Positions 1 to 64,000 of a stretch of 64,000 nucleotides of DNA are shown here, one piece after another. The notes under the pieces are model-generated. The model worked only from the letters and a program-made list of their open reading frames with translations. It was not told where the DNA came from and ran no database searches. The stretch's first letter is position 1. Every line of letters starts with the position of its first letter. The position numbers and the translations under genes are program-made. Origin of the DNA: Candidatus Pantoea floridensis (GTDB lineage Bacteria > Pseudomonadota > Gammaproteobacteria > Enterobacterales > Enterobacteriaceae); NCBI RefSeq assembly GCF_900215435.1, contig NZ_OCMY01000001.1, positions 1,798,001-1,862,000 of the forward strand, given 5' to 3'.

Positions 1-1119
1 CAGGTGGTTGAAGGTGTTGGTGAATATTTACAGGCGTCGCAGACGGACTGGGACATCTTTATAGAAGAGGATTTTCGCTGCCGTATCGACAACATTCGCG
101 AATGGCTGGGCGATGGCGTAATCGCCGATTACGACGATCCTTCCATTGAAAAATTGCTGGCGAATGTGTCGGTACCGATTGTGGGTGTTGGAGGATCTTA
201 TCATCAGCAACAGGACTATCCGCCCGTTCATTATATCGCCACCGATAATGCCGCGCTGGTGGAGAGTGCCTTCTTACATTTAAAAGAAAAAGGCATTAAC
301 CGCTTCGCCTTTTATGGCCTGCCCGCCGCCAGCGGCAAACGCTGGGCACAGGAGCGTGAATATGCTTTTCGCCAGCTGGTATCGCGCGAGCGCTATCAGG
401 GGGTGGTTTATCAGGGAATGGAAACGGCACCGGAAAATTGGCAGCACGCACAAAACCGTTTGGCAGACTGGCTGCAAACGCTGCCACCACAAACCGGCAT
501 CATCGCCGTCACCGATGCCCGTGCACGACACCTTCTGCAGGCCTGTGAATACCTGAAAATTCCAGTGCCGGAAAAGCTCACCGTAATTGGCATCGACAAC
601 GAAGAGTTGACGCGTTATCTATCGCGCGTGGCGCTCTCATCGGTCGCGCAGGGATCGCGCCAGATGGGTTATCAGGCAGCAAAACTGCTGCATCGCCTGC
701 TGGATAAGCACTCTTTGGAACTGCAACGCATTCTGGTGCCGCCGGTGAAAGTGATTGCGCGTCGCTCCACCGATTACCGCTCCTTACACGATCCCGCCGT
801 CATTCAGGCGATGCATTACATCCGTTTTAACGCCTGTAAAGGCATCAAGGTTGAGCAGGTTCTCGACGCCATCGGTATTTCACGCTCTAACCTGGAAAAA
901 CGCTTCCGCGACGAAACCGGCGATACCATCCACGCCATGATCCATCGGGAAAAACTGGAGAAAGCGCGCGAGTTGCTGGCGTGTTCTTCAATGAGCATCA
1001 ATGAGATCTCGCAAATGTGCGGTTATCCTTCGCTGCAATACTTCTATTCGGTGTTTAAAAAGAGTTATGCCAATACGCCAAAGGAGTATCGGCAACTTCA
1101 CGGCGAAAATGTGTTGTGA
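1..1119 (+). CDS. xylR: XylR, xylose operon activator (5' end outside window)
   Basis: AraC/XylS-type activator of the D-xylose genes. It is open from base 1 (CAG GTG GTT GAA), so about the first 20 codons lie outside the window; 372 codons are visible against about 392 residues in E. coli XylR. The N-terminal two thirds is a periplasmic-binding-protein-like sugar sensor, with stretches such as PIVGVGGSYH and VIGIDNEELTRYLSRV that match XylR almost word for word. The last 100 residues are the AraC DNA-binding domain (GISRSNLEKRF and SINEISQMCGYPSLQYFYSVFKK, then TPKEYR). The gene is intact within the window and lies just before selC. Confidence 0.95.
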   Translation, partial: QVVEGVGEYLQASQTDWDIFIEEDFRCRIDNIREWLGDGVIADYDDPSIEKLLANVSVPIVGVGGSYHQQQDYPPVHYIATDNAALVESAFLHLKEKGINRFAFYGLPAASGKRWAQEREYAFRQLVSRERYQGVVYQGMETAPENWQHAQNRLADWLQTLPPQTGIIAVTDARARHLLQACEYLKIPVPEKLTVIGIDNEELTRYLSRVALSSVAQGSRQMGYQAAKLLHRLLDKHSLELQRILVPPVKVIARRSTDYRSLHDPAVIQAMHYIRFNACKGIKVEQVLDAIGISRSNLEKRFRDETGDTIHAMIHREKLEKARELLACSSMSINEISQMCGYPSLQYFYSVFKKSYANTPKEYRQLHGENVL

Positions 1120-1157
1120 CGACTGGCTAAGATCAAGAATTCCCCCGCTTTTGCCGC

Positions 1158-1163
1158 TATACT
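1158..1163 (+). promoter_or_regulatory. Likely -10 element of selC
   Basis: TATACT lies 18 bases before the first base of the tRNA and is followed by a GC-rich stretch (CCTGCGG), as expected for a stable-RNA promoter. No clear -35 was picked out. Confidence 0.5.
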
Positions 1164-1180
1164 CCTGCGGCAACGTAAAA

Positions 1181-1275
1181 GGAAGATCGTCGTCTCCGGT
1201 GAGGCGGCCGGATTTCAAATCCGGTTAGGGCCGCCAGCGGTCCTGGGCAGGTTCGACTCCTGTGATCTTCCGCCA
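1181..1275 (+). tRNA. selC: tRNA-Sec (UCA), selenocysteine tRNA
   Basis: A 95-base tRNA with the unusually long variable arm and the long acceptor/T stack typical of bacterial tRNA-Sec. The anticodon loop TTTCAAA holds TCA at 1215-1217, closed by the CCGGA/TCCGG stem. The T arm GGTTCGACTCC and the 3' end GATCTTCC-GCCA with encoded CCA match E. coli selC nearly throughout. It delivers selenocysteine at UGA codons, for example in formate dehydrogenases. selC is a well-known attachment site for islands with P4-type integrases (LEE, PAI I of strain 536, SPI-3), and here the T6SS island starts directly behind it. Confidence 0.97.
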
Positions 1276-1367
1276 CTTTAGCTCTCTCGAACTTCCTCAC
1301 ATTCAACTAAACCCCCTATTTCACTGGAATAACCTCTTTCTATCCTCTCTGGGAGTCAACAGGATTC

Positions 1368-1438
1368 TACCCCCATCAATAAACATTTGGGGGTGCTAAA
1401 GGGGGGGTAAAATTGTGAGCTCTTTTTTGATACCCCCA
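1368..1438. repeat. Cluster of CCCCC/GGGGG motifs, possible integrase arm sites
   Basis: Four short motifs lie within about 70 bases: TACCCCCA at 1368-1375, TTGGGGGT at 1387-1394, AGGGGGGGT at 1400-1408 and TACCCCCA at 1431-1438, two in each direction. Arrays like this near a tRNA-side junction recall arm-type binding sites of P4-family integrases. No integrase gene remains, so the role is inferred. Confidence 0.4.
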
Positions 1439-1934
1439 AATCTGTTTTGCCACTCGATCAGTCCTAGGCTGCCGCGCCAGGGATTTAGCCTGCTCCGGCC
1501 ACAACACCTGAGCCTGTTCTACGAGCTGCCAACCGTAACCAATAATCAAGTCAGGAGGCAATGTATCCAGCCGGGCAAGCTGCTGCTGTGTCTGGGCGAT
1601 AAGATCCTGCGGTGGAGGGAGCGCAGCCGCTGTTACAGGCGCTGACTCAAACCACTGAGGATTTCCATGCGAGCGTGAACCGGCTGCGGCCAGAGCGTGC
1701 CCCATGATGGCTTATCAGGGCCTCCAGAATGGGTAGTCCTTCATTCAGGCCGAACAACCAGGCCGCCGTTTGCAGCTCCACACCATTTTGCTCAAACAGC
1801 GAAAGGCACAGTTTTTCGGCATAACGCCAGTTTACATCCGGGCGAGTCGGATGAGTCAGCTCATCGCGCAGGGTGGCATAATCCGACAGCATCCGTGGGC
1901 CGCTACCGGTTTTTAATTTTTTATGCATAGTCAT
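1376..1934 (-). pseudogene. Remnant of an ImpA-domain T6SS protein (VasL/TssA-like)
   Basis: Two overlapping minus-strand frames, 1647-1934 and 1376-1705, encode parts of one ImpA-N-terminal T6SS protein. The upstream part reads LRDELTHPTRPDVNWRYAEK, then QNGVELQTAAW and GLNEGLPILEALISH. The protein then changes frame more than once: WGTLWPQPVHARMEIL is found in a third frame, and the later part (QQLARLDTLPPDLIIGYGWQ) continues in the 1376-1705 frame. Residues expected between TAAW and GLNEG are also missing. The 5' end overlaps the end of the helicase gene by 14 bases, probably a deletion junction. The 3' end runs out into the CCCCC motifs near selC. It cannot make a functional protein. Confidence 0.75.
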
Positions 1935-3747
1935 CCGGTTGCCCCAGTAGATCTACGCCGGCAAATTTTGTCAGTTGACGACTGATGCTGTTTTCTTTGT
2001 AGCATGTCACCAGCAGCGAACGAGTCGCTCGGGTAAAAGCCACGTAAAGCGCCGGGATAGCTTCCGACTCATCCGCCGCTGCTTTATGAACAAAAGACGC
2101 ATTGATGACGGCAACGTAAGGAAATTCAAGACCTTTACTGCTCTGGAAGGTCATGAGGTGTACAACATCGTCACGATGTGAATAGGCTTTTTTATCCCCG
2201 GAGGTAAAGCTGACGGCGGTGGGTATCTTATGCTGATTCAGCAATACGGTGAGCCTGTCTGCTGAATAACGCGTCGGGCACACTACCGCCATATCTCCCC
2301 AGCGGCATGCAATCGCGTGTTGCTCCTTCAGCCATGCCACTACACGACGGGCCTCCTCCGCTTCAGACTGGCATAATTCAATATCAGGAATATCCCCCTC
2401 TTCTCCGCAGGCTTCCGGCAGCACCAGAGGGAGCTCCTGATTATGATGACTTTCAAAATAGTCACGTGAGAAGGCGTAAGCGAAATTGAGTATGCGGCAG
2501 GGGTTACGATAGTTGACCCTAAGTACAGACGTGCGCCCCTGAGCCTGGATACCCACACTCGCCAGCGAGAAGTTAAGTGCTCTCTCACGTCGGTACAGCG
2601 ACTGCGCGTCATCGTACATCAGTAATAGTGAACGGGTTGTGTTATCAAACAGGCGAGCAATGAGCGAAAGCCAGCGCTGGTCAAAATCATGCCCCTCATC
2701 GACCAGCACGGCATCATAACCACTGTCCGTCACGGCTCCGCTGTTAACCGCATTTTCCAGAGCGTCAAAGCAATTATCAAAGTACAGCCCTTCCCGGCTC
2801 ACATTGAGTTTGAATTTTCGGGCAGCATTCGCGCACCAGTCGTGGAAATGATACACGTGCACTTTCCCCGACAGCCCTCTTTCAGCAATGCATTCACGGA
2901 TATAGTTTGCCAGGATAATATTAAAACAGAGCACTAATACAGGACGCGTTGTCGTTTCTGAAAGATACAGACAGCGGTAGAGCAAAATGAGCGTCTTACC
3001 AGAACCCGCCACGCCGTGTATGACGCGGTGCCCTTCCCCGAGGTTTCGGGCAAGAACCTCCTGTTGCAGGTCCATTACCCTGCAGACCTGATTACTCTTT
3101 TTCTTTGTCCGAATGGCAATCTCCGGGAACAGGTGCTGTCGGAGAATATCCCTGACAACCGGAGTGACTGCCGGTCTGAACCGGGTAGTAAACAATCCGG
3201 AAATTTTAGAACGAAAAGTAGATAAAGAAACAGACTCAGTCATTTCATCCTGACAAATCGTCAGTGCCCGGGGAAATATGGATTCTACCGCCCCGTCGGT
3301 TGAGAGGGAGGTCAGTTGCTGGCGGGTGATATTGGTAAAAACAACACCATAAGCCCAGGCAATATTAAGTTTACCTTTGTACAGGCCGGTATTTTGCTGC
3401 AGTTTCGGCTCACGGGATAACGATTCGACGGTCGCACAGGCATACTCCCTGACCTGTACCAGCGGATTTTGTTCCTGCTTTTCTCCCTGCGCAGTCAGGA
3501 GAGTAACCGTCTGCGGGTCAATATGCTGAAAGGTGCTCAGCTTCCAGTCTTTGACTTCAAGAAAAATAAGGCCGTTGACGGGATCGATGATAACAAAGTC
3601 AGGATGCCTGTATTCCCGCCCCACCGGAATGTCATACCAGATAAGGCAGTCCTCCCCGAGATGTGACTCAAGGCGCTGGGCTACGCGTCGCTCCCCGTGC
3701 GTCATTCTCCCGGAACATAGCGTCAGAGACGTCATTAATTTCGCCAT
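1921..3747 (-). CDS. NERD nuclease-like domain fused to UvrD-type helicase
   Basis: A 608-residue protein with two recognisable halves. Residues about 15-130 form a NERD domain (nuclease-related, PD-(D/E)XK-like), with Asp50 in RHPDFVIID and the E-V-K motif at 64-66. Residues about 225-600 form a superfamily 1 helicase of the UvrD type: Walker A HGVAGSGKT at 244-252, Walker B-like VLVDEGHDF, motif GLEFPYVAVIN and the C-terminal YVAFTRAT. NERD-helicases are scattered on mobile DNA; a role in DNA processing or phage defence is only an inference. No strong ribosome site precedes the first ATG, and Met5 is an alternative start. All helicase motifs look intact. Confidence 0.85.
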   Translation of the reverse strand: MAKLMTSLTLCSGRMTHGERRVAQRLESHLGEDCLIWYDIPVGREYRHPDFVIIDPVNGLIFLEVKDWKLSTFQHIDPQTVTLLTAQGEKQEQNPLVQVREYACATVESLSREPKLQQNTGLYKGKLNIAWAYGVVFTNITRQQLTSLSTDGAVESIFPRALTICQDEMTESVSLSTFRSKISGLFTTRFRPAVTPVVRDILRQHLFPEIAIRTKKKSNQVCRVMDLQQEVLARNLGEGHRVIHGVAGSGKTLILLYRCLYLSETTTRPVLVLCFNIILANYIRECIAERGLSGKVHVYHFHDWCANAARKFKLNVSREGLYFDNCFDALENAVNSGAVTDSGYDAVLVDEGHDFDQRWLSLIARLFDNTTRSLLLMYDDAQSLYRRERALNFSLASVGIQAQGRTSVLRVNYRNPCRILNFAYAFSRDYFESHHNQELPLVLPEACGEEGDIPDIELCQSEAEEARRVVAWLKEQHAIACRWGDMAVVCPTRYSADRLTVLLNQHKIPTAVSFTSGDKKAYSHRDDVVHLMTFQSSKGLEFPYVAVINASFVHKAAADESEAIPALYVAFTRATRSLLVTCYKENSISRQLTKFAGVDLLGQPDDYA

Positions 3748-3824
3748 ACAATGTTATCCACTTATGTGCAGTGCATCAGCGGAGCCCTGCAATAGTTACG
3801 CTGTCAAAATTTCAGAATATGATG

Positions 3825-5069
3825 TTATGCGGCTTCGCTTTCTGCATATTCAAGACTCTGCAGATACTGTAGCGCCACCGGGTCAGCAATATATTCAACC
3901 TGCCCGTGGTGGCGCTCCACCTCATCAATAATTCTGCTGAGCTCAACCCGGAAAAATTCCTTGCGCAGGTTAACCCGGTTAATACGGTAGCTTTCCAGAT
4001 GGTCGTGCAGCGTTCTTTCAAGTGCAGGGGCGTCATCGCAGGAAATCATGGCATGAACGTCAAAATCATACGGAACGGCTGCCCCGCTCAGTTCTTTCAC
4101 GCGATCCATAGGCTCCAGTCGTCGGGTCATGCCGATTTTAAAGACGTTTTCGCCGAAAGAACCGATATTTGAAATGATATACACGTGTCCCTGCTTCGTG
4201 AGCTGTGCCATGGATTTAGCTCGTTCATACTGTTGGTGTACGTCCTGGATTTTCTGCTCCAGCTCCAGACGCTGTCTTTCCAGCTCTTCTCTGTGAGCAC
4301 CTTCAGCCGCGAGCAGAGCTTCCTCCAGTAGACGCTGCTGCTCAGCAAGGCGCTGCTCCTCCTCTTCCGCTTCGCGCTGCTGCTGCTCCAGCTCATCCTG
4401 ACGCTGTCTTTCTTCCCGCATCTGACGCTTGAGCTCTGCCTGATATTCTTTTTCTTCCTGCGCTTTTTCCAGCAGGACGACCTTATCCAAAAACTGCTGT
4501 TTTACGCCTTCCCAGTCGGCATTATCTTCAAGTTCCAGAAAAGTGATTTTCTCACTGATGGCCGCGTAAGCGTCTCTCTCCTTCCTGAGCTGGTCGTATT
4601 TGCTTTGCCAGTTATTAACCGTGGTGCCGGAAAGCAGTGTTTTGACTTTGAATTTATACGCGGAGTCCACAATACGCTGCAGTGCCTGGGAGGCTTTATT
4701 TCTGGCATTGTGAAAGTCATCCCACTGACCGGAAAGCTGTTTCTTTTCCTGATACAGGCCGCGGCTCACTTCATTACTGACGGTTTCATCAAAGGCTTTC
4801 TCTTTCTGAGCCAGGTCCGACGCGGCCTGTTCAAGCTCTGCTGTTTTCTTCCGGAATCCCCGGTAAATGAAAACCCGTATTATCAGCACAGCGGCTATCA
4901 GTAAGCCAAAGAACAGACCGATGATCCCTGCCGGATTCGACACAGATTCAATAAATCGCTCATTAAAATTAATTAATGCTCTTACCGCGACATAAATGCC
5001 CCAGGCAATGACGCCAATAATAACCAGAATAATACCTGCAGCATTGTCATCTTTTTTTCTTCGTGCCAT
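3825..5069 (-). CDS. Membrane-anchored coiled-coil protein with T5orf172 (GIY-YIG-like) domain
   Basis: A 414-residue protein. Residues 11-32 and 48-68 are two predicted membrane helices. Residues about 72-290 are strongly charged coiled coil, very rich in Glu, Gln and Arg. Residues about 293-385 match the T5 Orf172 family: GHVYIIS, FKIGMTRR and RVKELSGAAVPYDF, then a conserved acidic/His stretch (ALERTLHDHL). T5orf172 belongs to the GIY-YIG nuclease fold and is common in phages. Here it would face the cytoplasm from the inner membrane, which is unusual for a nuclease. The next gene upstream is the YdcA-like protein and the next downstream is the helicase, both on the same strand. Function unknown. 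Confidence 0.75.
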   Translation of the reverse strand: MARRKKDDNAAGIILVIIGVIAWGIYVAVRALINFNERFIESVSNPAGIIGLFFGLLIAAVLIIRVFIYRGFRKKTAELEQAASDLAQKEKAFDETVSNEVSRGLYQEKKQLSGQWDDFHNARNKASQALQRIVDSAYKFKVKTLLSGTTVNNWQSKYDQLRKERDAYAAISEKITFLELEDNADWEGVKQQFLDKVVLLEKAQEEKEYQAELKRQMREERQRQDELEQQQREAEEEEQRLAEQQRLLEEALLAAEGAHREELERQRLELEQKIQDVHQQYERAKSMAQLTKQGHVYIISNIGSFGENVFKIGMTRRLEPMDRVKELSGAAVPYDFDVHAMISCDDAPALERTLHDHLESYRINRVNLRKEFFRVELSRIIDEVERHHGQVEYIADPVALQYLQSLEYAESEAA

Positions 5070-5147
5070 GTTTTATTTCTTTCCTTTCTTATTTCTATCC
5101 TGACGATTTAATCTGAATAACGGGAAGAGAATCTTTGCCATATCAAA

Positions 5148-5552
5148 TTAATACGGGTTCCCTGAGCAAATGGGTAAATGAGTGTATCCGGGCTTGCTGG
5201 CCATATAGAGGGGAGCGCATGTGGGCTGGCGGGGTTGGGTATTGACCGGCTCATCGTTTTCTGTCACTCGTTGCTGATTTTGCTTTTTCGCTGTTGTCAC
5301 CTTTTTCGTCTGCGTTTTTCGGGTAGAAGTGGACGGTTTTACCCGATTGCTGGCTTCTGAGGAACCATAACCGGAACAGAATCGTTTTGACTGACTCAGA
5401 CTCCCGTCATTACAGGCAAAGCGTCCATCCGATGTGCAGTGCGCTATACCGCCTTTTGAACCTGAACAGGGCTGCCGTCCACGCGCAGCATCGGCTTGTG
5501 CCGTAAACAGTATTCCTGATACCAGAAGGAAGATTAATTTTCTCATTTCCAT
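5148..5552 (-). CDS. YdcA-like secreted cysteine-containing protein with C-terminal extension
   Basis: A 134-residue protein with a clear signal peptide (MRKLIFLLVSGILFTAQADA). The following segment, PCSGSKGGIAHCTSDGRFACNDGSLSQSKRFC, is the four-cysteine core of E. coli YdcA, a 57-residue protein of unknown function. The rest is a Thr/Lys/Gln-rich linker and a second Cys pair near the end (PTCAPLY and PICSGNPY), so the protein is more than twice as long as YdcA. Met3 (MRKL) is an equally possible start. Probably periplasmic with disulfides; role unknown. Confidence 0.6.
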   Translation of the reverse strand: MEMRKLIFLLVSGILFTAQADAARGRQPCSGSKGGIAHCTSDGRFACNDGSLSQSKRFCSGYGSSEASNRVKPSTSTRKTQTKKVTTAKKQNQQRVTENDEPVNTQPRQPTCAPLYMASKPGYTHLPICSGNPY

Positions 5553-5668
5553 ATCCGTGATTTATTCCTTACTTTGGGGCTAAGTAATCCGAAAGCTATT
5601 GATCATTTCGTCAGGAAAATATGCAATGATTCATAGCAAAAAAATAACGATTCAATTTTCAGCATCCG

Positions 5669-5980
5669 CTATGGTAGAAGCTCTAAAATCAGACCAAAAA
5701 ACGTGCTCTCATCAATTATTTTTCCGGGACGGGAGAGTGCCCCCGTTGGAGTAAAGGTCCACTCGCTCACGCTACCTGATTGCATGAATAAACGTCCCAG
5801 TGAAGTCACATGCCCTCCATCATGAAATGTCGCCTCCACGCATCCTTTGACGACCTGGCCATATAAAAATACCGGCTCAAACTTTACGGCACGGTCGTCA
5901 ACACGCAGGATGATACCGGAAATATCAAAAGCCCTGCCCTCCACCAGCAGGCCCGTAACGGATGCCGTGAGCGCCTCCAT
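5669..5980 (-). CDS. Hypothetical protein following truncated tssF
   Basis: A 103-residue frame whose ATG lies two bases after the stop of the tssF fragment, so it is probably translated with it if at all. It has no signal peptide or membrane helix and no family I recognise. The sequence is mostly beta-prone (GIILRVDDRAVKFEPVFLYGQVVKGCVEATF). It may be the rest of a larger gene joined here by the deletion that cut off tssF, or a displaced T6SS or immunity protein. The 90 bases after its stop up to the YdcA-like gene are AT-rich and empty. Confidence 0.4.
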   Translation of the reverse strand: MEALTASVTGLLVEGRAFDISGIILRVDDRAVKFEPVFLYGQVVKGCVEATFHDGGHVTSLGRLFMQSGSVSEWTFTPTGALSRPGKIIDESTFFGLILELLP

Positions 5981-5982
5981 AT

Positions 5983-7216
5983 TCAGTCCGGTAGCGTCAG
6001 CGACAGGCTTTCGTCTTCCGGTACCGTGTGGTTATCAAAGGCTTCACCGCCGAGGATAAGCCAGGTGTTATGCAGACCTGACGGACCGCGACGCACACGA
6101 GTGTGGTAGTAATATTCCGGGGCTTCATGGCGCATCATTCCGCCTTTGTGGCGGAAGCTCGAAAACGGCACGTAGGTATGTTGGCTTGATGACATCACCG
6201 AACCGACAGCGTATATCTCGGTATGACCATCCTGCACGCGCATTGGGCGCAGCATGTATTCTGTTTGCAGAGAATTGAGCGTCAGCGGTTCAGATTCCAG
6301 CGGGAACAGGTTAATCACCGGCACACAGTTCAGGCGCAGATGCTTTTCGGTAAAGCTGAAGTCATGCTCCCAGCGCTCAGTCAGTACCACGTCGATTCCA
6401 AACCATGGGAGCTCAGCCGGAAAGGCCACGGTCTCCAGCCCACGTAGCCCCGTGAACATGAATTTCTCACGGAAGGTAAAGTACTCCAGCAGCAGTTGAT
6501 AGCCGCTAAAGCTGCTGCTTCCCTTCGGCCACAAGTCGTCATCATCGCCAAATCCCAGCGCGGTGAAATACCCATCAAGTGGCCTTCTGTCCACCTCCCC
6601 TGGAAGACGCAGCCACATCCGGGCCACGTTCATGGTAAAGGCTTCGTGCATGGCACAGGCCAGTGGTGCATCAGCGTTGAGATAGAGCGGGATATGGCTG
6701 AGGTCAAGACGGCTCCAGTCCTCAAGGCTGCTGCAACTGAAACGCAGCGTCACGACTGAGCGGCCATCCGTATCGGTTGCCAGACTCGCCCGTGCCAGCG
6801 ACAGCGGCTGCAGGCTGATTTCCTTTGTGGTGGTGTAGCGGCAGCGCGTGCCCTTCTCACCAATTGGTCGGGAATGAACCTCGAAGCCTTTGGCTACCCG
6901 CATCGGCTCCTTCATCTGGAGCCAGTCCGGAGAAAATTCGACCACTGACAAGGACGGGATGGTGCGCAGGTAATGCGGCCACAGCAGGCTGACCAGACCT
7001 TCGGTCAGCTCCAGCAGATCGTCGTCCAGCTTCTCGCGAAGCCGCCCCATCAGGAAAGCAAAACCTTCGAACAGGCGTTCCACATACGGGTCGCGTGCGC
7101 CCGCTTTATCAAGATTAAGCATTGCCGCCTGCTGGGTGGGCCTGAGCAAATTCTTCACCCGCTTCGAGCAGGTAGCGCATTTCGGCGTCGTAATAACGCA
7201 GAGTTAAGTCGTCCAT
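5983..7216 (-). pseudogene. tssF: tssF, frameshifted at 5' end and truncated at 3' end
   Basis: Remnant of the T6SS baseplate protein TssF (VasA/ImpG). The original ATG is at 7214-7216 and starts MDDLTLRYYDAEMRYLLEAGEEFA. Soon after, two bases are missing compared with the copy at 9846 (CACCCAG here, CACCCCGAG there), which shifts the frame. The open part then runs from AAMLNLDKAGARDPYVERLFEGFAFL through typical TssF sequence (LLWPHYLRTIPSLSVVEF) to RRGPSGLHNTWLIL and stops at TGA 5983. About 200 C-terminal residues are missing compared with a normal TssF of about 600. tssG, which usually follows, is absent. Confidence 0.88.
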
Positions 7217-7307
7217 AGTAGTTTCTGTTTAGTTAATTACTGCGTGATGAGCGATGAAGGGAATTCCAAAAAACCGGCAGGCGACTTCAAATAGAAAAGG
7301 TCGCTCA

Positions 7308-7727
7308 TCAATATGGTTTACAGGAAAATCTTTCTTTTACATAACGAGTGGCTGTGCCTGGCATCCAGCCCAATGGAATACCATTGCAGCGTACATATCC
7401 TCTGCTAAGCAGCTCTTTGGGATAGAGGATGGAGTACAACAGACCCAGTACAACGATAGCAATGCAACCCCATTTTAAATAAACGACATAATAATCCATC
7501 TTCCTGAAAGCAAACTCATTACCCTTGAAGAGAACCAGAATAAAATAGGCCAATGGGAATGTCATTACAAAAGGCAACGCAACTAAAGCAACGGTTAACC
7601 ATGAAAAAACAATCTCATCACCAAAGCTGAAATATTCTTTAAATATACTTCCACCAAGATAAAAACTCAGAAAACATAACCCAAGAATGATAATGATAGC
7701 GAAAAATGCGCGAACTCTATCTTTCAT
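7308..7727 (-). CDS. DUF1240-like membrane protein, putative T6SS immunity (copy 1)
   Basis: About 139 residues from the first ATG at 7725-7727; a longer frame to 7763 would need a TTG start. Three or four hydrophobic helices are visible (FFAIIIILGLCFLSFYL, VALVALPFVMTFPLAYFILVL, GCIAIVVLGLLYSILY). It ends with the signature shared by all four paralogs in the window: GYVRCNGIPLGWMPGTATRYV followed by a Cys near the end. The gene overlaps the end of the preceding paralog by 11 bases, so the two are cotranscribed behind a PAAR effector. By position and topology it is a candidate inner-membrane immunity protein against a membrane-active toxin; this is inference. Confidence 0.7.
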   Translation of the reverse strand: MKDRVRAFFAIIIILGLCFLSFYLGGSIFKEYFSFGDEIVFSWLTVALVALPFVMTFPLAYFILVLFKGNEFAFRKMDYYVVYLKWGCIAIVVLGLLYSILYPKELLSRGYVRCNGIPLGWMPGTATRYVKERFSCKPY

Positions 7728-8154
7728 GTTGAAAACCCGAATTGAAGCATAATTTTTTATCAACTACATATTTGCTTGCTGTTCCTGGTGTCCATCCAGA
7801 GGGTACTCCCGAGCAAAGAATGTAACCTTTGCTTTTTAGTGCTGATAAATAACCAAACGACATCGCACATGACAATGCAAAAGTAAATACACACATAAAC
7901 TTAAAAAGCGGCATAATTCCATTCACTTTTTTAAGTGCATGTTTATCCCCATGTCGAAGTGAGAGAAAAAACCAGTATAAGGGAAATGCAAACATTATCG
8001 GTATCGATATAAGACTTAATGACATCCACGAAAAAACAATCTCTTCAGGGAATTCTAGATAATCAGAAATTTCGCTCAACCAAAAGCAAAATGACACAAT
8101 AGAAACAACCAACAATATAACAACTGAAAAAACAGCCTTGTTTTTTTTATTCAT
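7717..8154 (-). CDS. DUF1240-like membrane protein, putative T6SS immunity (copy 2)
   Basis: A 145-residue membrane protein with about four hydrophobic helices and the same C-terminal signature as its paralogs (GYILCSGVPSGWTPGTASKYV then a Cys). The ATG is three bases after the stop of the PAAR effector, with AGGAC as a ribosome site, so effector and this gene are a coupled pair. It is AT-rich compared with the T6SS core genes, as immunity genes often are. It is the most likely direct immunity protein of the upstream effector, with the next copy a duplicate or relative. Confidence 0.75.
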   Translation of the reverse strand: MNKKNKAVFSVVILLVVSIVSFCFWLSEISDYLEFPEEIVFSWMSLSLISIPIMFAFPLYWFFLSLRHGDKHALKKVNGIMPLFKFMCVFTFALSCAMSFGYLSALKSKGYILCSGVPSGWTPGTASKYVVDKKLCFNSGFQHER

Positions 8155-8157
8155 ATA

Positions 8158-9423
8158 TTAGTATGTCCTTTTGGTAATATCGCCAATCGAATCTCTCAAA
8201 TATCCCCTAATCTCTGATTCTATAATTTGCTTTCCTTTTTTTAACATTTGCCCTGCAAGCATAGCACCTAAGTCCCAAAAACCGTCTTCCATTTCTCTAG
8301 CTTTTTCAGTAAATTCTTGTTGAGCCGCATCAATGTACTCAACTACTTTGTCTGTCACACCAAACTTCTGGTCCAGCTTATTTAAACCCCAGGCAGCAAA
8401 AAATCCAACGCCAATGACTATTACAAGGTTAAATGCAATCAACGGGGTTACTACGACACTTCCAACGACAAATGTGACTACTGATACAATGCCGATTTTC
8501 ACTACATCAGTAGCCAGAGATCCTATGAATTCAGCTAAAGACCTCTCATCGTTCAAAATGAAATCAATAGTCCTATAAGCGGCTGCAACATAAAATGTCA
8601 GCCGTGCTCCTTCAACAACAGATTTTGCAAACCCATATTTACCAATTCCCAAATCAACAATCTTTGGATTTTTAGCCGCAAACACAGGTGCATTCAATAT
8701 CTTCCTTACACCAGGATAACCACTTATTTTTATCAGTTCTGTACCGTTGTGGTTTACATATGTTGTTGCTTTTATGCTGAAGCTTCCCAATTGGTTGATC
8801 AACATGGATGCAGTCACAACATCCTTGATATTTGTTCCATAATTTACAACTATTTGTCCGGGGTCACTTTCTGTTATTGCTACCCACCCGTGTTTCCATG
8901 CCCCCCACGAGGACAATATTTCGAAAGCTTCTGGAAGAGTGAGCAGCATCACATCCTGATTAGTTTGCCTTAGCATAGCCCTCAAATTACCATCAGGTAA
9001 ATCATGAGTATTCCGTAAAACTGGATAATCAGGTACAAATCTAGTTGGCTTTTGCTTACCGGTCAGATAACTCGGCAATTCTGGCGAAGTTTGCACAGGT
9101 GCTGCAAAGCCTGCTGCTGGTTCTGTAGCGGAAGCTCCGCTACTCTTCTCGTACGTATCATCCATCATCGACGGAATAAATTTCGCTTTGCAGGGGCAAG
9201 TGCTGTAACTGTCGAGGGTGCCGGCCATACGCCGATCATGAATAGTGTCGTTATCGATACCGCCGGCAATTTTAAAAAGCCCGGCATGCTTGCCGCAGGT
9301 CACACTGTCCTGCTCCCGTGCCACAGGTTTATCAAACAGAGTGTGATCCTCTGCGCCCGTGGTGATTCTCCCGCCACAGGTCGTCTTGTCGCCCTGCACC
9401 AGATAATAGCCTTCAGCTCCCAT
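8158..9423 (-). CDS. PAAR effector with hydrophobic, probably membrane-targeting C-terminal toxin
   Basis: A 421-residue protein from the ATG at 9421-9423. This start is chosen over the upstream frame because GGGAAG precedes it and the sister PAAR gene starts identically. Residues 1-87 are a PAAR domain, the spike tip that sits on VgrG (GYYLVQGDKTTCGGRI, DSVTCGKHAG, YSTCPCKAKFIPSM). After a short linker, residues about 283-421 contain a long hydrophobic hairpin (about 305-343, rich in Val and Ile) followed by amphipathic helices. This layout suits a pore-forming or membrane-depolarising effector. Two DUF1240-like membrane proteins follow directly, which supports that reading. The toxin family is not assigned from sequence alone. 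Confidence 0.75.
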   Translation of the reverse strand: MGAEGYYLVQGDKTTCGGRITTGAEDHTLFDKPVAREQDSVTCGKHAGLFKIAGGIDNDTIHDRRMAGTLDSYSTCPCKAKFIPSMMDDTYEKSSGASATEPAAGFAAPVQTSPELPSYLTGKQKPTRFVPDYPVLRNTHDLPDGNLRAMLRQTNQDVMLLTLPEAFEILSSWGAWKHGWVAITESDPGQIVVNYGTNIKDVVTASMLINQLGSFSIKATTYVNHNGTELIKISGYPGVRKILNAPVFAAKNPKIVDLGIGKYGFAKSVVEGARLTFYVAAAYRTIDFILNDERSLAEFIGSLATDVVKIGIVSVVTFVVGSVVVTPLIAFNLVIVIGVGFFAAWGLNKLDQKFGVTDKVVEYIDAAQQEFTEKAREMEDGFWDLGAMLAGQMLKKGKQIIESEIRGYLRDSIGDITKRTY

Positions 9424-9848
9424 ACGCTTCCCTTTTCGCTTAATTAAGTCCTGGTTATCCGCACAGCACTGCACTGCTTGCCGGATCGAGCGCAATCAGA
9501 CCCGCCAGAAGCTGGTCCATCTCTGGCTGTAACCGTGATTTATCGGTTTCAATGCGTGTGGCTTTCATGCGCAGCAGTCTGAGGCGGCGCGATTTCACTT
9601 CAAACAACAGTGCAGGTGTCCACTGCGTGAGGGTGATTGTCTGAGCTGCACTATCGAGCTTATCCAGCAGATGCAGCGCCAGCTCGTTTTTCCCCTCCTG
9701 CTAGCCGCTCCACGGACGGGTCGCGCGCTCCAACTTTATCGAGATTGAGCATTGCCGCCTGCTCGGGGTGAGCACGGGCAAATTCTTCACCGGCTTCCAG
9801 CAGATAGCGCATTTCGGCGTCATAATAACGTTGGGTTAAATCATCCAT
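9301..9848. repeat. Direct repeat, copy 2 (PAAR 5' end plus scar)
   Basis: About 548 bases that recur at 11353-11886 in the same orientation. The part covering the first codons of the PAAR genes and the tssA 3' scar is nearly identical in both copies; identity falls off further into the PAAR domain and in the tssF part, where the other copy has small deletions. Long near-identical repeats can support homologous exchange of effector cassettes. Confidence 0.8.
9455..9848 (-). pseudogene. Duplication scar: tssF 5' end joined to tssA 3' end (copy 2)
   Basis: The stretch starts with the tssF start codon (9846-9848) and about 49 intact codons (MDDLTQRYYDAEMRYLLEAG, then AMLNLDKVGARDPSVERL). Near 9700 it switches to a different gene: GKNELALHLLDKLDSAAQ, then LTQWTPALLFEVKSRRLRLL and a C-terminus at stop 9455-9457. 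That second piece reads as the C-terminal domain of a TssA/ImpA-type protein and is exactly the part missing from the tssA copy at 12961. Such a tssF'-'tssA joint is what a tandem duplication of a tssA-effector-immunity-tssF block leaves behind. Confidence 0.75.
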
Positions 9849-9931
9849 ATATTTATATTAATTTCTTATCAATTATTAAATACTGGAAATTTCAACTTTA
9901 AACAGGTATTTCCAAGAAAGCAGGGCATAGA

Positions 9932-10402
9932 TCAATATTTATACTTGAATGCCATTATTTTTTTAAAACACAAATTACCAGGTGTGCCCTCTAATATATT
10001 ATTATTAAATCCATCGTTTATTTTAATCGATACAGAACACGCCCCTGCTGTTGATGAAAGAATAAAATTCTGACCTCCACCACCAGTTGAATTATATTCA
10101 TATTGGCCACCAATCCGCCAACCGACATCGATTGCTGCATCTCTTCTAATCAGAGATATAAACGAGGCAGTAAATTCATATTGCTCGCCGGGAGCTATGA
10201 TTTCAGGTTTTGACCTTATAATTCGCTCAACTTCTTCAGGCTCGGGGTCAACGTCATAGATGCTCTCACCAGCATATATGAAAAGAGGCTTGTTAGTATT
10301 ATTTGTAATAGTAACGAAAGGTCGTGTCGGGAAGATGTGAGCAATTAGCACCAATAGCCCCGAAAACAATACAATGCAACCCAGAACTATTTTCTTTTTC
10401 AT
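9932..10402 (-). CDS. Putative periplasmic immunity protein to the Ntox44-type effector
   Basis: About 156 residues from the ATG at 10400-10402, preceded by GAGGAG. One N-terminal hydrophobic segment (IVLGCIVLFSGLLVLIAHIF) acts as signal anchor or signal peptide. The rest is a soluble domain that starts with a beta-rich stretch (FVTITNNTNKPLFIYAGESIYDV). The effector stop is two bases upstream, so the genes are translationally coupled. Position, export signal and AT-rich composition make it the likely immunity protein, which would mean the effector acts in the periplasm. I do not recognise a named family. Confidence 0.65.
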   Translation of the reverse strand: MKKKIVLGCIVLFSGLLVLIAHIFPTRPFVTITNNTNKPLFIYAGESIYDVDPEPEEVERIIRSKPEIIAPGEQYEFTASFISLIRRDAAIDVGWRIGGQYEYNSTGGGGQNFILSSTAGACSVSIKINDGFNNNILEGTPGNLCFKKIMAFKYKY

Positions 10403-10404
10403 AA

Positions 10405-11475
10405 TCACTCCTCAATCTTATCTGGGTTATCTGTATTCCAGCACCAATGTTTTTCCTTTGAGTGAGGTATTAACACATCAGCTGTTTTCTCGAGCGCGTC
10501 AAGTATATTATTCACAGTCAAACTGTCTGCATATTTCCCGTGTTGATGGAACAGAGCAAAACCGATTTTCATGCTCGTAACGTCGTCCACCGTATCGTCA
10601 CCAATCGCCCCTGGCGTCATGTTTTGTTCCCAAGTAGAACCTTTTAAGAGCAATGATTCTGAAAAGCCGACACTAAGGCCAACATAGCCATAATGTATGT
10701 TTGACCAAACATCATAAAAGTAATCATGCTGTTTGAACTTGTGGTAATAAGACCTTGACGGTTTCCCTTTTCTGGGTAATGGTCGCGCAACTGCAACCGA
10801 CGAAAATCTATCGCGAATCTTCGGTTTGTGATCCCAAGTAGAACCCGTTTTAACAGTCTGATACCAGACTGCCATTGCAGCAAGCAAATCTGGCTGAGGA
10901 GGGGGAGCCAGCTTTGCATAAAAAGGAAGTCTATCCCACTCAGCGCGCCTTTGTTTTAAAGTATCTTCGTCGATTAAATAACGTATTGTTTCTGCAGTCT
11001 GGCCTCTGACATTCGTTTTAATTTCATTGAGTATATAATCAGCAACCTGTATAGCGCCGTCAGCATGCTGACAATGCAGCTTACTCTTAAGATCTGACGA
11101 CTGCCCGGAAGTCGTTACTGATGGAGTAGTTGCTGATGAAGTGGTTGTGGCTGCCGCTGTCGTTGTTCTCTCTGCAGAATCTGCACTACCACCACTTTTC
11201 TCATATGTATCATTCCACATCGACGGAATAAACTTCGCCTTACAGGGGCAGGTACTGTAGCTGTTGAGGGTTCCGGCCATTCGCCTGTCATGAATGGTAT
11301 CGTTGTCGATACCACCGGCTATCCTGAAAAGCCCGGCATGTTTACCGCAGGTCACGCTGTCCTGCTCCCGTGCCACAGGTTTATCAAACAGAGTATGATC
11401 CTCTGCGCCCGTGGTGATTCTCCCGCCACAGGTCGTCTTGTCGCCCTGCACCAGATAATAGCCTTCAGCTCCCAT
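10405..11475 (-). CDS. PAAR effector with polymorphic toxin type 44-like C-terminus
   Basis: A 356-residue protein. Residues 1-87 are a PAAR domain almost identical to that of the gene at 8158-9423. A Ser/Thr/Ala-rich linker follows (about 95-125). The C-terminal 230 residues resemble the Ntox44 polymorphic toxin family: GSTWDHKPKIRDRF, then FYDVWSNIHYGYVGLSVGFS, LLLKGSTWEQ and a late acidic/His region (DDTVDDVTSMKIGFALFHQHG). The biochemical activity of this family is not assigned here. The downstream gene encodes an exported protein, pointing to a periplasmic target. The identical PAAR part and different toxin part show modular swapping of toxin domains. Confidence 0.75.
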   Translation of the reverse strand: MGAEGYYLVQGDKTTCGGRITTGAEDHTLFDKPVAREQDSVTCGKHAGLFRIAGGIDNDTIHDRRMAGTLNSYSTCPCKAKFIPSMWNDTYEKSGGSADSAERTTTAAATTTSSATTPSVTTSGQSSDLKSKLHCQHADGAIQVADYILNEIKTNVRGQTAETIRYLIDEDTLKQRRAEWDRLPFYAKLAPPPQPDLLAAMAVWYQTVKTGSTWDHKPKIRDRFSSVAVARPLPRKGKPSRSYYHKFKQHDYFYDVWSNIHYGYVGLSVGFSESLLLKGSTWEQNMTPGAIGDDTVDDVTSMKIGFALFHQHGKYADSLTVNNILDALEKTADVLIPHSKEKHWCWNTDNPDKIEE

Positions 11476-11886
11476 ACGCTTCCCTTTTCGCTAAATTAAG
11501 TCCTGGTTATCCGCACAGCACTGCACTGCTTGCCGGATCGAGCGCAATCAGACCCGCCAGAAGCTGGTCCATCTCTGGCTGTAACCGTGATTTATCGGTT
11601 TCAATGCGTGTGGCTTTCATGCGCAGCAGTCTGAGGCGGCGCGATTTCACTTCAAACAACAGTGCAGGTGTCTACTGCGTGAGGGTGATTGTCTGAGCTG
11701 CACTATCGAGCTCATCCAGCAGATGCAGAGCCAGCTCGTTTTCCCCTCCTGCTAGCCACTCTACGTAAGGGTCGCACGCCCCAGCTTTATCGAGATTGAG
11801 CATTGCCGTCCGCGGGCAAACTCTTCACCGGCTTCCAGCAGGTAGCGCATTTCAGCGTCGTAATAACGTAAGGTTAAATCATCCAT
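11353..11886. repeat. Direct repeat, copy 1 (PAAR 5' end plus scar)
   Basis: Partner of the repeat at 9301-9848; offset about 2.05 kb. It covers the first third of the PAAR gene, its upstream region and the tssF'-'tssA joint. Confidence 0.8.
11507..11886 (-). pseudogene. Duplication scar: tssF 5' end joined to tssA 3' end (copy 1)
   Basis: Same composition as the scar at 9455-9848. The tssF start is at 11884-11886 (MDDLTLRYYDAEMRYLLEAG), but bases are missing after GEEFAR so that the frame is lost early. The tssA 3' piece ends at 11507-11509 and carries an in-frame TAG where the other copy has the Trp codon of LTQWTP. It is more decayed than copy 2. The rest of the gap up to the DUF1240 gene at 11974 is AT-rich and holds no gene I can support. 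Confidence 0.72.
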
Positions 11887-11973
11887 ATTGATTTCTGCTC
11901 AATAATTACCGAATGAATAATATTATCTAAATAAAATTGTGCTGATGATGTTCCTGAGGACAGGAACATCTTA

Positions 11974-12399
11974 TTAATTTTCACGCTGCCCACATACCGA
12001 TGGTGGTTGTACATACTCAGTGGCCATTCCCGGCATCCATCCATTCGGGCGACCAGCGCATTTCACATAGCCTTTACTTTGAAGGGTTGAAGTGTATGCA
12101 AAGGAAAAGATGATAGAGCTCACGAGAAAAACACCAACCAAACCTATAAAAAACCTATTGGTGTTTTTGCATTTGATAATTGCCTGTTCCCCTCCGTGCC
12201 GCAAGGCCAGATACCAATATATACATGGAAAAAGTAGGATTATCGGTATCATTAGCAGAGCGGAAACCGTTGGTGAAAAAACAATCTCATTTCCGAATTC
12301 AAATAGTCCAGTAAATGCATCATATGCAAACCATAAAGAACCAAACGATGAAACACACCAAATAATAAGGGTTCCAATAAATCTACGTTTTGGACTCAT
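11974..12399 (-). CDS. DUF1240-like membrane protein, orphan immunity (copy 3)
   Basis: A 141-residue membrane protein with hydrophobic segments at about residues 9-30, 43-65 and 85-105 and the shared C-terminal signature (GYVKCAGRPNGWMPGMATEYV then a Cys). It has the same design as the paralogs at 7308 and 7717. No effector gene stands upstream: the neighbour is another paralog and then the broken tssA. It therefore looks like an orphan immunity gene whose toxin was lost, or an extra shield against relatives. Confidence 0.7.
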   Translation of the reverse strand: MSPKRRFIGTLIIWCVSSFGSLWFAYDAFTGLFEFGNEIVFSPTVSALLMIPIILLFPCIYWYLALRHGGEQAIIKCKNTNRFFIGLVGVFLVSSIIFSFAYTSTLQSKGYVKCAGRPNGWMPGMATEYVQPPSVCGQREN

Positions 12400-12503
12400 A
12401 AATTAATTACCTGTGAAGTTAAGTCACCAATGTATTTTTTAATATGCTGTTTTATCTTAGATTAGGTGTTCCACCAGCTTTTTTGGGCATACTATGACAT
12501 TTA

Positions 12504-12935
12504 CTAACGGCAACTCTGGGGATCTTTGGCGTATCTTGTTGCCATGCCAGGCACCCAAGCTTTCGGGGTGCCTGGACAGGCAACATATCCTTTATTTTCA
12601 ATTTTGTTTGAAAAATAAATTTTAAATCCAACCTGAAAAGCAACAGTAACAATGAATACTGCAATCATGTACTTAGTTACAAATTTTTGTACCTTCATTG
12701 AAACTCTGCGTCCTAGAAAAATAGGCCATAAAGAAAAAAATGCTACTGGAGTCAAGATGAAGATAGCGGAAAAACCATAAACAAAAAAAGATGAGAATGA
12801 TAATTCAGATGGGAATTCATAATATTCTCTTAGCGTAGTTAAGGAAAGCCTTCCCCCCACCAAGATCAATGGAACATATAGACACAGCATACCAAAAAAC
12901 ATTCCAACCCTGCGTTTAATTGGAAATTTTTGCAT
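12504..12935 (-). CDS. DUF1240-like membrane protein, orphan immunity (copy 4)
   Basis: About 143 residues from the ATG at 12933-12935, chosen because AGGAG precedes it; a GTG start nine bases upstream is less likely. Four hydrophobic helices are visible, and the C-terminal signature GYVACPGTPKAWVPGMATRYA plus a late Cys is present. It starts 26 bases after the end of the broken tssA gene. As with copy 3, no toxin gene accompanies it. Confidence 0.7.
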   Translation of the reverse strand: MQKFPIKRRVGMFFGMLCLYVPLILVGGRLSLTTLREYYEFPSELSFSSFFVYGFSAIFILTPVAFFSLWPIFLGRRVSMKVQKFVTKYMIAVFIVTVAFQVGFKIYFSNKIENKGYVACPGTPKAWVPGMATRYAKDPQSCR

Positions 12936-12960
12936 CAAAACCACTCCTTTTCAAAATTCT

Positions 12961-13645
12961 CTAATGATTGATCAGCAAACGCAGCAGCCATTTTTCTTTT
13001 GTGGAATCTGTACCTAGCCGTGTCTGCAGCCAGTGGAGTGTGGCATCCAGGCCGTCAGTGTCCGCTTTCTCCAGCGCTTCCGACTCCAGCGCCAAAATAT
13101 CGTTGTCGGCCGTGCTGGCGGCACTGACCAGCTCGTCCCGCCAGCCGGACATATCATCCAGTACGCTCTGGTTTATCCAGTTCAGCGTGACCTCATCGGC
13201 AAACGGCGTACCGTCATTAAAAGCTAGGGTCTCAAGCCCGGTAAGGCGACGCAGCAACCCTTTCAGGTCGGCGGCGATGATATCAGCCAGTACATCCTGC
13301 CCCGATTTCATCAGTGCCTGGTGGATATACCACTGCAAATCCAGTCAGAGATGATTGGCACCGCGCGAGAAGGTGCTGTCCGCCTGCTCCAGTATCCTGG
13401 GCAGCAGTGGTGAGCAGCTTTTCCGCCAGCTGGCAAATCAGCGCCGTATCAATGCCGGAGAGTTTGTTGACCTCTTCCCGGATACGCTGGAAGTTATCGT
13501 CGTACCCGGGATCCTCACCGGTTGGATGACTGCCACTGACGGGGGCAGTCCAGCGATCCCAGCTTTTCGTTCGCGCCTGTGCCTGAAGCTTTAGTTGAGT
13601 TTCATCAGCCTGACAGGCCGTCACAACGTTCTGCAGTGTGCTCAT
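12961..13645 (-). pseudogene. tssA: tssA, broken by deletion, frameshift, nonsense change and 3' loss
   Basis: T6SS cap/baseplate protein TssA (ImpA family). The ATG at 13643-13645 follows the tssM stop by four bases. The first part is normal (MSTLQNVVTACQADETQL, PTGEDPGYDDNFQRIREEV, CQLAEKLLTTAAQD). An internal deletion then joins it in another frame to ILEQADSTFSRGANHL, followed by an in-frame TGA where a Trp is expected, and then by LDLQWYIHQALMKSGQDVLADII and LTGLETLAFNDGTPFADEVTLNWIN. It ends abruptly after KEKWLLRLL. The missing C-terminal piece is found in the scars at 9455 and 11507. No functional TssA can be made. Confidence 0.85.
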
Positions 13646-13649
13646 TGTG

Positions 13650-16600
13650 TTATTCCATCTCGTCCATGCCACTGTTTCCCGAATTCATCAGTGCCTGCGC
13701 CGTGGCAGCGCTGTCCACACTGAAAATCTGCTCTGGTAAGGAGAACCCCCGGAGATCAAGCAGCGCCAGCGGGCCTTTGCCCAGCTGGGAACGCAGCACC
13801 CACTGCAATGTGCGCCCATCCTGTGCAGTAAAACTCATCATCCACTGGCTGCGGTCAAGCTGCTGGCGCTTGCCCTGGTCCAACCAGCGAATAAAGCCCC
13901 AGGTCCCGCTGTAATCTCCGAACAGGCGCGCGCCGGCGTTGACCGTGGTCCAGGTCAGCATCGTCCCCGGCTTGTAAGTGTCTCCCGGCCAGCGGAAACT
14001 CTGCCAGTCGGCCATCTGGTTGAAGTAGTGCAGCTTTTGTCCATCAATGGTTAGCTGCGTCTCCACCACCTGCGGCACAGGACGCGCCTGTAACTCAAAG
14101 CTGATGCCCTGGCTGCCATCGGTGAACAGAATGTCCGACAGCTGGCTCAGCTGGTTAATGGCCCGCAGGAAGGCCGGGTTAAAACTCAGCCCCTGGCTGT
14201 TGACCTTATCCGGCACCCACTGGCTGCCCTCTTTGTGCAGCACCCCGCTGAGCTCTGTCGACAAGAAGCGCTCAATACGTCCACTGTCCTTGCGCAAAAA
14301 CTCAGCCAGCATTGGCAGGGAGGCATCACTTTTACTCGACGCAAACGGGAAACGTCCATCAAAGGCGGTGTGCCAGTTCGTCACCACGGACCGGCTCCAT
14401 TTGTCATTCAAACTCGCCGCCGACGGCTGAAGCACGGTCTCCCAGGCCTGAGTCAGTGGCTGAACAAACATTGTGCTGCCAAAGCCGCTCCACTCTTCGC
14501 CAAGGCTTGCCGAAATCAGACTGCCGTATTGCTGGGTGTCGGTGAGATCCACACTTTTGCCCTGGAACACAGTTTGCGCCAGGGTCTGCATCATATCCTG
14601 CGGATCAGAGGCGCTGGCCACCTGTTGCAGGCGCAGACGCACGCGGGTAATGCGGGTCAGATATGTCTGCAGGCTCAGGGAGGTGTCAGCCGACATGACG
14701 TTGCTGCCTTTGTTTTTACCCAGAAGCTGAAGCAGCGGGCCAAAGGTTTCATCGAGCGGCCCCTGTGGCCCCGACGCAGACTGGTCAATCACAGGCTTGT
14801 CTTTACCGCCTACCAGGTCTTTAGCCGATTTGATGATGGAATCCGAAAGGCCTTCGCTTTGCTGGCCGGTCTGCCCCTGCCAGGCGATGGTATTCATCAG
14901 GGCAATCAGTGGCGACTGCCGGACATCACTCATCAGCGTCAGCTGGTCGGTAACGTCAGCAACGTTGTTTGCCGGATTAAGTTGCAGACTGTTGAGGAAG
15001 CTCAGCCAGCAGCCGGCAAAGTCGGTGAAGTAACGTTGCGTCAGACGTGCTTTCAAGGCTTCCGGAGACAGGTCTGAGGAGACGGCTTTCCGGCTGTCAC
15101 TCAGCACCCAGTCAATTTCATCCCGGCGGGAATTTGCAGCCTTCTCGATAGCCTGCTGAATGCCCCCTTCCCACGCCTGGCGGGTAAACATGCCCGGCAC
15201 CACCTCTTCGGTGGTAAACAGTTGCCGCGCATCGGTACCACTGGTCATGTCCTCCAGGGACACATCGGCGAAGTTACGACGAACGGATTTGAGCATATTT
15301 TGATACAGCGTGCTTTCGGCGTTACGGCGGCCAATCTGCTGCAACAGCACCTGGCGACTCTGGCTGACCAGCTGCGCATCCGGTGTGATTTTCCACTGCG
15401 GCTGCTTAGGCAATTCGGTGATATAGAAGGCCCACAAATCCGGCGTCAGGCTTTGCCACAGGCCGGTTGATATGCCCATTCGTGTCGGCTGTACGGATTT
15501 CATGGTCTGCGCATAAAACGCGCCGTCGGCTTTATCCGGACGGGCCATCATCAGCCAGGCTTTAAGCTGGTCATAGCCCGGTTTCGCCAGTTGTGTCCGC
15601 AGGTCGCTGTTGGGGGCAGAATTCGCCAGCATACTGAGCTTCTGCGTCAGGGCGGCATTTGCCGGATCGCGAATCAGGTGATTGTTCGCCACCCCATACC
15701 AGGGCAGCATCGCGTCGAGCAACTGCTGGTTATGGTCCAGACCGAAGCGCTGGTACCAGGGCGCACCTTCCTGAATATGGTGCTGCAGGCGGCCAGCGTC
15801 ATTACGCAGGGTATGCAGAGCCGTCAACTGGTAATCCGATACAGAAGGATGCTCCACCAGGGCATGAGCCTGCTGCGCCACAGAGACAATCTGCAGGCGG
15901 TTGACCGCAAACGACAGCAGCATCCCCGCCCCCCAGAGACCGATAATGGCCATCAGCGTCCAGGCCAGCGTCTGTTCCCACGCCATACCGACGCGGCGGC
16001 CACGCACGCGGGTACAATCATCAACGATCCCCTGCCAGGTCACTGGCAGGTACAGCGTATGGCGTTGTGATTCAGGGATATATTTCCTCGCATCAGCTGT
16101 TTCCTCTGATATATCGGCAGGTTTATTCTCCAGCAGACTGAACATCAGGCCACGTAGCGGAACGCGCTGCTGGGAGGCAGATAACCATGGCACCAGTTGC
16201 TGAGTCCAACGGGCGATACCCCCGTCTTTAAGGTGCTGGCCCAGGCGCAGCAGGAAGTCGTGGCTGTTGTTCTCAACTATCTGGCTCACGCCTTGTTCCC
16301 GTAGTTCTGGCAGAAGATGCCTAAGCTGGCGGCCAATATCGTCCGCTTTAGCGCATTGTGGGAAACTTGCGCCTACCACCTGCTCAGTGCGTTTAGCCTG
16401 TGACCAGTTGCTGTCACACAGTTGCCACAGCCAGACCGGGGTGGAATAACGCAGCAGTTCACTGATTTTTTCCAGCCCGCGTAAATCGTTGTCACTAATT
16501 TGTGGCGTCAGATTAAACGACTGTGACATGACGCGGACAATCCCGTCCAACGGACGCCCGCGGCGCAGTTTACGCAGCGTGGTGTATTTTTCCTTATCCG

Positions 16601-17114
16601 GATCAGCAGTCAGACTGCCGCCGTAAATCAGAACGGTACGGTTACCTTCAAGCCACTGGTTTTCCTGCAGGCCAGGTACCAGCTGTTCGATTGCCGCCTC
16701 ATCGCCGGTGATTAACAACAGACGGGTTTTACGACGCCAGTAGAGGCCAATACGGGCGCGGAGATGTCCCCGAATCCTGTTACACATGGCTACCGCAGGA
16801 TGAGCAGGCGCTTTATCATTTTCCCGTTTTTTTTTCTCATCATCACCGTTGGTGTTGTCGACAAGCGCATTAAACTCCTGTTTTCCGGCACTACGTACCG
16901 CCGCCAGGAGTACCACTGATACGATAAGTGCACACCCTGAAATACATCCGCTGGCGATAAGCCAGTAAATTTGCTGCTGACTTCCGTCTTCAATCCCGGC
17001 TATATCCGGATGCTTCCAGACCATGAACGTCATAACAGCTAACAGCAAAAAGAAAATCAATGCGACAGCAAGATAGCGGCCTTCCGTAGTCTTCGGTGCT
17101 AAAGGTAGCTTCAC
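13650..17114 (-). CDS. tssM: TssM (IcmF-type) membrane complex protein of the T6SS
   Basis: A 1154-residue protein from a GTG at 17112-17114, chosen because AGGAG lies eight bases before it and it overlaps the upstream stop as GTGA. TssM is the large inner-membrane protein of the T6SS TssJLM complex. N-terminal helices are near residues 15-35 and 50-75 and a third near 395-420, followed by a long periplasmic part with IcmF and IcmF-like features (for example SRSVVTNWHTAFDGRFPF). Where many TssM proteins have a Walker A motif, this one has LLLITGDEAAIEQLV with no GKT/S, as in other non-ATPase TssM lineages. The frame is fully open, unlike most core genes here. Confidence 0.88.
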   Translation of the reverse strand: MKLPLAPKTTEGRYLAVALIFFLLLAVMTFMVWKHPDIAGIEDGSQQQIYWLIASGCISGCALIVSVVLLAAVRSAGKQEFNALVDNTNGDDEKKKRENDKAPAHPAVAMCNRIRGHLRARIGLYWRRKTRLLLITGDEAAIEQLVPGLQENQWLEGNRTVLIYGGSLTADPDKEKYTTLRKLRRGRPLDGIVRVMSQSFNLTPQISDNDLRGLEKISELLRYSTPVWLWQLCDSNWSQAKRTEQVVGASFPQCAKADDIGRQLRHLLPELREQGVSQIVENNSHDFLLRLGQHLKDGGIARWTQQLVPWLSASQQRVPLRGLMFSLLENKPADISEETADARKYIPESQRHTLYLPVTWQGIVDDCTRVRGRRVGMAWEQTLAWTLMAIIGLWGAGMLLSFAVNRLQIVSVAQQAHALVEHPSVSDYQLTALHTLRNDAGRLQHHIQEGAPWYQRFGLDHNQQLLDAMLPWYGVANNHLIRDPANAALTQKLSMLANSAPNSDLRTQLAKPGYDQLKAWLMMARPDKADGAFYAQTMKSVQPTRMGISTGLWQSLTPDLWAFYITELPKQPQWKITPDAQLVSQSRQVLLQQIGRRNAESTLYQNMLKSVRRNFADVSLEDMTSGTDARQLFTTEEVVPGMFTRQAWEGGIQQAIEKAANSRRDEIDWVLSDSRKAVSSDLSPEALKARLTQRYFTDFAGCWLSFLNSLQLNPANNVADVTDQLTLMSDVRQSPLIALMNTIAWQGQTGQQSEGLSDSIIKSAKDLVGGKDKPVIDQSASGPQGPLDETFGPLLQLLGKNKGSNVMSADTSLSLQTYLTRITRVRLRLQQVASASDPQDMMQTLAQTVFQGKSVDLTDTQQYGSLISASLGEEWSGFGSTMFVQPLTQAWETVLQPSAASLNDKWSRSVVTNWHTAFDGRFPFASSKSDASLPMLAEFLRKDSGRIERFLSTELSGVLHKEGSQWVPDKVNSQGLSFNPAFLRAINQLSQLSDILFTDGSQGISFELQARPVPQVVETQLTIDGQKLHYFNQMADWQSFRWPGDTYKPGTMLTWTTVNAGARLFGDYSGTWGFIRWLDQGKRQQLDRSQWMMSFTAQDGRTLQWVLRSQLGKGPLALLDLRGFSLPEQIFSVDSAATAQALMNSGNSGMDEME

Positions 17115-18331
17115 GGATCCATCTCCTGTCGGGAAGCAATCGGGGTAATGAGCGTGCTCCACAGCACATTCTGTGTGGTATCACCGCAGATAATCATCTG
17201 TGGTGACAGAGTTTGTCGGGCGATTTCAGTGGCGGCAGCGATAGCCAGCCAGGGGGCTGCGGCACCGGCATGTCCCATGGATGTATCGAGTGAAATGACA
17301 GCGTCATCCTCTACAGACTGCGCAGGGTGTGCATTCTGGCGCCCAATAACTTCTGCGCGCTGCTCACCGGTCAACCCGGCAAGCCATAAATTTTTCACGA
17401 TATTTTCTTTGAGCGGGACGTTATAGGCGGCCATGTTCATCCCCTCGCTCAGTTCACCTGATGGAGCAGCATCTGGCCGGTGTAGCAGCGCGAGAGGTTC
17501 GAGTGCCTCCTGGGTCAGGCGGTTGCCAAGAAGCAGAGCAACACCGGCCTCAGCTGTGTTGTCAGAATCGACAGGCTTTAACTGGAGACCCACAACCAAT
17601 AACATTGCTTTATCTTTAATACGCTCATTCAACCAGCGGTCAATTACACTGAGCCCACTCCCTTCACCATATTCAACAGGAAGAGTAATATTGTTCTTTT
17701 GCCAGGCCTCATCCCAGTAATGGCGAATACTCTCCAGAGGCAGCGATGTTGTTATATCAAAAAATACTACCAGTGGTACTTTGTCAGGGATTTGTGCGAA
17801 AGGAATGCCAGCAATCAACTTCAAAAAAATATTCGTTATCACGAATTTTAGCGAGTCCTGCGGGCTAGAAGAAATTTGGCTCATCCTGGAGCTTTCATTA
17901 CCATCCCGGTCGACCTGCGAAACAATAATGCTATCGTTATTTTGCATGGCAATAGCTGTATCTTTCTGAGCAACTGATGAGTGGCCGGTAATAAATGTTG
18001 CATTCAGCACCTGCAGTGCACGACGTGCCTTACGGGTTTCTCGAAGAATCCATTGTTCTCGCTGTTTGTCGAAAGCATTTGCTTTGCTATCCTGCAATGC
18101 CCACAGAAGCAAACAAGAAGCAAACGGAACACTCCACAAAACAATAGGCACACCTAAAGAAATTTTCCAAAAATGCAGGTTATCAATATAACTCCCGAAT
18201 ATACGCATTAATATAACACTGACCGAAAGCATGGCAACCAGAGCAATAAGCCAACGAAAAAATTTCAGAGGTTTAGGTCTGGGATAGCATTCTGGAAAAT
18301 GTTTAAGTGTATATGACATTAATTTTCTCAT
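17111..18331 (-). CDS. T6SS-associated inner-membrane protein upstream of tssM
   Basis: About 406 residues if the ATG at 18329-18331 is used; Met at 18319 and a TTG at 18343 are alternatives, and none has a strong ribosome site. Two membrane helices lie near the N-terminus (FFRWLIALVAMLSVSVILM and GVPIVLWSVPFASCLLLWAL). The remaining 300 residues are soluble and include a central segment that looks like an alpha/beta fold (VPLVVFFDITTSLPL and AMLLVVGLQLKPV). The stop overlaps the tssM start as GTGA, so it is translationally coupled to TssM and probably works with it. I do not know a named family. Confidence 0.65.
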   Translation of the reverse strand: MRKLMSYTLKHFPECYPRPKPLKFFRWLIALVAMLSVSVILMRIFGSYIDNLHFWKISLGVPIVLWSVPFASCLLLWALQDSKANAFDKQREQWILRETRKARRALQVLNATFITGHSSVAQKDTAIAMQNNDSIIVSQVDRDGNESSRMSQISSSPQDSLKFVITNIFLKLIAGIPFAQIPDKVPLVVFFDITTSLPLESIRHYWDEAWQKNNITLPVEYGEGSGLSVIDRWLNERIKDKAMLLVVGLQLKPVDSDNTAEAGVALLLGNRLTQEALEPLALLHRPDAAPSGELSEGMNMAAYNVPLKENIVKNLWLAGLTGEQRAEVIGRQNAHPAQSVEDDAVISLDTSMGHAGAAAPWLAIAAATEIARQTLSPQMIICGDTTQNVLWSTLITPIASRQEMDP

Positions 18332-18406
18332 ATTACTGAACAATTAAAACCATACTCAAGAAAAGAACTTCCTGCTAAGTTATTTGCCGGAGTAAAAATC
18401 AGACTG

Positions 18407-18964
18407 CTAATTTATTTTTGTCGTTGAAATGGCCTTCCATTTTTTCAGCATGTAATTTAACAGTGGCTTATCTTTTTTTAGATTATAATCTGGAATCGGA
18501 GGATTTTCTCCACCATAACTACCACTTTCAACAACGATATGCTCTTCTCCTCTTAAGGAGTGCTTCACGCCATATTTATATGCAAAATACTTGACGGTTA
18601 CCGGATCGAGTCCACCAATACACCCAATCTTGTAGGCAAATAAAACAGTTCCTACGCCATCAGAAATCGTTTTATTCACCTCTACCGAATCAGTTACAAC
18701 ATCTAACTTTATATCCAGAATACAGTCATTAACATAATCGTTAAGAACCCAGTCAACATTACCCTGAGTCAACTGCTTTATTGACAAATGCTCTCCTGAT
18801 TGATCTTTGGAAATTTGCTTTTCTATCACCAGTGTATGTTCGCCAGAGTTATCGTTCCACTTTGTACTGGAAATTAGATCCTTAGCAAAAGTAGAGTTCA
18901 CTGGGTAAATAAGTAATACACAGCTCATCCTTAAAAGCAGCAAAGGCGCCGAATAATGATTCAT
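18407..18964 (-). CDS. Putative periplasmic immunity protein
   Basis: About 185 residues from the ATG at 18962-18964, which has GGAG ten bases upstream; the ATG at 18973 is too close to it. The N-terminus is a signal peptide (LLLLRMSCVLLIYPVNSTFA). The mature part has two or three Cys and stretches such as GVGTVLFAYKIGCIGGLDPVTVKY, which recall a family of exported proteins often annotated M949_RS01915-like. It is the last gene of the row behind the LysM effector and is AT-rich. An immunity role is inferred from position. Confidence 0.5.
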   Translation of the reverse strand: MNHYSAPLLLLRMSCVLLIYPVNSTFAKDLISSTKWNDNSGEHTLVIEKQISKDQSGEHLSIKQLTQGNVDWVLNDYVNDCILDIKLDVVTDSVEVNKTISDGVGTVLFAYKIGCIGGLDPVTVKYFAYKYGVKHSLRGEEHIVVESGSYGGENPPIPDYNLKKDKPLLNYMLKKWKAISTTKIN

Positions 18965-19013
18965 CAATAACATTCTCCATTTTTAACCAGATGCTTACTT
19001 CAATATTCACAAG

Positions 19014-19503
19014 CTATTTTTGCAACATAAATTTATTTGCAGCTTTGCAAGCTAAAGATCCGTCGGGAAGGGTATCAAACAAAGAGGTAAAATTATACAG
19101 AACTGTTTTTCCATTAACTTTTTTAAATTCAATAAAATACCCATAAGCACCATCATCATCACATTTTTTCTCATGGACTCCGGTAGTGCAAAAGATATAT
19201 TCCATACACACACTTTTTCATTTGGAAAAACAGCTGATATGTTAACAGGATACTTTGATTTTTGTCGACACCCCAGCCATAGTAAGCATCAGATACATTA
19301 GTAATGTGTACTATATTCATTTTTGATCAGTACATAATTCTCAATATAATGTTTTACTGGAGCAACAGCCACATCAATTAGGGATTGCTTATCATTGTTT
19401 TTGAAACCGTAATCAATGATTAAATATCCGACTTCGCTATATATTTGTTAGCTGAAGCATAGGGAGAATAAATAAACAGAAATTCTGCAGAAAGAAACCT
19501 CAT
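19014..19503 (-). pseudogene. Degraded paralog of the immunity-like gene at 19931
   Basis: The last 65 codons are open (KCDDDGAYGYFIEFKKVNGK through SLACKAANKFMLQK) and closely match the C-terminus of the gene at 19931-20428 (QCDDDGAYGYFINFIKIGN and ACSSANEFMMQK). Upstream pieces of the same protein are recognisable in shifted frames: NKYIAKSDI, then NVSDAYYGWGVDKNQ, then NISAVFPNEKVCVWNISF. Several stops and frame changes separate them. It is an older duplicate of the neighbouring gene. Confidence 0.7.
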
Positions 19504-19583
19504 ATTATTCCTAAAAAGTAATCCAGTTAATATAGCATTTTAATCCTTACTAAATGATTTGCATGCCAAATATGTTCACTCTG

Positions 19584-19892
19584 TCATTCAATATTAGCTA
19601 CTCTTATCCAAGAATCATGAGAATGTATAGCTTGAAGAAGATCATGATCGTCTACCCCTTTTAAAGAGGTATTTAAATAGGTCTCATCTACATAAGGGGT
19701 GTAGTCCTTTGAGTCACATGTCGGTGTAATTACATTGTCAACACCATAATATTTTCTGAAAAACTCATCAATTATGTATTTATAATCTATAGCTGATGAT
19801 AATGGCTTCACATATAAAGATATACCGCCAGGATCACCAGAAAAGACATTGAACGAATATAAAAGGACAAATATGGTAATAACTTTTTTCAT
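19584..19892 (-). CDS. Small exported protein of unknown function
   Basis: About 102 residues from the ATG at 19890-19892, preceded by GAGGG. It has a signal peptide (MKKVITIFVLLYSFNVFSG) and a short mature domain with SAIDYKYIIDEFFRKYYGVDNV. It lies in the AT-rich row of small exported proteins behind the LysM effector, so it may be another immunity factor. It could also be truncated, since the sequence after HSHDSWIRVANIE stops early. Confidence 0.5.
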   Translation of the reverse strand: MKKVITIFVLLYSFNVFSGDPGGISLYVKPLSSAIDYKYIIDEFFRKYYGVDNVITPTCDSKDYTPYVDETYLNTSLKGVDDHDLLQAIHSHDSWIRVANIE

Positions 19893-19930
19893 CGACCACA
19901 TCCCTCATTCCAATAATGATATCACTATCA

Positions 19931-20428
19931 TTACTCATAATTTTTTTGCATCATAAACTCATTTGCACTTGAGCACGCTAAAGTGCCATCATCCAGTGCG
20001 ACAAATAAAGATGTGAAATCGCTTAACTTAAGGGAGTTACCAATTTTAATAAAGTTTATGAAATACCCATAGGCTCCGTCATCATCACACTGTTCTCGTA
20101 TCTTTTTAGGTAGAGTAAATGTTACCCGCCAAACACATAACTTTTGTTCGGGAAATTTAAGACTTAAGTGAAAAGGACTACCATCGTTTCTTTTCCGCCC
20201 CCATGCATAAGTAATCTCAGAAAGGCCTTTTAATGTAATGCTTTTGTTCTTGAAAACCTCATCATTAATTATATTATCTTTTACTCCATTAGAAGCAAGG
20301 GCAATCAGCCCATTTTTATCGTTTGAAATAAATACTTTTTTCAGAAAGTCAACATCTGTTTTTGTTATACACTCATTTGCAAAAGCATTAGAACAGAACA
20401 ATAATAAAATACTAAATAACAATTTCAT
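19931..20428 (-). CDS. Putative periplasmic immunity protein to the LysM effector
   Basis: About 165 residues from the ATG at 20426-20428, which has GGAG at a good distance. Signal peptide MKLLFSILLLFCSNAFA, mature N-terminus NECITKTDV. The mature domain contains ITYAWGRKRNDGSPFH, KLCVWRVTF and QCDDDGAYGYFINF. It is the first gene after the LysM effector (54 bases away) and a decayed copy lies at 19014-19503. Export and order make it the best candidate for blocking a peptidoglycan-cutting effector in the periplasm; not proven. Confidence 0.6.
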   Translation of the reverse strand: MKLLFSILLLFCSNAFANECITKTDVDFLKKVFISNDKNGLIALASNGVKDNIINDEVFKNKSITLKGLSEITYAWGRKRNDGSPFHLSLKFPEQKLCVWRVTFTLPKKIREQCDDDGAYGYFINFIKIGNSLKLSDFTSLFVALDDGTLACSSANEFMMQKNYE

Positions 20429-20481
20429 CGAAATCTCCAATATAGGTTATATTCGTACATTGTAAACCAATCATCTATTAT

Positions 20482-22332
20482 TCATCGAGTTTTAGTATCA
20501 TCAAGTGTTAGCATGTTAGACCCAAGATTTTTTCTTAACTTATCAATACTTTCAAAATCTGATGATAAGTCGCCGCCATTTTTAACTATCCTAACCGCGT
20601 TAGGATGATATGAAGCCGGAACATAATACCCTATAAGCTCATAATTTAATTGTTCAAGATAAACTTTCTTCAGTGGATTTACTGTCACACTATTCGCTTG
20701 ATTACCACCTAAAACACCATATTCCCCATCTTTAAACTTGCAATACACAAAGGCAACGTGACCAGTCCACGACCCTCTTTTACGAAAAACAACTATTGCA
20801 CCATATATAGGCTGAGATATTTTTACAAAATTCTTATTTTTCGAGAAGGACTGAGAACTTGCACTACCAGATATTGCATACCCAGACTCTTTGAGGCAAT
20901 AATTTACAAAAGAAGCACACCATGGATTAGAGTCACCCACCATAGATGACATATTAATACCAGTTTTCTTATGATAGTTTATTCCACCATCGCCTTCTCT
21001 CACCCGTCCCCATTTCCATCTATTCTTACCCTCTTCAAATGCAACCGCCATCCATGGAGCCTCTCGCTGATCATGAGGCAGTAACGCTATCGGATTACCA
21101 GATTTTTTCCCCCCAACCGATTCCAGCGCTTTTTTATTAGTATTTACTTTTCTATTTTGCAGTGGTTTTTTACTAGCTGTTTTTAACGTTGGAGGATTAA
21201 CTGCTGATTTTTCAGTCTCGCCAGCAGTATTACTACCATTTTTTTTTATAGAAATTGATTGTCCCGGGTATATTTTATTAGGATCTGATATATTATTCTG
21301 CTGTGCAATATCGTCAACATTCCCACCATTTTTTTCTGCGATCTTCGCCAACGTGTCACCTGGAGCAACGATATATACTGAAGAGCCATTAGTATTGACA
21401 CCATAAATCGTCAAATTCTGACCAGGGAAGATCTTACTCACATCTTTTATATTATTATTTTTGGCGATTTCATCAGCGCTTGTCTTATAACGATCGGCAA
21501 TTTTCGAGAGAGAGTCTCCTGACATGACTATGTACTCTATCGGCTTCTGAGCGCTCTTCTCACGTGGGGCTTTGGGGGTCTCGGCAAGTGTTTTTGCAGA
21601 GAATTGAGAAAAGTTTCTAGTAAGCAGTATATTCTTCGTTTCATCCCCAGCAACAGCTGAATAAACAACATCCTCTTTTCCAGCAGAATTAGTATATTTG
21701 ACGACAATAGCCATTCCTTGTTTCGTATGGATGATTGTCTTGAGCTTGCCGTAAGCGTCTGTTTTCCACTCGTAGCTAGTGCTTCCTAGTGTTGCCTTAA
21801 ATGGCACATCAGCAACTGGTCGAGATCCATCAGAAACAGTCACATTTGTCACATACACCCATTTTTCAGTACCGGGCTTCAAGCCACCTTCTTTTTTACT
21901 GATTGCATCCACAACTTTGCCGAATTCATTATCATTCAAGTCAGATATTTTTTTATCTTTTGCAACTCCACTCTCTGAGCTTATAAAATTGGAATAAGCT
22001 ACTGGGTCATTCCCTGCGGTTTCAGGTGCATACTGCGACATCATGTCAGAGATGGTGTTATCTCGATATTTTCGCTTCAATAATGCACATTTTTCACGCT
22101 CCCCAGCCTCCATACTAGAAAAAATCGCAAATGTGTTTTCTTTCGGATTATACACAGTCCCGGCACCTATCCGCCCTTTTTGCTTACTTGCATCAGGCAA
22201 TGCCATAATATTCCCAGGGTTGTTAAATCTCCAATTCAATGTCCCACCAGTTTTTAGCAAACGAGTTCCATCACCAGCTTCATACTCAACCGTCTTGGTT
22301 TCAAGATGGTATGTCGCTTTTACAAATCTCAT
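20482..22332 (-). CDS. LysM-containing peptidoglycan hydrolase effector
   Basis: A 616-residue protein; AAGGATG precedes the ATG. Residues about 30-100 resemble a phage-structural/muramidase-like module (LNWRFNNPGNIMAL and FAIFSSMEAGERE). Residues about 155-240 look like an Ig-like domain. Two LysM peptidoglycan-binding repeats lie at about 265-310 and 318-362. The C-terminal 190 residues fit the TIGR02594/CHAP-type cysteine hydrolases, with catalytic candidates Cys472 in NPWCASFVNYCL and His525 in WTGHVAFVY. It has no signal peptide, as expected for a T6SS effector. It sits behind vgrG and a DUF4431 gene and before exported immunity candidates. Two cutting domains in one effector are possible but only the C-terminal one has clear catalytic residues. 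Confidence 0.8.
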   Translation of the reverse strand: MRFVKATYHLETKTVEYEAGDGTRLLKTGGTLNWRFNNPGNIMALPDASKQKGRIGAGTVYNPKENTFAIFSSMEAGEREKCALLKRKYRDNTISDMMSQYAPETAGNDPVAYSNFISSESGVAKDKKISDLNDNEFGKVVDAISKKEGGLKPGTEKWVYVTNVTVSDGSRPVADVPFKATLGSTSYEWKTDAYGKLKTIIHTKQGMAIVVKYTNSAGKEDVVYSAVAGDETKNILLTRNFSQFSAKTLAETPKAPREKSAQKPIEYIVMSGDSLSKIADRYKTSADEIAKNNNIKDVSKIFPGQNLTIYGVNTNGSSVYIVAPGDTLAKIAEKNGGNVDDIAQQNNISDPNKIYPGQSISIKKNGSNTAGETEKSAVNPPTLKTASKKPLQNRKVNTNKKALESVGGKKSGNPIALLPHDQREAPWMAVAFEEGKNRWKWGRVREGDGGINYHKKTGINMSSMVGDSNPWCASFVNYCLKESGYAISGSASSQSFSKNKNFVKISQPIYGAIVVFRKRGSWTGHVAFVYCKFKDGEYGVLGGNQANSVTVNPLKKVYLEQLNYELIGYYVPASYHPNAVRIVKNGGDLSSDFESIDKLRKNLGSNMLTLDDTKTR

Positions 22333-22345
22333 ACATCATCCTTTT

Positions 22346-22762
22346 TTATTTTTCTTTCGTTGGTTTAAAACTGGTGTCTTTTAGTAAAACTGGAGTCATA
22401 TGATAGCCTGTGACAGCAAGCATAACATTTCCATCTACAGTGACATGGTGATTAAGTAAATTGCGTTTAGTTTTATAATCTTCACCGTTAATAATGAGCT
22501 GAACATTGCTGCCCCAACCTTTTTGCTCATTATTAGCATCAACTACGCACTTTAGCGGGCTATTTAAATGCAGGATCCAGTAGAGTAATTTTTCGTCATG
22601 CTTCCTATCTTCTCCCCAATTCGGGGGGCCATAAAACAGCTCTTCTTTCATTACTCCTGAGAGTACAACCTTATCCCCTTCTTTCAGACATGCAGCATAT
22701 GCATCGAAGTTATAAAATAAGATAGCTATACTCAACGTAAATTTCATAAGCATATTTAACAT
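22346..22762 (-). CDS. DUF4431-type exported protein, possible immunity or adaptor
   Basis: About 138 residues from the ATG at 22760-22762, with AAGG upstream; the vgrG stop lies two bases before it. Signal peptide (MKFTLSIAILFYNFDAYA) then ACLKEGDKVVLSGVMKEELFYGPPNWGED and YWILHLNSPLKCVVDA, the pattern of DUF4431 proteins. It is exported, so an adaptor role for loading the effector onto VgrG is unlikely; an immunity role is more plausible. Confidence 0.6.
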   Translation of the reverse strand: MLNMLMKFTLSIAILFYNFDAYAACLKEGDKVVLSGVMKEELFYGPPNWGEDRKHDEKLLYWILHLNSPLKCVVDANNEQKGWGSNVQLIINGEDYKTKRNLLNHHVTVDGNVMLAVTGYHMTPVLLKDTSFKPTKEK

Positions 22763-22764
22763 TG

Positions 22765-25464
22765 TCAACTAACCTTTGTTAAATTTAATAAAGTTGCGAT
22801 CATTGATTCAGTCAATGCTGATGACCTATCATCTTCAGAATCTACCTCACTTAAATAAAGATCGGCATCAGATTCTTCATCCCCAAGATCCTCCACACTG
22901 TCATCTTCAGTTGATGAAATAGAAAGATCTTCTTTAACCCAGGTTTCTCGCCCAATAATTAAGTTTATTGTATCGCTTTCAGGAAGTACTATTTTCGGGA
23001 AGCGACCTGAACTATCCACAGTACCAGCCGACAGGATTTTCCCATTACTGTCAGTAATGCTATACGGCTGATTTATCATCCAGTCCATACTTTGGCTGAC
23101 ACTATCGGCACCAGGGAAAGCAAAACGTAAACTTTGTTCGCCAGGTTCCATTACAGGAAATACAGGCATCGTGACCTTTTCTGATGCGCTTGCTTTACGC
23201 CCATAGTGTCCTGCTTTCGTACGATATTCACCTGCAGTAGCAGATTCAATCGCACTTGCATCAATCCTGATATAGCTCCCGCCGCCATTCAGAGTCAGCT
23301 TCTTCTTCGCGATGATTTTTATTTCATCTTCGGTACTGACGATGCTGATTTCCTTGCGGGCTATTAATTCCATCAAGTCGTTCTGTGCCTGTACCTGTAC
23401 CGGTCCCTGATTAGCAATGAGTTTAATGCCGAGCTTACGCACAAACACGCTGAGCGCATTACCAACACCCACAAACAAATTCCTCACCACGCTGATATCG
23501 GCATTCTTACCGGCTGTGGCGATCAAGTTCTGCCCGGCAGATACCTGCAGATGTTGTCCGCTGGTCAGTGCGATGCCGTCCGGCGCACTCATCAGCAGCA
23601 CCGATTTCTTGAGCTCCGTCAGCTGCTGCTCCAGCAGTTTTACCTGCGCCTGCAGATCAGCGGGGTTCGCGGTCGCCTTCTGCGCATCATCGGAGATTGA
23701 AGTCATCTGCTCCCGGGCATCACCCAGATTGCTGACCGCCGGCTGCATCTCCAGCACCTGATCTTGTGCTTTCGTCTGGCCATCAGCGCTGATAAATATC
23801 CCTTTCTGCGCACGTACAGCCCCCCAGCTGTCGGTTCTGAGCTCAAAACCCTCGCCGCGCTTTTGCTTCTCACTGTCAACCAGATGTCCGAGGTTCAGCT
23901 GACTCTTGCCGCCATATTCCGTACTGACCTTGATATGCTCTTTCCCGCGCTCATCATCGAGGCGGATTTTGTTGTTCGCCGGGGTGCGCAGGACGTTGCG
24001 TTTGTAGTTGCGGATGGTGACGTGGTCGCCGTGCGCCGAGTCGTGCAGCACGCCAGAAATATAAGGCCTGTCCGGGTTACCGTCTTCAAAGCCAATCGCC
24101 ACCTCGGTGCCCGCCAGCAGCGGCAGGTGCAGGCCATAGGTGTTGCCTGCGTATGGCCGTGACTGACGCACCCACAGGCTTTCGAACCCGGTCTCCCAGT
24201 TATCGCGGTCAAACAGCATATTGACGCGGTAGCGCCCGTCTTTATCGATATGGCCGTAGGTATCGTTTTCGGTGGTACTGGTGACGCGGGCCGGTAACGT
24301 GCCGGCCATCACCGGGCGTGAGCCAGGTTTCGGTCGGAAGCAAAAATCAGTGCTGTCCGGGATACCGTCAAACCTGACGCCAAAATCTTCATCCCGCCGC
24401 GCATGGCTGTGCATCGCCGTGATGACCACGCCATGCGCAAACACCTCAGCCACTTCGTACCCGCCGGTGACTTTCAGCACCTGCCCCGGAGAGAGGATCG
24501 GGCAGCTGGTGATGGCATGGGTCTGCGTCTGACCATTCAAATAGCGCTCATGGCGAATGCGGGCATAAAACGCCCCGGACTCCGGGGCCGGATTGCGGTC
24601 ATGGTGACTTCCCGCCGTCAGATAGTTATCAGCATAGTGATAGGCATCACCGTAGGTGGTGGCATCCCCGCGGGTCGCATCGACCTGGGTGTTCATGTCA
24701 TCCGAGGCCTGGCGGTAGTTGTAATCACGGGTGCTGACCTGCTTCTGCACTACGTTATGATGGCTTTCCATCCCCCACACCGAGTCCACACCTTCCGAAT
24801 GCTGTCCTGATGGCGGAACCGATGGCAGCATCAGACCTTTTTCATAACCCTGTTGACCGTCGTAAAACTCCACGACGTCGATGTTCAGACGCGTGTCGGT
24901 GGTAAAGCGGAACCAGATGCCGATCTCACCCAACAGACGGGTAATAAAGTGCAGGTCGTCCTCGCCGTACTGCATCACCTGCTCACGGCGTGGATATTCC
25001 TGTGTCAGTGAGAACAGGAAATCCTGACCGCGCATGCTGTGACGCTCGCGCAGAATTTTTTCCACGATTTGTGGGACCGACATGTCCTGATAAATGGCGT
25101 TCTGGTGCGAACGGTCAAGCAGCGCCAGGCGTGGCTGAAGCGTCAGGGCATAATGGGTTTCATCCTTTGAGGTGCTGAGGCGTTCAAAACCACTCACCAC
25201 GCCCTGAAGGATACGCACGGCCTGCTGCATTTTGATGCCGTAACCCTGGTCAACCGGGGCCTGCAGCGTCAGGGAGGCCGCTTTCATCAGCATCATTTCT
25301 TTGCTGATGGCATGGTCAGAGCTTGTGAATTCAATGCGGTAGCGGAACGGCGTGCTCAGGGCTTCATCGCCTTCAAACGCCAGCACATCGAGTTCTGCTT
25401 CACATCCCTTCACCGACAGCTGATGATGGTTGTGGCTGAATCTGATTAGGGGATGGGGGCTCAT
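22765..25464 (-). CDS. vgrG: VgrG spike protein (TssI) with extended C-terminus
   Basis: An 899-residue T6SS spike. Residues 1-about 330 form the gp27-like base (LSTPFRYRIEF, then QYGEDDLHFITRLLGEIGIWFRF). The gp5-like OB fold and beta-helix follow (GHIDKDGRYRVNML, SLWVRQSRPYAGNTYGLHLPL, GTEVAIGFEDGNPDRPYISG). Residues about 600-780 are DUF2345-type beta-helix (LMSAPDGIALTSGQHLQVSAG). A further 130 residues include an acidic tail rich in Glu, Asp and Ser (about 855-885). The start ATG overlaps the stop of the clpV remnant as ATGA. The gene is intact and could be used by another T6SS in the cell. Confidence 0.93.
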   Translation of the reverse strand: MSPHPLIRFSHNHHQLSVKGCEAELDVLAFEGDEALSTPFRYRIEFTSSDHAISKEMMLMKAASLTLQAPVDQGYGIKMQQAVRILQGVVSGFERLSTSKDETHYALTLQPRLALLDRSHQNAIYQDMSVPQIVEKILRERHSMRGQDFLFSLTQEYPRREQVMQYGEDDLHFITRLLGEIGIWFRFTTDTRLNIDVVEFYDGQQGYEKGLMLPSVPPSGQHSEGVDSVWGMESHHNVVQKQVSTRDYNYRQASDDMNTQVDATRGDATTYGDAYHYADNYLTAGSHHDRNPAPESGAFYARIRHERYLNGQTQTHAITSCPILSPGQVLKVTGGYEVAEVFAHGVVITAMHSHARRDEDFGVRFDGIPDSTDFCFRPKPGSRPVMAGTLPARVTSTTENDTYGHIDKDGRYRVNMLFDRDNWETGFESLWVRQSRPYAGNTYGLHLPLLAGTEVAIGFEDGNPDRPYISGVLHDSAHGDHVTIRNYKRNVLRTPANNKIRLDDERGKEHIKVSTEYGGKSQLNLGHLVDSEKQKRGEGFELRTDSWGAVRAQKGIFISADGQTKAQDQVLEMQPAVSNLGDAREQMTSISDDAQKATANPADLQAQVKLLEQQLTELKKSVLLMSAPDGIALTSGQHLQVSAGQNLIATAGKNADISVVRNLFVGVGNALSVFVRKLGIKLIANQGPVQVQAQNDLMELIARKEISIVSTEDEIKIIAKKKLTLNGGGSYIRIDASAIESATAGEYRTKAGHYGRKASASEKVTMPVFPVMEPGEQSLRFAFPGADSVSQSMDWMINQPYSITDSNGKILSAGTVDSSGRFPKIVLPESDTINLIIGRETWVKEDLSISSTEDDSVEDLGDEESDADLYLSEVDSEDDRSSALTESMIATLLNLTKVS

Positions 25465-25730
25465 GCGCGCACTCCTTCAGTCCAGTCAAATTCCAGCACA
25501 ATCTCTTCTTCCTCATTCCAGCCAAGCGTCAGGGAGTGTGGTTTTTGCTTCGCAGCTATGTGGGTCAGCAGCTGCTGGCTCAGCACCGGCAGAATCTGCT
25601 GATTGAGCAGCCAGTGCTCCGGCTGAATTTCGGCGTGTGCGCGGGTCTGGCACAGCGATGCGGCAGCCTCCAGCGTCTGCGCACAGAACGGGTTAAGGCG
25701 ACGCAGCAAGGCGGCTGACTGACTATCCAT
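25461..25730 (-). pseudogene. tssH: clpV (tssH) reduced to its two ends
   Basis: An 89-residue frame. Residues 1-42 are the start of ClpV, the sheath-disassembly ATPase (ALLRRLNPFCAQTLEAAASL and HAEIQPEHWLL). From about residue 43 it continues with the very C-terminus (LPVLSQQLLTHIAAKQKPHSLTLGWNEEEEIVLEFDW). More than 750 codons, including both AAA+ domains, are deleted in frame. The ribosome site (TTAGGAGAG) and the ATGA overlap with vgrG survive, so a small protein could still be made, but it has no ATPase activity. Confidence 0.85.
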
Positions 25731-25905
25731 AGCAAAACTCTCCTAATTGCGGACACGCTACCGCCCGTCGCCGTGAACCAAAGCGCATAAGGTAAGCAGG
25801 CCTGATAATGAAAGTGGTTTGTGGCTATACCCGCATCGGATGCACCCACAAATCAGCTTCTGAACATGCGGGCGGACTGAAGGCCGCCCCTACCGCGCCA
25901 TCCAC

Positions 25906-26448
25906 TCAAGCGATTACGCTAAATAGTTCGTGCGGTAACAAGGCGGTGGAGCGTTCGCTCCATGTGTACGAATGAATGATGTTGCCGTCTTTGTAGGTCC
26001 AGGTGATTTTTTCGTAACGCAGTTCAATGCGCTCAAGGTGGTTGTGCTTCTCTTTGGAAGGATTAGCCTTCAGGTCGCGTAATAGATTGCGCATGGCGAG
26101 CACCGCGTTGAGCTGCGGAATTTGACGGGCGACCGGCTCCGGCTCGAAGTCTTTCATTTCATTGAGGGAGAGGCTGACGTTTTCTTCGCTGCCGTCACCG
26201 GCAAGGGTGTTGGCTACAGAAAGGTTTATAGAAGGATAAAAGTCGGCTAACACGCAGTCGAAATTGTTTTTATTAATGTTGATCTTTTCACGCTCAGATA
26301 CAGGACGCTGTTCAGCGCCGTTACTGTAATCACCCACAACGACCAGTTTGAGGGGTAATTCAATCTTTTTCTGTGCATTGCCCGTGTGCAGTCTGAGCTG
26401 GATGTTAACGCGGGCCTTGGGGATCTCAGACTGATAGGAGTAAGACAT
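25906..26448 (-). pseudogene. tssB-hcp chimera made by a large deletion
   Basis: A 180-residue open frame. Residues 1-about 132 are TssB (VipA), the small sheath subunit: HTGNAQKKIELPLKLVVVGDY, SEREKININKNNFDCVLADF and DFEPEPVARQIPQLNAVLAM. At about residue 133-137 the protein changes into the C-terminus of Hcp, the inner-tube protein (HLERIELRYEKITWTYKDGN). A deletion therefore removed the end of tssB, probably tssC, tssK, tssL and other genes, and most of hcp. GGGAC precedes the ATG. Whether the chimera is translated or stable is unknown. Confidence 0.85.
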
Positions 26449-27569
26449 AGCTGTCCCTATTCTATGGAATGATAGAAACGGTCAATGCCACTGAGAAATT
26501 AATAAGAATGGCTAACCCTGCCAGAACTACCTCCCCCCCTCACGTCATCCAACGAGAGTCAACAAACGGAGTCAAAAGCGAGCGCATTCCATTCACCAGC
26601 AAGCTGACACTGTATCTTTGGATGTTTATCTGAAATGAAATAATTTCGGATAAGTCCCAATGCGCGGAGTGTAGTAACGCAAAGTAATAAATTGGAAATA
26701 AAAATATGTAACATAAATTTACAATTAATGGATTTAACAAAATAAGATCATCAGCATGATTTATAAGACTTTTCTTGCAATACCCTCTTCAGCCCTTGCG
26801 GTGTAAGAGAGTGTGGCAAATGATCAATTTGACTTAGTGTTTAAAATTTTCAGAAAAACCATGCATTGCACGTGGGATTTTATTTTTGGTTTTTTTATTG
26901 AAAATGAGATCTCGTCCGTGACCGGACAAAAGGATAGATAGCGCAGGGCCTCAGGAGCAATATTCTTTGTTTAGATGAGACTTATTGATGTTTACCGCGA
27001 AAATCGGAGAATGTTGACGATGTGGCTCACTCACATATCTTAACGCAGTGAGAGATTAGTGCCCCATAGAAACTGCGCGGAATCCCTAAATACTCCGACA
27101 ACTATTAGGTAGCTTCATGTAAGAAATTTAGCAATGGGTGTGGAACGAAGCGCGCGGAAAACAACTGGGTTTGCTATCCGGCTGGAATGTTTGTTCTTGC
27201 AGGCAGTAATGTGATCCAGTTCGACTCCATAATGACTGCCGAAAGGGCATGATCCTGGAAAAACTTCCACACAATCCAACAGATCCCCGACCATCCTAAA
27301 CTTAAACGGTGCGAGCAGTTTGCCATCATCTGAAAATCCACAGGCCAGTGCCGACTTTTTTTACCAGCACTGCAGCACTTTCACCGTACTCTTAGGCCAA
27401 AATCTCGTGGCCCCAGTCATCATAAAAACCTTCACGGTGAAGTAAAATAACAAGATTAAACCCCAATCAAGCTGCTGATTTTTCACACAAAAACCAGTAA
27501 GGAAAAGAGTTTGGGGATGCATGTGAGGGTCTCTTTTTTATCAAAGTAAATTAATTTTATTATTATCAA
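26449..27569. other. Right part of the island without an intact gene
   Basis: About 1.1 kb between the tssB remnant and torS. The first 600 bases are AT-rich and hold nothing I can support; a 66-codon minus-strand frame at 26540-26740 looks random. The part around 27120-27455 carries a decayed minus-strand reading frame, listed separately. A T-arm-like string GTTCGACTCC is at 27219-27228. Confidence 0.6.
27121..27455 (-). pseudogene. Decayed reading frame of unknown family
   Basis: Read on the minus strand, GFYDDWGHEILA, a stop, and EYGESAAVLVKK are in one frame. A shift then leads into a stop-free run of about 79 codons with protein-like sequence (ALACGFSDDGKLLAPFKF, DCVEVFPGSCPFGSHYGVEL, DHITACKNKHSSRIANPVVF). 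The even use of Gly, Asp and Trp in both frames suggests a former gene, broken by at least one stop and one frameshift. I do not recognise the family. Confidence 0.4.
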
Positions 27570-30341
27570 TTACTTAACAACCCAATTCGACTCCTGTAAT
27601 CCCTCACCACTTGAGTCACTTTGCGCCTCACGATTCTCCTGATAAATCCACGCCTCCACCTCCACCAACCCGCGTTCAACAATGGCTCTTAGAGGGATAT
27701 CCGCTTGTGGATCCTGCTCCAGCCGTGCGCAGGCTTGCCAGGCGGTTTGCATCCCCAAACTGCCGCAGCTACTTTTGAGCTGATGCGCTAACTTCGATAC
27801 GATTTCATCCTGTTCTGCAGATTCAATGTCATCCAGTAACGGCATTGCATGTTGGCGAAACAATGCAAGCCAGCCACGCAGCGTATCCGCACCAAAGGTG
27901 TCGTAATCTTGCTTTAGTTGGTTAGCGTTGAGATCCGTTACGGGGGCAGAAGCCAAAAAGCGCACTATCTGACGGCACAGCGTTTCACCGTGGACGGGTT
28001 TCTGGATAATGCCGCAGAACAGCTCGTCAGCATGCGGCTGCAACTCGTCGGGAACGCTTGCGCTGAAGCCGATACGCCGCGTGGCGGGATAAAATTGCGC
28101 CAGTTTTTGTGCTAACTCGATGCCATTCGCATCGGGTAACGCGAAATCTACCAGCGCACAATCGATGTCATCGCCTTGTGCCAAAAACGCCAACGCTGAC
28201 TCAGCGCTACCGGCAATACTGACGCGTGCGCCCTTACGCTTCAGCATTTCTGCCGTAATCTGCTGCGTCAGCGGATTGTCTTCAATAATTAACACATGCA
28301 AATGGCTAAGGTCGGCGGGAGCGGAATCGGGCAATAACACCGTGGCCGATGCATGAACCAGCGGCAACGTCAGCCGGAAACAACTGCCGACCTCCGGCTG
28401 GCTGGTGACGGTTAACTGGCCCTGCATCGCCTGCGCCAAACCGCGACAAATCGCCAAGCCTAAACCGGTGCCGCCCTTGCCGGGTTGTAACTGGACGAAA
28501 GGCGCGAAAATGGCCTCCTGATGGTCATGCGCAATACCGCAACCCTCGTCATCAACCTCAATAAACCACTCAGAGGCGCAACTCTTCATACGTAGCACGA
28601 TGGCGCCATTTTCGGTGAATCTCAACGCATTCATCACCAGGTTCATCACAATTTGTCGTAATCGGTGTACATCTCCCTGTATCCATTCTGGTACATGCGC
28701 ATCCACTTCAATGTTGAGCGCCAGCCCTTTCTTGTGTGCGCGGCCATTCATCAACTGCGCAACACTGCCGAGCAGCTGGCGCGGTTCGAACGGCGCGTTG
28801 TGTAAAGTGATGGTTTTCGGGCTGGACTCAATCGCCGAATAATCAAGAATATCGTTAAGGATAAACAGCAGCGTTTCGCCGGAATCGTTGATCGCTTGCA
28901 CATAGCGTTGATCGCTAATGTTAAGCGGCTGATCGGCAAGCAGCTGCGCGGTACCCAAAATCCCGTGTAATGGCGTGCGAATTTCGTGGCTCATCGCCGC
29001 CAGAAATGCGGATTTTGCGCGGTTAGCCTGCTCAGCATCGGCGCGCGCCTGATGATGTTCGACCACCAGCGCCTGCAACTCTTCGGTGCGGTTTTTTACT
29101 AACTCCGCCAAATGCTGCTGCTGATATTGCAACGCACGGACATTGGTACGAAAGGCCTCCATCAGGCGGCTGATGGTATTGAGTTCGCGGGCATTGCCAC
29201 TGGAGGGAAAGGGGGAGTCGAGATCGCCGTCGAGTAGACGTTGCAGCGCATCGGTTTGCCGCGCCAGCGGCAGCGAAACCGAGCGATAAACCAACCGCCA
29301 AAGCACCAGAGATAAGGTCAGCAATGCCATCACACCCAACAGCGCCAGTGCGACGGTACCGAGTACGCGCGCGCGGTTTACCCGGCTCAGCGCCTCCGCG
29401 TTACGCTGTTCAATCTCGCTCACCTGCCGTTCCATTTCGCTACTGAAACGGCTGAAAAGCGTGAAATTTTGCTGCGATAGCGTTGCTAATTGTGCGTGTA
29501 AGCGCTGCTGCTGCTGGCACATTTCAAGCAGCGTGGTGTAATGCGCAACAATCGCCAGCGCCTCGCGAATATCTTGTCTGATACGGGGATCTTCAACGCG
29601 CTGCTGGCGACGATGCAGTACCTGTATCAACTCTGCCAGCGGTGTCTCTGCCGGCTCCGCCGCGCCGTTATAGCGCTTCAACGTCATCACTATCTGCTCA
29701 ACGCGTAGCGCAATGAGGCGCAATTCGCCCATCTGATTGAGATACTCAAGATCAACATCAATCAACCGGTCGAGTGCCTGTCCGGCGGCGGCGGTATGCT
29801 GTTGTTCGATGAGATCGTAGATGCCTGCCTGCGTTGCGCCTGCTGCGGTGGCCGCATTACTCGCCTGCCCCTGTGCCAAATCAACAATGCGATGTGCGGC
29901 TGCTCCAATATTATCGCTCAACTGGCGCTGCTGCTGGGTGAGCTGCAGGCGCTGATGCACCACATCGCCCTGCTGGATGATCGCCTGCCGGTTAGCGGTC
30001 TCCAGCTGCACCATCGCGCGAGTATCAAAGCCTTGTGCGCTAAGCTGGTGGAGGAGATAAACGATTTTCTGGCTCTGCTTGCCCAGCATAGTGCGTTGAA
30101 CCTGCCACTCCTGCTCATCCTGGGCGCTAAGGAGCTGCTGTGCAGAAAAGAGCACCCTGGCGCTCGCTACACTAAGGTGACGCGCCATGTTCATGCTGGA
30201 GAGGAGCGATTGGGTATCGGCCTGTTCAACGCGGCCGACATAGCGCAGATTCAGCCAGCCCGTGGCCACGCTCAGCAGCGTGAGTAACGCCATCAGGGCA
30301 AAAGCCAGCCATAACCGACGAATTAAGGAAGTATTAGCCAT
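27570..30341 (-). CDS. torS: TorS hybrid sensor kinase for TMAO
   Basis: About 923 residues from the ATG at 30339-30341 (MANTSLIRRLWLAFALMALLTL), placed to match E. coli TorS. Membrane helices are at about 15-38 and in the 325-350 region around a periplasmic sensor that contacts TorT. Then come a HAMP region, a histidine kinase with H-box AMSHEIRTPLHG, an ATP domain (GGTGLGLAICRGLAQAM), a receiver domain (IEDNPLTQQITAEML, ALVDFALPD) and a C-terminal Hpt domain (LAHQLKSSCGSLG). It senses TMAO through TorT and phosphorylates TorR. The last 18 residues (AQSDSSGEGLQESNWVVK) are an extension absent from E. coli and lie on the island boundary. Confidence 0.93.
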   Translation of the reverse strand: MANTSLIRRLWLAFALMALLTLLSVATGWLNLRYVGRVEQADTQSLLSSMNMARHLSVASARVLFSAQQLLSAQDEQEWQVQRTMLGKQSQKIVYLLHQLSAQGFDTRAMVQLETANRQAIIQQGDVVHQRLQLTQQQRQLSDNIGAAAHRIVDLAQGQASNAATAAGATQAGIYDLIEQQHTAAAGQALDRLIDVDLEYLNQMGELRLIALRVEQIVMTLKRYNGAAEPAETPLAELIQVLHRRQQRVEDPRIRQDIREALAIVAHYTTLLEMCQQQQRLHAQLATLSQQNFTLFSRFSSEMERQVSEIEQRNAEALSRVNRARVLGTVALALLGVMALLTLSLVLWRLVYRSVSLPLARQTDALQRLLDGDLDSPFPSSGNARELNTISRLMEAFRTNVRALQYQQQHLAELVKNRTEELQALVVEHHQARADAEQANRAKSAFLAAMSHEIRTPLHGILGTAQLLADQPLNISDQRYVQAINDSGETLLFILNDILDYSAIESSPKTITLHNAPFEPRQLLGSVAQLMNGRAHKKGLALNIEVDAHVPEWIQGDVHRLRQIVMNLVMNALRFTENGAIVLRMKSCASEWFIEVDDEGCGIAHDHQEAIFAPFVQLQPGKGGTGLGLAICRGLAQAMQGQLTVTSQPEVGSCFRLTLPLVHASATVLLPDSAPADLSHLHVLIIEDNPLTQQITAEMLKRKGARVSIAGSAESALAFLAQGDDIDCALVDFALPDANGIELAQKLAQFYPATRRIGFSASVPDELQPHADELFCGIIQKPVHGETLCRQIVRFLASAPVTDLNANQLKQDYDTFGADTLRGWLALFRQHAMPLLDDIESAEQDEIVSKLAHQLKSSCGSLGMQTAWQACARLEQDPQADIPLRAIVERGLVEVEAWIYQENREAQSDSSGEGLQESNWVVK
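27586..27612 (+). repeat. Imperfect copy of the selC 3' end, possible attR
   Basis: 27 bases match 22 of 27 bases of selC 1252-1278, starting with TTCGACTCCTGT and ending with CCACTT; all five differences are transitions. It lies inside the last codons of torS, exactly where the island sequence gives way to the tor genes. It may be the far attachment site of the selC island, much drifted, or chance. Confidence 0.4.
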
Positions 30342-30418
30342 GCGGTTTCGCGCTAAAAAGAGTTGAGTCCGGCGGGCGAATGCCACTAGCATTAGCCGCA
30401 CTTTGTTTGAGGTTATTT

Positions 30419-31447
30419 ATGCGCATACTTCTTTTAACGTTGTTAGTGCTGGCAATGCCGCTGCAGGCAGCGCTACCGCTGCTGCACTGGCAGGACAATC
30501 GCAGCAGCTCCCCCGCCGCCAGCCTGCCAGCACTGAGCGCTTCACGTGCCTGGAAATTGTGCGCACTTTACCCCAATCTGAAAGACGGTTACTGGCTCTC
30601 GATCAATTATGGGATGAGTAAAGCGGCAGCCCGATTAGGCGTCACGCTCAATGTTTTTGAAGCCGGTGGCTATCGTCAGGGCGACGTACAGCAACATCAG
30701 CTGGAAGCCTGCCAGCGCTGGGGAGCAGAGGCTATTTTGCTCGGCAGCAGCGTGGCAACGTTTCCTGGTGCGGTGTTATTTGCCCAACACACCCCGATCA
30801 TTGAGGTGGTGAATGCCGTTAACGAGGTTCCGGCGCGGACGCGCGTTGGCGTTCCCTGGTATCAAATGGGATATCAAATTGGCCACTATCTGGTGGCGCA
30901 TCATCAAGATAAGCCGATGCAGATTCTACTGATGCCAGGACCGATTGATGCGGGAGGGAGCCAGGAGATGAGCAGCGGTTTCCGGGCAGCACTCACTGGC
31001 AGCCTGCTGAAAATCGTCGATGTTGCCTATGGTGATAATGACATTGAGGTGCAGCGTAACCTGTTACAGGACCGCCTGGAGCGCTATCCCGGTATCAATC
31101 TGGTGGCGGGTACGGCGATTGCAGCGGAAGTGGCCATGGGCGAAGGGCGTAATCGGACAACACCGCTGGAGATCGCCTCATTTTATTTAACCCATCAGGT
31201 TTATCGTGGATTGAAGCGCGATCGCATCGTGGTTGCGGCCAGCGATCAGATGGTTTGGCAGGGTGAGCTCGCCGTGGAGCAAGCGGTGCGGGTACTACAA
31301 GGCCAACGCGTGCCGGATAATATCAGCCCGCCGATATTGATTTTGACAGCAAAAAACAGCAACAGCGCCGGTGTTGCGCTTTCGCTCTCTCCTCCGGGAT
31401 TTCGTCCGGTGTATTTCTATCAACGCACGTCAGCTGCCAGTAAATAA
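30419..31447 (+). CDS. torT: TorT periplasmic TMAO-binding protein
   Basis: 342 residues from the ATG at 30419, preceded by GAGG. The signal peptide (MRILLLTLLVLAMPLQA) sends it to the periplasm. Sequence such as RAWKLCALYPNLKDGYWLSINYGM, RVGVPWYQMGYQIGHYL, LLMPGPIDAGGS and GTAIAAEVAMGEGRN matches E. coli TorT. It binds TMAO and signals to TorS. It is divergent from torS (77 bases apart) and its last 28 bases overlap the end of torR, which is read the other way. Confidence 0.95.
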   Translation: MRILLLTLLVLAMPLQAALPLLHWQDNRSSSPAASLPALSASRAWKLCALYPNLKDGYWLSINYGMSKAAARLGVTLNVFEAGGYRQGDVQQHQLEACQRWGAEAILLGSSVATFPGAVLFAQHTPIIEVVNAVNEVPARTRVGVPWYQMGYQIGHYLVAHHQDKPMQILLMPGPIDAGGSQEMSSGFRAALTGSLLKIVDVAYGDNDIEVQRNLLQDRLERYPGINLVAGTAIAAEVAMGEGRNRTTPLEIASFYLTHQVYRGLKRDRIVVAASDQMVWQGELAVEQAVRVLQGQRVPDNISPPILILTAKNSNSAGVALSLSPPGFRPVYFYQRTSAASK

Positions 31448-32112
31448 CCTTCGCCATGCTGAGTCACAAACAGCTCACTGCGCAACTTACTGCGCAGGCG
31501 GCGAATTAACACATCGACGGTGCGCATATCAGGCTGATCGACGCGGCTGGATGTCAGCATACGCAGCAGACGCTCGCGACTCAGTATCTGGCCCGGATTC
31601 GTCACAAAAGCCACCAGCATCTCGTATTCGGCGCGCGTCAGTTTGATCAACTCCCCTTCATGCTCCAGCGTATGGCGGGAAATATTCAGGCTGTAACCGG
31701 CAAACAGATAGCTGTTCTCCTCCTGCAGCGGCTGCGCCTGGCGCGCCAGATCGATGCGCCACAGCAGATTTTTCACCCGCACCACCAGTTCGCGCAGCTC
31801 GAGCGGCTTTGTAACATAATCATCGGCGCCCATTTCCAGCCCGACGATACGATCAATTTGATCGCTGCGTCCCGTGACCAAAATAATGCCCACCGTGGAT
31901 CGCTCGCGCAGCGCACGCGTGAGTTGCAGGCCATTTTCACCGGGCAGATTGATGTCCAGCAGGACTAAATCAACGGGTTGCAGCAGCATGTGTTCTCGCA
32001 ATCCCGCACCGCTGCTGGTCACCGAAACGCGATATCCCTCCTGAATGAAGTAGTCGCGCAACCGCGCCTGCGTCACCACATCATCTTCAACAATCACTAT
32101 GTGATGCGACAT
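31420..32112 (-). CDS. torR: TorR response regulator
   Basis: 230 residues, OmpR/PhoB type. The N-terminal receiver has the acidic pocket and phospho-site DLVLLDINLPGENGLQL and the conserved Lys in YVTKPLELREL. The C-terminal winged helix includes LTRAEYEMLVAFVTNPGQILSRERLL and VDVLIRRLRSKL. Phosphorylated TorR activates torCAD through tor boxes that lie in the gap between torR and torC, which also allows autoregulation. Confidence 0.95.
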   Translation of the reverse strand: MSHHIVIVEDDVVTQARLRDYFIQEGYRVSVTSSGAGLREHMLLQPVDLVLLDINLPGENGLQLTRALRERSTVGIILVTGRSDQIDRIVGLEMGADDYVTKPLELRELVVRVKNLLWRIDLARQAQPLQEENSYLFAGYSLNISRHTLEHEGELIKLTRAEYEMLVAFVTNPGQILSRERLLRMLTSSRVDQPDMRTVDVLIRRLRSKLRSELFVTQHGEGYLLAADVR

Positions 32113-32129
32113 CGCTAACCCATTCCTTT

Positions 32130-32192
32130 CTGTTCATAACTGTTCATATTACGCCGTATTCTGTTCATGCCGCCCGCTGACCTTGTTCATAT
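32130..32192 (+). promoter_or_regulatory. Four tor boxes (TorR binding sites) before torCAD
   Basis: Four copies of the decamer near CTGTTCATAT lie in the torR-torC gap: CTGTTCATAA at 32130-32139, CTGTTCATAT at 32140-32149, CTGTTCATGC at 32161-32170 and TTGTTCATAT at 32183-32192, all in the same direction. The number and direct orientation agree with the E. coli torCAD control region. The last one is about 50 bases before the torC start. Confidence 0.9.
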
Positions 32193-32243
32193 CTCATCCC
32201 TAAAATTGCCGCGCGATATAGCTAAAAAAACAGGGTTACAGCA

Positions 32244-33407
32244 ATGAAAACACTATGGAAGCGATTACGCCGACCCAGCGCACGTTGGTCAGTGCTGGCA
32301 ATCCTGCTCGTCGGGATTGTCATTGGATTAGCCGTTATTGTGGTACCTCACACCGGGATTAAACTGACCAGCTCAACAGAGTTTTGCGTGAGCTGTCACG
32401 GGATGCAGCAACCGTACAAAGAGTATAAGCAGTCCACCCACTTCAAGAATCCATCAGGCGTTCGCGCAGAGTGCCGCGATTGCCATATCCCCCGTGATAT
32501 TCCGGGCATGCTAAAGCGCAAGCTGGAAGCAAGTAATGATCTCTATCAGGCTCTGATTGCGCGGTCGATTGATACGCCAGAAAAGTTTGAAGCGAAGCGC
32601 TTAATCCTTGCTGAGCGCGAGTGGAAGCGCATGAAAGAGAGCAATTCCGCCGTATGTCGCGGTTGCCATAACTATGATGCGATGGATCATACGCGCCAGA
32701 AACCCGAGGCTGCGCGCCAGATGAGTGCCGCCGCGCTGGAAAATCGCTCCTGTATTGACTGCCATAAAGGGATCACTCATCAGCTGCCCGATATGAGCAG
32801 CGGTTTCCGTAAACAGTTTGAAGAGATGCGCAAAACCGCCGATGCCAACAGTAGCGGCGATACCTTGTTCGCACTCGATATGAAGCCGCTCTTTGCCAAC
32901 AAAACCGACAGCGCTCCCTCAGGATCGCTGCTGCCCGCTTCTGAAGTGCATGTCGTGAAGCGTGACGGCGACTGGCTGCAAGTGCAGGTCACCGGCTGGA
33001 CCGAAACCGAAGGTCGCCAGCGCGTGCTGTCACTCATGCCAGGCAAACGTATTTTTGTCTCTTCCATCCGCGACGATCTGCAAAAAGACGCGAAAACGCT
33101 GGAAACCACCACGGTTGCGGCCACGAACGTGAAATGGAGCAAACTGCAAACCACCGCGTGGATGCAAAAAGGCGACATGGTTAATGACAGCAAACCGATT
33201 TGGGCCTATGCCAGCGCGCTTTACAGCGGCACCTGTAATCAGTGTCACGGCGCGCCGGATAAAGCGCACTTTGATGCCAACGGCTGGATCGGCACCCTCA
33301 ACGGCATGATCGGCTTCACCAGTCTGGATAAACGTGAAGAACGTACCTTGCTGAAATATCTCCAGTTGAATGCGTCCGATACCGGCGGCGCGCAGCAGAA
33401 ACACTAA
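32244..33407 (+). CDS. torC: TorC pentahaem c-type cytochrome
   Basis: 387 residues. One N-terminal helix (SVLAILLVGIVIGLAVIVVP) anchors it to the inner membrane with the rest in the periplasm. Five CXXCH haem sites are visible: CVSCH, CRDCH, CRGCH, CIDCH in the NapC/NirT-like half and CNQCH near the C-terminus. It passes electrons from menaquinol to TorA. First gene of torCAD, with 10 bases between its stop and the torA start. Confidence 0.96.
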   Translation: MKTLWKRLRRPSARWSVLAILLVGIVIGLAVIVVPHTGIKLTSSTEFCVSCHGMQQPYKEYKQSTHFKNPSGVRAECRDCHIPRDIPGMLKRKLEASNDLYQALIARSIDTPEKFEAKRLILAEREWKRMKESNSAVCRGCHNYDAMDHTRQKPEAARQMSAAALENRSCIDCHKGITHQLPDMSSGFRKQFEEMRKTADANSSGDTLFALDMKPLFANKTDSAPSGSLLPASEVHVVKRDGDWLQVQVTGWTETEGRQRVLSLMPGKRIFVSSIRDDLQKDAKTLETTTVAATNVKWSKLQTTAWMQKGDMVNDSKPIWAYASALYSGTCNQCHGAPDKAHFDANGWIGTLNGMIGFTSLDKREERTLLKYLQLNASDTGGAQQKH

Positions 33408-33417
33408 GGAAGCGAGC

Positions 33418-35949
33418 ATGAAACATACTGATTCGTTTAACCAATCACGCCGCCGCTTTCTTGTTCAGCTCGGCGGACTGAGCGCGCTGGGCATGTTTGC
33501 GCCCTCGCTGCTGGTGCCACGTCAGGCACAGGCGGCAACCCATGCGGCACAAGGTATTCTCACCGGATCACACTGGGGTGCAATTCGCGCTACGGTGGTG
33601 GAGGGTCGCTTTGTGAAAGCCACGCCGTTTGAGCAAGACCGTTATCCCAGCAAAATCATCGCCGGATTACCGGATCACGTGCATAGCACCGCCCGCGTGC
33701 GCTACCCGATGGTGCGGGTGGACTGGCTGCGTAAACGCCATCAAAGCGATACGCGTCAGCGCGGCGATAACCGTTTTGTTCGCGTGAGCTGGGACGAAGC
33801 GCTGGACCTGTTCTATCAAGAGCTGGAACGCGTGCAGACGACTTATGGTCCAAGCGCGTTACTGAGCGGCAGTGGCTGGCAATCTACCGGTATGTTCCAC
33901 AACGCCGGTGGCATGTTGAGCCGTGCGCTGGCGCTGCATGGCGCCTCTGTCGGCAGCGGCGGTGACTACTCCACCGGTGCGGCACAGGTGATTCTGCCGC
34001 GCGTTGTTGGATCGATGGAAGTTTACGAACAACAGACGTCATGGCCGCTGGTGCTGGAAAACAGCAAAACGCTGCTGCTGTGGGGATCCGACATGGTGAA
34101 AAACCAGCAGGCAAACTGGTGGTGCCCGGATCACGACGTGTATGACTATTACGCGCAGCTAAAAGAGAAGGTTGAGAAAGGCGAGATCCGCGTCGTCAGC
34201 GTCGATCCCGTGGTATCCAGCACCCATGAATTTTTGGGGCGCGATAAGGTGCAGCATATTGCTCTGCATCCACAAACTGACGTCCCCCTCCTGCTGGCAC
34301 TGGCGCATACGCTCTACAGTGAAAAGCTGCACGACAGCCAGTTCCTCAGCACCTATTGCGTGGGCTTTGAGCAGTTCCTGCCTTATCTCACTGGGGAAAC
34401 CGACGGCCAGCCAAAAGATGCCGAATGGGCAGCAACCTTAACTGGTATTGATGCACAGACGATTCGCGCTCTGGCGCGTCAGCTGGCGGCCGATCGTAGC
34501 CAGATTATCGCGGGCTGGTGCGTGCAGCGCATGCAGCACGGCGAGCAATGGGCGTGGATGGTGGTGGTGCTGGCCGCGATGCTGGGCCAAATTGGTCTGC
34601 CCGGCGGTGGCTTCGGTTTCGGCTGGCATTACAACGGCGCGGGTACGCCAACACGTAACGGCATCATCCTGAGCGGTTTCTCCGGCTCAACGACAACGCC
34701 GCCGCGTCACACCAGCACCGACTACAAAGGTTACAGCAGCACTATCCCCATCGCGCGTTTTGTTGATGCCATGCTGGAACCTGGCAAAGTGATCAACTGG
34801 AACGGCAAAAAAGTCACCCTGCCACAGCTGAAGATGTGTGTGTTTGCCGGTACCAACCCGTTCCATCGCCATCAGCAAACTAACCGTATCATTGAAGGCT
34901 GGCAGACGCTGGAAACCGTGGTATCGATTGATAACCAGTGGACCGCAACCTGCCGCTTCGCCGATATCGTGCTGCCCGCGACCACGCAGTTCGAGCGCAA
35001 TGATATCGATCAGTACGGCAATCTCTCAAACCGCGGTCTGCTCGGCATGAAGCAAATTGTGCCGCCACAGTTTGAAGCGCGTAACGACTTCGATATTTTC
35101 CGCGACCTATGCCGTCGCTTTGATCGCGAACAGGCCTTCACCGAAGGGCTGGATGAGATGGGCTGGCTGAAGCGTATTTATCAGGATGGCGCCAAGCAGG
35201 GTAAAGGCCGCGGCCTGCAGTTACCGGCATTCGACGCTTTCTGGAATGAGAGCGGCTATATCGAGTTTAACGATCCTAAGCTGTTTGTTCGTCATCAGGC
35301 ATTCCGTAACGACCCCGATCTGGAGCCGTTAGGAACCCCGAGTGGCTTAATTGAGATCTACTCGAAGAGCATTGCCGATCTGCACTATGACGATTGTCAG
35401 GGTCACCCGATGTGGTTTGAAAAAGCCGAGCGCTCGCACGGTGGACCGGGATCGTCACGCTATCCGCTGCATCTGCAGTCGGTGCATCCCGATTTCCGTT
35501 TACATTCGCAACTCTGCGAATCCGAAACGCTGCGTGCACAATACAGCGTGGCGGGCAAAGAGCCGGTCTATATCAGCCCGCAGGATGCCAGCGCACGCGG
35601 GATTCGCAGCGGCGATGTGGTCCGCGTATTTAATGCGCGCGGTCAGGTGCTGGCGGGCGCGGTAGTCACCGATCGTTACAAGCCAGGCGTGATTCGCATC
35701 CATGAAGGCGCGTGGTACAACCCAGATCGCGGCGGCGTAGTGGGTGCACTGTGCAAATATGGCAATCCGAATGTGCTAACCCTGGATGTTGGCTCGTCGC
35801 AGTTGGCTCAGGCAACCAGCGCACATACCGCTATCGTGAATATCGAGAAATATCAGGGCGATATCGCGCCAGTAACGGCTTTCGCCGGTCCAACTGAGAT
35901 GATCGCGAAGTGTGACTACATTCCGAAGCCAGAAGAGGCGAGTGCGTAA
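33418..35949 (+). CDS. torA: TorA trimethylamine-N-oxide reductase
   Basis: 843 residues from the ATG at 33418, preceded by GGAAG. A twin-arginine signal (QSRRRFLVQLGGLSALGMF) exports the folded enzyme. The remainder is a molybdopterin guanine dinucleotide enzyme of the DMSO-reductase family: SGSGWQSTGMFHNAGG, LLLWGSDMVKNQQANWW, CVQRMQHGEQWAWM, CVFAGTNPFHRHQQTNR and the C-terminal dinucleotide-binding domain. It reduces TMAO to trimethylamine in anaerobic respiration. It sits between torC and torD and its length matches E. coli (848). Confidence 0.96.
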   Translation: MKHTDSFNQSRRRFLVQLGGLSALGMFAPSLLVPRQAQAATHAAQGILTGSHWGAIRATVVEGRFVKATPFEQDRYPSKIIAGLPDHVHSTARVRYPMVRVDWLRKRHQSDTRQRGDNRFVRVSWDEALDLFYQELERVQTTYGPSALLSGSGWQSTGMFHNAGGMLSRALALHGASVGSGGDYSTGAAQVILPRVVGSMEVYEQQTSWPLVLENSKTLLLWGSDMVKNQQANWWCPDHDVYDYYAQLKEKVEKGEIRVVSVDPVVSSTHEFLGRDKVQHIALHPQTDVPLLLALAHTLYSEKLHDSQFLSTYCVGFEQFLPYLTGETDGQPKDAEWAATLTGIDAQTIRALARQLAADRSQIIAGWCVQRMQHGEQWAWMVVVLAAMLGQIGLPGGGFGFGWHYNGAGTPTRNGIILSGFSGSTTTPPRHTSTDYKGYSSTIPIARFVDAMLEPGKVINWNGKKVTLPQLKMCVFAGTNPFHRHQQTNRIIEGWQTLETVVSIDNQWTATCRFADIVLPATTQFERNDIDQYGNLSNRGLLGMKQIVPPQFEARNDFDIFRDLCRRFDREQAFTEGLDEMGWLKRIYQDGAKQGKGRGLQLPAFDAFWNESGYIEFNDPKLFVRHQAFRNDPDLEPLGTPSGLIEIYSKSIADLHYDDCQGHPMWFEKAERSHGGPGSSRYPLHLQSVHPDFRLHSQLCESETLRAQYSVAGKEPVYISPQDASARGIRSGDVVRVFNARGQVLAGAVVTDRYKPGVIRIHEGAWYNPDRGGVVGALCKYGNPNVLTLDVGSSQLAQATSAHTAIVNIEKYQGDIAPVTAFAGPTEMIAKCDYIPKPEEASA

Positions 35950-35951
35950 TC

Positions 35952-36587
35952 ATGGCGGGTCAATTAACACCTCATCATTACGCCTGCTTGTATGGCTGGT
36001 TCGCCGGGATGTTCGCCCGTGAATTAGACGAGCAGCAGCTTGCGCAGTTGCAGAGCCCGGATGTGGCGTTATGGCTTGAGCATCTGGCTGCTGAGGCGGC
36101 ATTACAGGATGGCGTGCTCGCCTCCCGGAACAGCATCGCGGCGCTGCAATTGCGCCCCGATGCGCGTCTGGAACTGGCGGCAGATTTTGCCGGTCTGTTC
36201 CTGATGTCGCAAAAACAGGCGGCGTTGCCTTATGCCTCCTGTTATCAGCCGGGTAATGCGCGCTTCCGTCAGGCTGCCTGTGAAGAGATGCAGGCGCTGC
36301 TGCTGGAAGCCGGTTTGGAGCGCGATCGGGCGTTTCCTGAACCGGAAGATCATCTGGCGATTTGCCTTGAGTTGTTGAGCTACCTGAGTTTCGCCGCCAG
36401 CGAAAACAGAGCGAATGCCGCGGCCTGTCTGGCGCTGCGCGACAAGACGCTTGGCCTGCTGTGGCGTTGGCTACCCGCTTTTACCGCACACTGCATTGAG
36501 CATGACGCATTCGGTTTTTATGCTGCACAGAGCCAGTTGTTACTGGCTCTGGTAACCTATGACCGTATGAGCCAGAACGCTCTCTAA
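35952..36587 (+). CDS. torD: TorD chaperone for TorA
   Basis: 211 residues, two bases after the torA stop. All-helical cytoplasmic chaperone that holds the TorA signal peptide and helps cofactor insertion. Visible family traits include YGWFAGMFARELDEQQLAQL, the LPYASCYQPG region and EPEDHLAICLELLSYL, typical for the TorD/DmsD family. Last gene of the operon. Confidence 0.93.
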   Translation: MAGQLTPHHYACLYGWFAGMFARELDEQQLAQLQSPDVALWLEHLAAEAALQDGVLASRNSIAALQLRPDARLELAADFAGLFLMSQKQAALPYASCYQPGNARFRQAACEEMQALLLEAGLERDRAFPEPEDHLAICLELLSYLSFAASENRANAAACLALRDKTLGLLWRWLPAFTAHCIEHDAFGFYAAQSQLLLALVTYDRMSQNAL

Positions 36588-36689
36588 TCTTTGCAAAAGC
36601 GGGCACAGTCGCCAATCGATCTGCGCCCGCACTTTACTTCCCCCCTAATCTCCGCCACTTTGCTTCTTCAGCGCACAGCGGAGGCAAAA

Positions 36690-37538
36690 ATGCTTATTCA
36701 TCCGACCGACACTCTCACCTTTTCTGGCCATCCGCGGCAGGATGAGTTGCGAAAGCGCCTGCTGGCGCCAGATGCACCAAAAGTGATTGCCGCTGCATTG
36801 TCGAAGCAGCTACATGGTGAAAGCATCACGCATCGCCATGCTGCCGGACAGCTCTACTGCCTCAAACAAGGATTAATGACGGTGAAAACGCCTTCGGGCA
36901 TCTTTGCCAATCCACCCCGTCTGGTCGGCTGGATTCCCCCCTACTTTGAACATGCGATTATCGGACCGGGACGCGTGCTGGGTTGGACAGTCTTAGTTGA
37001 CGACTCGCTGGCCGCACCGCTGCCCGATCGCCCAGTGTTACTCTCCTGCCCCACGGTGCTGGAACCGTTGGCAGAAAGGCTGGCCACGCTGTCACCCGAT
37101 CACTGGGGTAGTGCGCGCTACAACCGTCTGTGCGAGGTGTTCCTTGATGAGCTCAATGAATCAACCGAGCATCCCCTCACGCTACCCTTGCCTGCCGAAC
37201 CGCGGCTGCACCAGATTGCGCGACTGTTGATGGACGATCCTTCCGATGCGCGCACCGGGCCAGAACTCGCACGCTGGGCAGGATTAAGCCCGCGCAGCCT
37301 GAGCCGTCACTGGTCTAGCGCGGTGGGGATGAGCTTGACGCGCTATCGTCAGGTTTCACGCTTACTCAAATCACTGGAAGGATTGGCAGCCGGCAAAAGT
37401 GTGCAGCAGGTTGCGTGGCAGGTTGGTTTCGACAGCGTTAGCAGCTACATCAGCGCTTTTCGCAGCGCATTTGGTTCAACGCCAGGAAAATATTTTATGC
37501 CGCCTGCCGACTCAGCGGATGCAAAAACAGCAGACTAG
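36690..37538 (+). CDS. AraC-family regulator
   Basis: 282 residues from the ATG at 36690, chosen because GGAGG lies at a good distance; the frame extends 5' without a start signal. The first half is a ligand-sensing part resembling AraC proteins with a cupin-like N-terminus (ITHRHAAGQLYCLKQGLMTV). The last 100 residues are the double helix-turn-helix (TGPELARWAGLSPRSLSRHW and SVQQVAWQVGFDSVSSYISAFR, then GSTPGKYF). The effector and targets are unknown. Its last 44 bases overlap the 3' end of the oppositely oriented next gene. Confidence 0.85.
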   Translation: MLIHPTDTLTFSGHPRQDELRKRLLAPDAPKVIAAALSKQLHGESITHRHAAGQLYCLKQGLMTVKTPSGIFANPPRLVGWIPPYFEHAIIGPGRVLGWTVLVDDSLAAPLPDRPVLLSCPTVLEPLAERLATLSPDHWGSARYNRLCEVFLDELNESTEHPLTLPLPAEPRLHQIARLLMDDPSDARTGPELARWAGLSPRSLSRHWSSAVGMSLTRYRQVSRLLKSLEGLAAGKSVQQVAWQVGFDSVSSYISAFRSAFGSTPGKYFMPPADSADAKTAD

Positions 37539-37893
37539 CTGGCCCATCAATTTCCGGCAGGCTGTGCTGAAACTTGCGACGAAATGCACCGGGCGGCAGA
37601 TGGTACATGCGACGGAAGGTGCGGCAATAGGTTTGCTGCGAGTCGAAGCCATATTTGATAGCAATATCCATCAGCGGCATGTTTCCGTTCAATAACGCAA
37701 TCACCGATGCGGTTAACTTTCTCTCGCGAATATAGGTGCCGAGCGCAATGCCGGTATAGCTACGGAACAACCGCTGCAGATGCCACTGCGAATAACCGGC
37801 GCGACGCGCGACGGTTTCCAGAATGAGTTTCTGCTCAATATTATCCTCAATCCAGAGCATCAGTTGCTGCATAAAGGCGACGTTAATATCCAT
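37495..37893 (-). CDS. Small AraC-type regulator (MarA/SoxS/Rob size class)
   Basis: 132 residues from the ATG at 37891-37893, which has a near-perfect AGGAGG site; a longer frame to 38049 has no support. It is essentially one AraC DNA-binding domain: LILETVARRAGYSQWHLQRLF and LMDIAIKYGFDSQQTYCRTFRRMYHLPPGAF, the second being close to the Rob/SoxS motif. Proteins of this size act as single-domain activators of stress or efflux genes. The C-terminus (PEIDGPASLLFLHPLSRQAA) is not conserved in the family as I know it. Confidence 0.8.
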   Translation of the reverse strand: MDINVAFMQQLMLWIEDNIEQKLILETVARRAGYSQWHLQRLFRSYTGIALGTYIRERKLTASVIALLNGNMPLMDIAIKYGFDSQQTYCRTFRRMYHLPPGAFRRKFQHSLPEIDGPASLLFLHPLSRQAA

Positions 37894-38131
37894 CTTTCCT
37901 CCTGATGTCGAAAGGTAAAGCCGGAAACGCTTCCAGCGAGTGGATAGCATTATAGAAAGGCGCAAGCTGGCTATGTGATGGGTAAAAGCCAATAAATAAC
38001 GATAACTCGCCAATTTAACCCTGTTGGGCTCATAGCCACATCGCGGCATCTTGCGGCACAGCTATTCATGTAATATTGTTAGTTACATGAAATCACCTCT
38101 CACTCTCTGCTCTGAACTAAAAGGAAGTTAT

Positions 38132-38509
38132 ATGAATACGCTCCTGATGTCCGACCTGGCGATATGCCTGGCAATTGCGCTGGCATCCGCCAGCATTTCT
38201 ATGACGATAACTCAAACTGAGCTGTTCGCGGGATTACGCGCCTGGACCGCTAAAAAACATGCCTTATTGGGCCACCTATTCCATTGCTTCTACTGCCTAA
38301 GCCATTGGGTAGTGTTTATCGCGATGGTGATTTATCACCCTTATTTACTGCACAGCGGGATAACGATTGTTGACTGGGCGATGACCGCCTTTATCACCTT
38401 AACGCTAACCACATTTATTAATGGTTTGATGTTTAAGGTCTTTCAGGCAGCGGTCACTACGCATGTTATGAAGCATGAGGCACAAAAAGCGTTACAGAAG
38501 CAGGATTAA
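38132..38509 (+). CDS. DUF1360-like small membrane protein
   Basis: 125 residues from the ATG at 38132 after AAGGAAG. Three hydrophobic stretches (DLAICLAIALASASISM, FIAMVIYHPYLLHSGI, WAMTAFITLTLTTFINGL). The C-x-x-C string FHCFYCLSHWVVF recalls DUF1360 proteins. No function is known. Confidence 0.6.
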   Translation: MNTLLMSDLAICLAIALASASISMTITQTELFAGLRAWTAKKHALLGHLFHCFYCLSHWVVFIAMVIYHPYLLHSGITIVDWAMTAFITLTLTTFINGLMFKVFQAAVTTHVMKHEAQKALQKQD

Positions 38510-38517
38510 TGCGCATA

Positions 38518-38547
38518 GCGAATAACCGACAAAAATCGGTTATTCGC
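38518..38547. terminator. Convergent terminator hairpin
   Basis: A perfect 12-base stem GCGAATAACCGA / TCGGTTATTCGC with a 6-base A-rich loop lies between two convergent genes and overlaps the last codons of the Rrf2 gene. No long T run follows, so efficiency is uncertain. Confidence 0.65.
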
Positions 38548-39004
38548 TGCAGTCAGGGAAGGTGTCAGACGGAAGCCCAAGTTTTTTCATTTTTGCCAGG
38601 TAATCGTCGCTGATATCGGCAACGGTTATTTGGCTAAAACGCTTTAACAACATCGCTTCCGCTTCATTCAGCGCCTCGTCGAGCCGCGCATCGACGGCGT
38701 GTTCCACCAAACAAGGTGATGACTCGGCGGCGGGACCAATGCTAAACAAGGCCGGCGACCCAATGGCTTGATAAACGTCCAGCAGGGAAATGTCTGACAG
38801 CGCCGCACGCAGCTCCCAGCCTCCTCCATGCCCTTTTTCTGACACCACATACCCTTTTTCGCGCAGGCCAGACATCATGCGGCGCACCACTACCGGATTG
38901 GTATCCAGCATTTTGGCAATGGTTTCGGACGTAGCGCGTTTAACGTGACGATCCAGATGTATCAGCACATGGAGTGATCGAGATAAGCGATTGTCGCGTG
39001 GCAT
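38540..39004 (-). CDS. Rrf2-family transcription regulator
   Basis: 154 residues. Winged-helix DNA-binding part at the N-terminus (LSRSLHVLIHLDRHVKRAT, then TIAKMLDTNPVVVRRMMSGL and YVVSEKGHGGGWEL). The three-cysteine iron-sulfur site of IscR/NsrR is absent; only single Cys residues are present, so it belongs to the redox-insensitive or thiol-sensing YwnA-like group. Target unknown. Confidence 0.85.
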   Translation of the reverse strand: MPRDNRLSRSLHVLIHLDRHVKRATSETIAKMLDTNPVVVRRMMSGLREKGYVVSEKGHGGGWELRAALSDISLLDVYQAIGSPALFSIGPAAESSPCLVEHAVDARLDEALNEAEAMLLKRFSQITVADISDDYLAKMKKLGLPSDTFPDCSE

Positions 39005-39163
39005 AGAGCATTCCTTTAAAATTCACCACACTCTAACAAAGGAACCGCGCAGTAACGAGCGTGAAATGAGAACACGATGGAGAGGAATATATAGGCGCAG
39101 GAGAGCGATAATCGGCAGGGAAATCTCTTTCCCCTGCTGCCTCTGCGCTATGTGCCATGATCG

Positions 39164-40081
39164 TTAATGCTTCACCAGACTCGCCTGCCAGTCGCTGAAC
39201 AGCGTCGGCCAATTTTTGGCGGGGATATTCTGCTTCTGGGCGGTACCGAAGCCATGTCCGCCCTGCTGGAAGAGATGCAGTTCCACTTTCACTTTGTTTT
39301 TGCGCAGCGCATCAAACATGCGCAATGCGTTTTGCGGTGAGGCCGTACCATCATCCAGCGCCTGCGCCAGGAATGTTGGTGGCGTATTGGCAGTGACACG
39401 ATCTTCCTGCGAGTTCTGCTCGATCACTTCAGGGCTAATCGCTTTCCCGTACATCGCTGCACGGGTTCCCACGTGCGTTACCCCATCTTTCAATGACAGC
39501 ACCGGGTAGATCAGCGCGGTGAAATCCGGTCGCGCTGAAACCTTGTCCTGCTCATCGGCTGCAGGGTAGTTAGTCACATCCGGGTTGTTACTGACGTTAG
39601 CGGCCAGGAAAGCGCCCGCCGAAAAGCCCATCACGCCAATTTGATTGGGTGCAATGTGATAATTAGCGGCATTGGCACGAATCAAGCGCATCGCTCGCTG
39701 CACATCGGCGAATGCGTTATTTCTATTAACGTCAGAACCGTCGTGCGGCATACGGTAAATAAGAACAAAAGAGGAATATCCCTTCTGGCTCAATATTTTT
39801 GCCACATCCAAACCTTCAAGATCTTTCATAATATAAGAAAAACCACCACCAGGAATGATTAGCACCGCCGAATGATTATTTTTTCCAGTGGGTGGAACAT
39901 AACACATTTCTGGAGAATCAACATTTGTGACAGCACGATTATTACTGGCCGGGTTTTTACTGAAATTAATAAATTTATTATTTCCTGACATTTCATTTGG
40001 CCAGATCGGAATTTCCTTATTGGCAAACACCGCAGGAAGATACAGTAAAAAAAGCAGGGCTGACAATTGAGGGAACTTCAT
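39164..40081 (-). CDS. Secreted alpha/beta hydrolase (esterase/lipase)
   Basis: 305 residues from the ATG at 40079-40081, with GGAG upstream. Signal peptide (MKFPQLSALLFLLYLPAVFA). The oxyanion-hole region SAVLIIPGGGFSYIM and the nucleophile motif G-F-S-A-G in GVMGFSAGAFLAAN are clear; a late GGHGFG supplies the catalytic His, and Asp in LAQALDDGTA is a candidate acid. It resembles periplasmic carbohydrate-ester hydrolases such as acetyl-xylan or sialate esterases, but the substrate cannot be read from sequence. Confidence 0.85.
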   Translation of the reverse strand: MKFPQLSALLFLLYLPAVFANKEIPIWPNEMSGNNKFINFSKNPASNNRAVTNVDSPEMCYVPPTGKNNHSAVLIIPGGGFSYIMKDLEGLDVAKILSQKGYSSFVLIYRMPHDGSDVNRNNAFADVQRAMRLIRANAANYHIAPNQIGVMGFSAGAFLAANVSNNPDVTNYPAADEQDKVSARPDFTALIYPVLSLKDGVTHVGTRAAMYGKAISPEVIEQNSQEDRVTANTPPTFLAQALDDGTASPQNALRMFDALRKNKVKVELHLFQQGGHGFGTAQKQNIPAKNWPTLFSDWQASLVKH

Positions 40082-40341
40082 CACACGGGCTCCAAATCCT
40101 GAGTAAAAACAGCGACAAAAAAAGGTTCGCGCCAGCTAAAAGTGGCCTTTGTTACCTTACGCTTACCCATGAGATATCGAAATAGTAGCGGAACAAAAAA
40201 CGCATCCCTGAACGTTAGCAAATAATAATACTCGCTTGCACTCAATATAATACCGGGCCAGTAAAAATTAGACTTTTCTCATGTTTACGTTAACAAGGCC
40301 ATATGTTATAAGTAAATTTTAAACTATAAGAATATGTGACC

Positions 40342-41475
40342 ATGGGAATTTACTGGATCATAAGTCTTAGCCTGACTTTCGTCGCTATCGTCGAAACCAT
40401 GTTAAGTAAAAATGAAAACACAGCACAAATCAGAACCTATCTTTATTTTGTCGCCGTAGTAGTACTTTTTACTTTCGGCGGTATTCGTGGCCTGGGAACC
40501 GGCCTGGATGACTTCCAGTATCGTGATTTCTTCGTACAGTTTGTTGATAAAATTGTTATCGAAGGCTTTTGGCGTACCGTAGAGGAGTTTCGTTACGAAC
40601 CCGCTATATACGCAATTGCTGGGATTACCCGTATGTTTACGGCGAATCCCGATATCTTCATTTTTGTTTTTGCTGTGATTTCGGTTGGCGTCAATGCCCA
40701 CTATTTCCGCAAACTAACGCCGCTGCCACTGGTTGCACTGGCCGTATACTCCGCACACTTGTTCATTAACAAAGACATGAACCAAATTCGCTTCGGTTTA
40801 TGTTCCGCCTTCCTGATGGGCTTTGTTTACCATATGTCCCGCCGCAGCAAATCCGGGATGTTTACCACCTTTATTCTTTCATTTATTAGTCATGCCACCG
40901 CGATTGTTGCCATTCTCATTCCTTTGGCGATGATTGTCCGAAAAAACAAATACATTCCAATCTTCATCGTGCTGGCCAGCCTGCCGCTCGCCTTTATGGG
41001 CAGCTCGGCGCTGATTGCCTTACTCTCCAGCCATCTTGGCGGATTAGGCGACAGGGCAATGGGTTACGCCAATCAGGATTCGACTCAGGATCAGGGGATT
41101 CTCACCCTCTCTAACCTGAAAAATATTGGCTTCGTATTTATTTTTAGTTTTGTTGTGCTCAGCGATAAGATTAAAAACCTTGATCTTGAAAAGTTTAACA
41201 CTTATTACATTCTGGTCATTACCTTCGCGATTGGTAGTGGTCTAAGGATGGCGCTGCAGGATTATGCTTCAGGTGGTCGTCTGGCTAACTATTTATTACA
41301 GGTTGAACCGGTGCTGATTTCCCTGTGTATTTGGGAATGTAAAAAGCTCAAGAAATTGGTTGCAGTGGCCATTACCATATTAATGGTGTTGTATTACCTT
41401 TATTACAATACTGTTTCCAGCAAGCAGTCGATTACTGGCTATCAGGTTTCACAAAGCTTTAAGATTTTCCGGTAG
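40342..41475 (+). CDS. EpsG-family membrane protein (polysaccharide polymerase-like)
   Basis: About 377 residues with around ten membrane helices; ATG at 40342 or GTG at 40336. Typical EpsG traits: FTFGGIRGLGTGLDDFQYRDFF early on, then INKDMNQIRFGLCSAFLMGF and FILSFISHATAIVAIL. Proteins of this family polymerise or export O-antigen or exopolysaccharide units. Here the gene stands alone between an esterase and an acyltransferase and not in a full polysaccharide cluster. It ends with a strong terminator. The 260 bases before it are AT-rich and should hold its promoter. Confidence 0.8.
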   Translation: MGIYWIISLSLTFVAIVETMLSKNENTAQIRTYLYFVAVVVLFTFGGIRGLGTGLDDFQYRDFFVQFVDKIVIEGFWRTVEEFRYEPAIYAIAGITRMFTANPDIFIFVFAVISVGVNAHYFRKLTPLPLVALAVYSAHLFINKDMNQIRFGLCSAFLMGFVYHMSRRSKSGMFTTFILSFISHATAIVAILIPLAMIVRKNKYIPIFIVLASLPLAFMGSSALIALLSSHLGGLGDRAMGYANQDSTQDQGILTLSNLKNIGFVFIFSFVVLSDKIKNLDLEKFNTYYILVITFAIGSGLRMALQDYASGGRLANYLLQVEPVLISLCIWECKKLKKLVAVAITILMVLYYLYYNTVSSKQSITGYQVSQSFKIFR

Positions 41476-41481
41476 GACCAG

Positions 41482-41511
41482 AAACGCTAACTGATTACAG
41501 TTAGCGTTTTT
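41482..41511 (+). terminator. Rho-independent terminator of the EpsG-like gene
   Basis: A perfect 12-base stem AAACGCTAACTG / CAGTTAGCGTTT, loop ATTA, followed by two further Ts, starting seven bases after the stop codon. Confidence 0.88.
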
Positions 41512-41710
41512 CATTTTATAAGATAACACTGATAGACGCCTGGCGAAATTCTGAATATTTTGCCTAATTCTGGCATCAGTTGCATTTTGCTTTATTTGAA
41601 CCTCTAATAGGTAACATCTGTGCCAGCAGAGGTCGGAATATTCCTAACCATCCACGCGAAGTCTCCCATGACTTTTCTGGTGCCACGTCACTCAATGTAA
41701 GAATGCAGAC

Positions 41711-42748
41711 ATGAACGAAAAAAATAACTTTGACATCGTACGATTCTCACTCGCTTTTATCGTCATGCTCGTGCATGCCGCCGAGGTGACACGGAATGCC
41801 GATATTCGTTTCCTCGCTCATTTTCTAAATAGTGACTTTGCCGTGAAAGGATTTTTCGCAATAAGTGGATTTCTTATTGCGAAAAGTTACTTAAGAAGTA
41901 AATCACTTAAATCCTATTTTATTAAACGCGCGCAACGCATTTTACCTGCTTATATATTCGTTATTATTCTGTGCTTTGTGATTGGCATGTGTTTGACCAC
42001 GCTGCCGCTGATGGATTTCCTCAAGAATAAAGAAACCATCAAGTATTTGATTGCTAACTTCTCTTTCCTTAACTTCATTCAGGCTTCGCTGCCGGGCGTG
42101 TTCACTCACAACCCGAATCAGCCGATGGATGGATCGCTGTGGACCATCAAGGCCGAACTGACGCTCTATGTGCTGCTGCCGTTTATCGTGCCGTTGATGA
42201 AAAGGCATCCACTGAAAGTGTGGAGCGTGATTTTCATTATCTCCTGCGCCTGGTTCTTCTACTTCACTACCATTTATACCGGCGCGAAAGCCGATACGCT
42301 GGCGAAACAGTTTATCTCGCTGTCGTCTTACTTCTTCTTCGGTAGCCTGTTAGCGGTTCATCAGCCCATTTTTGAGCGCCTGAAGGAAATTACCATTGTT
42401 TCACTGGTGCTGTTCCTGCTGTTTAAGAGCACCGATTATGCCTTCATCATTGAACCGGTGGCGTTCTCTTCCGTGGTGATTTTGTTCTGCACCAACCTGT
42501 GCAAAGAGGTCAAAATCAGCCAGTACGGCGATCTCTCATACGGTATGTATCTCTATCACTGGCCGATCATTCAGGTACTGCAGCACTTTGGCGTGTACGA
42601 TTCCAATGCCTTTGTTGGTCTGCTGCTGACGATAGTGATTACGCTGGCGCTGGCTTACACCTCATGGAACGTGCTGGAAAGTCGCTTCCTGAAGCGTGCG
42701 CATCATGCTCAGCCACCGATTGTTCCTACCACGACAGCGCGCGACTGA
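41711..42748 (+). CDS. Acyltransferase 3 family membrane protein
   Basis: 345 residues with about ten membrane helices. The family signature is clear: NFDIVRFSLAFIVMLVHAAEV near the start with the conserved catalytic His, then FAVKGFFAISGFLIAKSY, RRAQRILPAY-like FIKRAQRILPAYIF, and SLWTIKAELTLYVLLPFIVP. It transfers acetyl or other acyl groups to cell-surface sugars such as O-antigen or exopolysaccharide. The EpsG-like gene upstream is on the same strand, but a terminator separates them. Confidence 0.9.
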   Translation: MNEKNNFDIVRFSLAFIVMLVHAAEVTRNADIRFLAHFLNSDFAVKGFFAISGFLIAKSYLRSKSLKSYFIKRAQRILPAYIFVIILCFVIGMCLTTLPLMDFLKNKETIKYLIANFSFLNFIQASLPGVFTHNPNQPMDGSLWTIKAELTLYVLLPFIVPLMKRHPLKVWSVIFIISCAWFFYFTTIYTGAKADTLAKQFISLSSYFFFGSLLAVHQPIFERLKEITIVSLVLFLLFKSTDYAFIIEPVAFSSVVILFCTNLCKEVKISQYGDLSYGMYLYHWPIIQVLQHFGVYDSNAFVGLLLTIVITLALAYTSWNVLESRFLKRAHHAQPPIVPTTTARD

Positions 42749-42764
42749 GTTCGTCAGGCTGTAA

Positions 42765-42799
42765 AAAACCCGCTTCCGCTGCAGCCTGAAGCGGGTTTT
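42765..42799. terminator. Bidirectional terminator
   Basis: A perfect 12-base stem AAAACCCGCTTC / GAAGCGGGTTTT with an 11-base loop lies between the convergent acyltransferase and LacI-type genes. A-rich and T-rich flanks allow use from both sides. Confidence 0.9.
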
Positions 42800-42805
42800 A
42801 TTTTT

Positions 42806-43798
42806 TCAGATGGTCGCGCCCATTGAGAGCCGGTAATGCAAATTTACCTGCTCGATGGTCGGCTGCTGATTAATTTTTTTCAGGATGATTTCCGTCGCCA
42901 CTTTGCCCATCTCAAAGCGTGGCGTAATCACGCTGGCTAATCTTGGCGTGGTTGCCTGACCAATATCCAGCCCGTGAAAACCGGCAATCGCCATCGCTTG
43001 CGGAACGGCAATGCCCGCCGCCTGGCACTCCTGCAACACGCCGACCGCCAAATCATCATTGGTACACAGAATGGCATCCATCTCAGGATAGAGCTGGCGC
43101 GCCAGCGTCATCATGCCGGTTCCAATCGATACCGAGGAGATCTTATTTGGCACGATTCGCCCTGCAGGCAAGCCCGCGGCTTCAACCGCATCGCGATAAC
43201 CGGCATAGCGCTGCTCATCACGGCGATCGGACATTGAACCAAAATAGATGACGCGCTGTTTGCCGCTGGCCAGCAGCATGGCTGTCATATCGTAGCCGGC
43301 GCGATAGTTGTCGAAACCCACGTTGATACGTCCACGCGCCTCCGTCAGCCCCATCACTTCTGCCACGGGGATATTGGCCGCATTAAGGTATTTCTCCGCC
43401 CGCACCGTGTGTACCGATTCAGTCAGAATCAGCCCTTTGATGTTGAAGGCCAGCACCGTAGCGATCTGCTCCTCTTCACGCTGCGCGTTGTAATCATAAT
43501 TGACCACCAGCGTCTGATAGCCTTGCGCACTGGTAACCGATTCGATTCCTGCCAGCAGATCGGCAAAGATTTGATTATTAAAGGAAGGAATTAATACGCC
43601 AATACGGGGAGGATTTTGCCGGCTCGTCGCCACGTTCTCGGTATCCGCGACGTAGCCAATTTCGGCAATAACGCTGGCAATCTTCTCTGCCGTCTCCGTT
43701 TTGACCTTCTCAGGGGTGCGCAGATAGCGGCTGACCGTCATTTTCGTGACGCCTGCCAAGGTAGCAATATCGTCCAGGGTGATGCGCTGCGTTTTCAT
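42806..43798 (-). CDS. LacI-family regulator of the IdnR/GntR type
   Basis: 330 residues. The N-terminal helix-turn-helix (ITLDDIATLAGVTKMTVSRYLRTPEKV) and the sugar-binding domain (RIGVLIPSFNNQIFADLLAGIESVTS, MDAILCTNDDLAVGVL, AIAGFHGLDIGQ) closely follow E. coli IdnR and GntR. It probably binds a gluconate-like or other sugar acid. The sugar transporter that follows in the divergent direction is the likely target. Confidence 0.87.
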   Translation of the reverse strand: MKTQRITLDDIATLAGVTKMTVSRYLRTPEKVKTETAEKIASVIAEIGYVADTENVATSRQNPPRIGVLIPSFNNQIFADLLAGIESVTSAQGYQTLVVNYDYNAQREEEQIATVLAFNIKGLILTESVHTVRAEKYLNAANIPVAEVMGLTEARGRINVGFDNYRAGYDMTAMLLASGKQRVIYFGSMSDRRDEQRYAGYRDAVEAAGLPAGRIVPNKISSVSIGTGMMTLARQLYPEMDAILCTNDDLAVGVLQECQAAGIAVPQAMAIAGFHGLDIGQATTPRLASVITPRFEMGKVATEIILKKINQQPTIEQVNLHYRLSMGATI

Positions 43799-43873
43799 TA
43801 CGGCGTCCGCAAAGAGGGGCTGAGAATCAACATATTATGCCCGTTGCCTGGCAAAAAATGAAACGCGCTAATC

Positions 43874-43911
43874 CGCTCAGCATACTGAAATAACATCTAC
43901 AATGCTGAGCG
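43874..43911. repeat. Inverted repeat upstream of the IdnR-type regulator
   Basis: Perfect 10-base arms CGCTCAGCAT (43874-43883) and ATGCTGAGCG (43902-43911) with an 18-base spacer, 76 bases before the regulator start. It could be an operator or an RNA hairpin. The remaining part of this 400-base gap (43799-44199) should hold both divergent promoters; a smaller repeat CTGAAC (44156) / GTTCAG (44174) lies just before the transporter. Confidence 0.4.
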
Positions 43912-44199
43912 CACAACAGAATGAAAATTCCATTATTAAGCAAGCTTTGCAATGTCCTTACAAAGAACGCTGACGAAAAACCTATCATTTCATTGAGCTA
44001 TAAATTAGCCGCGGCTCCGTTAATCAATGAATTTCGCAACCACCTTCACACTTTTCGGAAAAAATGATCCAAAAAACACCATTTAGAACATATATTCCAC
44101 AATGAAGACCTCGCGTGAATAACAGTTGAACATCTGAACCTACACCACCCTCTTTCTGAACAAGCAACGTTCAGGCCGTAGAGACAAGGGGCTATAACA

Positions 44200-45663
44200 A
44201 TGGATACCAGGCAAAAACGCTACAACATGAAGTATGTCATTCTCTGCTGTACCGTCGCGGCATTTGGCGGCCTGCTGATGGGATATGACTCTTCCATTAT
44301 TTCCGGTGCAATCGAACCCTTAAGTGAATATTTCCAGTTAACGCCAGCTGAAACGGGCTGGGCGGTTTCCAATATCTTGCTCGGTAGTTTGGTCGGCTGC
44401 TTTATGGCGCCGCGCCTCAGCGACAGACTCGGACGCAAGAAATCACTCGCCATCACCGCTCTACTGTTCACCGTTTCGGTGGTCGGTACTGCTATCGCCC
44501 ATAACTTCACCGTCTTTGTTATCTTCCGCATGATCGGGGGGTTAGCGATTGGCCTGGCATCGGTGATTTCCCCCATCTATCTGGCCGAACTTTCCCCTTC
44601 AAAGTTTCGCGGTCGCACGACCGCGCTGTATGCCGTGTGCTGCGTCGGCGGTCAATCAGTCGTGTTGCTGACCAACTATTTCATCACTAAATCCACCTTG
44701 CCCGAGGTGATGATCAATATGGGCTGGCGCTACATCCTCGCGACGGCGCTGGTGCCCTGTGCACTGTTTATGCTGTTCATCGCCTTTATCCCGGAATCTC
44801 CGCGCTGGAATGTGCTGAAAGGGAAATATGATGAAGCGCTGGATACGCTGACCAAGATCTCAAACCGCGAACATGCCGAGAGCGTGTTCAACGAAATCAA
44901 ACACTCTTTTTCTGACAAAACCGCTCAACAGCATAAATCGCGCCTGCGACTGGATAAAACGACCATTCCGCTGCTGATCGTCGGTGTTGGCCTGGCGGTG
45001 GGTAATCAGATTAGCGGTATCAACGTGATTCAGTATTTCGGGCCCACGCTGCTGAAGAATGTGGCGGGCAGCACCGACTCGGCGCTGCTGCAAACTTTCT
45101 GGCTGTCGATTTGTCAGTTTATTGGTGTACTGGCCGGCATGCTGCTGATTGATAAAGTGGGGCGTCGTAAGCTGCTGCTGCTGGGTGCCATCACCTCCTG
45201 CGTGTGCCTGACGTACTCCTTTATCGCCTTCTATTACCATTTACCGGGCATGCTGGCGGTGGTTGGCCTGTTCGCTTACATGATCTTCTTCGGTATGACG
45301 TGGGGACAGATCGTGTGGACCGTGCTGGGCGAAGTGTTCCCTACGGAGATTCGTTCGATTTGCGTGGGGATTTCCATCTGTGCGATGTCGATGGCGAACT
45401 TTGTCATCAGCAGCACCTTCCCAATTATGAACAGTAGCCCGATGCTGCTGGATATGTTCCACGGCGGCTTCCCGCTGCTGCTGTTCGCGATTTTCTCGCT
45501 GGGGATGTACTTCTTTACCTTCCGCTATTTACCAGAAACGGCGGGCGTATCGCTTGAGAAGATCCATGCGTTGGTACTGCGTAAGTTTAATGTCGAAGCC
45601 GATTTGCCGGAGAGCACCGCAACTGGCAAGCCGAGCGAGTCGTTTGATATTCCAAGGCATTAA
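44200..45663 (+). CDS. Sugar-porter family MFS transporter
   Basis: 487 residues with 12 predicted helices. The sugar-porter signatures are present: GYDSSIISGAIEPL in helix 1, SDRLGRKKSL after helix 2, FIPESPRWNVLKGKYDEAL in the middle and RYLPETAGVSLEKI after helix 12. Related proteins carry xylose, arabinose, galactose or inositol with protons; the substrate here is open. AAGGGG precedes the ATG. The IdnR-type regulator gene next door is divergent. Confidence 0.9.
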   Translation: MDTRQKRYNMKYVILCCTVAAFGGLLMGYDSSIISGAIEPLSEYFQLTPAETGWAVSNILLGSLVGCFMAPRLSDRLGRKKSLAITALLFTVSVVGTAIAHNFTVFVIFRMIGGLAIGLASVISPIYLAELSPSKFRGRTTALYAVCCVGGQSVVLLTNYFITKSTLPEVMINMGWRYILATALVPCALFMLFIAFIPESPRWNVLKGKYDEALDTLTKISNREHAESVFNEIKHSFSDKTAQQHKSRLRLDKTTIPLLIVGVGLAVGNQISGINVIQYFGPTLLKNVAGSTDSALLQTFWLSICQFIGVLAGMLLIDKVGRRKLLLLGAITSCVCLTYSFIAFYYHLPGMLAVVGLFAYMIFFGMTWGQIVWTVLGEVFPTEIRSICVGISICAMSMANFVISSTFPIMNSSPMLLDMFHGGFPLLLFAIFSLGMYFFTFRYLPETAGVSLEKIHALVLRKFNVEADLPESTATGKPSESFDIPRH

Positions 45664-45685
45664 TCGAAAGGATGCGCAATGAATT

Positions 45686-45711
45686 GCGCCGCTACGGACT
45701 TGTAGCGGCGC
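45686..45711. terminator. Convergent hairpin, REP-like
   Basis: A 10-base stem GCGCCGCTAC / GTAGCGGCGC with loop GGACTT lies between the convergent transporter and ROK genes. The following CGATTTATCGCG adds a second small palindrome, a pattern common for REP-like units in Erwiniaceae. Confidence 0.65.
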
Positions 45712-45725
45712 GATTTATCGCGCTG

Positions 45726-46859
45726 TTATTGGCTTGGACGCTCGTACTGCTCGATCACCGCCAGTGCTAAACCGTTGGCAGGATCGATACGCAGCGGCAG
45801 AAAATGCAGCGCAGTATGGGCGAAGGTAAAGGCCAGCGCACCGGCCTGCGCCGCCTGCTGCACGGCAAGCACAAAAGCAGGTTGGGCATTCCAGGGTCCA
45901 TCAATGATAATGCTGGCCGGATTCACCAGCTGCATGACCTGACTCAGCGCATTGCCTAAATGGGTGCCCGCCTGCTTCATCACCTCATTGACGATCTCCG
46001 GCTCGCTCTCGCAGTTCTGCCAGCGCAAACCCGATTTGCGTTTTGCCAGCTGCTGCTGAATCGCGGGCTTACTCACCAACGTTTCCAAACATCCCAGCCG
46101 TCCGCAGCTACAGCGCTCGCCGTTGGGCTGAATGGTCAGATGGCCAATCTCGCCAGCCGTCCAGCTGCTGCCGGTGAACACTTCACCCTGCTCCACCAGC
46201 GCTCCGCCCAATCCTTCAGAGATACGCAGATAGAAATGGCTCTGCGACTTATCCAGCTCCAGCTGTTGCACCGAGAGCAGCGCTGCGGCTTTAACGTTGT
46301 TCATAATGCGCAGAGGCAAAGGGACTTCACGGTGCAGCAGGGTCATGACATCAACATCCTGCCAACCGAGATGGGCAGAGAAATGGACCCATCCACGCAC
46401 GGGATCGATGATGCCCGGGAAGCCAATCGCTACGCCCAGCAACTCGGGATGGGCAGCATGCAGGGTTTGGCATACTTCCACCAGCTCATGCAGCAGATGC
46501 TCTGGATCGCGGGTTTCCGTTCGCCAGGTTTGTTCCGCAATCACCTGCGAAAAGTAGTCGCAGACGCGCCAGTGAATCGCCTGTCGTTCCACCATAATGC
46601 CGGCGCTTTTCAACTTTTCTGCGCGCAGCGAAATTTCAATTTTTGGCCGACCGGCCGATGCCACGCTGACCGGGCCAAGCTCGTTGATCAGCCCTTGCTC
46701 CAGTAAATCATCAACAATCAAAGAGACGGTGTTTTTGCTGAGTTCAAGCGCTAGTGCCAGATCCTGGCGGGAGGTGATGCGGGTCGAACGCAGTTGCGTC
46801 ATTACCCGCTTCAGATTGTTCAGACGAAGTAACGCTGGACCTTTACCGGCTGCTTTCAT
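45726..46859 (-). CDS. ROK-family regulator (NagC/Mlc type)
   Basis: About 377 residues from the ATG at 46857-46859 with GAGGGGGG just before it. An N-terminal helix-turn-helix (SRQDLALALELSKNTVSLIVDDLLEQGLI) is followed by a ROK fold with the zinc motif CSCGRLGCLE (in GEIGHLTIQPNGERCSCGRLGCLETL) and SEGLGGALVEQGEVFTGSSW. The kinase phosphate loop is not present, so it is a regulator and not a sugar kinase. The ligand is probably a sugar. It starts only nine bases after the dnaC stop on the same strand, so it is likely cotranscribed with dnaTC, an unusual partner. Confidence 0.88.
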   Translation of the reverse strand: MKAAGKGPALLRLNNLKRVMTQLRSTRITSRQDLALALELSKNTVSLIVDDLLEQGLINELGPVSVASAGRPKIEISLRAEKLKSAGIMVERQAIHWRVCDYFSQVIAEQTWRTETRDPEHLLHELVEVCQTLHAAHPELLGVAIGFPGIIDPVRGWVHFSAHLGWQDVDVMTLLHREVPLPLRIMNNVKAAALLSVQQLELDKSQSHFYLRISEGLGGALVEQGEVFTGSSWTAGEIGHLTIQPNGERCSCGRLGCLETLVSKPAIQQQLAKRKSGLRWQNCESEPEIVNEVMKQAGTHLGNALSQVMQLVNPASIIIDGPWNAQPAFVLAVQQAAQAGALAFTFAHTALHFLPLRIDPANGLALAVIEQYERPSQ

Positions 46860-46867
46860 AGCCCCCC

Positions 46868-47608
46868 TCAATACTCATCACCGCGCACGCGGCTGCGGTA
46901 ACTTTCCCAATCAAAGCGCACCCACAGGCTATTGCCGAGGCGCATACGATCCATTACGCGTTCGCCGAGCAGAGAATTCATCCCGGCCGGATCAAGATTG
47001 GATAACATTCCCGTCGGGCGTTTCGATGAAGATCGACGATCGACAATCTGATTGATGATCACTTTTTCATAGCGCGATTCACTCTGCATACCGATCTCAT
47101 CGATCACCAGCAGATCAACATGGCTAAGATCGTGCAGCAGACGCTCTTCGGTTAAATCACTGCCACCGCTGAAGGTGCCTTTCATGCTGGACATCAAATC
47201 GGCCACGGTAACAATCAGCACGCTTTTACCGCGGATAATCAGATCGTTGCCAATCGCCGCAGCAAGATGATTTTTGCCGGTGCCGGGACGGCCGGAAAAG
47301 ACAAAGCTGGAGATGCTATTTTCAAATCCAGCGGCATATTCGCGCGCCATCGCCAGCGCTTTACGCTGCCCATCATTTTCCACGCGATAGTTATCGAACG
47401 AGCAGTTCATGTGCAGCTCACGGATGCCGGAGCGTCCCATGATGCGCTGCATTTTCATCGCGCGGTTTTCCCGCACAATTGCTTCCGAGCGCAAACGGCC
47501 CTGCTCCTGATTCCAGGCCAGTAGCTCCGCACCGTTTTTAAATTTCGGCTGCACGTCGGACGGCATCATTTTTTTCAGGCGGCTAAAAAGTTCGTTCGGC
47601 GTTTTCAT
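46868..47608 (-). CDS. dnaC: DnaC helicase loader
   Basis: 246 residues, matching E. coli DnaC closely ([23 protein letters not shown], then CSFDNYRVENDGQ). AAA+ ATPase with Walker A SGRPGTGKNHLAAAIG and Walker B VDLLVIDEIGMQSES; arginine region near RRSSSKRPTGML. It loads DnaB at oriC and at restarted forks. Its start overlaps the dnaT stop as TAATG. Confidence 0.97.
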   Translation of the reverse strand: MKTPNELFSRLKKMMPSDVQPKFKNGAELLAWNQEQGRLRSEAIVRENRAMKMQRIMGRSGIRELHMNCSFDNYRVENDGQRKALAMAREYAAGFENSISSFVFSGRPGTGKNHLAAAIGNDLIIRGKSVLIVTVADLMSSMKGTFSGGSDLTEERLLHDLSHVDLLVIDEIGMQSESRYEKVIINQIVDRRSSSKRPTGMLSNLDPAGMNSLLGERVMDRMRLGNSLWVRFDWESYRSRVRGDEY

Positions 47609-48144
47609 TACTCACCTCGGAATCCATCGGGAATATCATAATCAGTATTGCTGATTTGCGTGAGATCGCGTTTTGGCTGCCCGCCATTGGCGGCACGGTT
47701 CATCTGCACGCTGCGCGCTAATTTTTGCTGCCACTGGACGTGGTGGAATAATCGGCCTTCCGCCTGCCAGTACGCGACAAAAGCGGCCAGCTCAGCGGCG
47801 GTGACGCCTTCGCTCAGCGCCACGCCCCAAATGGCCGCCTGACGCTGAAAATCGCTATCCGGCTGCCAGCCTTCGTACATAGCGAACTTGCCCACCGGCG
47901 TGGCAATGGGCGCGCTTTCTGTCTGAAAGAGACTTTCATCCAGCGTGACATCATTAGGCTGCTGCGCGGCCGCTTCCAGCGCCAGCAACTGCGCCAGACG
48001 CTGCGGCGTCAGCGCATAAAACGCGGGCGTATTGTTATGCAGCACCGCCAGCGTGCCGTTATCGGCCTGTTGCAGTACCGCGAGCGGGTCATGACAAAAG
48101 CCATCCAGCCCCACCAACGTTGAAGATAAGATTTTGACTGACAT
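47608..48144 (-). CDS. dnaT: DnaT primosomal protein
   Basis: 178 residues from the ATG at 48142-48144 ([16 protein letters not shown]); a longer frame to 48186 is not supported by homology. The C-terminal half carries the DnaT core ([23 protein letters not shown] and [26 protein letters not shown]). It acts with PriA and PriB in replication restart. Forms an operon with dnaC. Confidence 0.95.
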
Positions 48145-48255
48145 GAAGAAACCTGACGTTAACCAGCATGATGCGTCGGGCGGCAAATTCAGACCGACGT
48201 TATGCGGTAAGTGTACCTGTTTTAGGGCAAGGGATCGCCAAAAAGGTCGTAGGTA

Positions 48256-48933
48256 TTAGCGTGATGCAGACAGCGGTTGAGCGTGTTCCACATGGCGTGA
48301 AACCGGCAGTGCCTGAACCGAGACAGGCTGTGGTCGGGTTTGCCACAAATAGCGTGCAGAGGCGATCAGGCAAAGAGTGTAACCGAACATCTCGCTGCCC
48401 TCTTCCGCCATATTTTTCACCACGCGGTTATATCCGTCCATCATCAGATGTTCCCACAGCTGATGCATGCCAAATAAGCGTGAAAACACTAGCACAGCCA
48501 GTAATCCTGCGGCCATCATCTGCCAGCTGTGATGCTGCACCAGCGATACCAGACCGGGCAGAATCTGACGTGGCTGGCGCAATGCCATGGCCAGACTGGC
48601 AGCCGTTGTCGCCAGCGCAAACCACAGCCACGATCCGTGCCTGATGAAATCGAACAGAAAGTCCATCTCGCGAATCAGCATACAGCTATAAAAACCGCCG
48701 ACCAGGAGCAGCACGCTGCGCTGCTGCGGCCGTTGCCAGGCGCAGAGGAAATAGCAGGAAGCGATCAGCAGCAGCATTACCTCCTGCGTGATTTCGGTAA
48801 AAGACGCTTCGTGCAGTGCATCGTTCATCCAGTTGACGTCGATATAGACCATCGCCATACAGAAAACCAGCACCAATCCACTGATGATAAATGCCGTAAT
48901 TTCACGGCTAATAAGAATAATATTGTTGCGCAT
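48256..48933 (-). CDS. Inner-membrane protein of unknown function
   Basis: 225 residues with about six hydrophobic helices (FIISGLVLVFCMAMVYI, EVMLLLIASCYFLCAW, SVLLLVGGFYSCMLI, WFALATTAASLAMAL, MMAAGLLAVLVFSRL). The polar string NMAEEGSEMFGYTLCLIASARYLW near the end is the most conserved-looking part. I do not recognise the family. No strong ribosome site is visible. Confidence 0.65.
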   Translation of the reverse strand: MRNNIILISREITAFIISGLVLVFCMAMVYIDVNWMNDALHEASFTEITQEVMLLLIASCYFLCAWQRPQQRSVLLLVGGFYSCMLIREMDFLFDFIRHGSWLWFALATTAASLAMALRQPRQILPGLVSLVQHHSWQMMAAGLLAVLVFSRLFGMHQLWEHLMMDGYNRVVKNMAEEGSEMFGYTLCLIASARYLWQTRPQPVSVQALPVSRHVEHAQPLSASR

Positions 48934-49006
48934 ATTGTGACCAAGGTAATGATTAGCGCGCTTAGTATATTGACCTCACTTTTTAACACTTCTCTTTTTA
49001 TGCCGA

Positions 49007-49702
49007 TTAGAAGCTGGCGCTGACGCCAAGGCTATAAATAAACTGCTCGCCGCTGCTCACCGCACCGGTTTGTGCAAAGGAGGCAAAGGCCGCCATATTT
49101 TGGCCCAGCGGCATATTGGCGCCGACGCTCACATCCACCCAATTGTTTTCACGGCCATTCGTCTCATCGGGGCGGAGGCGCGTGGGGGAAGAAAGCTCTT
49201 CATTCACCAGATGGCTATAGCTCACCTGTGCCCAGGGCAATATCCCGCCGAGGCTGGAGTCAACGCGCCAGCCTAATGACGCAATATGCTCGGCGTTATT
49301 GCTGTCTACCCATTCACACTTTGGACAGCTGAGCGTCGAATCATCGACCGCAAATTGTGCAACCGGCCCGGTGCTGATTGTGCCACTCATCGGCATTGAC
49401 CAGCCTGCTGAGTAACGATTCACAAACGGCGCGGCACCGACGCTGGCGGTTTCGCTATGCAGCACCATCTCGCTGTTATTGGGTGAGTTAAGTGCCGCGT
49501 CTAGCAAGCTGACATCGCTATTTTCCGTCAGCATCAGATGATTACTGGAAATTTTTTCAGCAAGAATTGCGTTGTAATCGGGGGCACTATTTTGGCTCGT
49601 CTGATCTAAGGCATGCGCATTCCCGGCCAGAAAAAATAGCCACAAACCGCCAAAAGCCAGCGCAAGATTGTGCTGGCCTGTCCGCTGACTTTTCTGCAAC
49701 AT
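49007..49702 (-). CDS. Small outer-membrane beta-barrel protein, autotransporter-barrel-like
   Basis: 231 residues; AGGAG precedes the ATG. A long signal region (LALAFGGLWLFFLAGNAHA) is followed by a short passenger-like stretch and then strands such as AEHIASLGWRVDSSLGGILPWAQVSYSHLV and NNWVDVSVGANMPLGQNMAAFASFAQTGA. It ends in YSLGVSASF, with the terminal Phe of outer-membrane proteins. The second half reads like the barrel of esterase-type autotransporters (EstP/EstA), but there is no catalytic passenger and only about half the usual barrel length. It may be a truncated relative or a small porin-like protein. Confidence 0.65.
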   Translation of the reverse strand: MLQKSQRTGQHNLALAFGGLWLFFLAGNAHALDQTSQNSAPDYNAILAEKISSNHLMLTENSDVSLLDAALNSPNNSEMVLHSETASVGAAPFVNRYSAGWSMPMSGTISTGPVAQFAVDDSTLSCPKCEWVDSNNAEHIASLGWRVDSSLGGILPWAQVSYSHLVNEELSSPTRLRPDETNGRENNWVDVSVGANMPLGQNMAAFASFAQTGAVSSGEQFIYSLGVSASF

Positions 49703-49845
49703 GAAAGACTCCTGACGAGCCGGGGAAGAGAATGGGCGTTAAGATTTTATAAGATCACTATCGGCACCCATTGCTTAACTATTAATCGATTTCGTCATTC
49801 GTCAAGGGATTTACGGCTTTTTCATCTGCTAAAGGGAGTGAGGCA

Positions 49846-50406
49846 ATGCAACGTTGTGGCTGGGTAACTCAGGATCCGCTGTATATCGCGTACCACGACC
49901 AGGAATGGGGTGTTCCGCAAACTGATAAGCGCGTCTTATTCGAGATGATATGCCTTGAAGGCCAGCAGGCCGGTCTTTCATGGATAACGGTATTAAAAAA
50001 GCGCGAAAATTATCGCCGCGCATTCCATGAATTTGATGCCAATGCTGTGGCCCTGATGGATGAAGACGATTTGGCGCGCCTGATGCAGGATGCCGGCCTG
50101 ATCCGCCATCGCGGCAAGCTGGAAGCCATCATCAATAATGCCCGCGCGCTGCTCGCGCTGGAAGCCGCGGGGGAAGACTTTTCCCGCTTTATCTGGTCAT
50201 TTGTTGATAATCAGCCGATTTTGCATCATTACGCGGATTATAAAGCGGCCCCCACCACCTCCGAACCCGCAATTGCGCTCTCTAAGGCGCTTAAAAAGCG
50301 TGGCTTTAAATTCGTCGGCCCAACAATTTGCCACTCATTTCTACAGGCTTGCGGCCTGATCAACGATCATCAAACCACCTGTTTCTGCCATCCTGATAAT
50401 CTTTAA
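49846..50406 (+). CDS. tag: Tag, 3-methyladenine DNA glycosylase I
   Basis: 186 residues with GGGAG upstream. The sequence starts MQRCGWVTQDPLYIAYHDQEWGVP with the zinc-binding Cys4 and continues with DKRVLFEMICLEGQQAGLSWITVL, typical for Tag. The zinc site is completed by His and Cys near the end (CHSFLQACGL, CFCHPDNL). It removes 3-methyladenine from alkylated DNA. Confidence 0.96.
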   Translation: MQRCGWVTQDPLYIAYHDQEWGVPQTDKRVLFEMICLEGQQAGLSWITVLKKRENYRRAFHEFDANAVALMDEDDLARLMQDAGLIRHRGKLEAIINNARALLALEAAGEDFSRFIWSFVDNQPILHHYADYKAAPTTSEPAIALSKALKKRGFKFVGPTICHSFLQACGLINDHQTTCFCHPDNL

Positions 50407-50515
50407 CGCAATTCTTTACATTTTAAGACTGCCTCTCACGCATTTCCCCATTATTGAACGGCATAATAGTGCCGTTTTGGGGCTTTTCCCCGTTTAAATC
50501 TGTGAGGGATTTTTT

Positions 50516-51178
50516 ATGAACAAGCGTATTTTGGCGCTGACCTTGTTATTGAGCGGCAGTGTTGCTTTGTCAGGATGTACCACCAATCCTTACACCGGCG
50601 AATCTCAGGCCGGAAAATCGGGCATCGGCGCCGGGTTAGGCGCGGTGCTGGGCGCAGGTGTCGGCGTGCTGTCATCGTCGAAGAAAGATCGCGGTAAAGG
50701 CGCGTTAATTGGCGCAGCCTCCGGTGCCGCACTGGGCGGTGGCGCGGGCTATTACATGGACGTGCAGGAAGCCAAACTGCGCGACAAAATGCGCGGTACC
50801 GGCGTGAGCGTGACGCGTCAGGGCGATAACATCGTGCTCAACATGCCAAATAACGTTACGTTTGATTCCAACAGCAGCAACCTGAAACCGGCGGGGGCCA
50901 ATACTCTGACCGGCGTGGCTATGGTGCTGAAAGAGTATCCAAAAACAGCCGTGAATGTGGTGGGCTACACCGACAGCACCGGCACTCGCGCGCTGAATAT
51001 GCGCCTGTCACAGCAGCGTGCAGAGAGCGTGGCCAGCGGCCTGATTCTGCAAGGCGTGGCACAAAACCGCCTGCGGACCCAAGGTTTAGGTCCGGACAAT
51101 CCGATCGCCAGCAACAGCACCGAAGACGGCAAAGCGCAGAACCGTCGTGTAGAGATTACGCTTAGCCCGCTGAGCTAA
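50516..51178 (+). CDS. yiaD: YiaD, OmpA-family outer-membrane lipoprotein
   Basis: 220 residues with GAGGG upstream. Lipoprotein signal with the lipobox LSGC (Cys at about residue 21). A glycine-zipper region follows (SGIGAGLGAVLGAGVGVLSS, AALGGGAGYYMDV) and then an OmpA peptidoglycan-binding domain (VVGYTDSTGTRALNMRLSQQRAESV). It matches E. coli YiaD almost throughout. The next genes in E. coli include ghrB, which lies 5.6 kb downstream here. Confidence 0.95.
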   Translation: MNKRILALTLLLSGSVALSGCTTNPYTGESQAGKSGIGAGLGAVLGAGVGVLSSSKKDRGKGALIGAASGAALGGGAGYYMDVQEAKLRDKMRGTGVSVTRQGDNIVLNMPNNVTFDSNSSNLKPAGANTLTGVAMVLKEYPKTAVNVVGYTDSTGTRALNMRLSQQRAESVASGLILQGVAQNRLRTQGLGPDNPIASNSTEDGKAQNRRVEITLSPLS

Positions 51179-51186
51179 GCGTGCAG

Positions 51187-51213
51187 CCGGTCTGCGCGGG
51201 CAGGCCGGTTTTT
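51187..51213 (+). terminator. Terminator of yiaD
   Basis: Stem CCGGTCTGC / GCAGGCCGG with one G-T pair and a short GC loop, followed by five Ts, nine bases after the stop codon. Confidence 0.8.
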
Positions 51214-51304
51214 ACGCGCTTTTTAGCAACTTTTAACAGCATATTTGTTAGAAAAAGCTAAAAAATCGTCCACTTCTAGAGCCGCCGTTTCCTTTATGCT
51301 AGCG

Positions 51305-51321
51305 TGATCAAAATTTGATCA
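51305..51321. promoter_or_regulatory. 17-base palindrome, probable operator of the LacI gene
   Basis: TGATCAAAATTTGATCA is symmetric around its central A and lies 14 bases before the ATG of the LacI-type gene. LacI-family repressors often control themselves from such a site. Confidence 0.6.
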
Positions 51322-51334
51322 ATGGAACGTCATC

Positions 51335-52339
51335 ATGTCGCTAAAAGCCATCGCTGCTACCCTTGGCCTCTCTGTTACCACCGTGAGCCGGGCGCTAAAT
51401 GGCTATGACGATGTAGCCGCCGCCACTCGTAAACGCATTGAAGAAGAAGCGCATGCGCGCGGTTATCGCCCTAATGATGCTGCTCGCCGCCTGAAAACCG
51501 GGCGCGCTAATGCGGTGGGTTTGGTGTTTCCTATCAGCCATGCTTCGCTCAATGACAGCTATTACAGCCAAATGCTGCTGACGCTGGATCAATGCCTTGC
51601 TCAACACGATATTGATTTGCTGCTGCTGCCCGATAAATCTCACGATCAGCACCGTAAGCTGATGCGTATGATGCGCAGCGGCGCGATTGATGCACTGATT
51701 CTGACCCACACGCTGCCGCAGGATGCGCGCCTGCAACGCTTGCAGCAGAAGGGGTTTCGCTTTTTGACACTCGGCCGCAGCGAGCTGCCACAGCCTTATG
51801 CCTGGATTGATTACGATAACCACGCTGGCACCTTTCTGGCGGTAGAACACTGCCTGCAACAAGGATTACCGCGCCTCGCCTATCTCGGCAGTAATGAATT
51901 CTCGACTTTCACCCTCGATCGCCGCCAGGGGTTTATCGATGCGTTAATCCAACACCAGGCGCCGGTCGATCAATCATTGATGGCAGCGTTGCCCGCTACG
52001 CGCCGCTCCGGCTATCAGCAAACCAATGCCTGGCTGGCACAAGGCGATGCGCCGCAGGCGATCATTACCGATTGCAGTACGCTGGGTGAAGGTGCCGCGA
52101 TTGCCCTGCAGCAGGCTGCGAGGCTGAAGGGCGCGCAGGCTATCCCGCTGTATGTTTACGATGGTTTACCGCATGACTCAATCATCGATCAGCCGGTCAA
52201 TACTATTCTGCAACTCTCACAGCAGCGCATCGGCGAGCGCATCGCGGAAATGGTGCTACAGCTGCTTAATGATACCCCTGTTAACCAGTTGCAGACGCTG
52301 TGGCAACCGGTATTGCGCCTCACTTCTGACGCGCAATGA
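51335..52339 (+). CDS. LacI-family regulator
   Basis: 334 residues; starts directly with the helix-turn-helix (MSLKAIAATLGLSVTTVSRALNGYDDVAAATRKRI) and hinge (GYRPNDAARRLKTGRANAVGLVFP). The sugar-binding domain includes AIDALILTHTLPQD, WIDYDNHAGTFLAVEHCL and IITDCSTLGEGAAIAL. Ligand unknown. It is followed 58 bases later by the PtxS-like regulator on the same strand and may belong to the ketogluconate region or be independent. Confidence 0.87.
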   Translation: MSLKAIAATLGLSVTTVSRALNGYDDVAAATRKRIEEEAHARGYRPNDAARRLKTGRANAVGLVFPISHASLNDSYYSQMLLTLDQCLAQHDIDLLLLPDKSHDQHRKLMRMMRSGAIDALILTHTLPQDARLQRLQQKGFRFLTLGRSELPQPYAWIDYDNHAGTFLAVEHCLQQGLPRLAYLGSNEFSTFTLDRRQGFIDALIQHQAPVDQSLMAALPATRRSGYQQTNAWLAQGDAPQAIITDCSTLGEGAAIALQQAARLKGAQAIPLYVYDGLPHDSIIDQPVNTILQLSQQRIGERIAEMVLQLLNDTPVNQLQTLWQPVLRLTSDAQ

Positions 52340-52397
52340 TTGCGCCAGGCGCGAGCTGTGTTAGTCTTCGCCTGTTTCTTTACAGCAGGTGTAAGCA

Positions 52398-53423
52398 ATG
52401 AAAACCAGGCCGCCACGAGCCACAATCAGTGACGTTGCCCGTACGGCAAAAACCGGTAAAACCAGCGTTTCACGCTACCTCAATGGCGAAGTGAATCTCC
52501 TCTCGCCCGATCTCAAAGCCCGTATCGAACAGGCCATCGCCGAACTCAACTATCGTCCCAGCCAGATGGCGCGTGGGCTCAAACGCGGCCGCACCCGTTT
52601 GATCGGCCTGATCATTGCCGATATTACCAATCCCTACTCGGTGGATGTGCTAAGCGGCATCGAAGCGGCCTGCCGCGCGCAGGGTTTTACTCTGTTGATG
52701 TGTAATACCAACAATGAAGTCGATCTCGAGCAGCATTATCTGCAGCTGCTGAGCAGCTATCAGGTTGAAGGTATTGTGGTGAATGCGGTAGGTATGCATG
52801 AAGAGGTGTTGAATCGGCTACAGCAATCAATGCTGCCAATGGTGTTGATCGACCGTAAAATCCCCGACTTCGCCTGCGATGTGGTTGGGTTGAACAACCT
52901 TGAAGCGTCGAACATTGCCACACAGCATCTGCTGGAGAATGGCTATCAGGCGCTGCTCTTTCTCAGTGAACCGCTGGGCAGCGTCAACACGCGTCGCGAA
53001 CGTCTGCGCGCCTTCTATGACACGGTAAAAAACACCGCACACGTGCAAGCGGAGAATGCCGAAGTGGCGCTGCATCAGCCCGATGCGCTGGAAACGCTGT
53101 TACGTGACTTCCACCAGCGCCATCCGGGTAAAAATTGTGCGGTAATCGCGGCTAACGGCGCGCTCACCTTGCAAGTCGCGCGTGCACTGCAACGCTTGCA
53201 ACTGCGCTGGGGCGAATCTATCGGCCTGCTCGGTTTTGATGAGCTGGAGTGGGCCGCGCTGGCGGGGGTTGGCATTACCACCCTGAAGCAGCCCACCTGG
53301 CAAATTGGCTATGCCGCGCTGGAGCAAGTGATCGCGCGTATTGAAGGCAGCGAGACGGCGATCCGTGAGCAGCTGTTCTCCGGCGAACTGATCGTGCGTG
53401 GCTCCAGCCAGCCGCTACGCTAA
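52398..53423 (+). CDS. ptxS: PtxS-like LacI regulator of 2-ketogluconate genes
   Basis: 341 residues. Helix-turn-helix ATISDVARTAKTGKTSVSRYLNGEVNLLS, hinge YRPSQMARGLKRGRTRLIG and sugar-binding domain (ADITNPYSVDVLSGIEAACRAQGF, GSVNTRRERLRAFYDTV, GLLGFDELEWAALAGVGITTLKQP). This is the type that includes PtxS of Pseudomonas, which represses ketogluconate use and is released by 2-ketogluconate. The order regulator-kguE-kguK-kguT-reductase is the same here. The name is based on context and sequence type. Confidence 0.78.
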   Translation: MKTRPPRATISDVARTAKTGKTSVSRYLNGEVNLLSPDLKARIEQAIAELNYRPSQMARGLKRGRTRLIGLIIADITNPYSVDVLSGIEAACRAQGFTLLMCNTNNEVDLEQHYLQLLSSYQVEGIVVNAVGMHEEVLNRLQQSMLPMVLIDRKIPDFACDVVGLNNLEASNIATQHLLENGYQALLFLSEPLGSVNTRRERLRAFYDTVKNTAHVQAENAEVALHQPDALETLLRDFHQRHPGKNCAVIAANGALTLQVARALQRLQLRWGESIGLLGFDELEWAALAGVGITTLKQPTWQIGYAALEQVIARIEGSETAIREQLFSGELIVRGSSQPLR

Positions 53424-53484
53424 CCCCTCATTTGTGGCTCACTTCGTGAGCATGATCATACTTCCGCAGTCTGCGCCTTTCTTT

Positions 53485-53498
53485 TGGAACCGGTTCCA
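53485..53498. promoter_or_regulatory. Palindromic operator before kguE
   Basis: TGGAACCGGTTCCA is a perfect 14-base palindrome 49 bases before the kguE start. It resembles the PtxS operator TGAAACCGGTTTCA of Pseudomonas and is centred on CCGG like most LacI-family sites. Confidence 0.8.
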
Positions 53499-53547
53499 TT
53501 TAGCTTTTTTACAACGAATGGGATGTGGTCATGCCCGGAGAGAAGCG

Positions 53548-54294
53548 ATGAAACCAGAAATTATTGTTGTATCTGCCGCATACGGCGCGCAGAAAGTAGC
53601 GGAACTTGGCGGCCAGGCTGCGCTGCTGCCGCTGATAAAAAAAGCAGGCGCGGATGGCATAGAAATCCGTCGCGAGCTCTTCAGTGACAGTGAACTCTGC
53701 CTGCTGCACGCACTGGGCAACGCGATTTCCCAGCATCAGCTCAGCGCCAGCTATTCCGTGCCGGAAGCGCTGTGGCTGGATGATGGCGCACTGAATCCGC
53801 GTCTGGCCCAGTTTCTGCACGAAGCTGAGCAGATCGGTGCTAAACGCCTGAAGCTGGCGTTAGGGCATTTCGTTGCTTTGGACGTCACCCCGCTGCTCGC
53901 CGTGTTGCAGGCGTCAAACGTGACGCTGGTGGTGGAAAACGACCAAACACCTGACAGCAAACTGGCGCCGATGCTGCGCTTCTTCCATCAAGCCTGCGAT
54001 GCGGCTCTGCCGCTGGATATGACCTTCGATATGGGCAACTGGCAGTGGACGGGTGAAGAGGGTTTGCAGGCCGCGGCCCAGCTCAGCCGTTATGTCAGCT
54101 ATATTCACGTTAAGGCCGCCGTGCCGCATGGCGACACTTTCCGCGCCATCGCGCTGGATGACGCCGATGACAGCTGGCGTTCGCTGCTCAACGCGCTGCC
54201 CGCCGATGCACCGCGCGGTATCGAATTCCCGCTGGAAGGTGCGGATTTGCTGGCGGTGACCCGCCATTACGTTGACCTGCTGCGTGCAGCGTAA
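53548..54294 (+). CDS. kguE: KguE, sugar-phosphate isomerase/epimerase-like protein
   Basis: 248 residues from the ATG at 53548 with GGAGAG upstream. TIM-barrel of the AP-endonuclease family 2 (xylose-isomerase-like): GADGIEIRRELFSD, LKLALGHFVALDVTPLL, VVENDQTPDS, PLDMTFDMGNWQWTG and YIHVKAA supply the usual Glu, Asp and His ligands. First gene of the ketogluconate operon; its precise reaction is not established. kguK starts seven bases after its stop. Confidence 0.85.
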   Translation: MKPEIIVVSAAYGAQKVAELGGQAALLPLIKKAGADGIEIRRELFSDSELCLLHALGNAISQHQLSASYSVPEALWLDDGALNPRLAQFLHEAEQIGAKRLKLALGHFVALDVTPLLAVLQASNVTLVVENDQTPDSKLAPMLRFFHQACDAALPLDMTFDMGNWQWTGEEGLQAAAQLSRYVSYIHVKAAVPHGDTFRAIALDDADDSWRSLLNALPADAPRGIEFPLEGADLLAVTRHYVDLLRAA

Positions 54295-54301
54295 GGAACC
54301 G

Positions 54302-55249
54302 ATGATGACGCAAAAAACGCTGGATGTGGTGACGATTGGCGAAGCGATGGCGATGTTTATTGCCCAACAAACCGGCGATCTCGCGGCGGCTGAAGGCTTC
54401 ATCAAACGCATCGCCGGCGCCGAGCTCAACGTGGCGATTGGCCTGGCACGTCTCGGGTTGAACGTGGGTTGGGTCAGCCGGGTCGGCGACGACAGTTTTG
54501 GCCGCTTTACGCTGCAGCAGCTGGAAAAAGAGGGCGTCGATCACCGCTGCGTCACCACCGATGCGCGCTATCGCACTGGCTTCCAGCTTAAATCTCGCGT
54601 TGATGATGGCTCCGATCCGGAAGTGGAGTATTTCCGTAAAGGTTCGGCCGCCAGCCACCTATCGCCAGATGATTTCAACGACGACTATTTTGGTCACGCG
54701 CGCCACCTGCACTTAAGCGGCGTGGCGGCTGCGATCTCTGATACGTCACTTCAGCTGGCACAACACGCGGCGAAAGAGATGCGCGCACGTGGCAAAACCA
54801 TCTCCTTTGATCCCAATCTGCGTCCGGTGCTATGGCGCAGCGAAGAGGAGATGCGCAAGCAGCTGAACCATTTAGCGGAATATGCCGATTGGGTGCTGCC
54901 GGGTGAGAAAGAGGGGTTGATTCTCACCGGCTTCAGTCAGCCTGAAGCCATTGCCGACTTCTACCTCGATAAAGGGGTGAAAGCGGTGGTGATTAAAACC
55001 GGCGGCGATGGCGCCTGGTACAAAACCGCCAGCGGTGAGCAGGGTCAGGTGGCGCCAATTCATGTGGCAAACGTGGTCGATACCGTGGGTGCCGGCGATG
55101 GATTTGCCGTTGGTCTGATAAGCGCCTTGCTGGAAGGAAAAACGCTGCCGCAGGCGATTTTGCGCGGCAACAAAATCGGTTCACTGGCGATTCAGGTCGC
55201 CGGCGATAGCGAAGGCCTGCCGACCCGCGCGGCGCTGGGCGATTACTAA
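54302..55249 (+). CDS. kguK: KguK, 2-ketogluconate kinase
   Basis: 315 residues from the ATG at 54302 (a second ATG follows directly), with AAGGAA upstream. PfkB/ribokinase family: DVVTIGEAMAMF at the start, AELNVAIGLARLGLNVGWVSRVGDD, and the catalytic signature DTVGAGDGFAVGLISALLEG with the Asp base. It makes 2-keto-6-phosphogluconate. Related to KdgK, from which it is told apart mainly by its operon. Confidence 0.87.
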   Translation: MMTQKTLDVVTIGEAMAMFIAQQTGDLAAAEGFIKRIAGAELNVAIGLARLGLNVGWVSRVGDDSFGRFTLQQLEKEGVDHRCVTTDARYRTGFQLKSRVDDGSDPEVEYFRKGSAASHLSPDDFNDDYFGHARHLHLSGVAAAISDTSLQLAQHAAKEMRARGKTISFDPNLRPVLWRSEEEMRKQLNHLAEYADWVLPGEKEGLILTGFSQPEAIADFYLDKGVKAVVIKTGGDGAWYKTASGEQGQVAPIHVANVVDTVGAGDGFAVGLISALLEGKTLPQAILRGNKIGSLAIQVAGDSEGLPTRAALGDY

Positions 55250-55272
55250 GCACGATTCCGTATTCAAAACCC

Positions 55273-55339
55273 TGGTCGCCATAAATGGCGACCCTACGAG
55301 ATTGGTGCGGTTTTGTAGGGTCGCCATTCATGGCGACCA
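55273..55339. repeat. REP-like inverted repeat pair between kguK and kguT
   Basis: Two palindromes, GGTCGCCATAAATGGCGACC (55274-55293) and GGTCGCCATTCATGGCGACC (55319-55338), are themselves inverted relative to each other, with CCTAC and GTAGG on the inner sides. A third hairpin, GGCGCAT / ATGCGCC at 55389-55409, follows. This is the look of intergenic REP/BIME elements; here they may protect or limit the operon mRNA. Confidence 0.8.
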
Positions 55340-55432
55340 CCTGACAAAGATTCAAAAATAGTCTGTACCTACAACAACGATATTCCGAGGCGCATCCATA
55401 GAATGCGCCCACCTCAACCAGAGGAGTCACCC

Positions 55433-56716
55433 ATGAAATCGCAGACAATCGCGCCAAAACGCTGGTGGTTTATCATGCCCATCGTGTTTATCACCTACAG
55501 TCTGGCGTATCTGGACCGGGCGAACTTCAGCTTCGCCTCTGCCGCAGGGATTAATGAAGATCTCGGCATCACCAAAGGCATGTCATCGCTGCTGGGCGCC
55601 CTGTTCTTCCTCGGCTACTTCTTCTTCCAGATCCCCGGCGCGCTGTATGCCGAACGCCGCAGCGTTAAGAAACTGATTTTCTGGTGCCTGATTTTATGGG
55701 GCGGCTGCGCCTCGCTGACCGGCATCGTCAGTAACATCCCGATGCTGGCGGCGATTCGCTTTGTGCTCGGCGTGGTGGAAGCGGCGGTGATGCCAGCAAT
55801 GCTGATCTATATCAGCAACTGGTTTACCAAATCAGAGCGTTCGCGCGCCAATACTTTCCTGATTCTCGGTAATCCGGTCACGGTGCTGTGGATGTCGGTG
55901 GTTTCTGGCTATCTGATTGAATCCTTTGGCTGGCGCGAAATGTTTATCTTTGAAGGCATCCCGGCGGTCATCTGGGCGGTGGCCTGGTGGTTTATGGTGC
56001 AGGACAAACCTGCGCAGGCCAAATGGATGAGCGAAAGCGAGAAAGCGGCGCTGCAGGCGCAGCTGCAAAAAGAGCAGGAAGGCATTAAAGCGGTACGTAA
56101 CTACGGTGAAGCGTTCCGCAATCGCAACGTCATCCTGCTGTGCCTGCAATATTTTGCCTGGAGCATCGGCGTGTATGGCTTCGTACTGTGGTTGCCATCC
56201 ATTCTGCGCAATGGTTCGCAGATGGGTATGGTGGAAGCCGGTTGGCTTTCTGCCGTGCCGTATCTGGTGGCGACCATTGCGATGATCGTGGTGTCGTGGG
56301 CGTCCGATAAAACCCAGAACCGTAAACTGTTTGTCTGGCCGCTGCTGCTGATTGGCGCGCTGGCTTTCCTCGGTTCGTATCTGGTCGGTTCCAGCAACTT
56401 CTGGCTGTCGTATACGCTGCTGGTGATCGCCGGTGGTGCGATGTATGCACCGTACGGCCCCTTCTTCGCCATCATTCCCGAGATGCTGCCGCGCAACGTC
56501 GCCGGCGGGGCTATGGCATTGATAAACAGTATGGGCGCGCTCGGTTCCTTCATTGGATCGTGGATTGTAGGCTATCTTAATGGGGCTACCGGCAGCCCTG
56601 CTGCCTCCTACATTTTCATGGGTGCAGCGCTGCTGGCTTCGGTTTGGCTAACGCTTGTCGTGAAACCCGCCCAGAACAAAACCTCGCCGCCCGTCCACGG
56701 GGCGAAGCACGCGTAA
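55433..56716 (+). CDS. kguT: KguT, 2-ketogluconate transporter (MFS)
   Basis: 427 residues from the ATG at 55433 with GAGGAG upstream. 12 membrane helices; family traits of anion:cation symporters for sugar acids: YSLAYLDRANFSFASA, FFLGYFFFQIPGALYAERR, FVLGVVEAAVMPAMLIYISNWF and PEMLPRNVAGGAMALINSMGALGSF. It brings 2-ketogluconate into the cell. It is separated from kguK by 183 bases of REP-like repeats, so expression may differ. Confidence 0.87.
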   Translation: MKSQTIAPKRWWFIMPIVFITYSLAYLDRANFSFASAAGINEDLGITKGMSSLLGALFFLGYFFFQIPGALYAERRSVKKLIFWCLILWGGCASLTGIVSNIPMLAAIRFVLGVVEAAVMPAMLIYISNWFTKSERSRANTFLILGNPVTVLWMSVVSGYLIESFGWREMFIFEGIPAVIWAVAWWFMVQDKPAQAKWMSESEKAALQAQLQKEQEGIKAVRNYGEAFRNRNVILLCLQYFAWSIGVYGFVLWLPSILRNGSQMGMVEAGWLSAVPYLVATIAMIVVSWASDKTQNRKLFVWPLLLIGALAFLGSYLVGSSNFWLSYTLLVIAGGAMYAPYGPFFAIIPEMLPRNVAGGAMALINSMGALGSFIGSWIVGYLNGATGSPAASYIFMGAALLASVWLTLVVKPAQNKTSPPVHGAKHA

Positions 56717-56723
56717 TCGATTC

Positions 56724-56743
56724 GGGAGGCCGCAAGGCCTCCC
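56724..56743 (+). terminator. Weak hairpin between kguT and ghrB
   Basis: Stem GGGAGGCC / GGCCTCCC with loop GCAA, no good T run; more likely an attenuating or mRNA-stabilising hairpin than a full stop. Confidence 0.45.
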
Positions 56744-56766
56744 CAACATTTTAAAGGGAGCAAAAG

Positions 56767-57741
56767 ATGAAACCTGCTGTGATTCTGTATAAGAGCCTGC
56801 CAGATGACCTGCGCGCCAAGCTGGACGATCATTTCTCCGTCACTGAAGTAGATGATATTTCCGCGGAAACTATCCAGCAGCACCAGGCACAGTTCGAACA
56901 GGCGCAAGGTTTACTTGGCTCTGGCGGCAAAGTGAATGGCGATCTGCTGGCAAAAATGCCCGCGCTGCGCGCCTGCTCAACCGTATCGGTGGGATACGAT
57001 AATTTTGATGTCGATGCACTGAATCAACGCAACGTATTACTGATGCATACGCCAACCGTGCTGACCGAAACCGTCGCCGATACCATGATGGCGCTGGTAT
57101 TAAGCACTGCACGTCGTGTTACCGAGCTGGATAAGTGGGTGAAGGGCGGCGAATGGAAAGCGAGTATCGGCCCGGATCATTTCGGCATTGATGTGCACCA
57201 CAAAACCCTCGGTATTCTTGGCATGGGCCGCATCGGTCTGGCGCTGGCGCAACGAGCACATTTCGGCTTCGGTATGAATATTCTCTACAATGCGCGCCGT
57301 CAGCATGAAGAAGCCGAAACCCGCTTTGGCGCGCGCGCCTGCGATCTCGAAACCTTACTGAAAGAGAGTGATTTTGTCTGCATCAGCCTGCCGTTAACCG
57401 AACAGACGCACCATATGATTGGCGCGGCGCAGCTCAAGCTGATGAAGCCAAGTGCAATCCTGATCAATGCCGGTCGCGGCCCGGTAGTCGATGAGCAGGC
57501 GCTGACCGCCGCGCTGAAAGACGGCACAATTCATGCCGCTGGGCTTGATGTTTTCGAAGTTGAGCCGGTACCTGCCGATGCCGAGATTTTAACGCTGCCA
57601 AACGTGGTGGCCCTGCCACACATTGGGTCTGCCACCCATGAAACCCGTTATGGCATGGCGCGCGACGCGGTTGATAATCTGATTGCAGCCCTAAGCGGTA
57701 AAGTGGAGAAAAACTGCGTGAACCCACAGATCCAACGCTAA
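56767..57741 (+). CDS. ghrB: GhrB/TkrA, 2-ketoaldonate reductase (KguD role)
   Basis: 324 residues with AAGGGAG upstream. D-isomer-specific 2-hydroxyacid dehydrogenase: NAD(P) site [16 protein letters not shown], catalytic Arg in [13 protein letters not shown], Glu in [11 protein letters not shown] and His in [12 protein letters not shown]. The sequence follows E. coli GhrB (YiaE) closely to the end ([19 protein letters not shown]). It reduces 2-ketogluconate, or its 6-phosphate in the Pseudomonas scheme, and glyoxylate/hydroxypyruvate. It closes the kgu gene row. Confidence 0.93.
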
Positions 57742-57823
57742 GCCGGCTGCTTTACCCATTGCGCCTGCCAGCGGCGGGCGCTATGGTGGTTCCCCATTCG
57801 ATTTCACAACGTTTTAACTTCCT

Positions 57824-59074
57824 ATGTCCTTTTCTCAGTTCGGCGACAAATTTACTCAACATTCCGGCATCTCCCGTCTGATGGAAGACATGGGTGAAGG
57901 CCTGCGCACGCCCGGTACCATCATGCTGGGCGGCGGTAATCCCGCGCAAATCCCGGCGATGAACGACTACTTCCATCAACTGCTGCTGCAGATGCATCAG
58001 GACGGCAAGCTGAGCGAAGCGCTGTGTAACTACGACGGCCCGCGCGGCAAAGCGCTGCTGCTGGAAGCGCTGGCGAAGATGCTGCGTGAGGAACTCGGCT
58101 GGCCGTTAACCGCGCAAAATATTGCGCTGACCAACGGCAGCCAGAGTGCGTTTTTCTATCTCTTTAATCTGTTCGCCGGACGTCGCGCCGATGGCAGCAA
58201 AAAACGCGTGCTGTTCCCGTTAGCGCCGGAATATCTTGGCTACGCCGATGCCGGACTGGAAGAGGATCTGTTTGTCTCCGCCAAACCGAACATTGAGCTG
58301 CTGCCGGAAGGCCAATTCAAATATCACGTCGATTTCGATCACCTGCCGCTGAATGATGATATCGGGCTGATCTGCGTTTCGCGTCCGACCAATCCGACCG
58401 GCAACGTGATCACCGATGACGAACTGCTGCAGCTCGATGCGCTGGCACAGCAGCACGGCGTTCCATTGCTGATTGATAACGCTTACGGCGTGCCGTTCCC
58501 GGGCATCATCTTTAGCGAAGCGCGACCGCTGTGGAACCCGAATACCATTCTGTGCATGAGCCTGTCGAAACTCGGCCTGCCGGGTGCGCGCTGTGGCATT
58601 ATCGTCGCCGATGAAAGCACCATCGCCGCCATTGGTAACATGAACGGCATTATCAGCCTCGCGCCGGGCAGCATTGGGCCGGCGATTGCCAATGAGATGA
58701 TCGTACGCGGAGATTTGCTGCGTCTGTCAGAAGAGGTGATTAAGCCGTTCTATCAGGCCAAAGTCAGCGAGACGATTGCCATTCTGCGCCGCTATTTGCC
58801 GGAAGATCGCTGTCTGATTCATAAACCTGAAGGCGCCATTTTCCTGTGGCTGTGGTTCCGCGATCTGCCTATTAGCACCGAAACGCTCTATCAGCGCCTG
58901 AAAGCGCGCGGCGTACTGATGGTGCCCGGCCACTTCTTCTTCCCCGGCCTGGAACATGAATGGCCGCATACCCATCAATGCATGCGCATGAACTACGTGC
59001 CGGATGCGCAGAAGATTGAGCGCGCGGTGCAAATTCTGGCGCAAGAGTTGGAAAACGCGTTTAACGGCGAGTAA
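57824..59074 (+). CDS. avtA: AvtA, valine-pyruvate aminotransferase
   Basis: 416 residues (E. coli 417). Fold-type I PLP enzyme: MSFSQFGDKFTQHSGISRLMEDMGEGL, TNGSQSAFFYLFNLFAGR, SRPTNPTGNVITDDEL and the PLP-lysine in CMSLSKLGLPGARCG. It transfers amino groups between valine, alanine and alpha-aminobutyrate and their keto acids. It has no obvious ribosome site upstream. A hairpin downstream separates it from the convergent microcin operon. Confidence 0.95.
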   Translation: MSFSQFGDKFTQHSGISRLMEDMGEGLRTPGTIMLGGGNPAQIPAMNDYFHQLLLQMHQDGKLSEALCNYDGPRGKALLLEALAKMLREELGWPLTAQNIALTNGSQSAFFYLFNLFAGRRADGSKKRVLFPLAPEYLGYADAGLEEDLFVSAKPNIELLPEGQFKYHVDFDHLPLNDDIGLICVSRPTNPTGNVITDDELLQLDALAQQHGVPLLIDNAYGVPFPGIIFSEARPLWNPNTILCMSLSKLGLPGARCGIIVADESTIAAIGNMNGIISLAPGSIGPAIANEMIVRGDLLRLSEEVIKPFYQAKVSETIAILRRYLPEDRCLIHKPEGAIFLWLWFRDLPISTETLYQRLKARGVLMVPGHFFFPGLEHEWPHTHQCMRMNYVPDAQKIERAVQILAQELENAFNGE

Positions 59075-59089
59075 AAAATTCCGCGTTGT

Positions 59090-59119
59090 AGCCAGGTGCG
59101 CCTGAATGCGTACCTGGCT
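59090..59119. terminator. Convergent hairpin between avtA and the microcin operon
   Basis: AGCCAGGT / ACCTGGCT with a 14-base loop, 16 bases after the avtA stop and 20 bases after the exporter stop on the other strand. No strong T run. Confidence 0.5.
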
Positions 59120-59138
59120 CAGGTCAGTTGTAAGGTCG

Positions 59139-61247
59139 TCAATTACATGACTTTAGCGTAATAACTCTATCTGCTGATGCTATCGTGCTCTCTCGGTGTG
59201 CGATGATTAACCGCGTAATGCTCAGTTTTTTGATTGCCTGATTCACCATTGCTTCACTCTCTTTGTCCAGTGCGCTGGTGGCCTCGTCCAGAAATAGAAT
59301 CGCAGGTTTCTTGTACAATGCCCGGGCGATGAACAACCGCTGCTTTTGCCCGCCAGACAGCCCTTCGCCCAATTCACCAATCAGCGTTTCATATCCCATT
59401 GGCATACGCGTAATAACCTCATGCAAATAGCTGGCCCGAGCACACTCCTTCATCCACGCTTCATCTATTTCCTCTGCAAAGCTGCAAATATTCTCCCTGA
59501 CTGAGCCGCAGAACAGTTTATCGTCCTGCATCACGCAGGCGATCATCTTGTGATAGTTGTTGATACCGATTTGCTGGATATCAACGCCATCCACCTTGAC
59601 ACAGCCACTTGTAGGAGAAAATAAACCGCACAGTACTTTCAACAGCGTGGATTTTCCCGAACCGGACGAGCCGACAATCGCCACGCACTCTCCCGGTAAG
59701 ATCGAAATGTTCAGTGCATCAAATATTGCCGGTGACTGGCTGTCGTAGCGGTAGCTCAGCGCATGGGTTGCCAGCCCCATTGGTTGCAGTCTCGCTTCGT
59801 AGCAGAGCTCAGGTCTATAATTTTCCCGCGGGTGCAGAGCAATGTCGGCAATGCGCTCGTTATGCAGACTCATCATGCGTAGCTGCAGTAAAAATTCTGT
59901 CAGCGACCCAACGCGGTCTGAGAACTGTGCGCGAAAAACGCCAAATGCGACAAACATACCCATCGTTATCTGGTTATCGATCACGAGGAGGGTTCCCATC
60001 CACAGAACAACAACCTGATCGCAGGCGGCAATAAAGGTACTGATACCGCCAAACAGCATATCCATTTTGGTGACGCGAATACCGGTGTTAATTGAATCGA
60101 TTTCGAGATTCAGCCAGTGGGAGACGCGGCGCTGAGCCATGCCCTGCATTTTGACGGCGGCAATGCCATAGAGTGTTTCCATAAAATACGAGCTGGCGCG
60201 CGCTTCCCTGACCAATAACTCTTCAGAAAGTTGCCGGTAATACTCGTAGGTTACCAGGCGCAGCAGAACATAAAAGGTGGTAAACGCTATCACGATCCAG
60301 GTCAGCCAGCCGCCATACAGGACCATCATCACCAGCACGCCAATCACCATGATGCTGTCCATAATGCCGCCAACGATGCTGGTAGTGAAGGTGCTGCGCA
60401 GCGTATCCAGTGAAGCGAATCGAGACTGAATATCACCCAACTTACGCCGCTCAAAGTAACCAAGCGGCAGGCGTACCAGATGATTGAACAGGCCGGATTG
60501 CCACTGCACGTTGATAAACGTTGCCATAACCAGCGCGGTCCAGGCGCGTCCCATCCCCACGGCAGCACGCAGCAGGATAAAAAAGAGTAATCCAGCACAG
60601 ATTAAGGTCAGTAAACCCTGATCGCCTGCGGGTATGGCGTGATCCATCACCAGCTGCGTGCCGACCGGCATCACAAGATTGATGGTCTCGAACACCAGTG
60701 ATAAGCAAAGTATTTTGCCGAGTACGGTCTTGAGGCCGTGCACGCTAGCGATCAGAGTACGGAAGCTGATTTTGTTGTGGACGCTGTCGGCGGTAAATGT
60801 GCTGCCTGGGCAGGCTTCGAGCGCCACACCGCTAAAATTTTTCGACAGCTCTGCGAAGCTGACCGTCCGGCGGCCGCGCGCCGGATCGTGTAGCACCACA
60901 CCATTCCGCCGGATGCTTACCAGTACGACAAAATGGTTGAATTCCCAGTGCAAGATGCACGGTATCTTCAATGCGCCTAACTCGTCGATATCGAGTGATA
61001 GCGGTCGGGTGCTCAGCCCTAGCTGATCAGCTATCCCCGTCAGTGCCGACAGCGTAGTGCCGCGAGCCGAGAGGTTGAACTGCCGTCGCAGCGCTATCAA
61101 ATCAACATTCTTGCCGTAGTATCCGCAGATCATTGTAAGGCAGGCCAGACCGCACTCGGCTGACTCGGTTTGGTGAATCATTGGGACACGGTGGCGCAGC
61201 CATAATTCCAGCTGACCGACCAGCGTTTTGCAGGTCAATCTACTCAT
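59139..61247 (-). CDS. cvaB: CvaB-like peptidase-containing ABC exporter for the microcin
   Basis: 702 residues. Residues about 15-150 are a C39 peptidase domain: catalytic Cys in [13 protein letters not shown], His in [11 protein letters not shown] and Asp in LHDPARG. It cuts double-glycine leaders. Then come about six membrane helices ([40 protein letters not shown]) and an ATPase domain: Walker [13 protein letters not shown], signature LSGGQKQRL and Walker [10 protein letters not shown]. It follows colicin V exporter CvaB along its full length. The start overlaps the preceding gene by eight bases. Last gene of the operon. Confidence 0.95.
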
Positions 61248-62514
61248 TGACTGGCCCCATAACGCTGTGTTTCATGTCGTAGAACGGCGAAAACATCCAT
61301 TGATATAGCCTCCTTTTTTCAAGGAACAGCGTGCTCTGTGCTTTAATGCCGTTCTCCAAACTCAGACGTTTACCGCCATACATAACAACCGGCTTTTCTG
61401 GCCTGACGATGACTTTGTAATAGGGGATCGCGGCAGTTAATGCCGATCGGGGTGCGCCCTGGTAGGTCAGCATTTCCTGCGGTGATGCGGGTGCTCTGGA
61501 GATGGCAGTAACGGTGCCAGCAAACTGACCAAATTTCTCCGCAGGGAAGGCTTCATAGCGAATATTGACCCGATCACCGAGGGTGAGATAAGGGATTGCG
61601 TCATTGGGCACCCACAACACCAGGGCGTAATGGTCGATAGTGTGAGGGAGAATTTGCAGCAAACTGTCGCCAGCGTTAACCATCTGTCCAACCGTAACGC
61701 TCAGCGAATCGATACGGCCAGCAGCCAGCGCTCGCACAATGATGGTTCCACCGGCATCAATGTTGAGTTGTTCTTTTTGCAATTCAAAACGCTGCAGTTC
61801 CATCTGGTAAATCTGATTGTCAAATTCAGCGCCCTGAGTATATATCTGGCTCTCCAACGCCGTGACTTGCAGCGCATTTTGATCATTCTGGCTTGATAGT
61901 CCGAGGAGATTATTTTGCTGTTGGTAATACAGTGCTACTTGGTTGGTAAGTTGATCTTTATTTACTAATCCCCGGAGCTGATAACGCCGATAGTTATCCA
62001 TATTCTCCTTAATAATACTGATCCCTTCCTGGGCGCGGCGGAGGATGTCAGTAGAGCGCAATAACGCGCCGGCATACTGCTCTTTTTGTTTTTCCAGCAT
62101 GTCGAGAGTGGCTTTCTTGCTGCTTTCAAGCCGGCTAATAATCTGTGTAATACGTTCAAGCTGGTGATCAATATCCCGGCGTTGATTTTCACTGACCACG
62201 CCGTTGTGGGTAGTTTTGCTGACGTCTATTTGGTAAATGGGTGCACCCGTTTCAATCATCTGCCCTGCAGTAACGAACTGCTTAACCACGACACCCTGAA
62301 CGCTGGAATAGACATTAGCTGCGCGAGGATAAGTGGATATTTCTCCCGTGACGTTGATCCGACGGGTATAAGTGCTAGCAATAACAAAGGTCAGGAATAG
62401 AGTAATAAAAAAGAGAGACAGCCCCGCAATGATCCAAAAAGGGATGCCGGGGAGCAGCAAGGCTCGACCGCGCCATTTCATTCTGTGATTCTCAACCGCT
62501 TCCAGGCGAAACAA
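61240..62514 (-). CDS. cvaA: CvaA-like membrane fusion protein for the microcin
   Basis: 424 residues from a TTG at 62512-62514, chosen because AAGGA precedes it and the resulting start ([27 protein letters not shown]) aligns with CvaA; the later ATG at 62481 would cut off conserved residues. One N-terminal membrane helix, a long coiled coil (about 110-215) and lipoyl/barrel parts ([38 protein letters not shown]), ending [14 protein letters not shown] as in CvaA. It links CvaB to TolC. TTG start suggests lower expression than the precursor. Confidence 0.94.
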
Positions 62515-62535
62515 TTTAGTATTCCTTACTCATTT

Positions 62536-63186
62536 TTAGTGGCCGAATAGATAATGTCCATTGACCACAATGCCGTTCATAAAGACATGCAGCAATACAG
62601 GTAATAACAATCCCTTTGACAAGACTCTCGCAGCAACCAGCGTTAAAGAAATAAGATAGAGAAGAAAGAAAGGCTTAAACCCAGAATACTGAGTGTGCAG
62701 CAGCGAAAAAATTAAGGACGTTACAAGCGCAGAGAATATTTTACTATTAGAAAAAACAGTTAACGCGCCAAATAACCCGCCTCTGATGGCTATCTCTTCA
62801 TAAACTGGCACCATCAAAATATAAGATATTTGCGTGAGAATAAGCGTATAGAGCGGTAGCGAAATCTGCTGATGGCTGACAACGACTTCGCCTGTGTTAA
62901 AAAGTACCTTTGGTATAACAAACTGAATTATTAAAATTAAAGAAAAAAATATAACAAATTGCATTAGTGTAAAGTTACCGACACCGAACCCCTCTTTCTT
63001 CTGAAATTTAAATAGATAAACGGGCACAATTACAAAAAACTCAACTATAAAGCCATACGGTAAAAACAATTCAGACGCAATTAATTCTCTTCGATTGGGA
63101 AAGAGCAACGGAACAGCTGTCAGTAGAAACATCAGAAGAAAAAGAGATACGTTTAACAAACCTTCTTTTTTAGTGTTTGTTTCCAT
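62536..63186 (-). CDS. CPBP-family membrane protease-like protein in the microcin operon
   Basis: 216 residues with six to seven hydrophobic helices; AAGGGAAAAGG precedes the ATG. The CPBP (Abi) motifs are present: VPVYEEIAIRGGLFGAL with the Glu-Glu-x-x-x-Arg site, FSLLHTQYSGFKPF with the His motif, and a final VLLHVFMNGIVV. Members include CAAX-type proteases and, in Gram-positive bacteriocin loci, immunity proteins. It lies between the small two-helix protein and cvaA, so immunity or maturation of the microcin is the likely job; not shown. Confidence 0.85.
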   Translation of the reverse strand: METNTKKEGLLNVSLFLLMFLLTAVPLLFPNRRELIASELFLPYGFIVEFFVIVPVYLFKFQKKEGFGVGNFTLMQFVIFFSLILIIQFVIPKVLFNTGEVVVSHQQISLPLYTLILTQISYILMVPVYEEIAIRGGLFGALTVFSNSKIFSALVTSLIFSLLHTQYSGFKPFFLLYLISLTLVAARVLSKGLLLPVLLHVFMNGIVVNGHYLFGH

Positions 63187-63216
63187 ACAGCCTTTTCCCT
63201 TAGCATTATATCGTCA

Positions 63217-63429
63217 TCATGACACTTTGTATTTTTTTGCTAAAAAACTGTTTACCTTATGAGCCAGAGCAACAAAGGATAATAATGAACTGATAATGAC
63301 GACCAATTTTGACAACTCAGGTGGCGGGGTGTAAATGAAGAATTCTGCAACAACCCCAGCGCCACTAATAAATAAAAAACCAGTCATCAAAAACACAAAA
63401 AAAACAAAATTCTTGAATAAAAAGAACAC
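63217..63429 (-). CDS. Small two-helix protein, candidate microcin immunity protein
   Basis: 70 residues from a GTG at 63427-63429, with AGGAG seven bases upstream. Two membrane helices (FVFFVFLMTGFLFISGAGVVAEF and LVVIISSLLSFVALAHKV) and a basic C-terminus (NSFLAKKYKVS), a size and layout common to class II microcin immunity proteins. It directly follows the precursor gene. The family itself is not recognised. Confidence 0.65.
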   Translation of the reverse strand: MFFLFKNFVFFVFLMTGFLFISGAGVVAEFFIYTPPPELSKLVVIISSLLSFVALAHKVNSFLAKKYKVS

Positions 63430-63443
63430 GTCTAACTCCTATT

Positions 63444-63470
63444 CACCCGCTCGCAAATAAGGAGCGGGTG
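63444..63470 (-). promoter_or_regulatory. Hairpin between microcin and immunity genes
   Basis: A perfect 9-base stem CACCCGCTC / GAGCGGGTG with a 9-base loop lies between the precursor stop and the ribosome site of the next gene. There is no T run, so it would act as partial terminator or as an mRNA stabiliser that sets the ratio of precursor to immunity protein. Confidence 0.6.
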
Positions 63471-63478
63471 AGGGTTAT

Positions 63479-63817
63479 CTATCGGCTGCAGGAACCGCCC
63501 ATCCCACCTGAATTACAATTTCCAGAGGAATTACTGTTACCGTTATTATTACCGTTGCCACTGCCTGTGAAACAACCCCCGGCTATCGCGCCACCGACCA
63601 TTCCCAGGCCTGCGCCGACGATTCCACCAGCGGCCCCAGCAATAGTGCCGCCAATGATGCCATTATTACAACCAACCACATAGCCGCTGTTGTAACCTGA
63701 GCGACCTCCAGCGCCACCGTTATTGCTATTGTTTTTACTATTTGAGCCCCGAGGGGGATCGTTACGACCACCACCACCAGAAATGAAGCTCAGTAATTCT
63801 CTCTCAATTACTTTCAT
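63479..63817 (-). CDS. Class II microcin precursor with double-glycine leader
   Basis: 112 residues from the ATG at 63815-63817, with AGGAG seven bases upstream. Residues 1-15 (MKVIERELLSFISGG) are a double-glycine leader as recognised by C39 exporters; cleavage could be after Gly15, or after Gly17. Residues 56-81 form a glycine-zipper hydrophobic helix (GGTIAGAAGGIVGAGLGMVG), like that of colicin V. The flanks are Gly/Asn/Ser-rich and four Cys are present (50, 82, 101, 110), which allows two disulfides. No modification genes for siderophore attachment are seen, so an unmodified (class IIa-like) peptide is likely. I know no named microcin with this sequence. Confidence 0.85.
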   Translation of the reverse strand: MKVIERELLSFISGGGGRNDPPRGSNSKNNSNNGGAGGRSGYNSGYVVGCNNGIIGGTIAGAAGGIVGAGLGMVGGAIAGGCFTGSGNGNNNGNSNSSGNCNSGGMGGSCSR

Positions 63818-64000
63818 AAACAACTCCTTTGTTCAATGTTGTAATCCCACATACCTATTCAGCGAGGAGATTAATACCTCACTTTTTATTTCGTGCAAAG
63901 CGGTTTTTCTCGGAACTAATTAGCTGGTATTGTAATAAGAATCCAATAAAATAGCGTATTATTTGGCTAAACCATTGTTTTTTAGATTCAATTTAAATCA
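63818..64000. other. Upstream region of the microcin operon
   Basis: AT-rich stretch that should hold the promoter. I see no convincing Fur box and no clear -35/-10 pair, unlike many siderophore-type microcin promoters. No gene is visible to the window end. Confidence 0.5.

Follow-up and report, generated by a model that had tools for sequence, protein, structure and literature searches.

A row of five minus-strand genes lies near one end of the window, by which we mean the whole stretch of 64,000 nucleotides from Candidatus Pantoea floridensis that was analysed (NZ_OCMY01000001.1, positions 1,798,001 to 1,862,000). Two questions are raised by this locus: whether it codes for a new type of microcin or for a relative of a described one, and which of its genes might protect the producer. 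The row is complete, and all five genes are open where the initial annotation had placed them. Read along the minus strand, these are the genes for a microcin precursor (63479..63817, 112 aa from an ATG start), a membrane protein with two hydrophobic stretches, here termed the two-helix protein (63217..63429, 70 aa, GTG start), a CPBP (Rce1-like) intramembrane protease (62536..63186, 216 aa; PF02517, E 4.5e-13), a CvaA-type membrane fusion protein (61240..62514, 424 aa, TTG start), and a CvaB-type peptidase-containing ABC exporter (59139..61247, 702 aa, with C39 peptidase and ABC domains).

The operon was found to be a 5.1-kb insertion between two genes, as judged from Pantoea genomes that carry both of these on one contig. 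Among the 49 such genomes of the genus, the matches to the flanking genes are 8-90 bp apart in 38 and the site is filled in two, with an empty site in relatives. The inserted block covers approximately 59067..64000 of the window and continues for some 210 bp past it (to near G000:C1:1862210). Because the five genes recur in unchanged order in Pantoea sp. SOD02, we do not consider the arrangement to be due to chance. The SOD02 precursor is 84-90% identical to that of the window, depending on the alignment, and the CPBP protein is 85% identical. Plasmids from P. dispersa and E. persicina share the five-gene order, and no close copy of the operon was found among the E. coli genomes searched. A scan for promoters and terminators returned 5 and 6 sites, respectively, compared to 7.2 and 5.8 in shuffled sequences.

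The initial annotation had described the precursor as unlike any named microcin. This did not hold: the list given there lacked microcin S (McsS) and named PDI among the non-matches, and both are clear homologues. The precursor shows 36% identity to McsS over 109 residues, and its alignments reach shuffle z scores of 12.7 (McsS) and 12.5 (McpM, the precursor of MccPDI), with 0 of 1000 shuffles attaining either score, compared to a z of 3.3 for CvaC. For McpM, we used the plasmid ORF which carries all 14 of the 14 residues that were checked against PMC5311971. The mature parts alone still give a z of 11.4 in both comparisons. All four cysteines (Cys 50, 82, 101, and 110) are in register with McsS and McpM, including those which match C57 and C90 of McpM. 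The tail of the precursor aligns with the tails of McsS and McpM, yet is itself Gly/Ser-rich. The strong identity to a described microcin which would have decided against novelty outright was not reached, as 36% indicates homology rather than identity.

That the operon specifies a novel type of microcin without kinship to any named one could be argued from this low identity to the nearest named microcin and from the lack of any Pfam or NCBIfam match to the precursor up to an E value of 0.1. We consider this highly improbable and reject it at the family level, given the full-length homology to McsS and McpM, the register of the four cysteines, and the matching CPBP gene. Of 14 aligned precursors, five match PF10439 (best E 6.3e-6) and three weakly match the microcin E492 model (best E 0.0079), with the window precursor among the non-matching ones in both cases. 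A profile of the precursor searched against the PDB has microcin E492 as its sole match (E 0.48), and a tblastn search of plasmids with the low-complexity filter on gave no match. The assignment to class IIa is a predicted one, based on alignment to McsS and McpM; no siderophore-modification genes were noticed by eye within the inserted block.

The exporter has a different affinity. Its CvaB-like protein shares 481 of 698 residues (69%) with CvaB of pAPEC-O2-ColV and retains the catalytic residues C32, H105, and D121, whereas identity to McsB is 39%. The pair therefore follows that of colicin V, as annotated initially, and is not an McsAB-type exporter. As a consequence, we would assign the precursor to the microcin S/PDI family rather than to microcin S proper, with the McsAB exporter being taken as a usual companion and not a defining feature. 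The operon appears to be a mosaic in which a colicin V-type exporter is joined to a microcin S-type core. A TolC-type protein is encoded elsewhere in the genome (TIGR01844 over its cut-off, 443 bits). The initial reading as a class II microcin operon with a colicin V-type exporter stands, while its claim of a precursor matching no named microcin does not. We consider it likely that the window carries an operon, gained horizontally and located on the chromosome, that codes for a class IIa-like member of the microcin S/MccPDI family.

The precursor begins with a double-glycine leader (residues 1-15, 63773..63817, minus strand). When cuts after residues 15, 16, and 17 were compared, hydrophobic residues at -4, -7, and -12, the rule given in PMC11494933, were obtained only for G15. 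Cleavage at this predicted site would leave a mature microcin of 97 aa (63482..63772, minus strand; 33% Gly, 17.5% Asn, calculated pI 9.2), with a calculated mass of about 8.81 kDa from which each disulfide would take 2 Da. McpM is described as having two cleaved leaders, the second ending at G35-A36 (PMC5311971); the window precursor has a GA pair at residues 35-36, which is absent from the same place in the SOD02 precursor. Cys50 and Cys82 bracket a glycine-rich stretch. The glycine zipper of the initial annotation is readily seen among the residues, but its helix is poorly modeled, the AlphaFold2 model of the precursor being of low confidence (mean pLDDT 42.9). The gap between the precursor gene and the two-helix gene holds an RNA hairpin (63443..63471, minus strand, z -3.99) that is not followed by a T run. 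P. dispersa (z -1.78) and E. persicina (z -0.83) have a comparable stem in this position, with altered pairs, and the hairpin of SOD02 has a z of -3.69.

The CPBP protein aligns with McsI (26.5% identity over 196 aa, z 17.5). It carries the motifs EE130xxxR, F160xxxH, and H200xxxN, all three at places matching McsI; no relative was detected among PDB sequences up to an E value of 1. Peptide processing is a role of CPBP proteins elsewhere, and the protein could accordingly be a maturation protease instead of an immunity protein. We consider this unlikely, as it is the C39 exporter that removes leaders of this class and as mcsI protects an indicator strain when microcin S is applied (PMC3316575). 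The CPBP gene found here corresponds to this proven immunity gene, and its function is predicted to be the same.

The two-helix gene raises the question of immunity anew. AlphaFold2 predicts helices at residues 2-22 and 37-69 of its product (mean pLDDT 72.7). A homologue follows the precursor in microcin S, where it is unannotated in the pSYM1 record (L048:6904-7101), and on an MccPDI-type plasmid. The microcin S cluster is described as mcsS, mcsI, mcsA, and mcsB (PMC3316575, PMC10269471), and ORF1 and ORF2 are also mentioned in PMC3316575; the literature that we searched on microcins and immunity, as far as its text was available and by subject rather than gene name, gave no earlier notice of the two-helix gene. 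Across 392 genomes, 23 precursor places were found; 18 of them have the two-helix gene after the precursor, compared to four with a CPBP gene nearby and five with a full exporter. Some relatives carry only one of the two-helix and CPBP genes. In E. persicina, a separate two-helix gene accompanies either of two precursors, next to a single CPBP gene and a single exporter, and the two two-helix proteins are identical at 13 of 67 residues.

These distributions suggest that the two-helix gene may be the cognate immunity gene. In its wider form, this proposal is quite possible although it falls somewhat short of being probable: the 65-75-residue two-helix proteins beside S/PDI-type precursors would make up a single family of cognate immunity proteins that has gone unrecognised, microcin S would be a five-gene operon of which the first immunity gene had been overlooked, and the CPBP protease would be a second, optional layer, full in the window and a remnant in the MccPDI-type plasmid. 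Rather doubtful, but to be taken seriously, is the alternative that the two-helix protein is a helper in production or maturation, as mcpA is termed in MccPDI, or has some other role, with CPBP alone conferring immunity. MccPDI has one gene named for immunity and another for synthesis, and either name might belong to either of its two small ORFs. Two loci (L064 and L128) have a precursor and a CPBP gene with no two-helix match. From five stretches fetched for two-helix matches without a precursor match, four (L126, L127, L132, and L133) show no precursor nearby, while the fifth (L134) has one after all. Furthermore, the binding site of the pAZ8 forward primer in the microcin S study covers the final bases of the small ORF; the protective mcsI plasmid therefore lacked the two-helix ORF, and mcsI sufficed. 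The pairing in E. persicina and the count of 18 versus four among the 23 places argue against this alternative. If the primer labels are exchanged, which is how we read them, so does microcin S itself, since the active pair pAZ8 + pAZ9 lacked the small ORF, which would then not be needed for production.

We take a secreted antibacterial peptide to be the likeliest product, because the class II microcin operon is complete and has a colicin V-type exporter. CvaB would cut the leader after G15, and the 97-residue cationic peptide would leave through CvaA-CvaB-TolC. A Cys50-Cys82 bond, equivalent to C57 and C90 of McpM which are both needed for killing, may lock a glycine-zipper hairpin. The peptide would enter relatives, perhaps with the help of a porin (OmpF in the case of MccPDI), and damage their inner membrane. 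Two proteins would guard the inner membrane of the producer, namely the two-helix protein and the CPBP protease, the latter probably by cleaving or blocking the peptide. The peptide could instead be a signal, or the operon silent, with no killing: 12 of 23 candidates from Pantoea, Erwinia, and Xanthomonas inhibited E. coli, seven in both trials and five in one, and far more weakly than MccV (PMC13174018). We regard this as improbable, as the genes are intact and immunity-type genes are linked to them. In addition, among the four genes compared between the window and SOD02, silent codon changes exceed replacements in those for the precursor (23:11), CPBP (47:32), and CvaA (63:29), though not in the two-helix gene (7:16).

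The toxin is distantly related to the known E. coli microcins S and PDI. The tiny two-helix gene, which appears to have gone unnoticed, lies beside many of its relatives and may protect the producer. The operon extends the microcin S/PDI family to a Pantoea chromosome and shows an exchange of exporter and toxin-immunity parts. According to a review, there is at present no way of locating immunity proteins by conserved sequence features (PMC10233263); the two-helix gene would, in contrast, allow a likely immunity gene to be recognised from its sequence and help to match orphan microcins to their protection. It also opens to testing the question of why a protease is found in some members in addition to a small immunity-type protein. 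If our proposal is correct, the window operon is a natural case of two-layer immunity, with a helical-hairpin blocker and an intramembrane protease.

With colicin V, the operon shares the CvaAB exporter pair, whereas kinship of the mature peptide is not significant (z 2.0, with 35 of 1000 shuffles reaching the score), nor does the Cvi immunity protein resemble the two-helix protein (z 0.2, 405 of 1000 shuffles). Immunity by microcin proteolysis is already in print for a Vibrio cholerae microcin, according to the title of that report (Cell Host Microbe 32:1959), and may be a parallel to the CPBP layer. MccPDI has a homologous precursor with aligned cysteines and a small two-helix gene after it (plasmid L060), but two cleaved leaders are reported for McpM (PMC5311971), and on that plasmid the CPBP gene is reduced to a remnant of 78 residues that lacks both EExxxR and FxxxH. 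Microcin S-like clusters of Klebsiella, with mcsS, mcsI, mcsA, and mcsB, are mildly active against some Klebsiella; their variants are 73.4% and 52.8% identical to McsS (PMC10269471), the window precursor being more distant. Microcin S itself (E. coli G3/10, pSYM1) resembles the window operon in its full-length precursor homology, four cysteines, and double-glycine leader. Its CPBP protein likewise has 216 residues and the three motifs, and a small two-helix gene again separates the precursor gene from the CPBP gene. Microcin S differs in the low precursor identity noted above, in a leader of 18 rather than 15 residues, and in being plasmid-borne with an McsAB-type exporter, whereas the window operon is chromosomal and has one of CvaAB type.

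The five genes of the microcin operon (59139-63817, minus strand) are tightly packed and all of their reading frames are open, in agreement with the initial annotation, which had described a complete class II microcin operon at this place. Pfam assigns C39 peptidase and ABC domains to the CvaB-like exporter, HlyD domains to the CvaA-like protein, and an Rce1-like CPBP domain to the CPBP protein. The exporter has kept the catalytic residues Cys32, His105, and Asp121 together with the Walker and signature motifs, and a TolC-type protein is encoded elsewhere in the genome. The precursor had no match in Pfam or NCBIfam up to an E-value of 0.1; the single match of the two-helix protein (70 residues) in these databases was DUF202 (E-value 0.036), below the cut-off of that family. 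Among three double-glycine cuts tried, only that after G15 leaves the hydrophobic pattern of a class II leader, and the mature peptide predicted from it has 97 residues, 33% Gly, four Cys, and a calculated pI of 9.2. We consider this chromosomal Pantoea operon to be complete, of a known family, and probably working. A stable hairpin lies between the toxin gene and the two-helix gene (63443-63471), and base changes in relatives still pair; it may keep the level of toxin mRNA higher than that of the genes downstream.

The initial annotation had matched the precursor to no named microcin. This overstated its novelty, because microcin S was left out and MccPDI was missed. When compared with mcsS, mcsI, mcsA, and mcsB from plasmid pSYM1 of E. 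coli G3/10, the precursor matches McsS at 36% over 109 aa (E-value 3e-24; four-sequence comparison with composition correction off) and the CPBP protein matches McsI at 26.5% over 196 aa. Composition-keeping shuffles covered McsS, an MccPDI-type precursor, and colicin V (microcins L, N, H47, M, E492, I47, and G492 lay outside this set) and resulted in z scores of 12.7 for McsS and 12.5 for the MccPDI-type precursor (0/1000 each); for colicin V, z was 3.3 (4/1000), and 2.0 (35/1000) with leaders removed. The MccPDI-type ORF has 14 of 14 residues taken from the consulted part of PMC5311971 in place and is identical to McsS at 96 of 120 residues, which agrees with the 80% identity stated in the consulted part of PMC10233263. 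According to the former source, C57 and C90 of the MccPDI precursor McpM are needed for killing, and C109 and C118 are not. Cys50 and Cys82 of the Pantoea precursor, which flank a glycine-rich stretch, match C57 and C90. As judged from sequence, these comparisons and the matching cysteines identify the precursor as a microcin S/PDI homologue.

A first protein search returned 10 precursor relatives, and a profile search, which scored the 8000 candidates sharing most words, returned 113. Those listed with names are mostly hypothetical proteins, with a few bacteriocins; none among the matches listed is named a microcin, and microcin S-type sequences, as recognized by length and profile, are present among the listed 120-residue matches. 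With weak E-values, double-glycine bacteriocins of Gram-positive bacteria (Divergicin A, Blp family) matched as well. On four fetched stretches (L047, L049, L053, L054), double-glycine precursors encoded close to a CPBP or an exporter gene share the C-terminal NSVNGQCHW while their cores differ, which suggests a modular exchange of microcin halves.

The operon is located on the chromosome of a 5.45-Mb genome, and the same five genes are present in Pantoea sp. SOD02. Its two flanking genes were searched in 61 genomes of the genus and found at the limits set in 50 and 57 of them, respectively. In the 49 genomes having both on one contig, from which the spacing counts were taken, the flank matches are 8-90 bp (38 genomes) or 349-1026 bp (nine genomes) apart; a spacing of ~5.13 kb is restricted to the two genomes with the operon. 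Comparison of the flanks with five empty sites by BLAST delimits the inserted block to ~59067 through ~210 bp past the window end. Inspection of the block by eye revealed neither an integrase nor an insertion sequence. Plasmids of P. dispersa and E. persicina have the identical operon gene order among different neighbours, and the operon thus seems to move as a cassette. Palindromic repeats of the GGTCGCCAT-AATGGCGACC type occur at the insertion site, whether empty or filled (L135, L136, L138, and the right junction of L056), and are perhaps an aid to recombination. Beyond the window, a plus-strand gene row (L055:7324-11586; ATP-pyrophosphatase-, ATP-grasp-, glutamine amidotransferase-, and 2-oxoglutarate oxygenase-like, as assigned by eye) is perhaps a small natural-product cluster.

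The two-helix partner gene is the point worth following up. A homologue without annotation in the record is located between mcsS and mcsI on pSYM1 (L048:6904-7101), another follows the precursor on the MccPDI-type plasmid (L060:3213-3410), and further ones were found in P. dispersa, E. persicina, and Pantoea sp. A4. Shuffle z scores were 6.3 for the pSYM1 and 8.7 for the L060 homologue (0/1000 each); the control, Cvi, which confers immunity to colicin V, scored 0.2. The family comprises 33 members in the protein search, including that of the window, and none among the matches listed has a functional name. Two position-independent profile searches of 392 genomes, one for each gene, detected precursors at 23 places in 21 genomes, and two-helix genes likewise in 21 genomes; 15 genomes were common to both. 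At 18 of the 23 places, the two-helix gene is 4-164 bp downstream of the precursor on the same strand (16 of 21 when the window and L108, a microcin S operon copy, are omitted, both being part of the profiles); the five others are L115, L121, L128, L129, and L130. A CPBP gene is near the precursor at at least four of the 23 places and a full-length exporter at at least five, these being lower bounds since some stretches stop at contig ends. Because L064 and L128 have a precursor and a CPBP gene with no two-helix match, and because four of five fetched stretches around lone two-helix matches are precursor-free (L126, L127, L132, L133; L134 has a precursor; the places in G414 and G062 were outside this check), the association of the two genes is not a strict one.

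Precursor and two-helix protein distances are correlated (Mantel r 0.31, 1/5000 permutations, 25 distinct pairs), which can also be obtained from shared ancestry of the pairs. The E. persicina plasmid L041 carries two precursors, one on each side of the single CPBP gene and the single exporter; these are identical at 39 of the first 44 residues and at 36 of 73 aligned residues thereafter, and each has its own two-helix gene (13/67 identical). When the window is compared with SOD02, replacement codon changes (16) outnumber silent ones (seven) in the two-helix gene, and the other three genes compared show no replacement excess. Such rapid change fits an immunity gene; of the four genes, the two-helix gene also gives the weakest coding signal.

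As to which gene protects, the consulted part of PMC3316575 reports protection by pAZ8, which carries mcsI, mcsA, and mcsB. When its primer table is mapped on pSYM1, the pAZ8 forward primer sits on the last bases of the small two-helix ORF, which is thus absent from this plasmid, so that McsI is sufficient for protection in that assay. One further primer pair spans the small ORF and another spans mcsS. From our reading of the table, which is not a statement by the authors, the labels pAZ9 and pAZ11 look exchanged, because pAZ12 (truncated mcsS) derives from pAZ9 by primer name. If so, the small ORF is ORF2 of that study, assayed for killing only in the part consulted. In the MccPDI-type plasmid, the CPBP gene is a remnant (L060:3418-3654; 78 residues) that lacks the catalytic middle and is devoid of the first two motifs. 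The two-helix gene is thereby left as a candidate for protection, and either of these two ORFs could correspond to mcpI as published.

Building on the observed homology, motifs, gene order, and insertion, we infer the remaining steps of a mechanism in which the leader would be cut and the peptide then exported, the microcin would contain a disulfide, entry would be through a porin, and the target membrane would be damaged. MccPDI requires OmpF according to the consulted parts of PMC5743794 and PMC6795089. Both membrane proteins, two-helix and CPBP, would protect the producer. A Vibrio microcin study reportedly deals, by its title, with proteolytic immunity. Taken with the suggestion, in the consulted part of PMC8538875, that CPBP-type immunity proteins of Gram-positive bacteriocins degrade their own peptide, immunity by a protease is not new as such.

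On Enterobacter and Klebsiella plasmids (L046, L063), a CvaAB-type exporter is adjoined by a gene annotated as toxin or having a glycosyltransferase domain. The CvaB-like exporter of the window matches CvaB at 481 of 698 residues, and its best plasmid counterpart among the matches listed reaches 81.8%. Compared to pSYM1, the CvaB-like protein reaches 39% and the CvaA-like protein 24%; the exporter, in contrast to the precursor, is thus not of the microcin S/PDI kind. With a precursor homologous to microcin S/PDI and an exporter of another kind, the operon is, in sequence terms, a mosaic.
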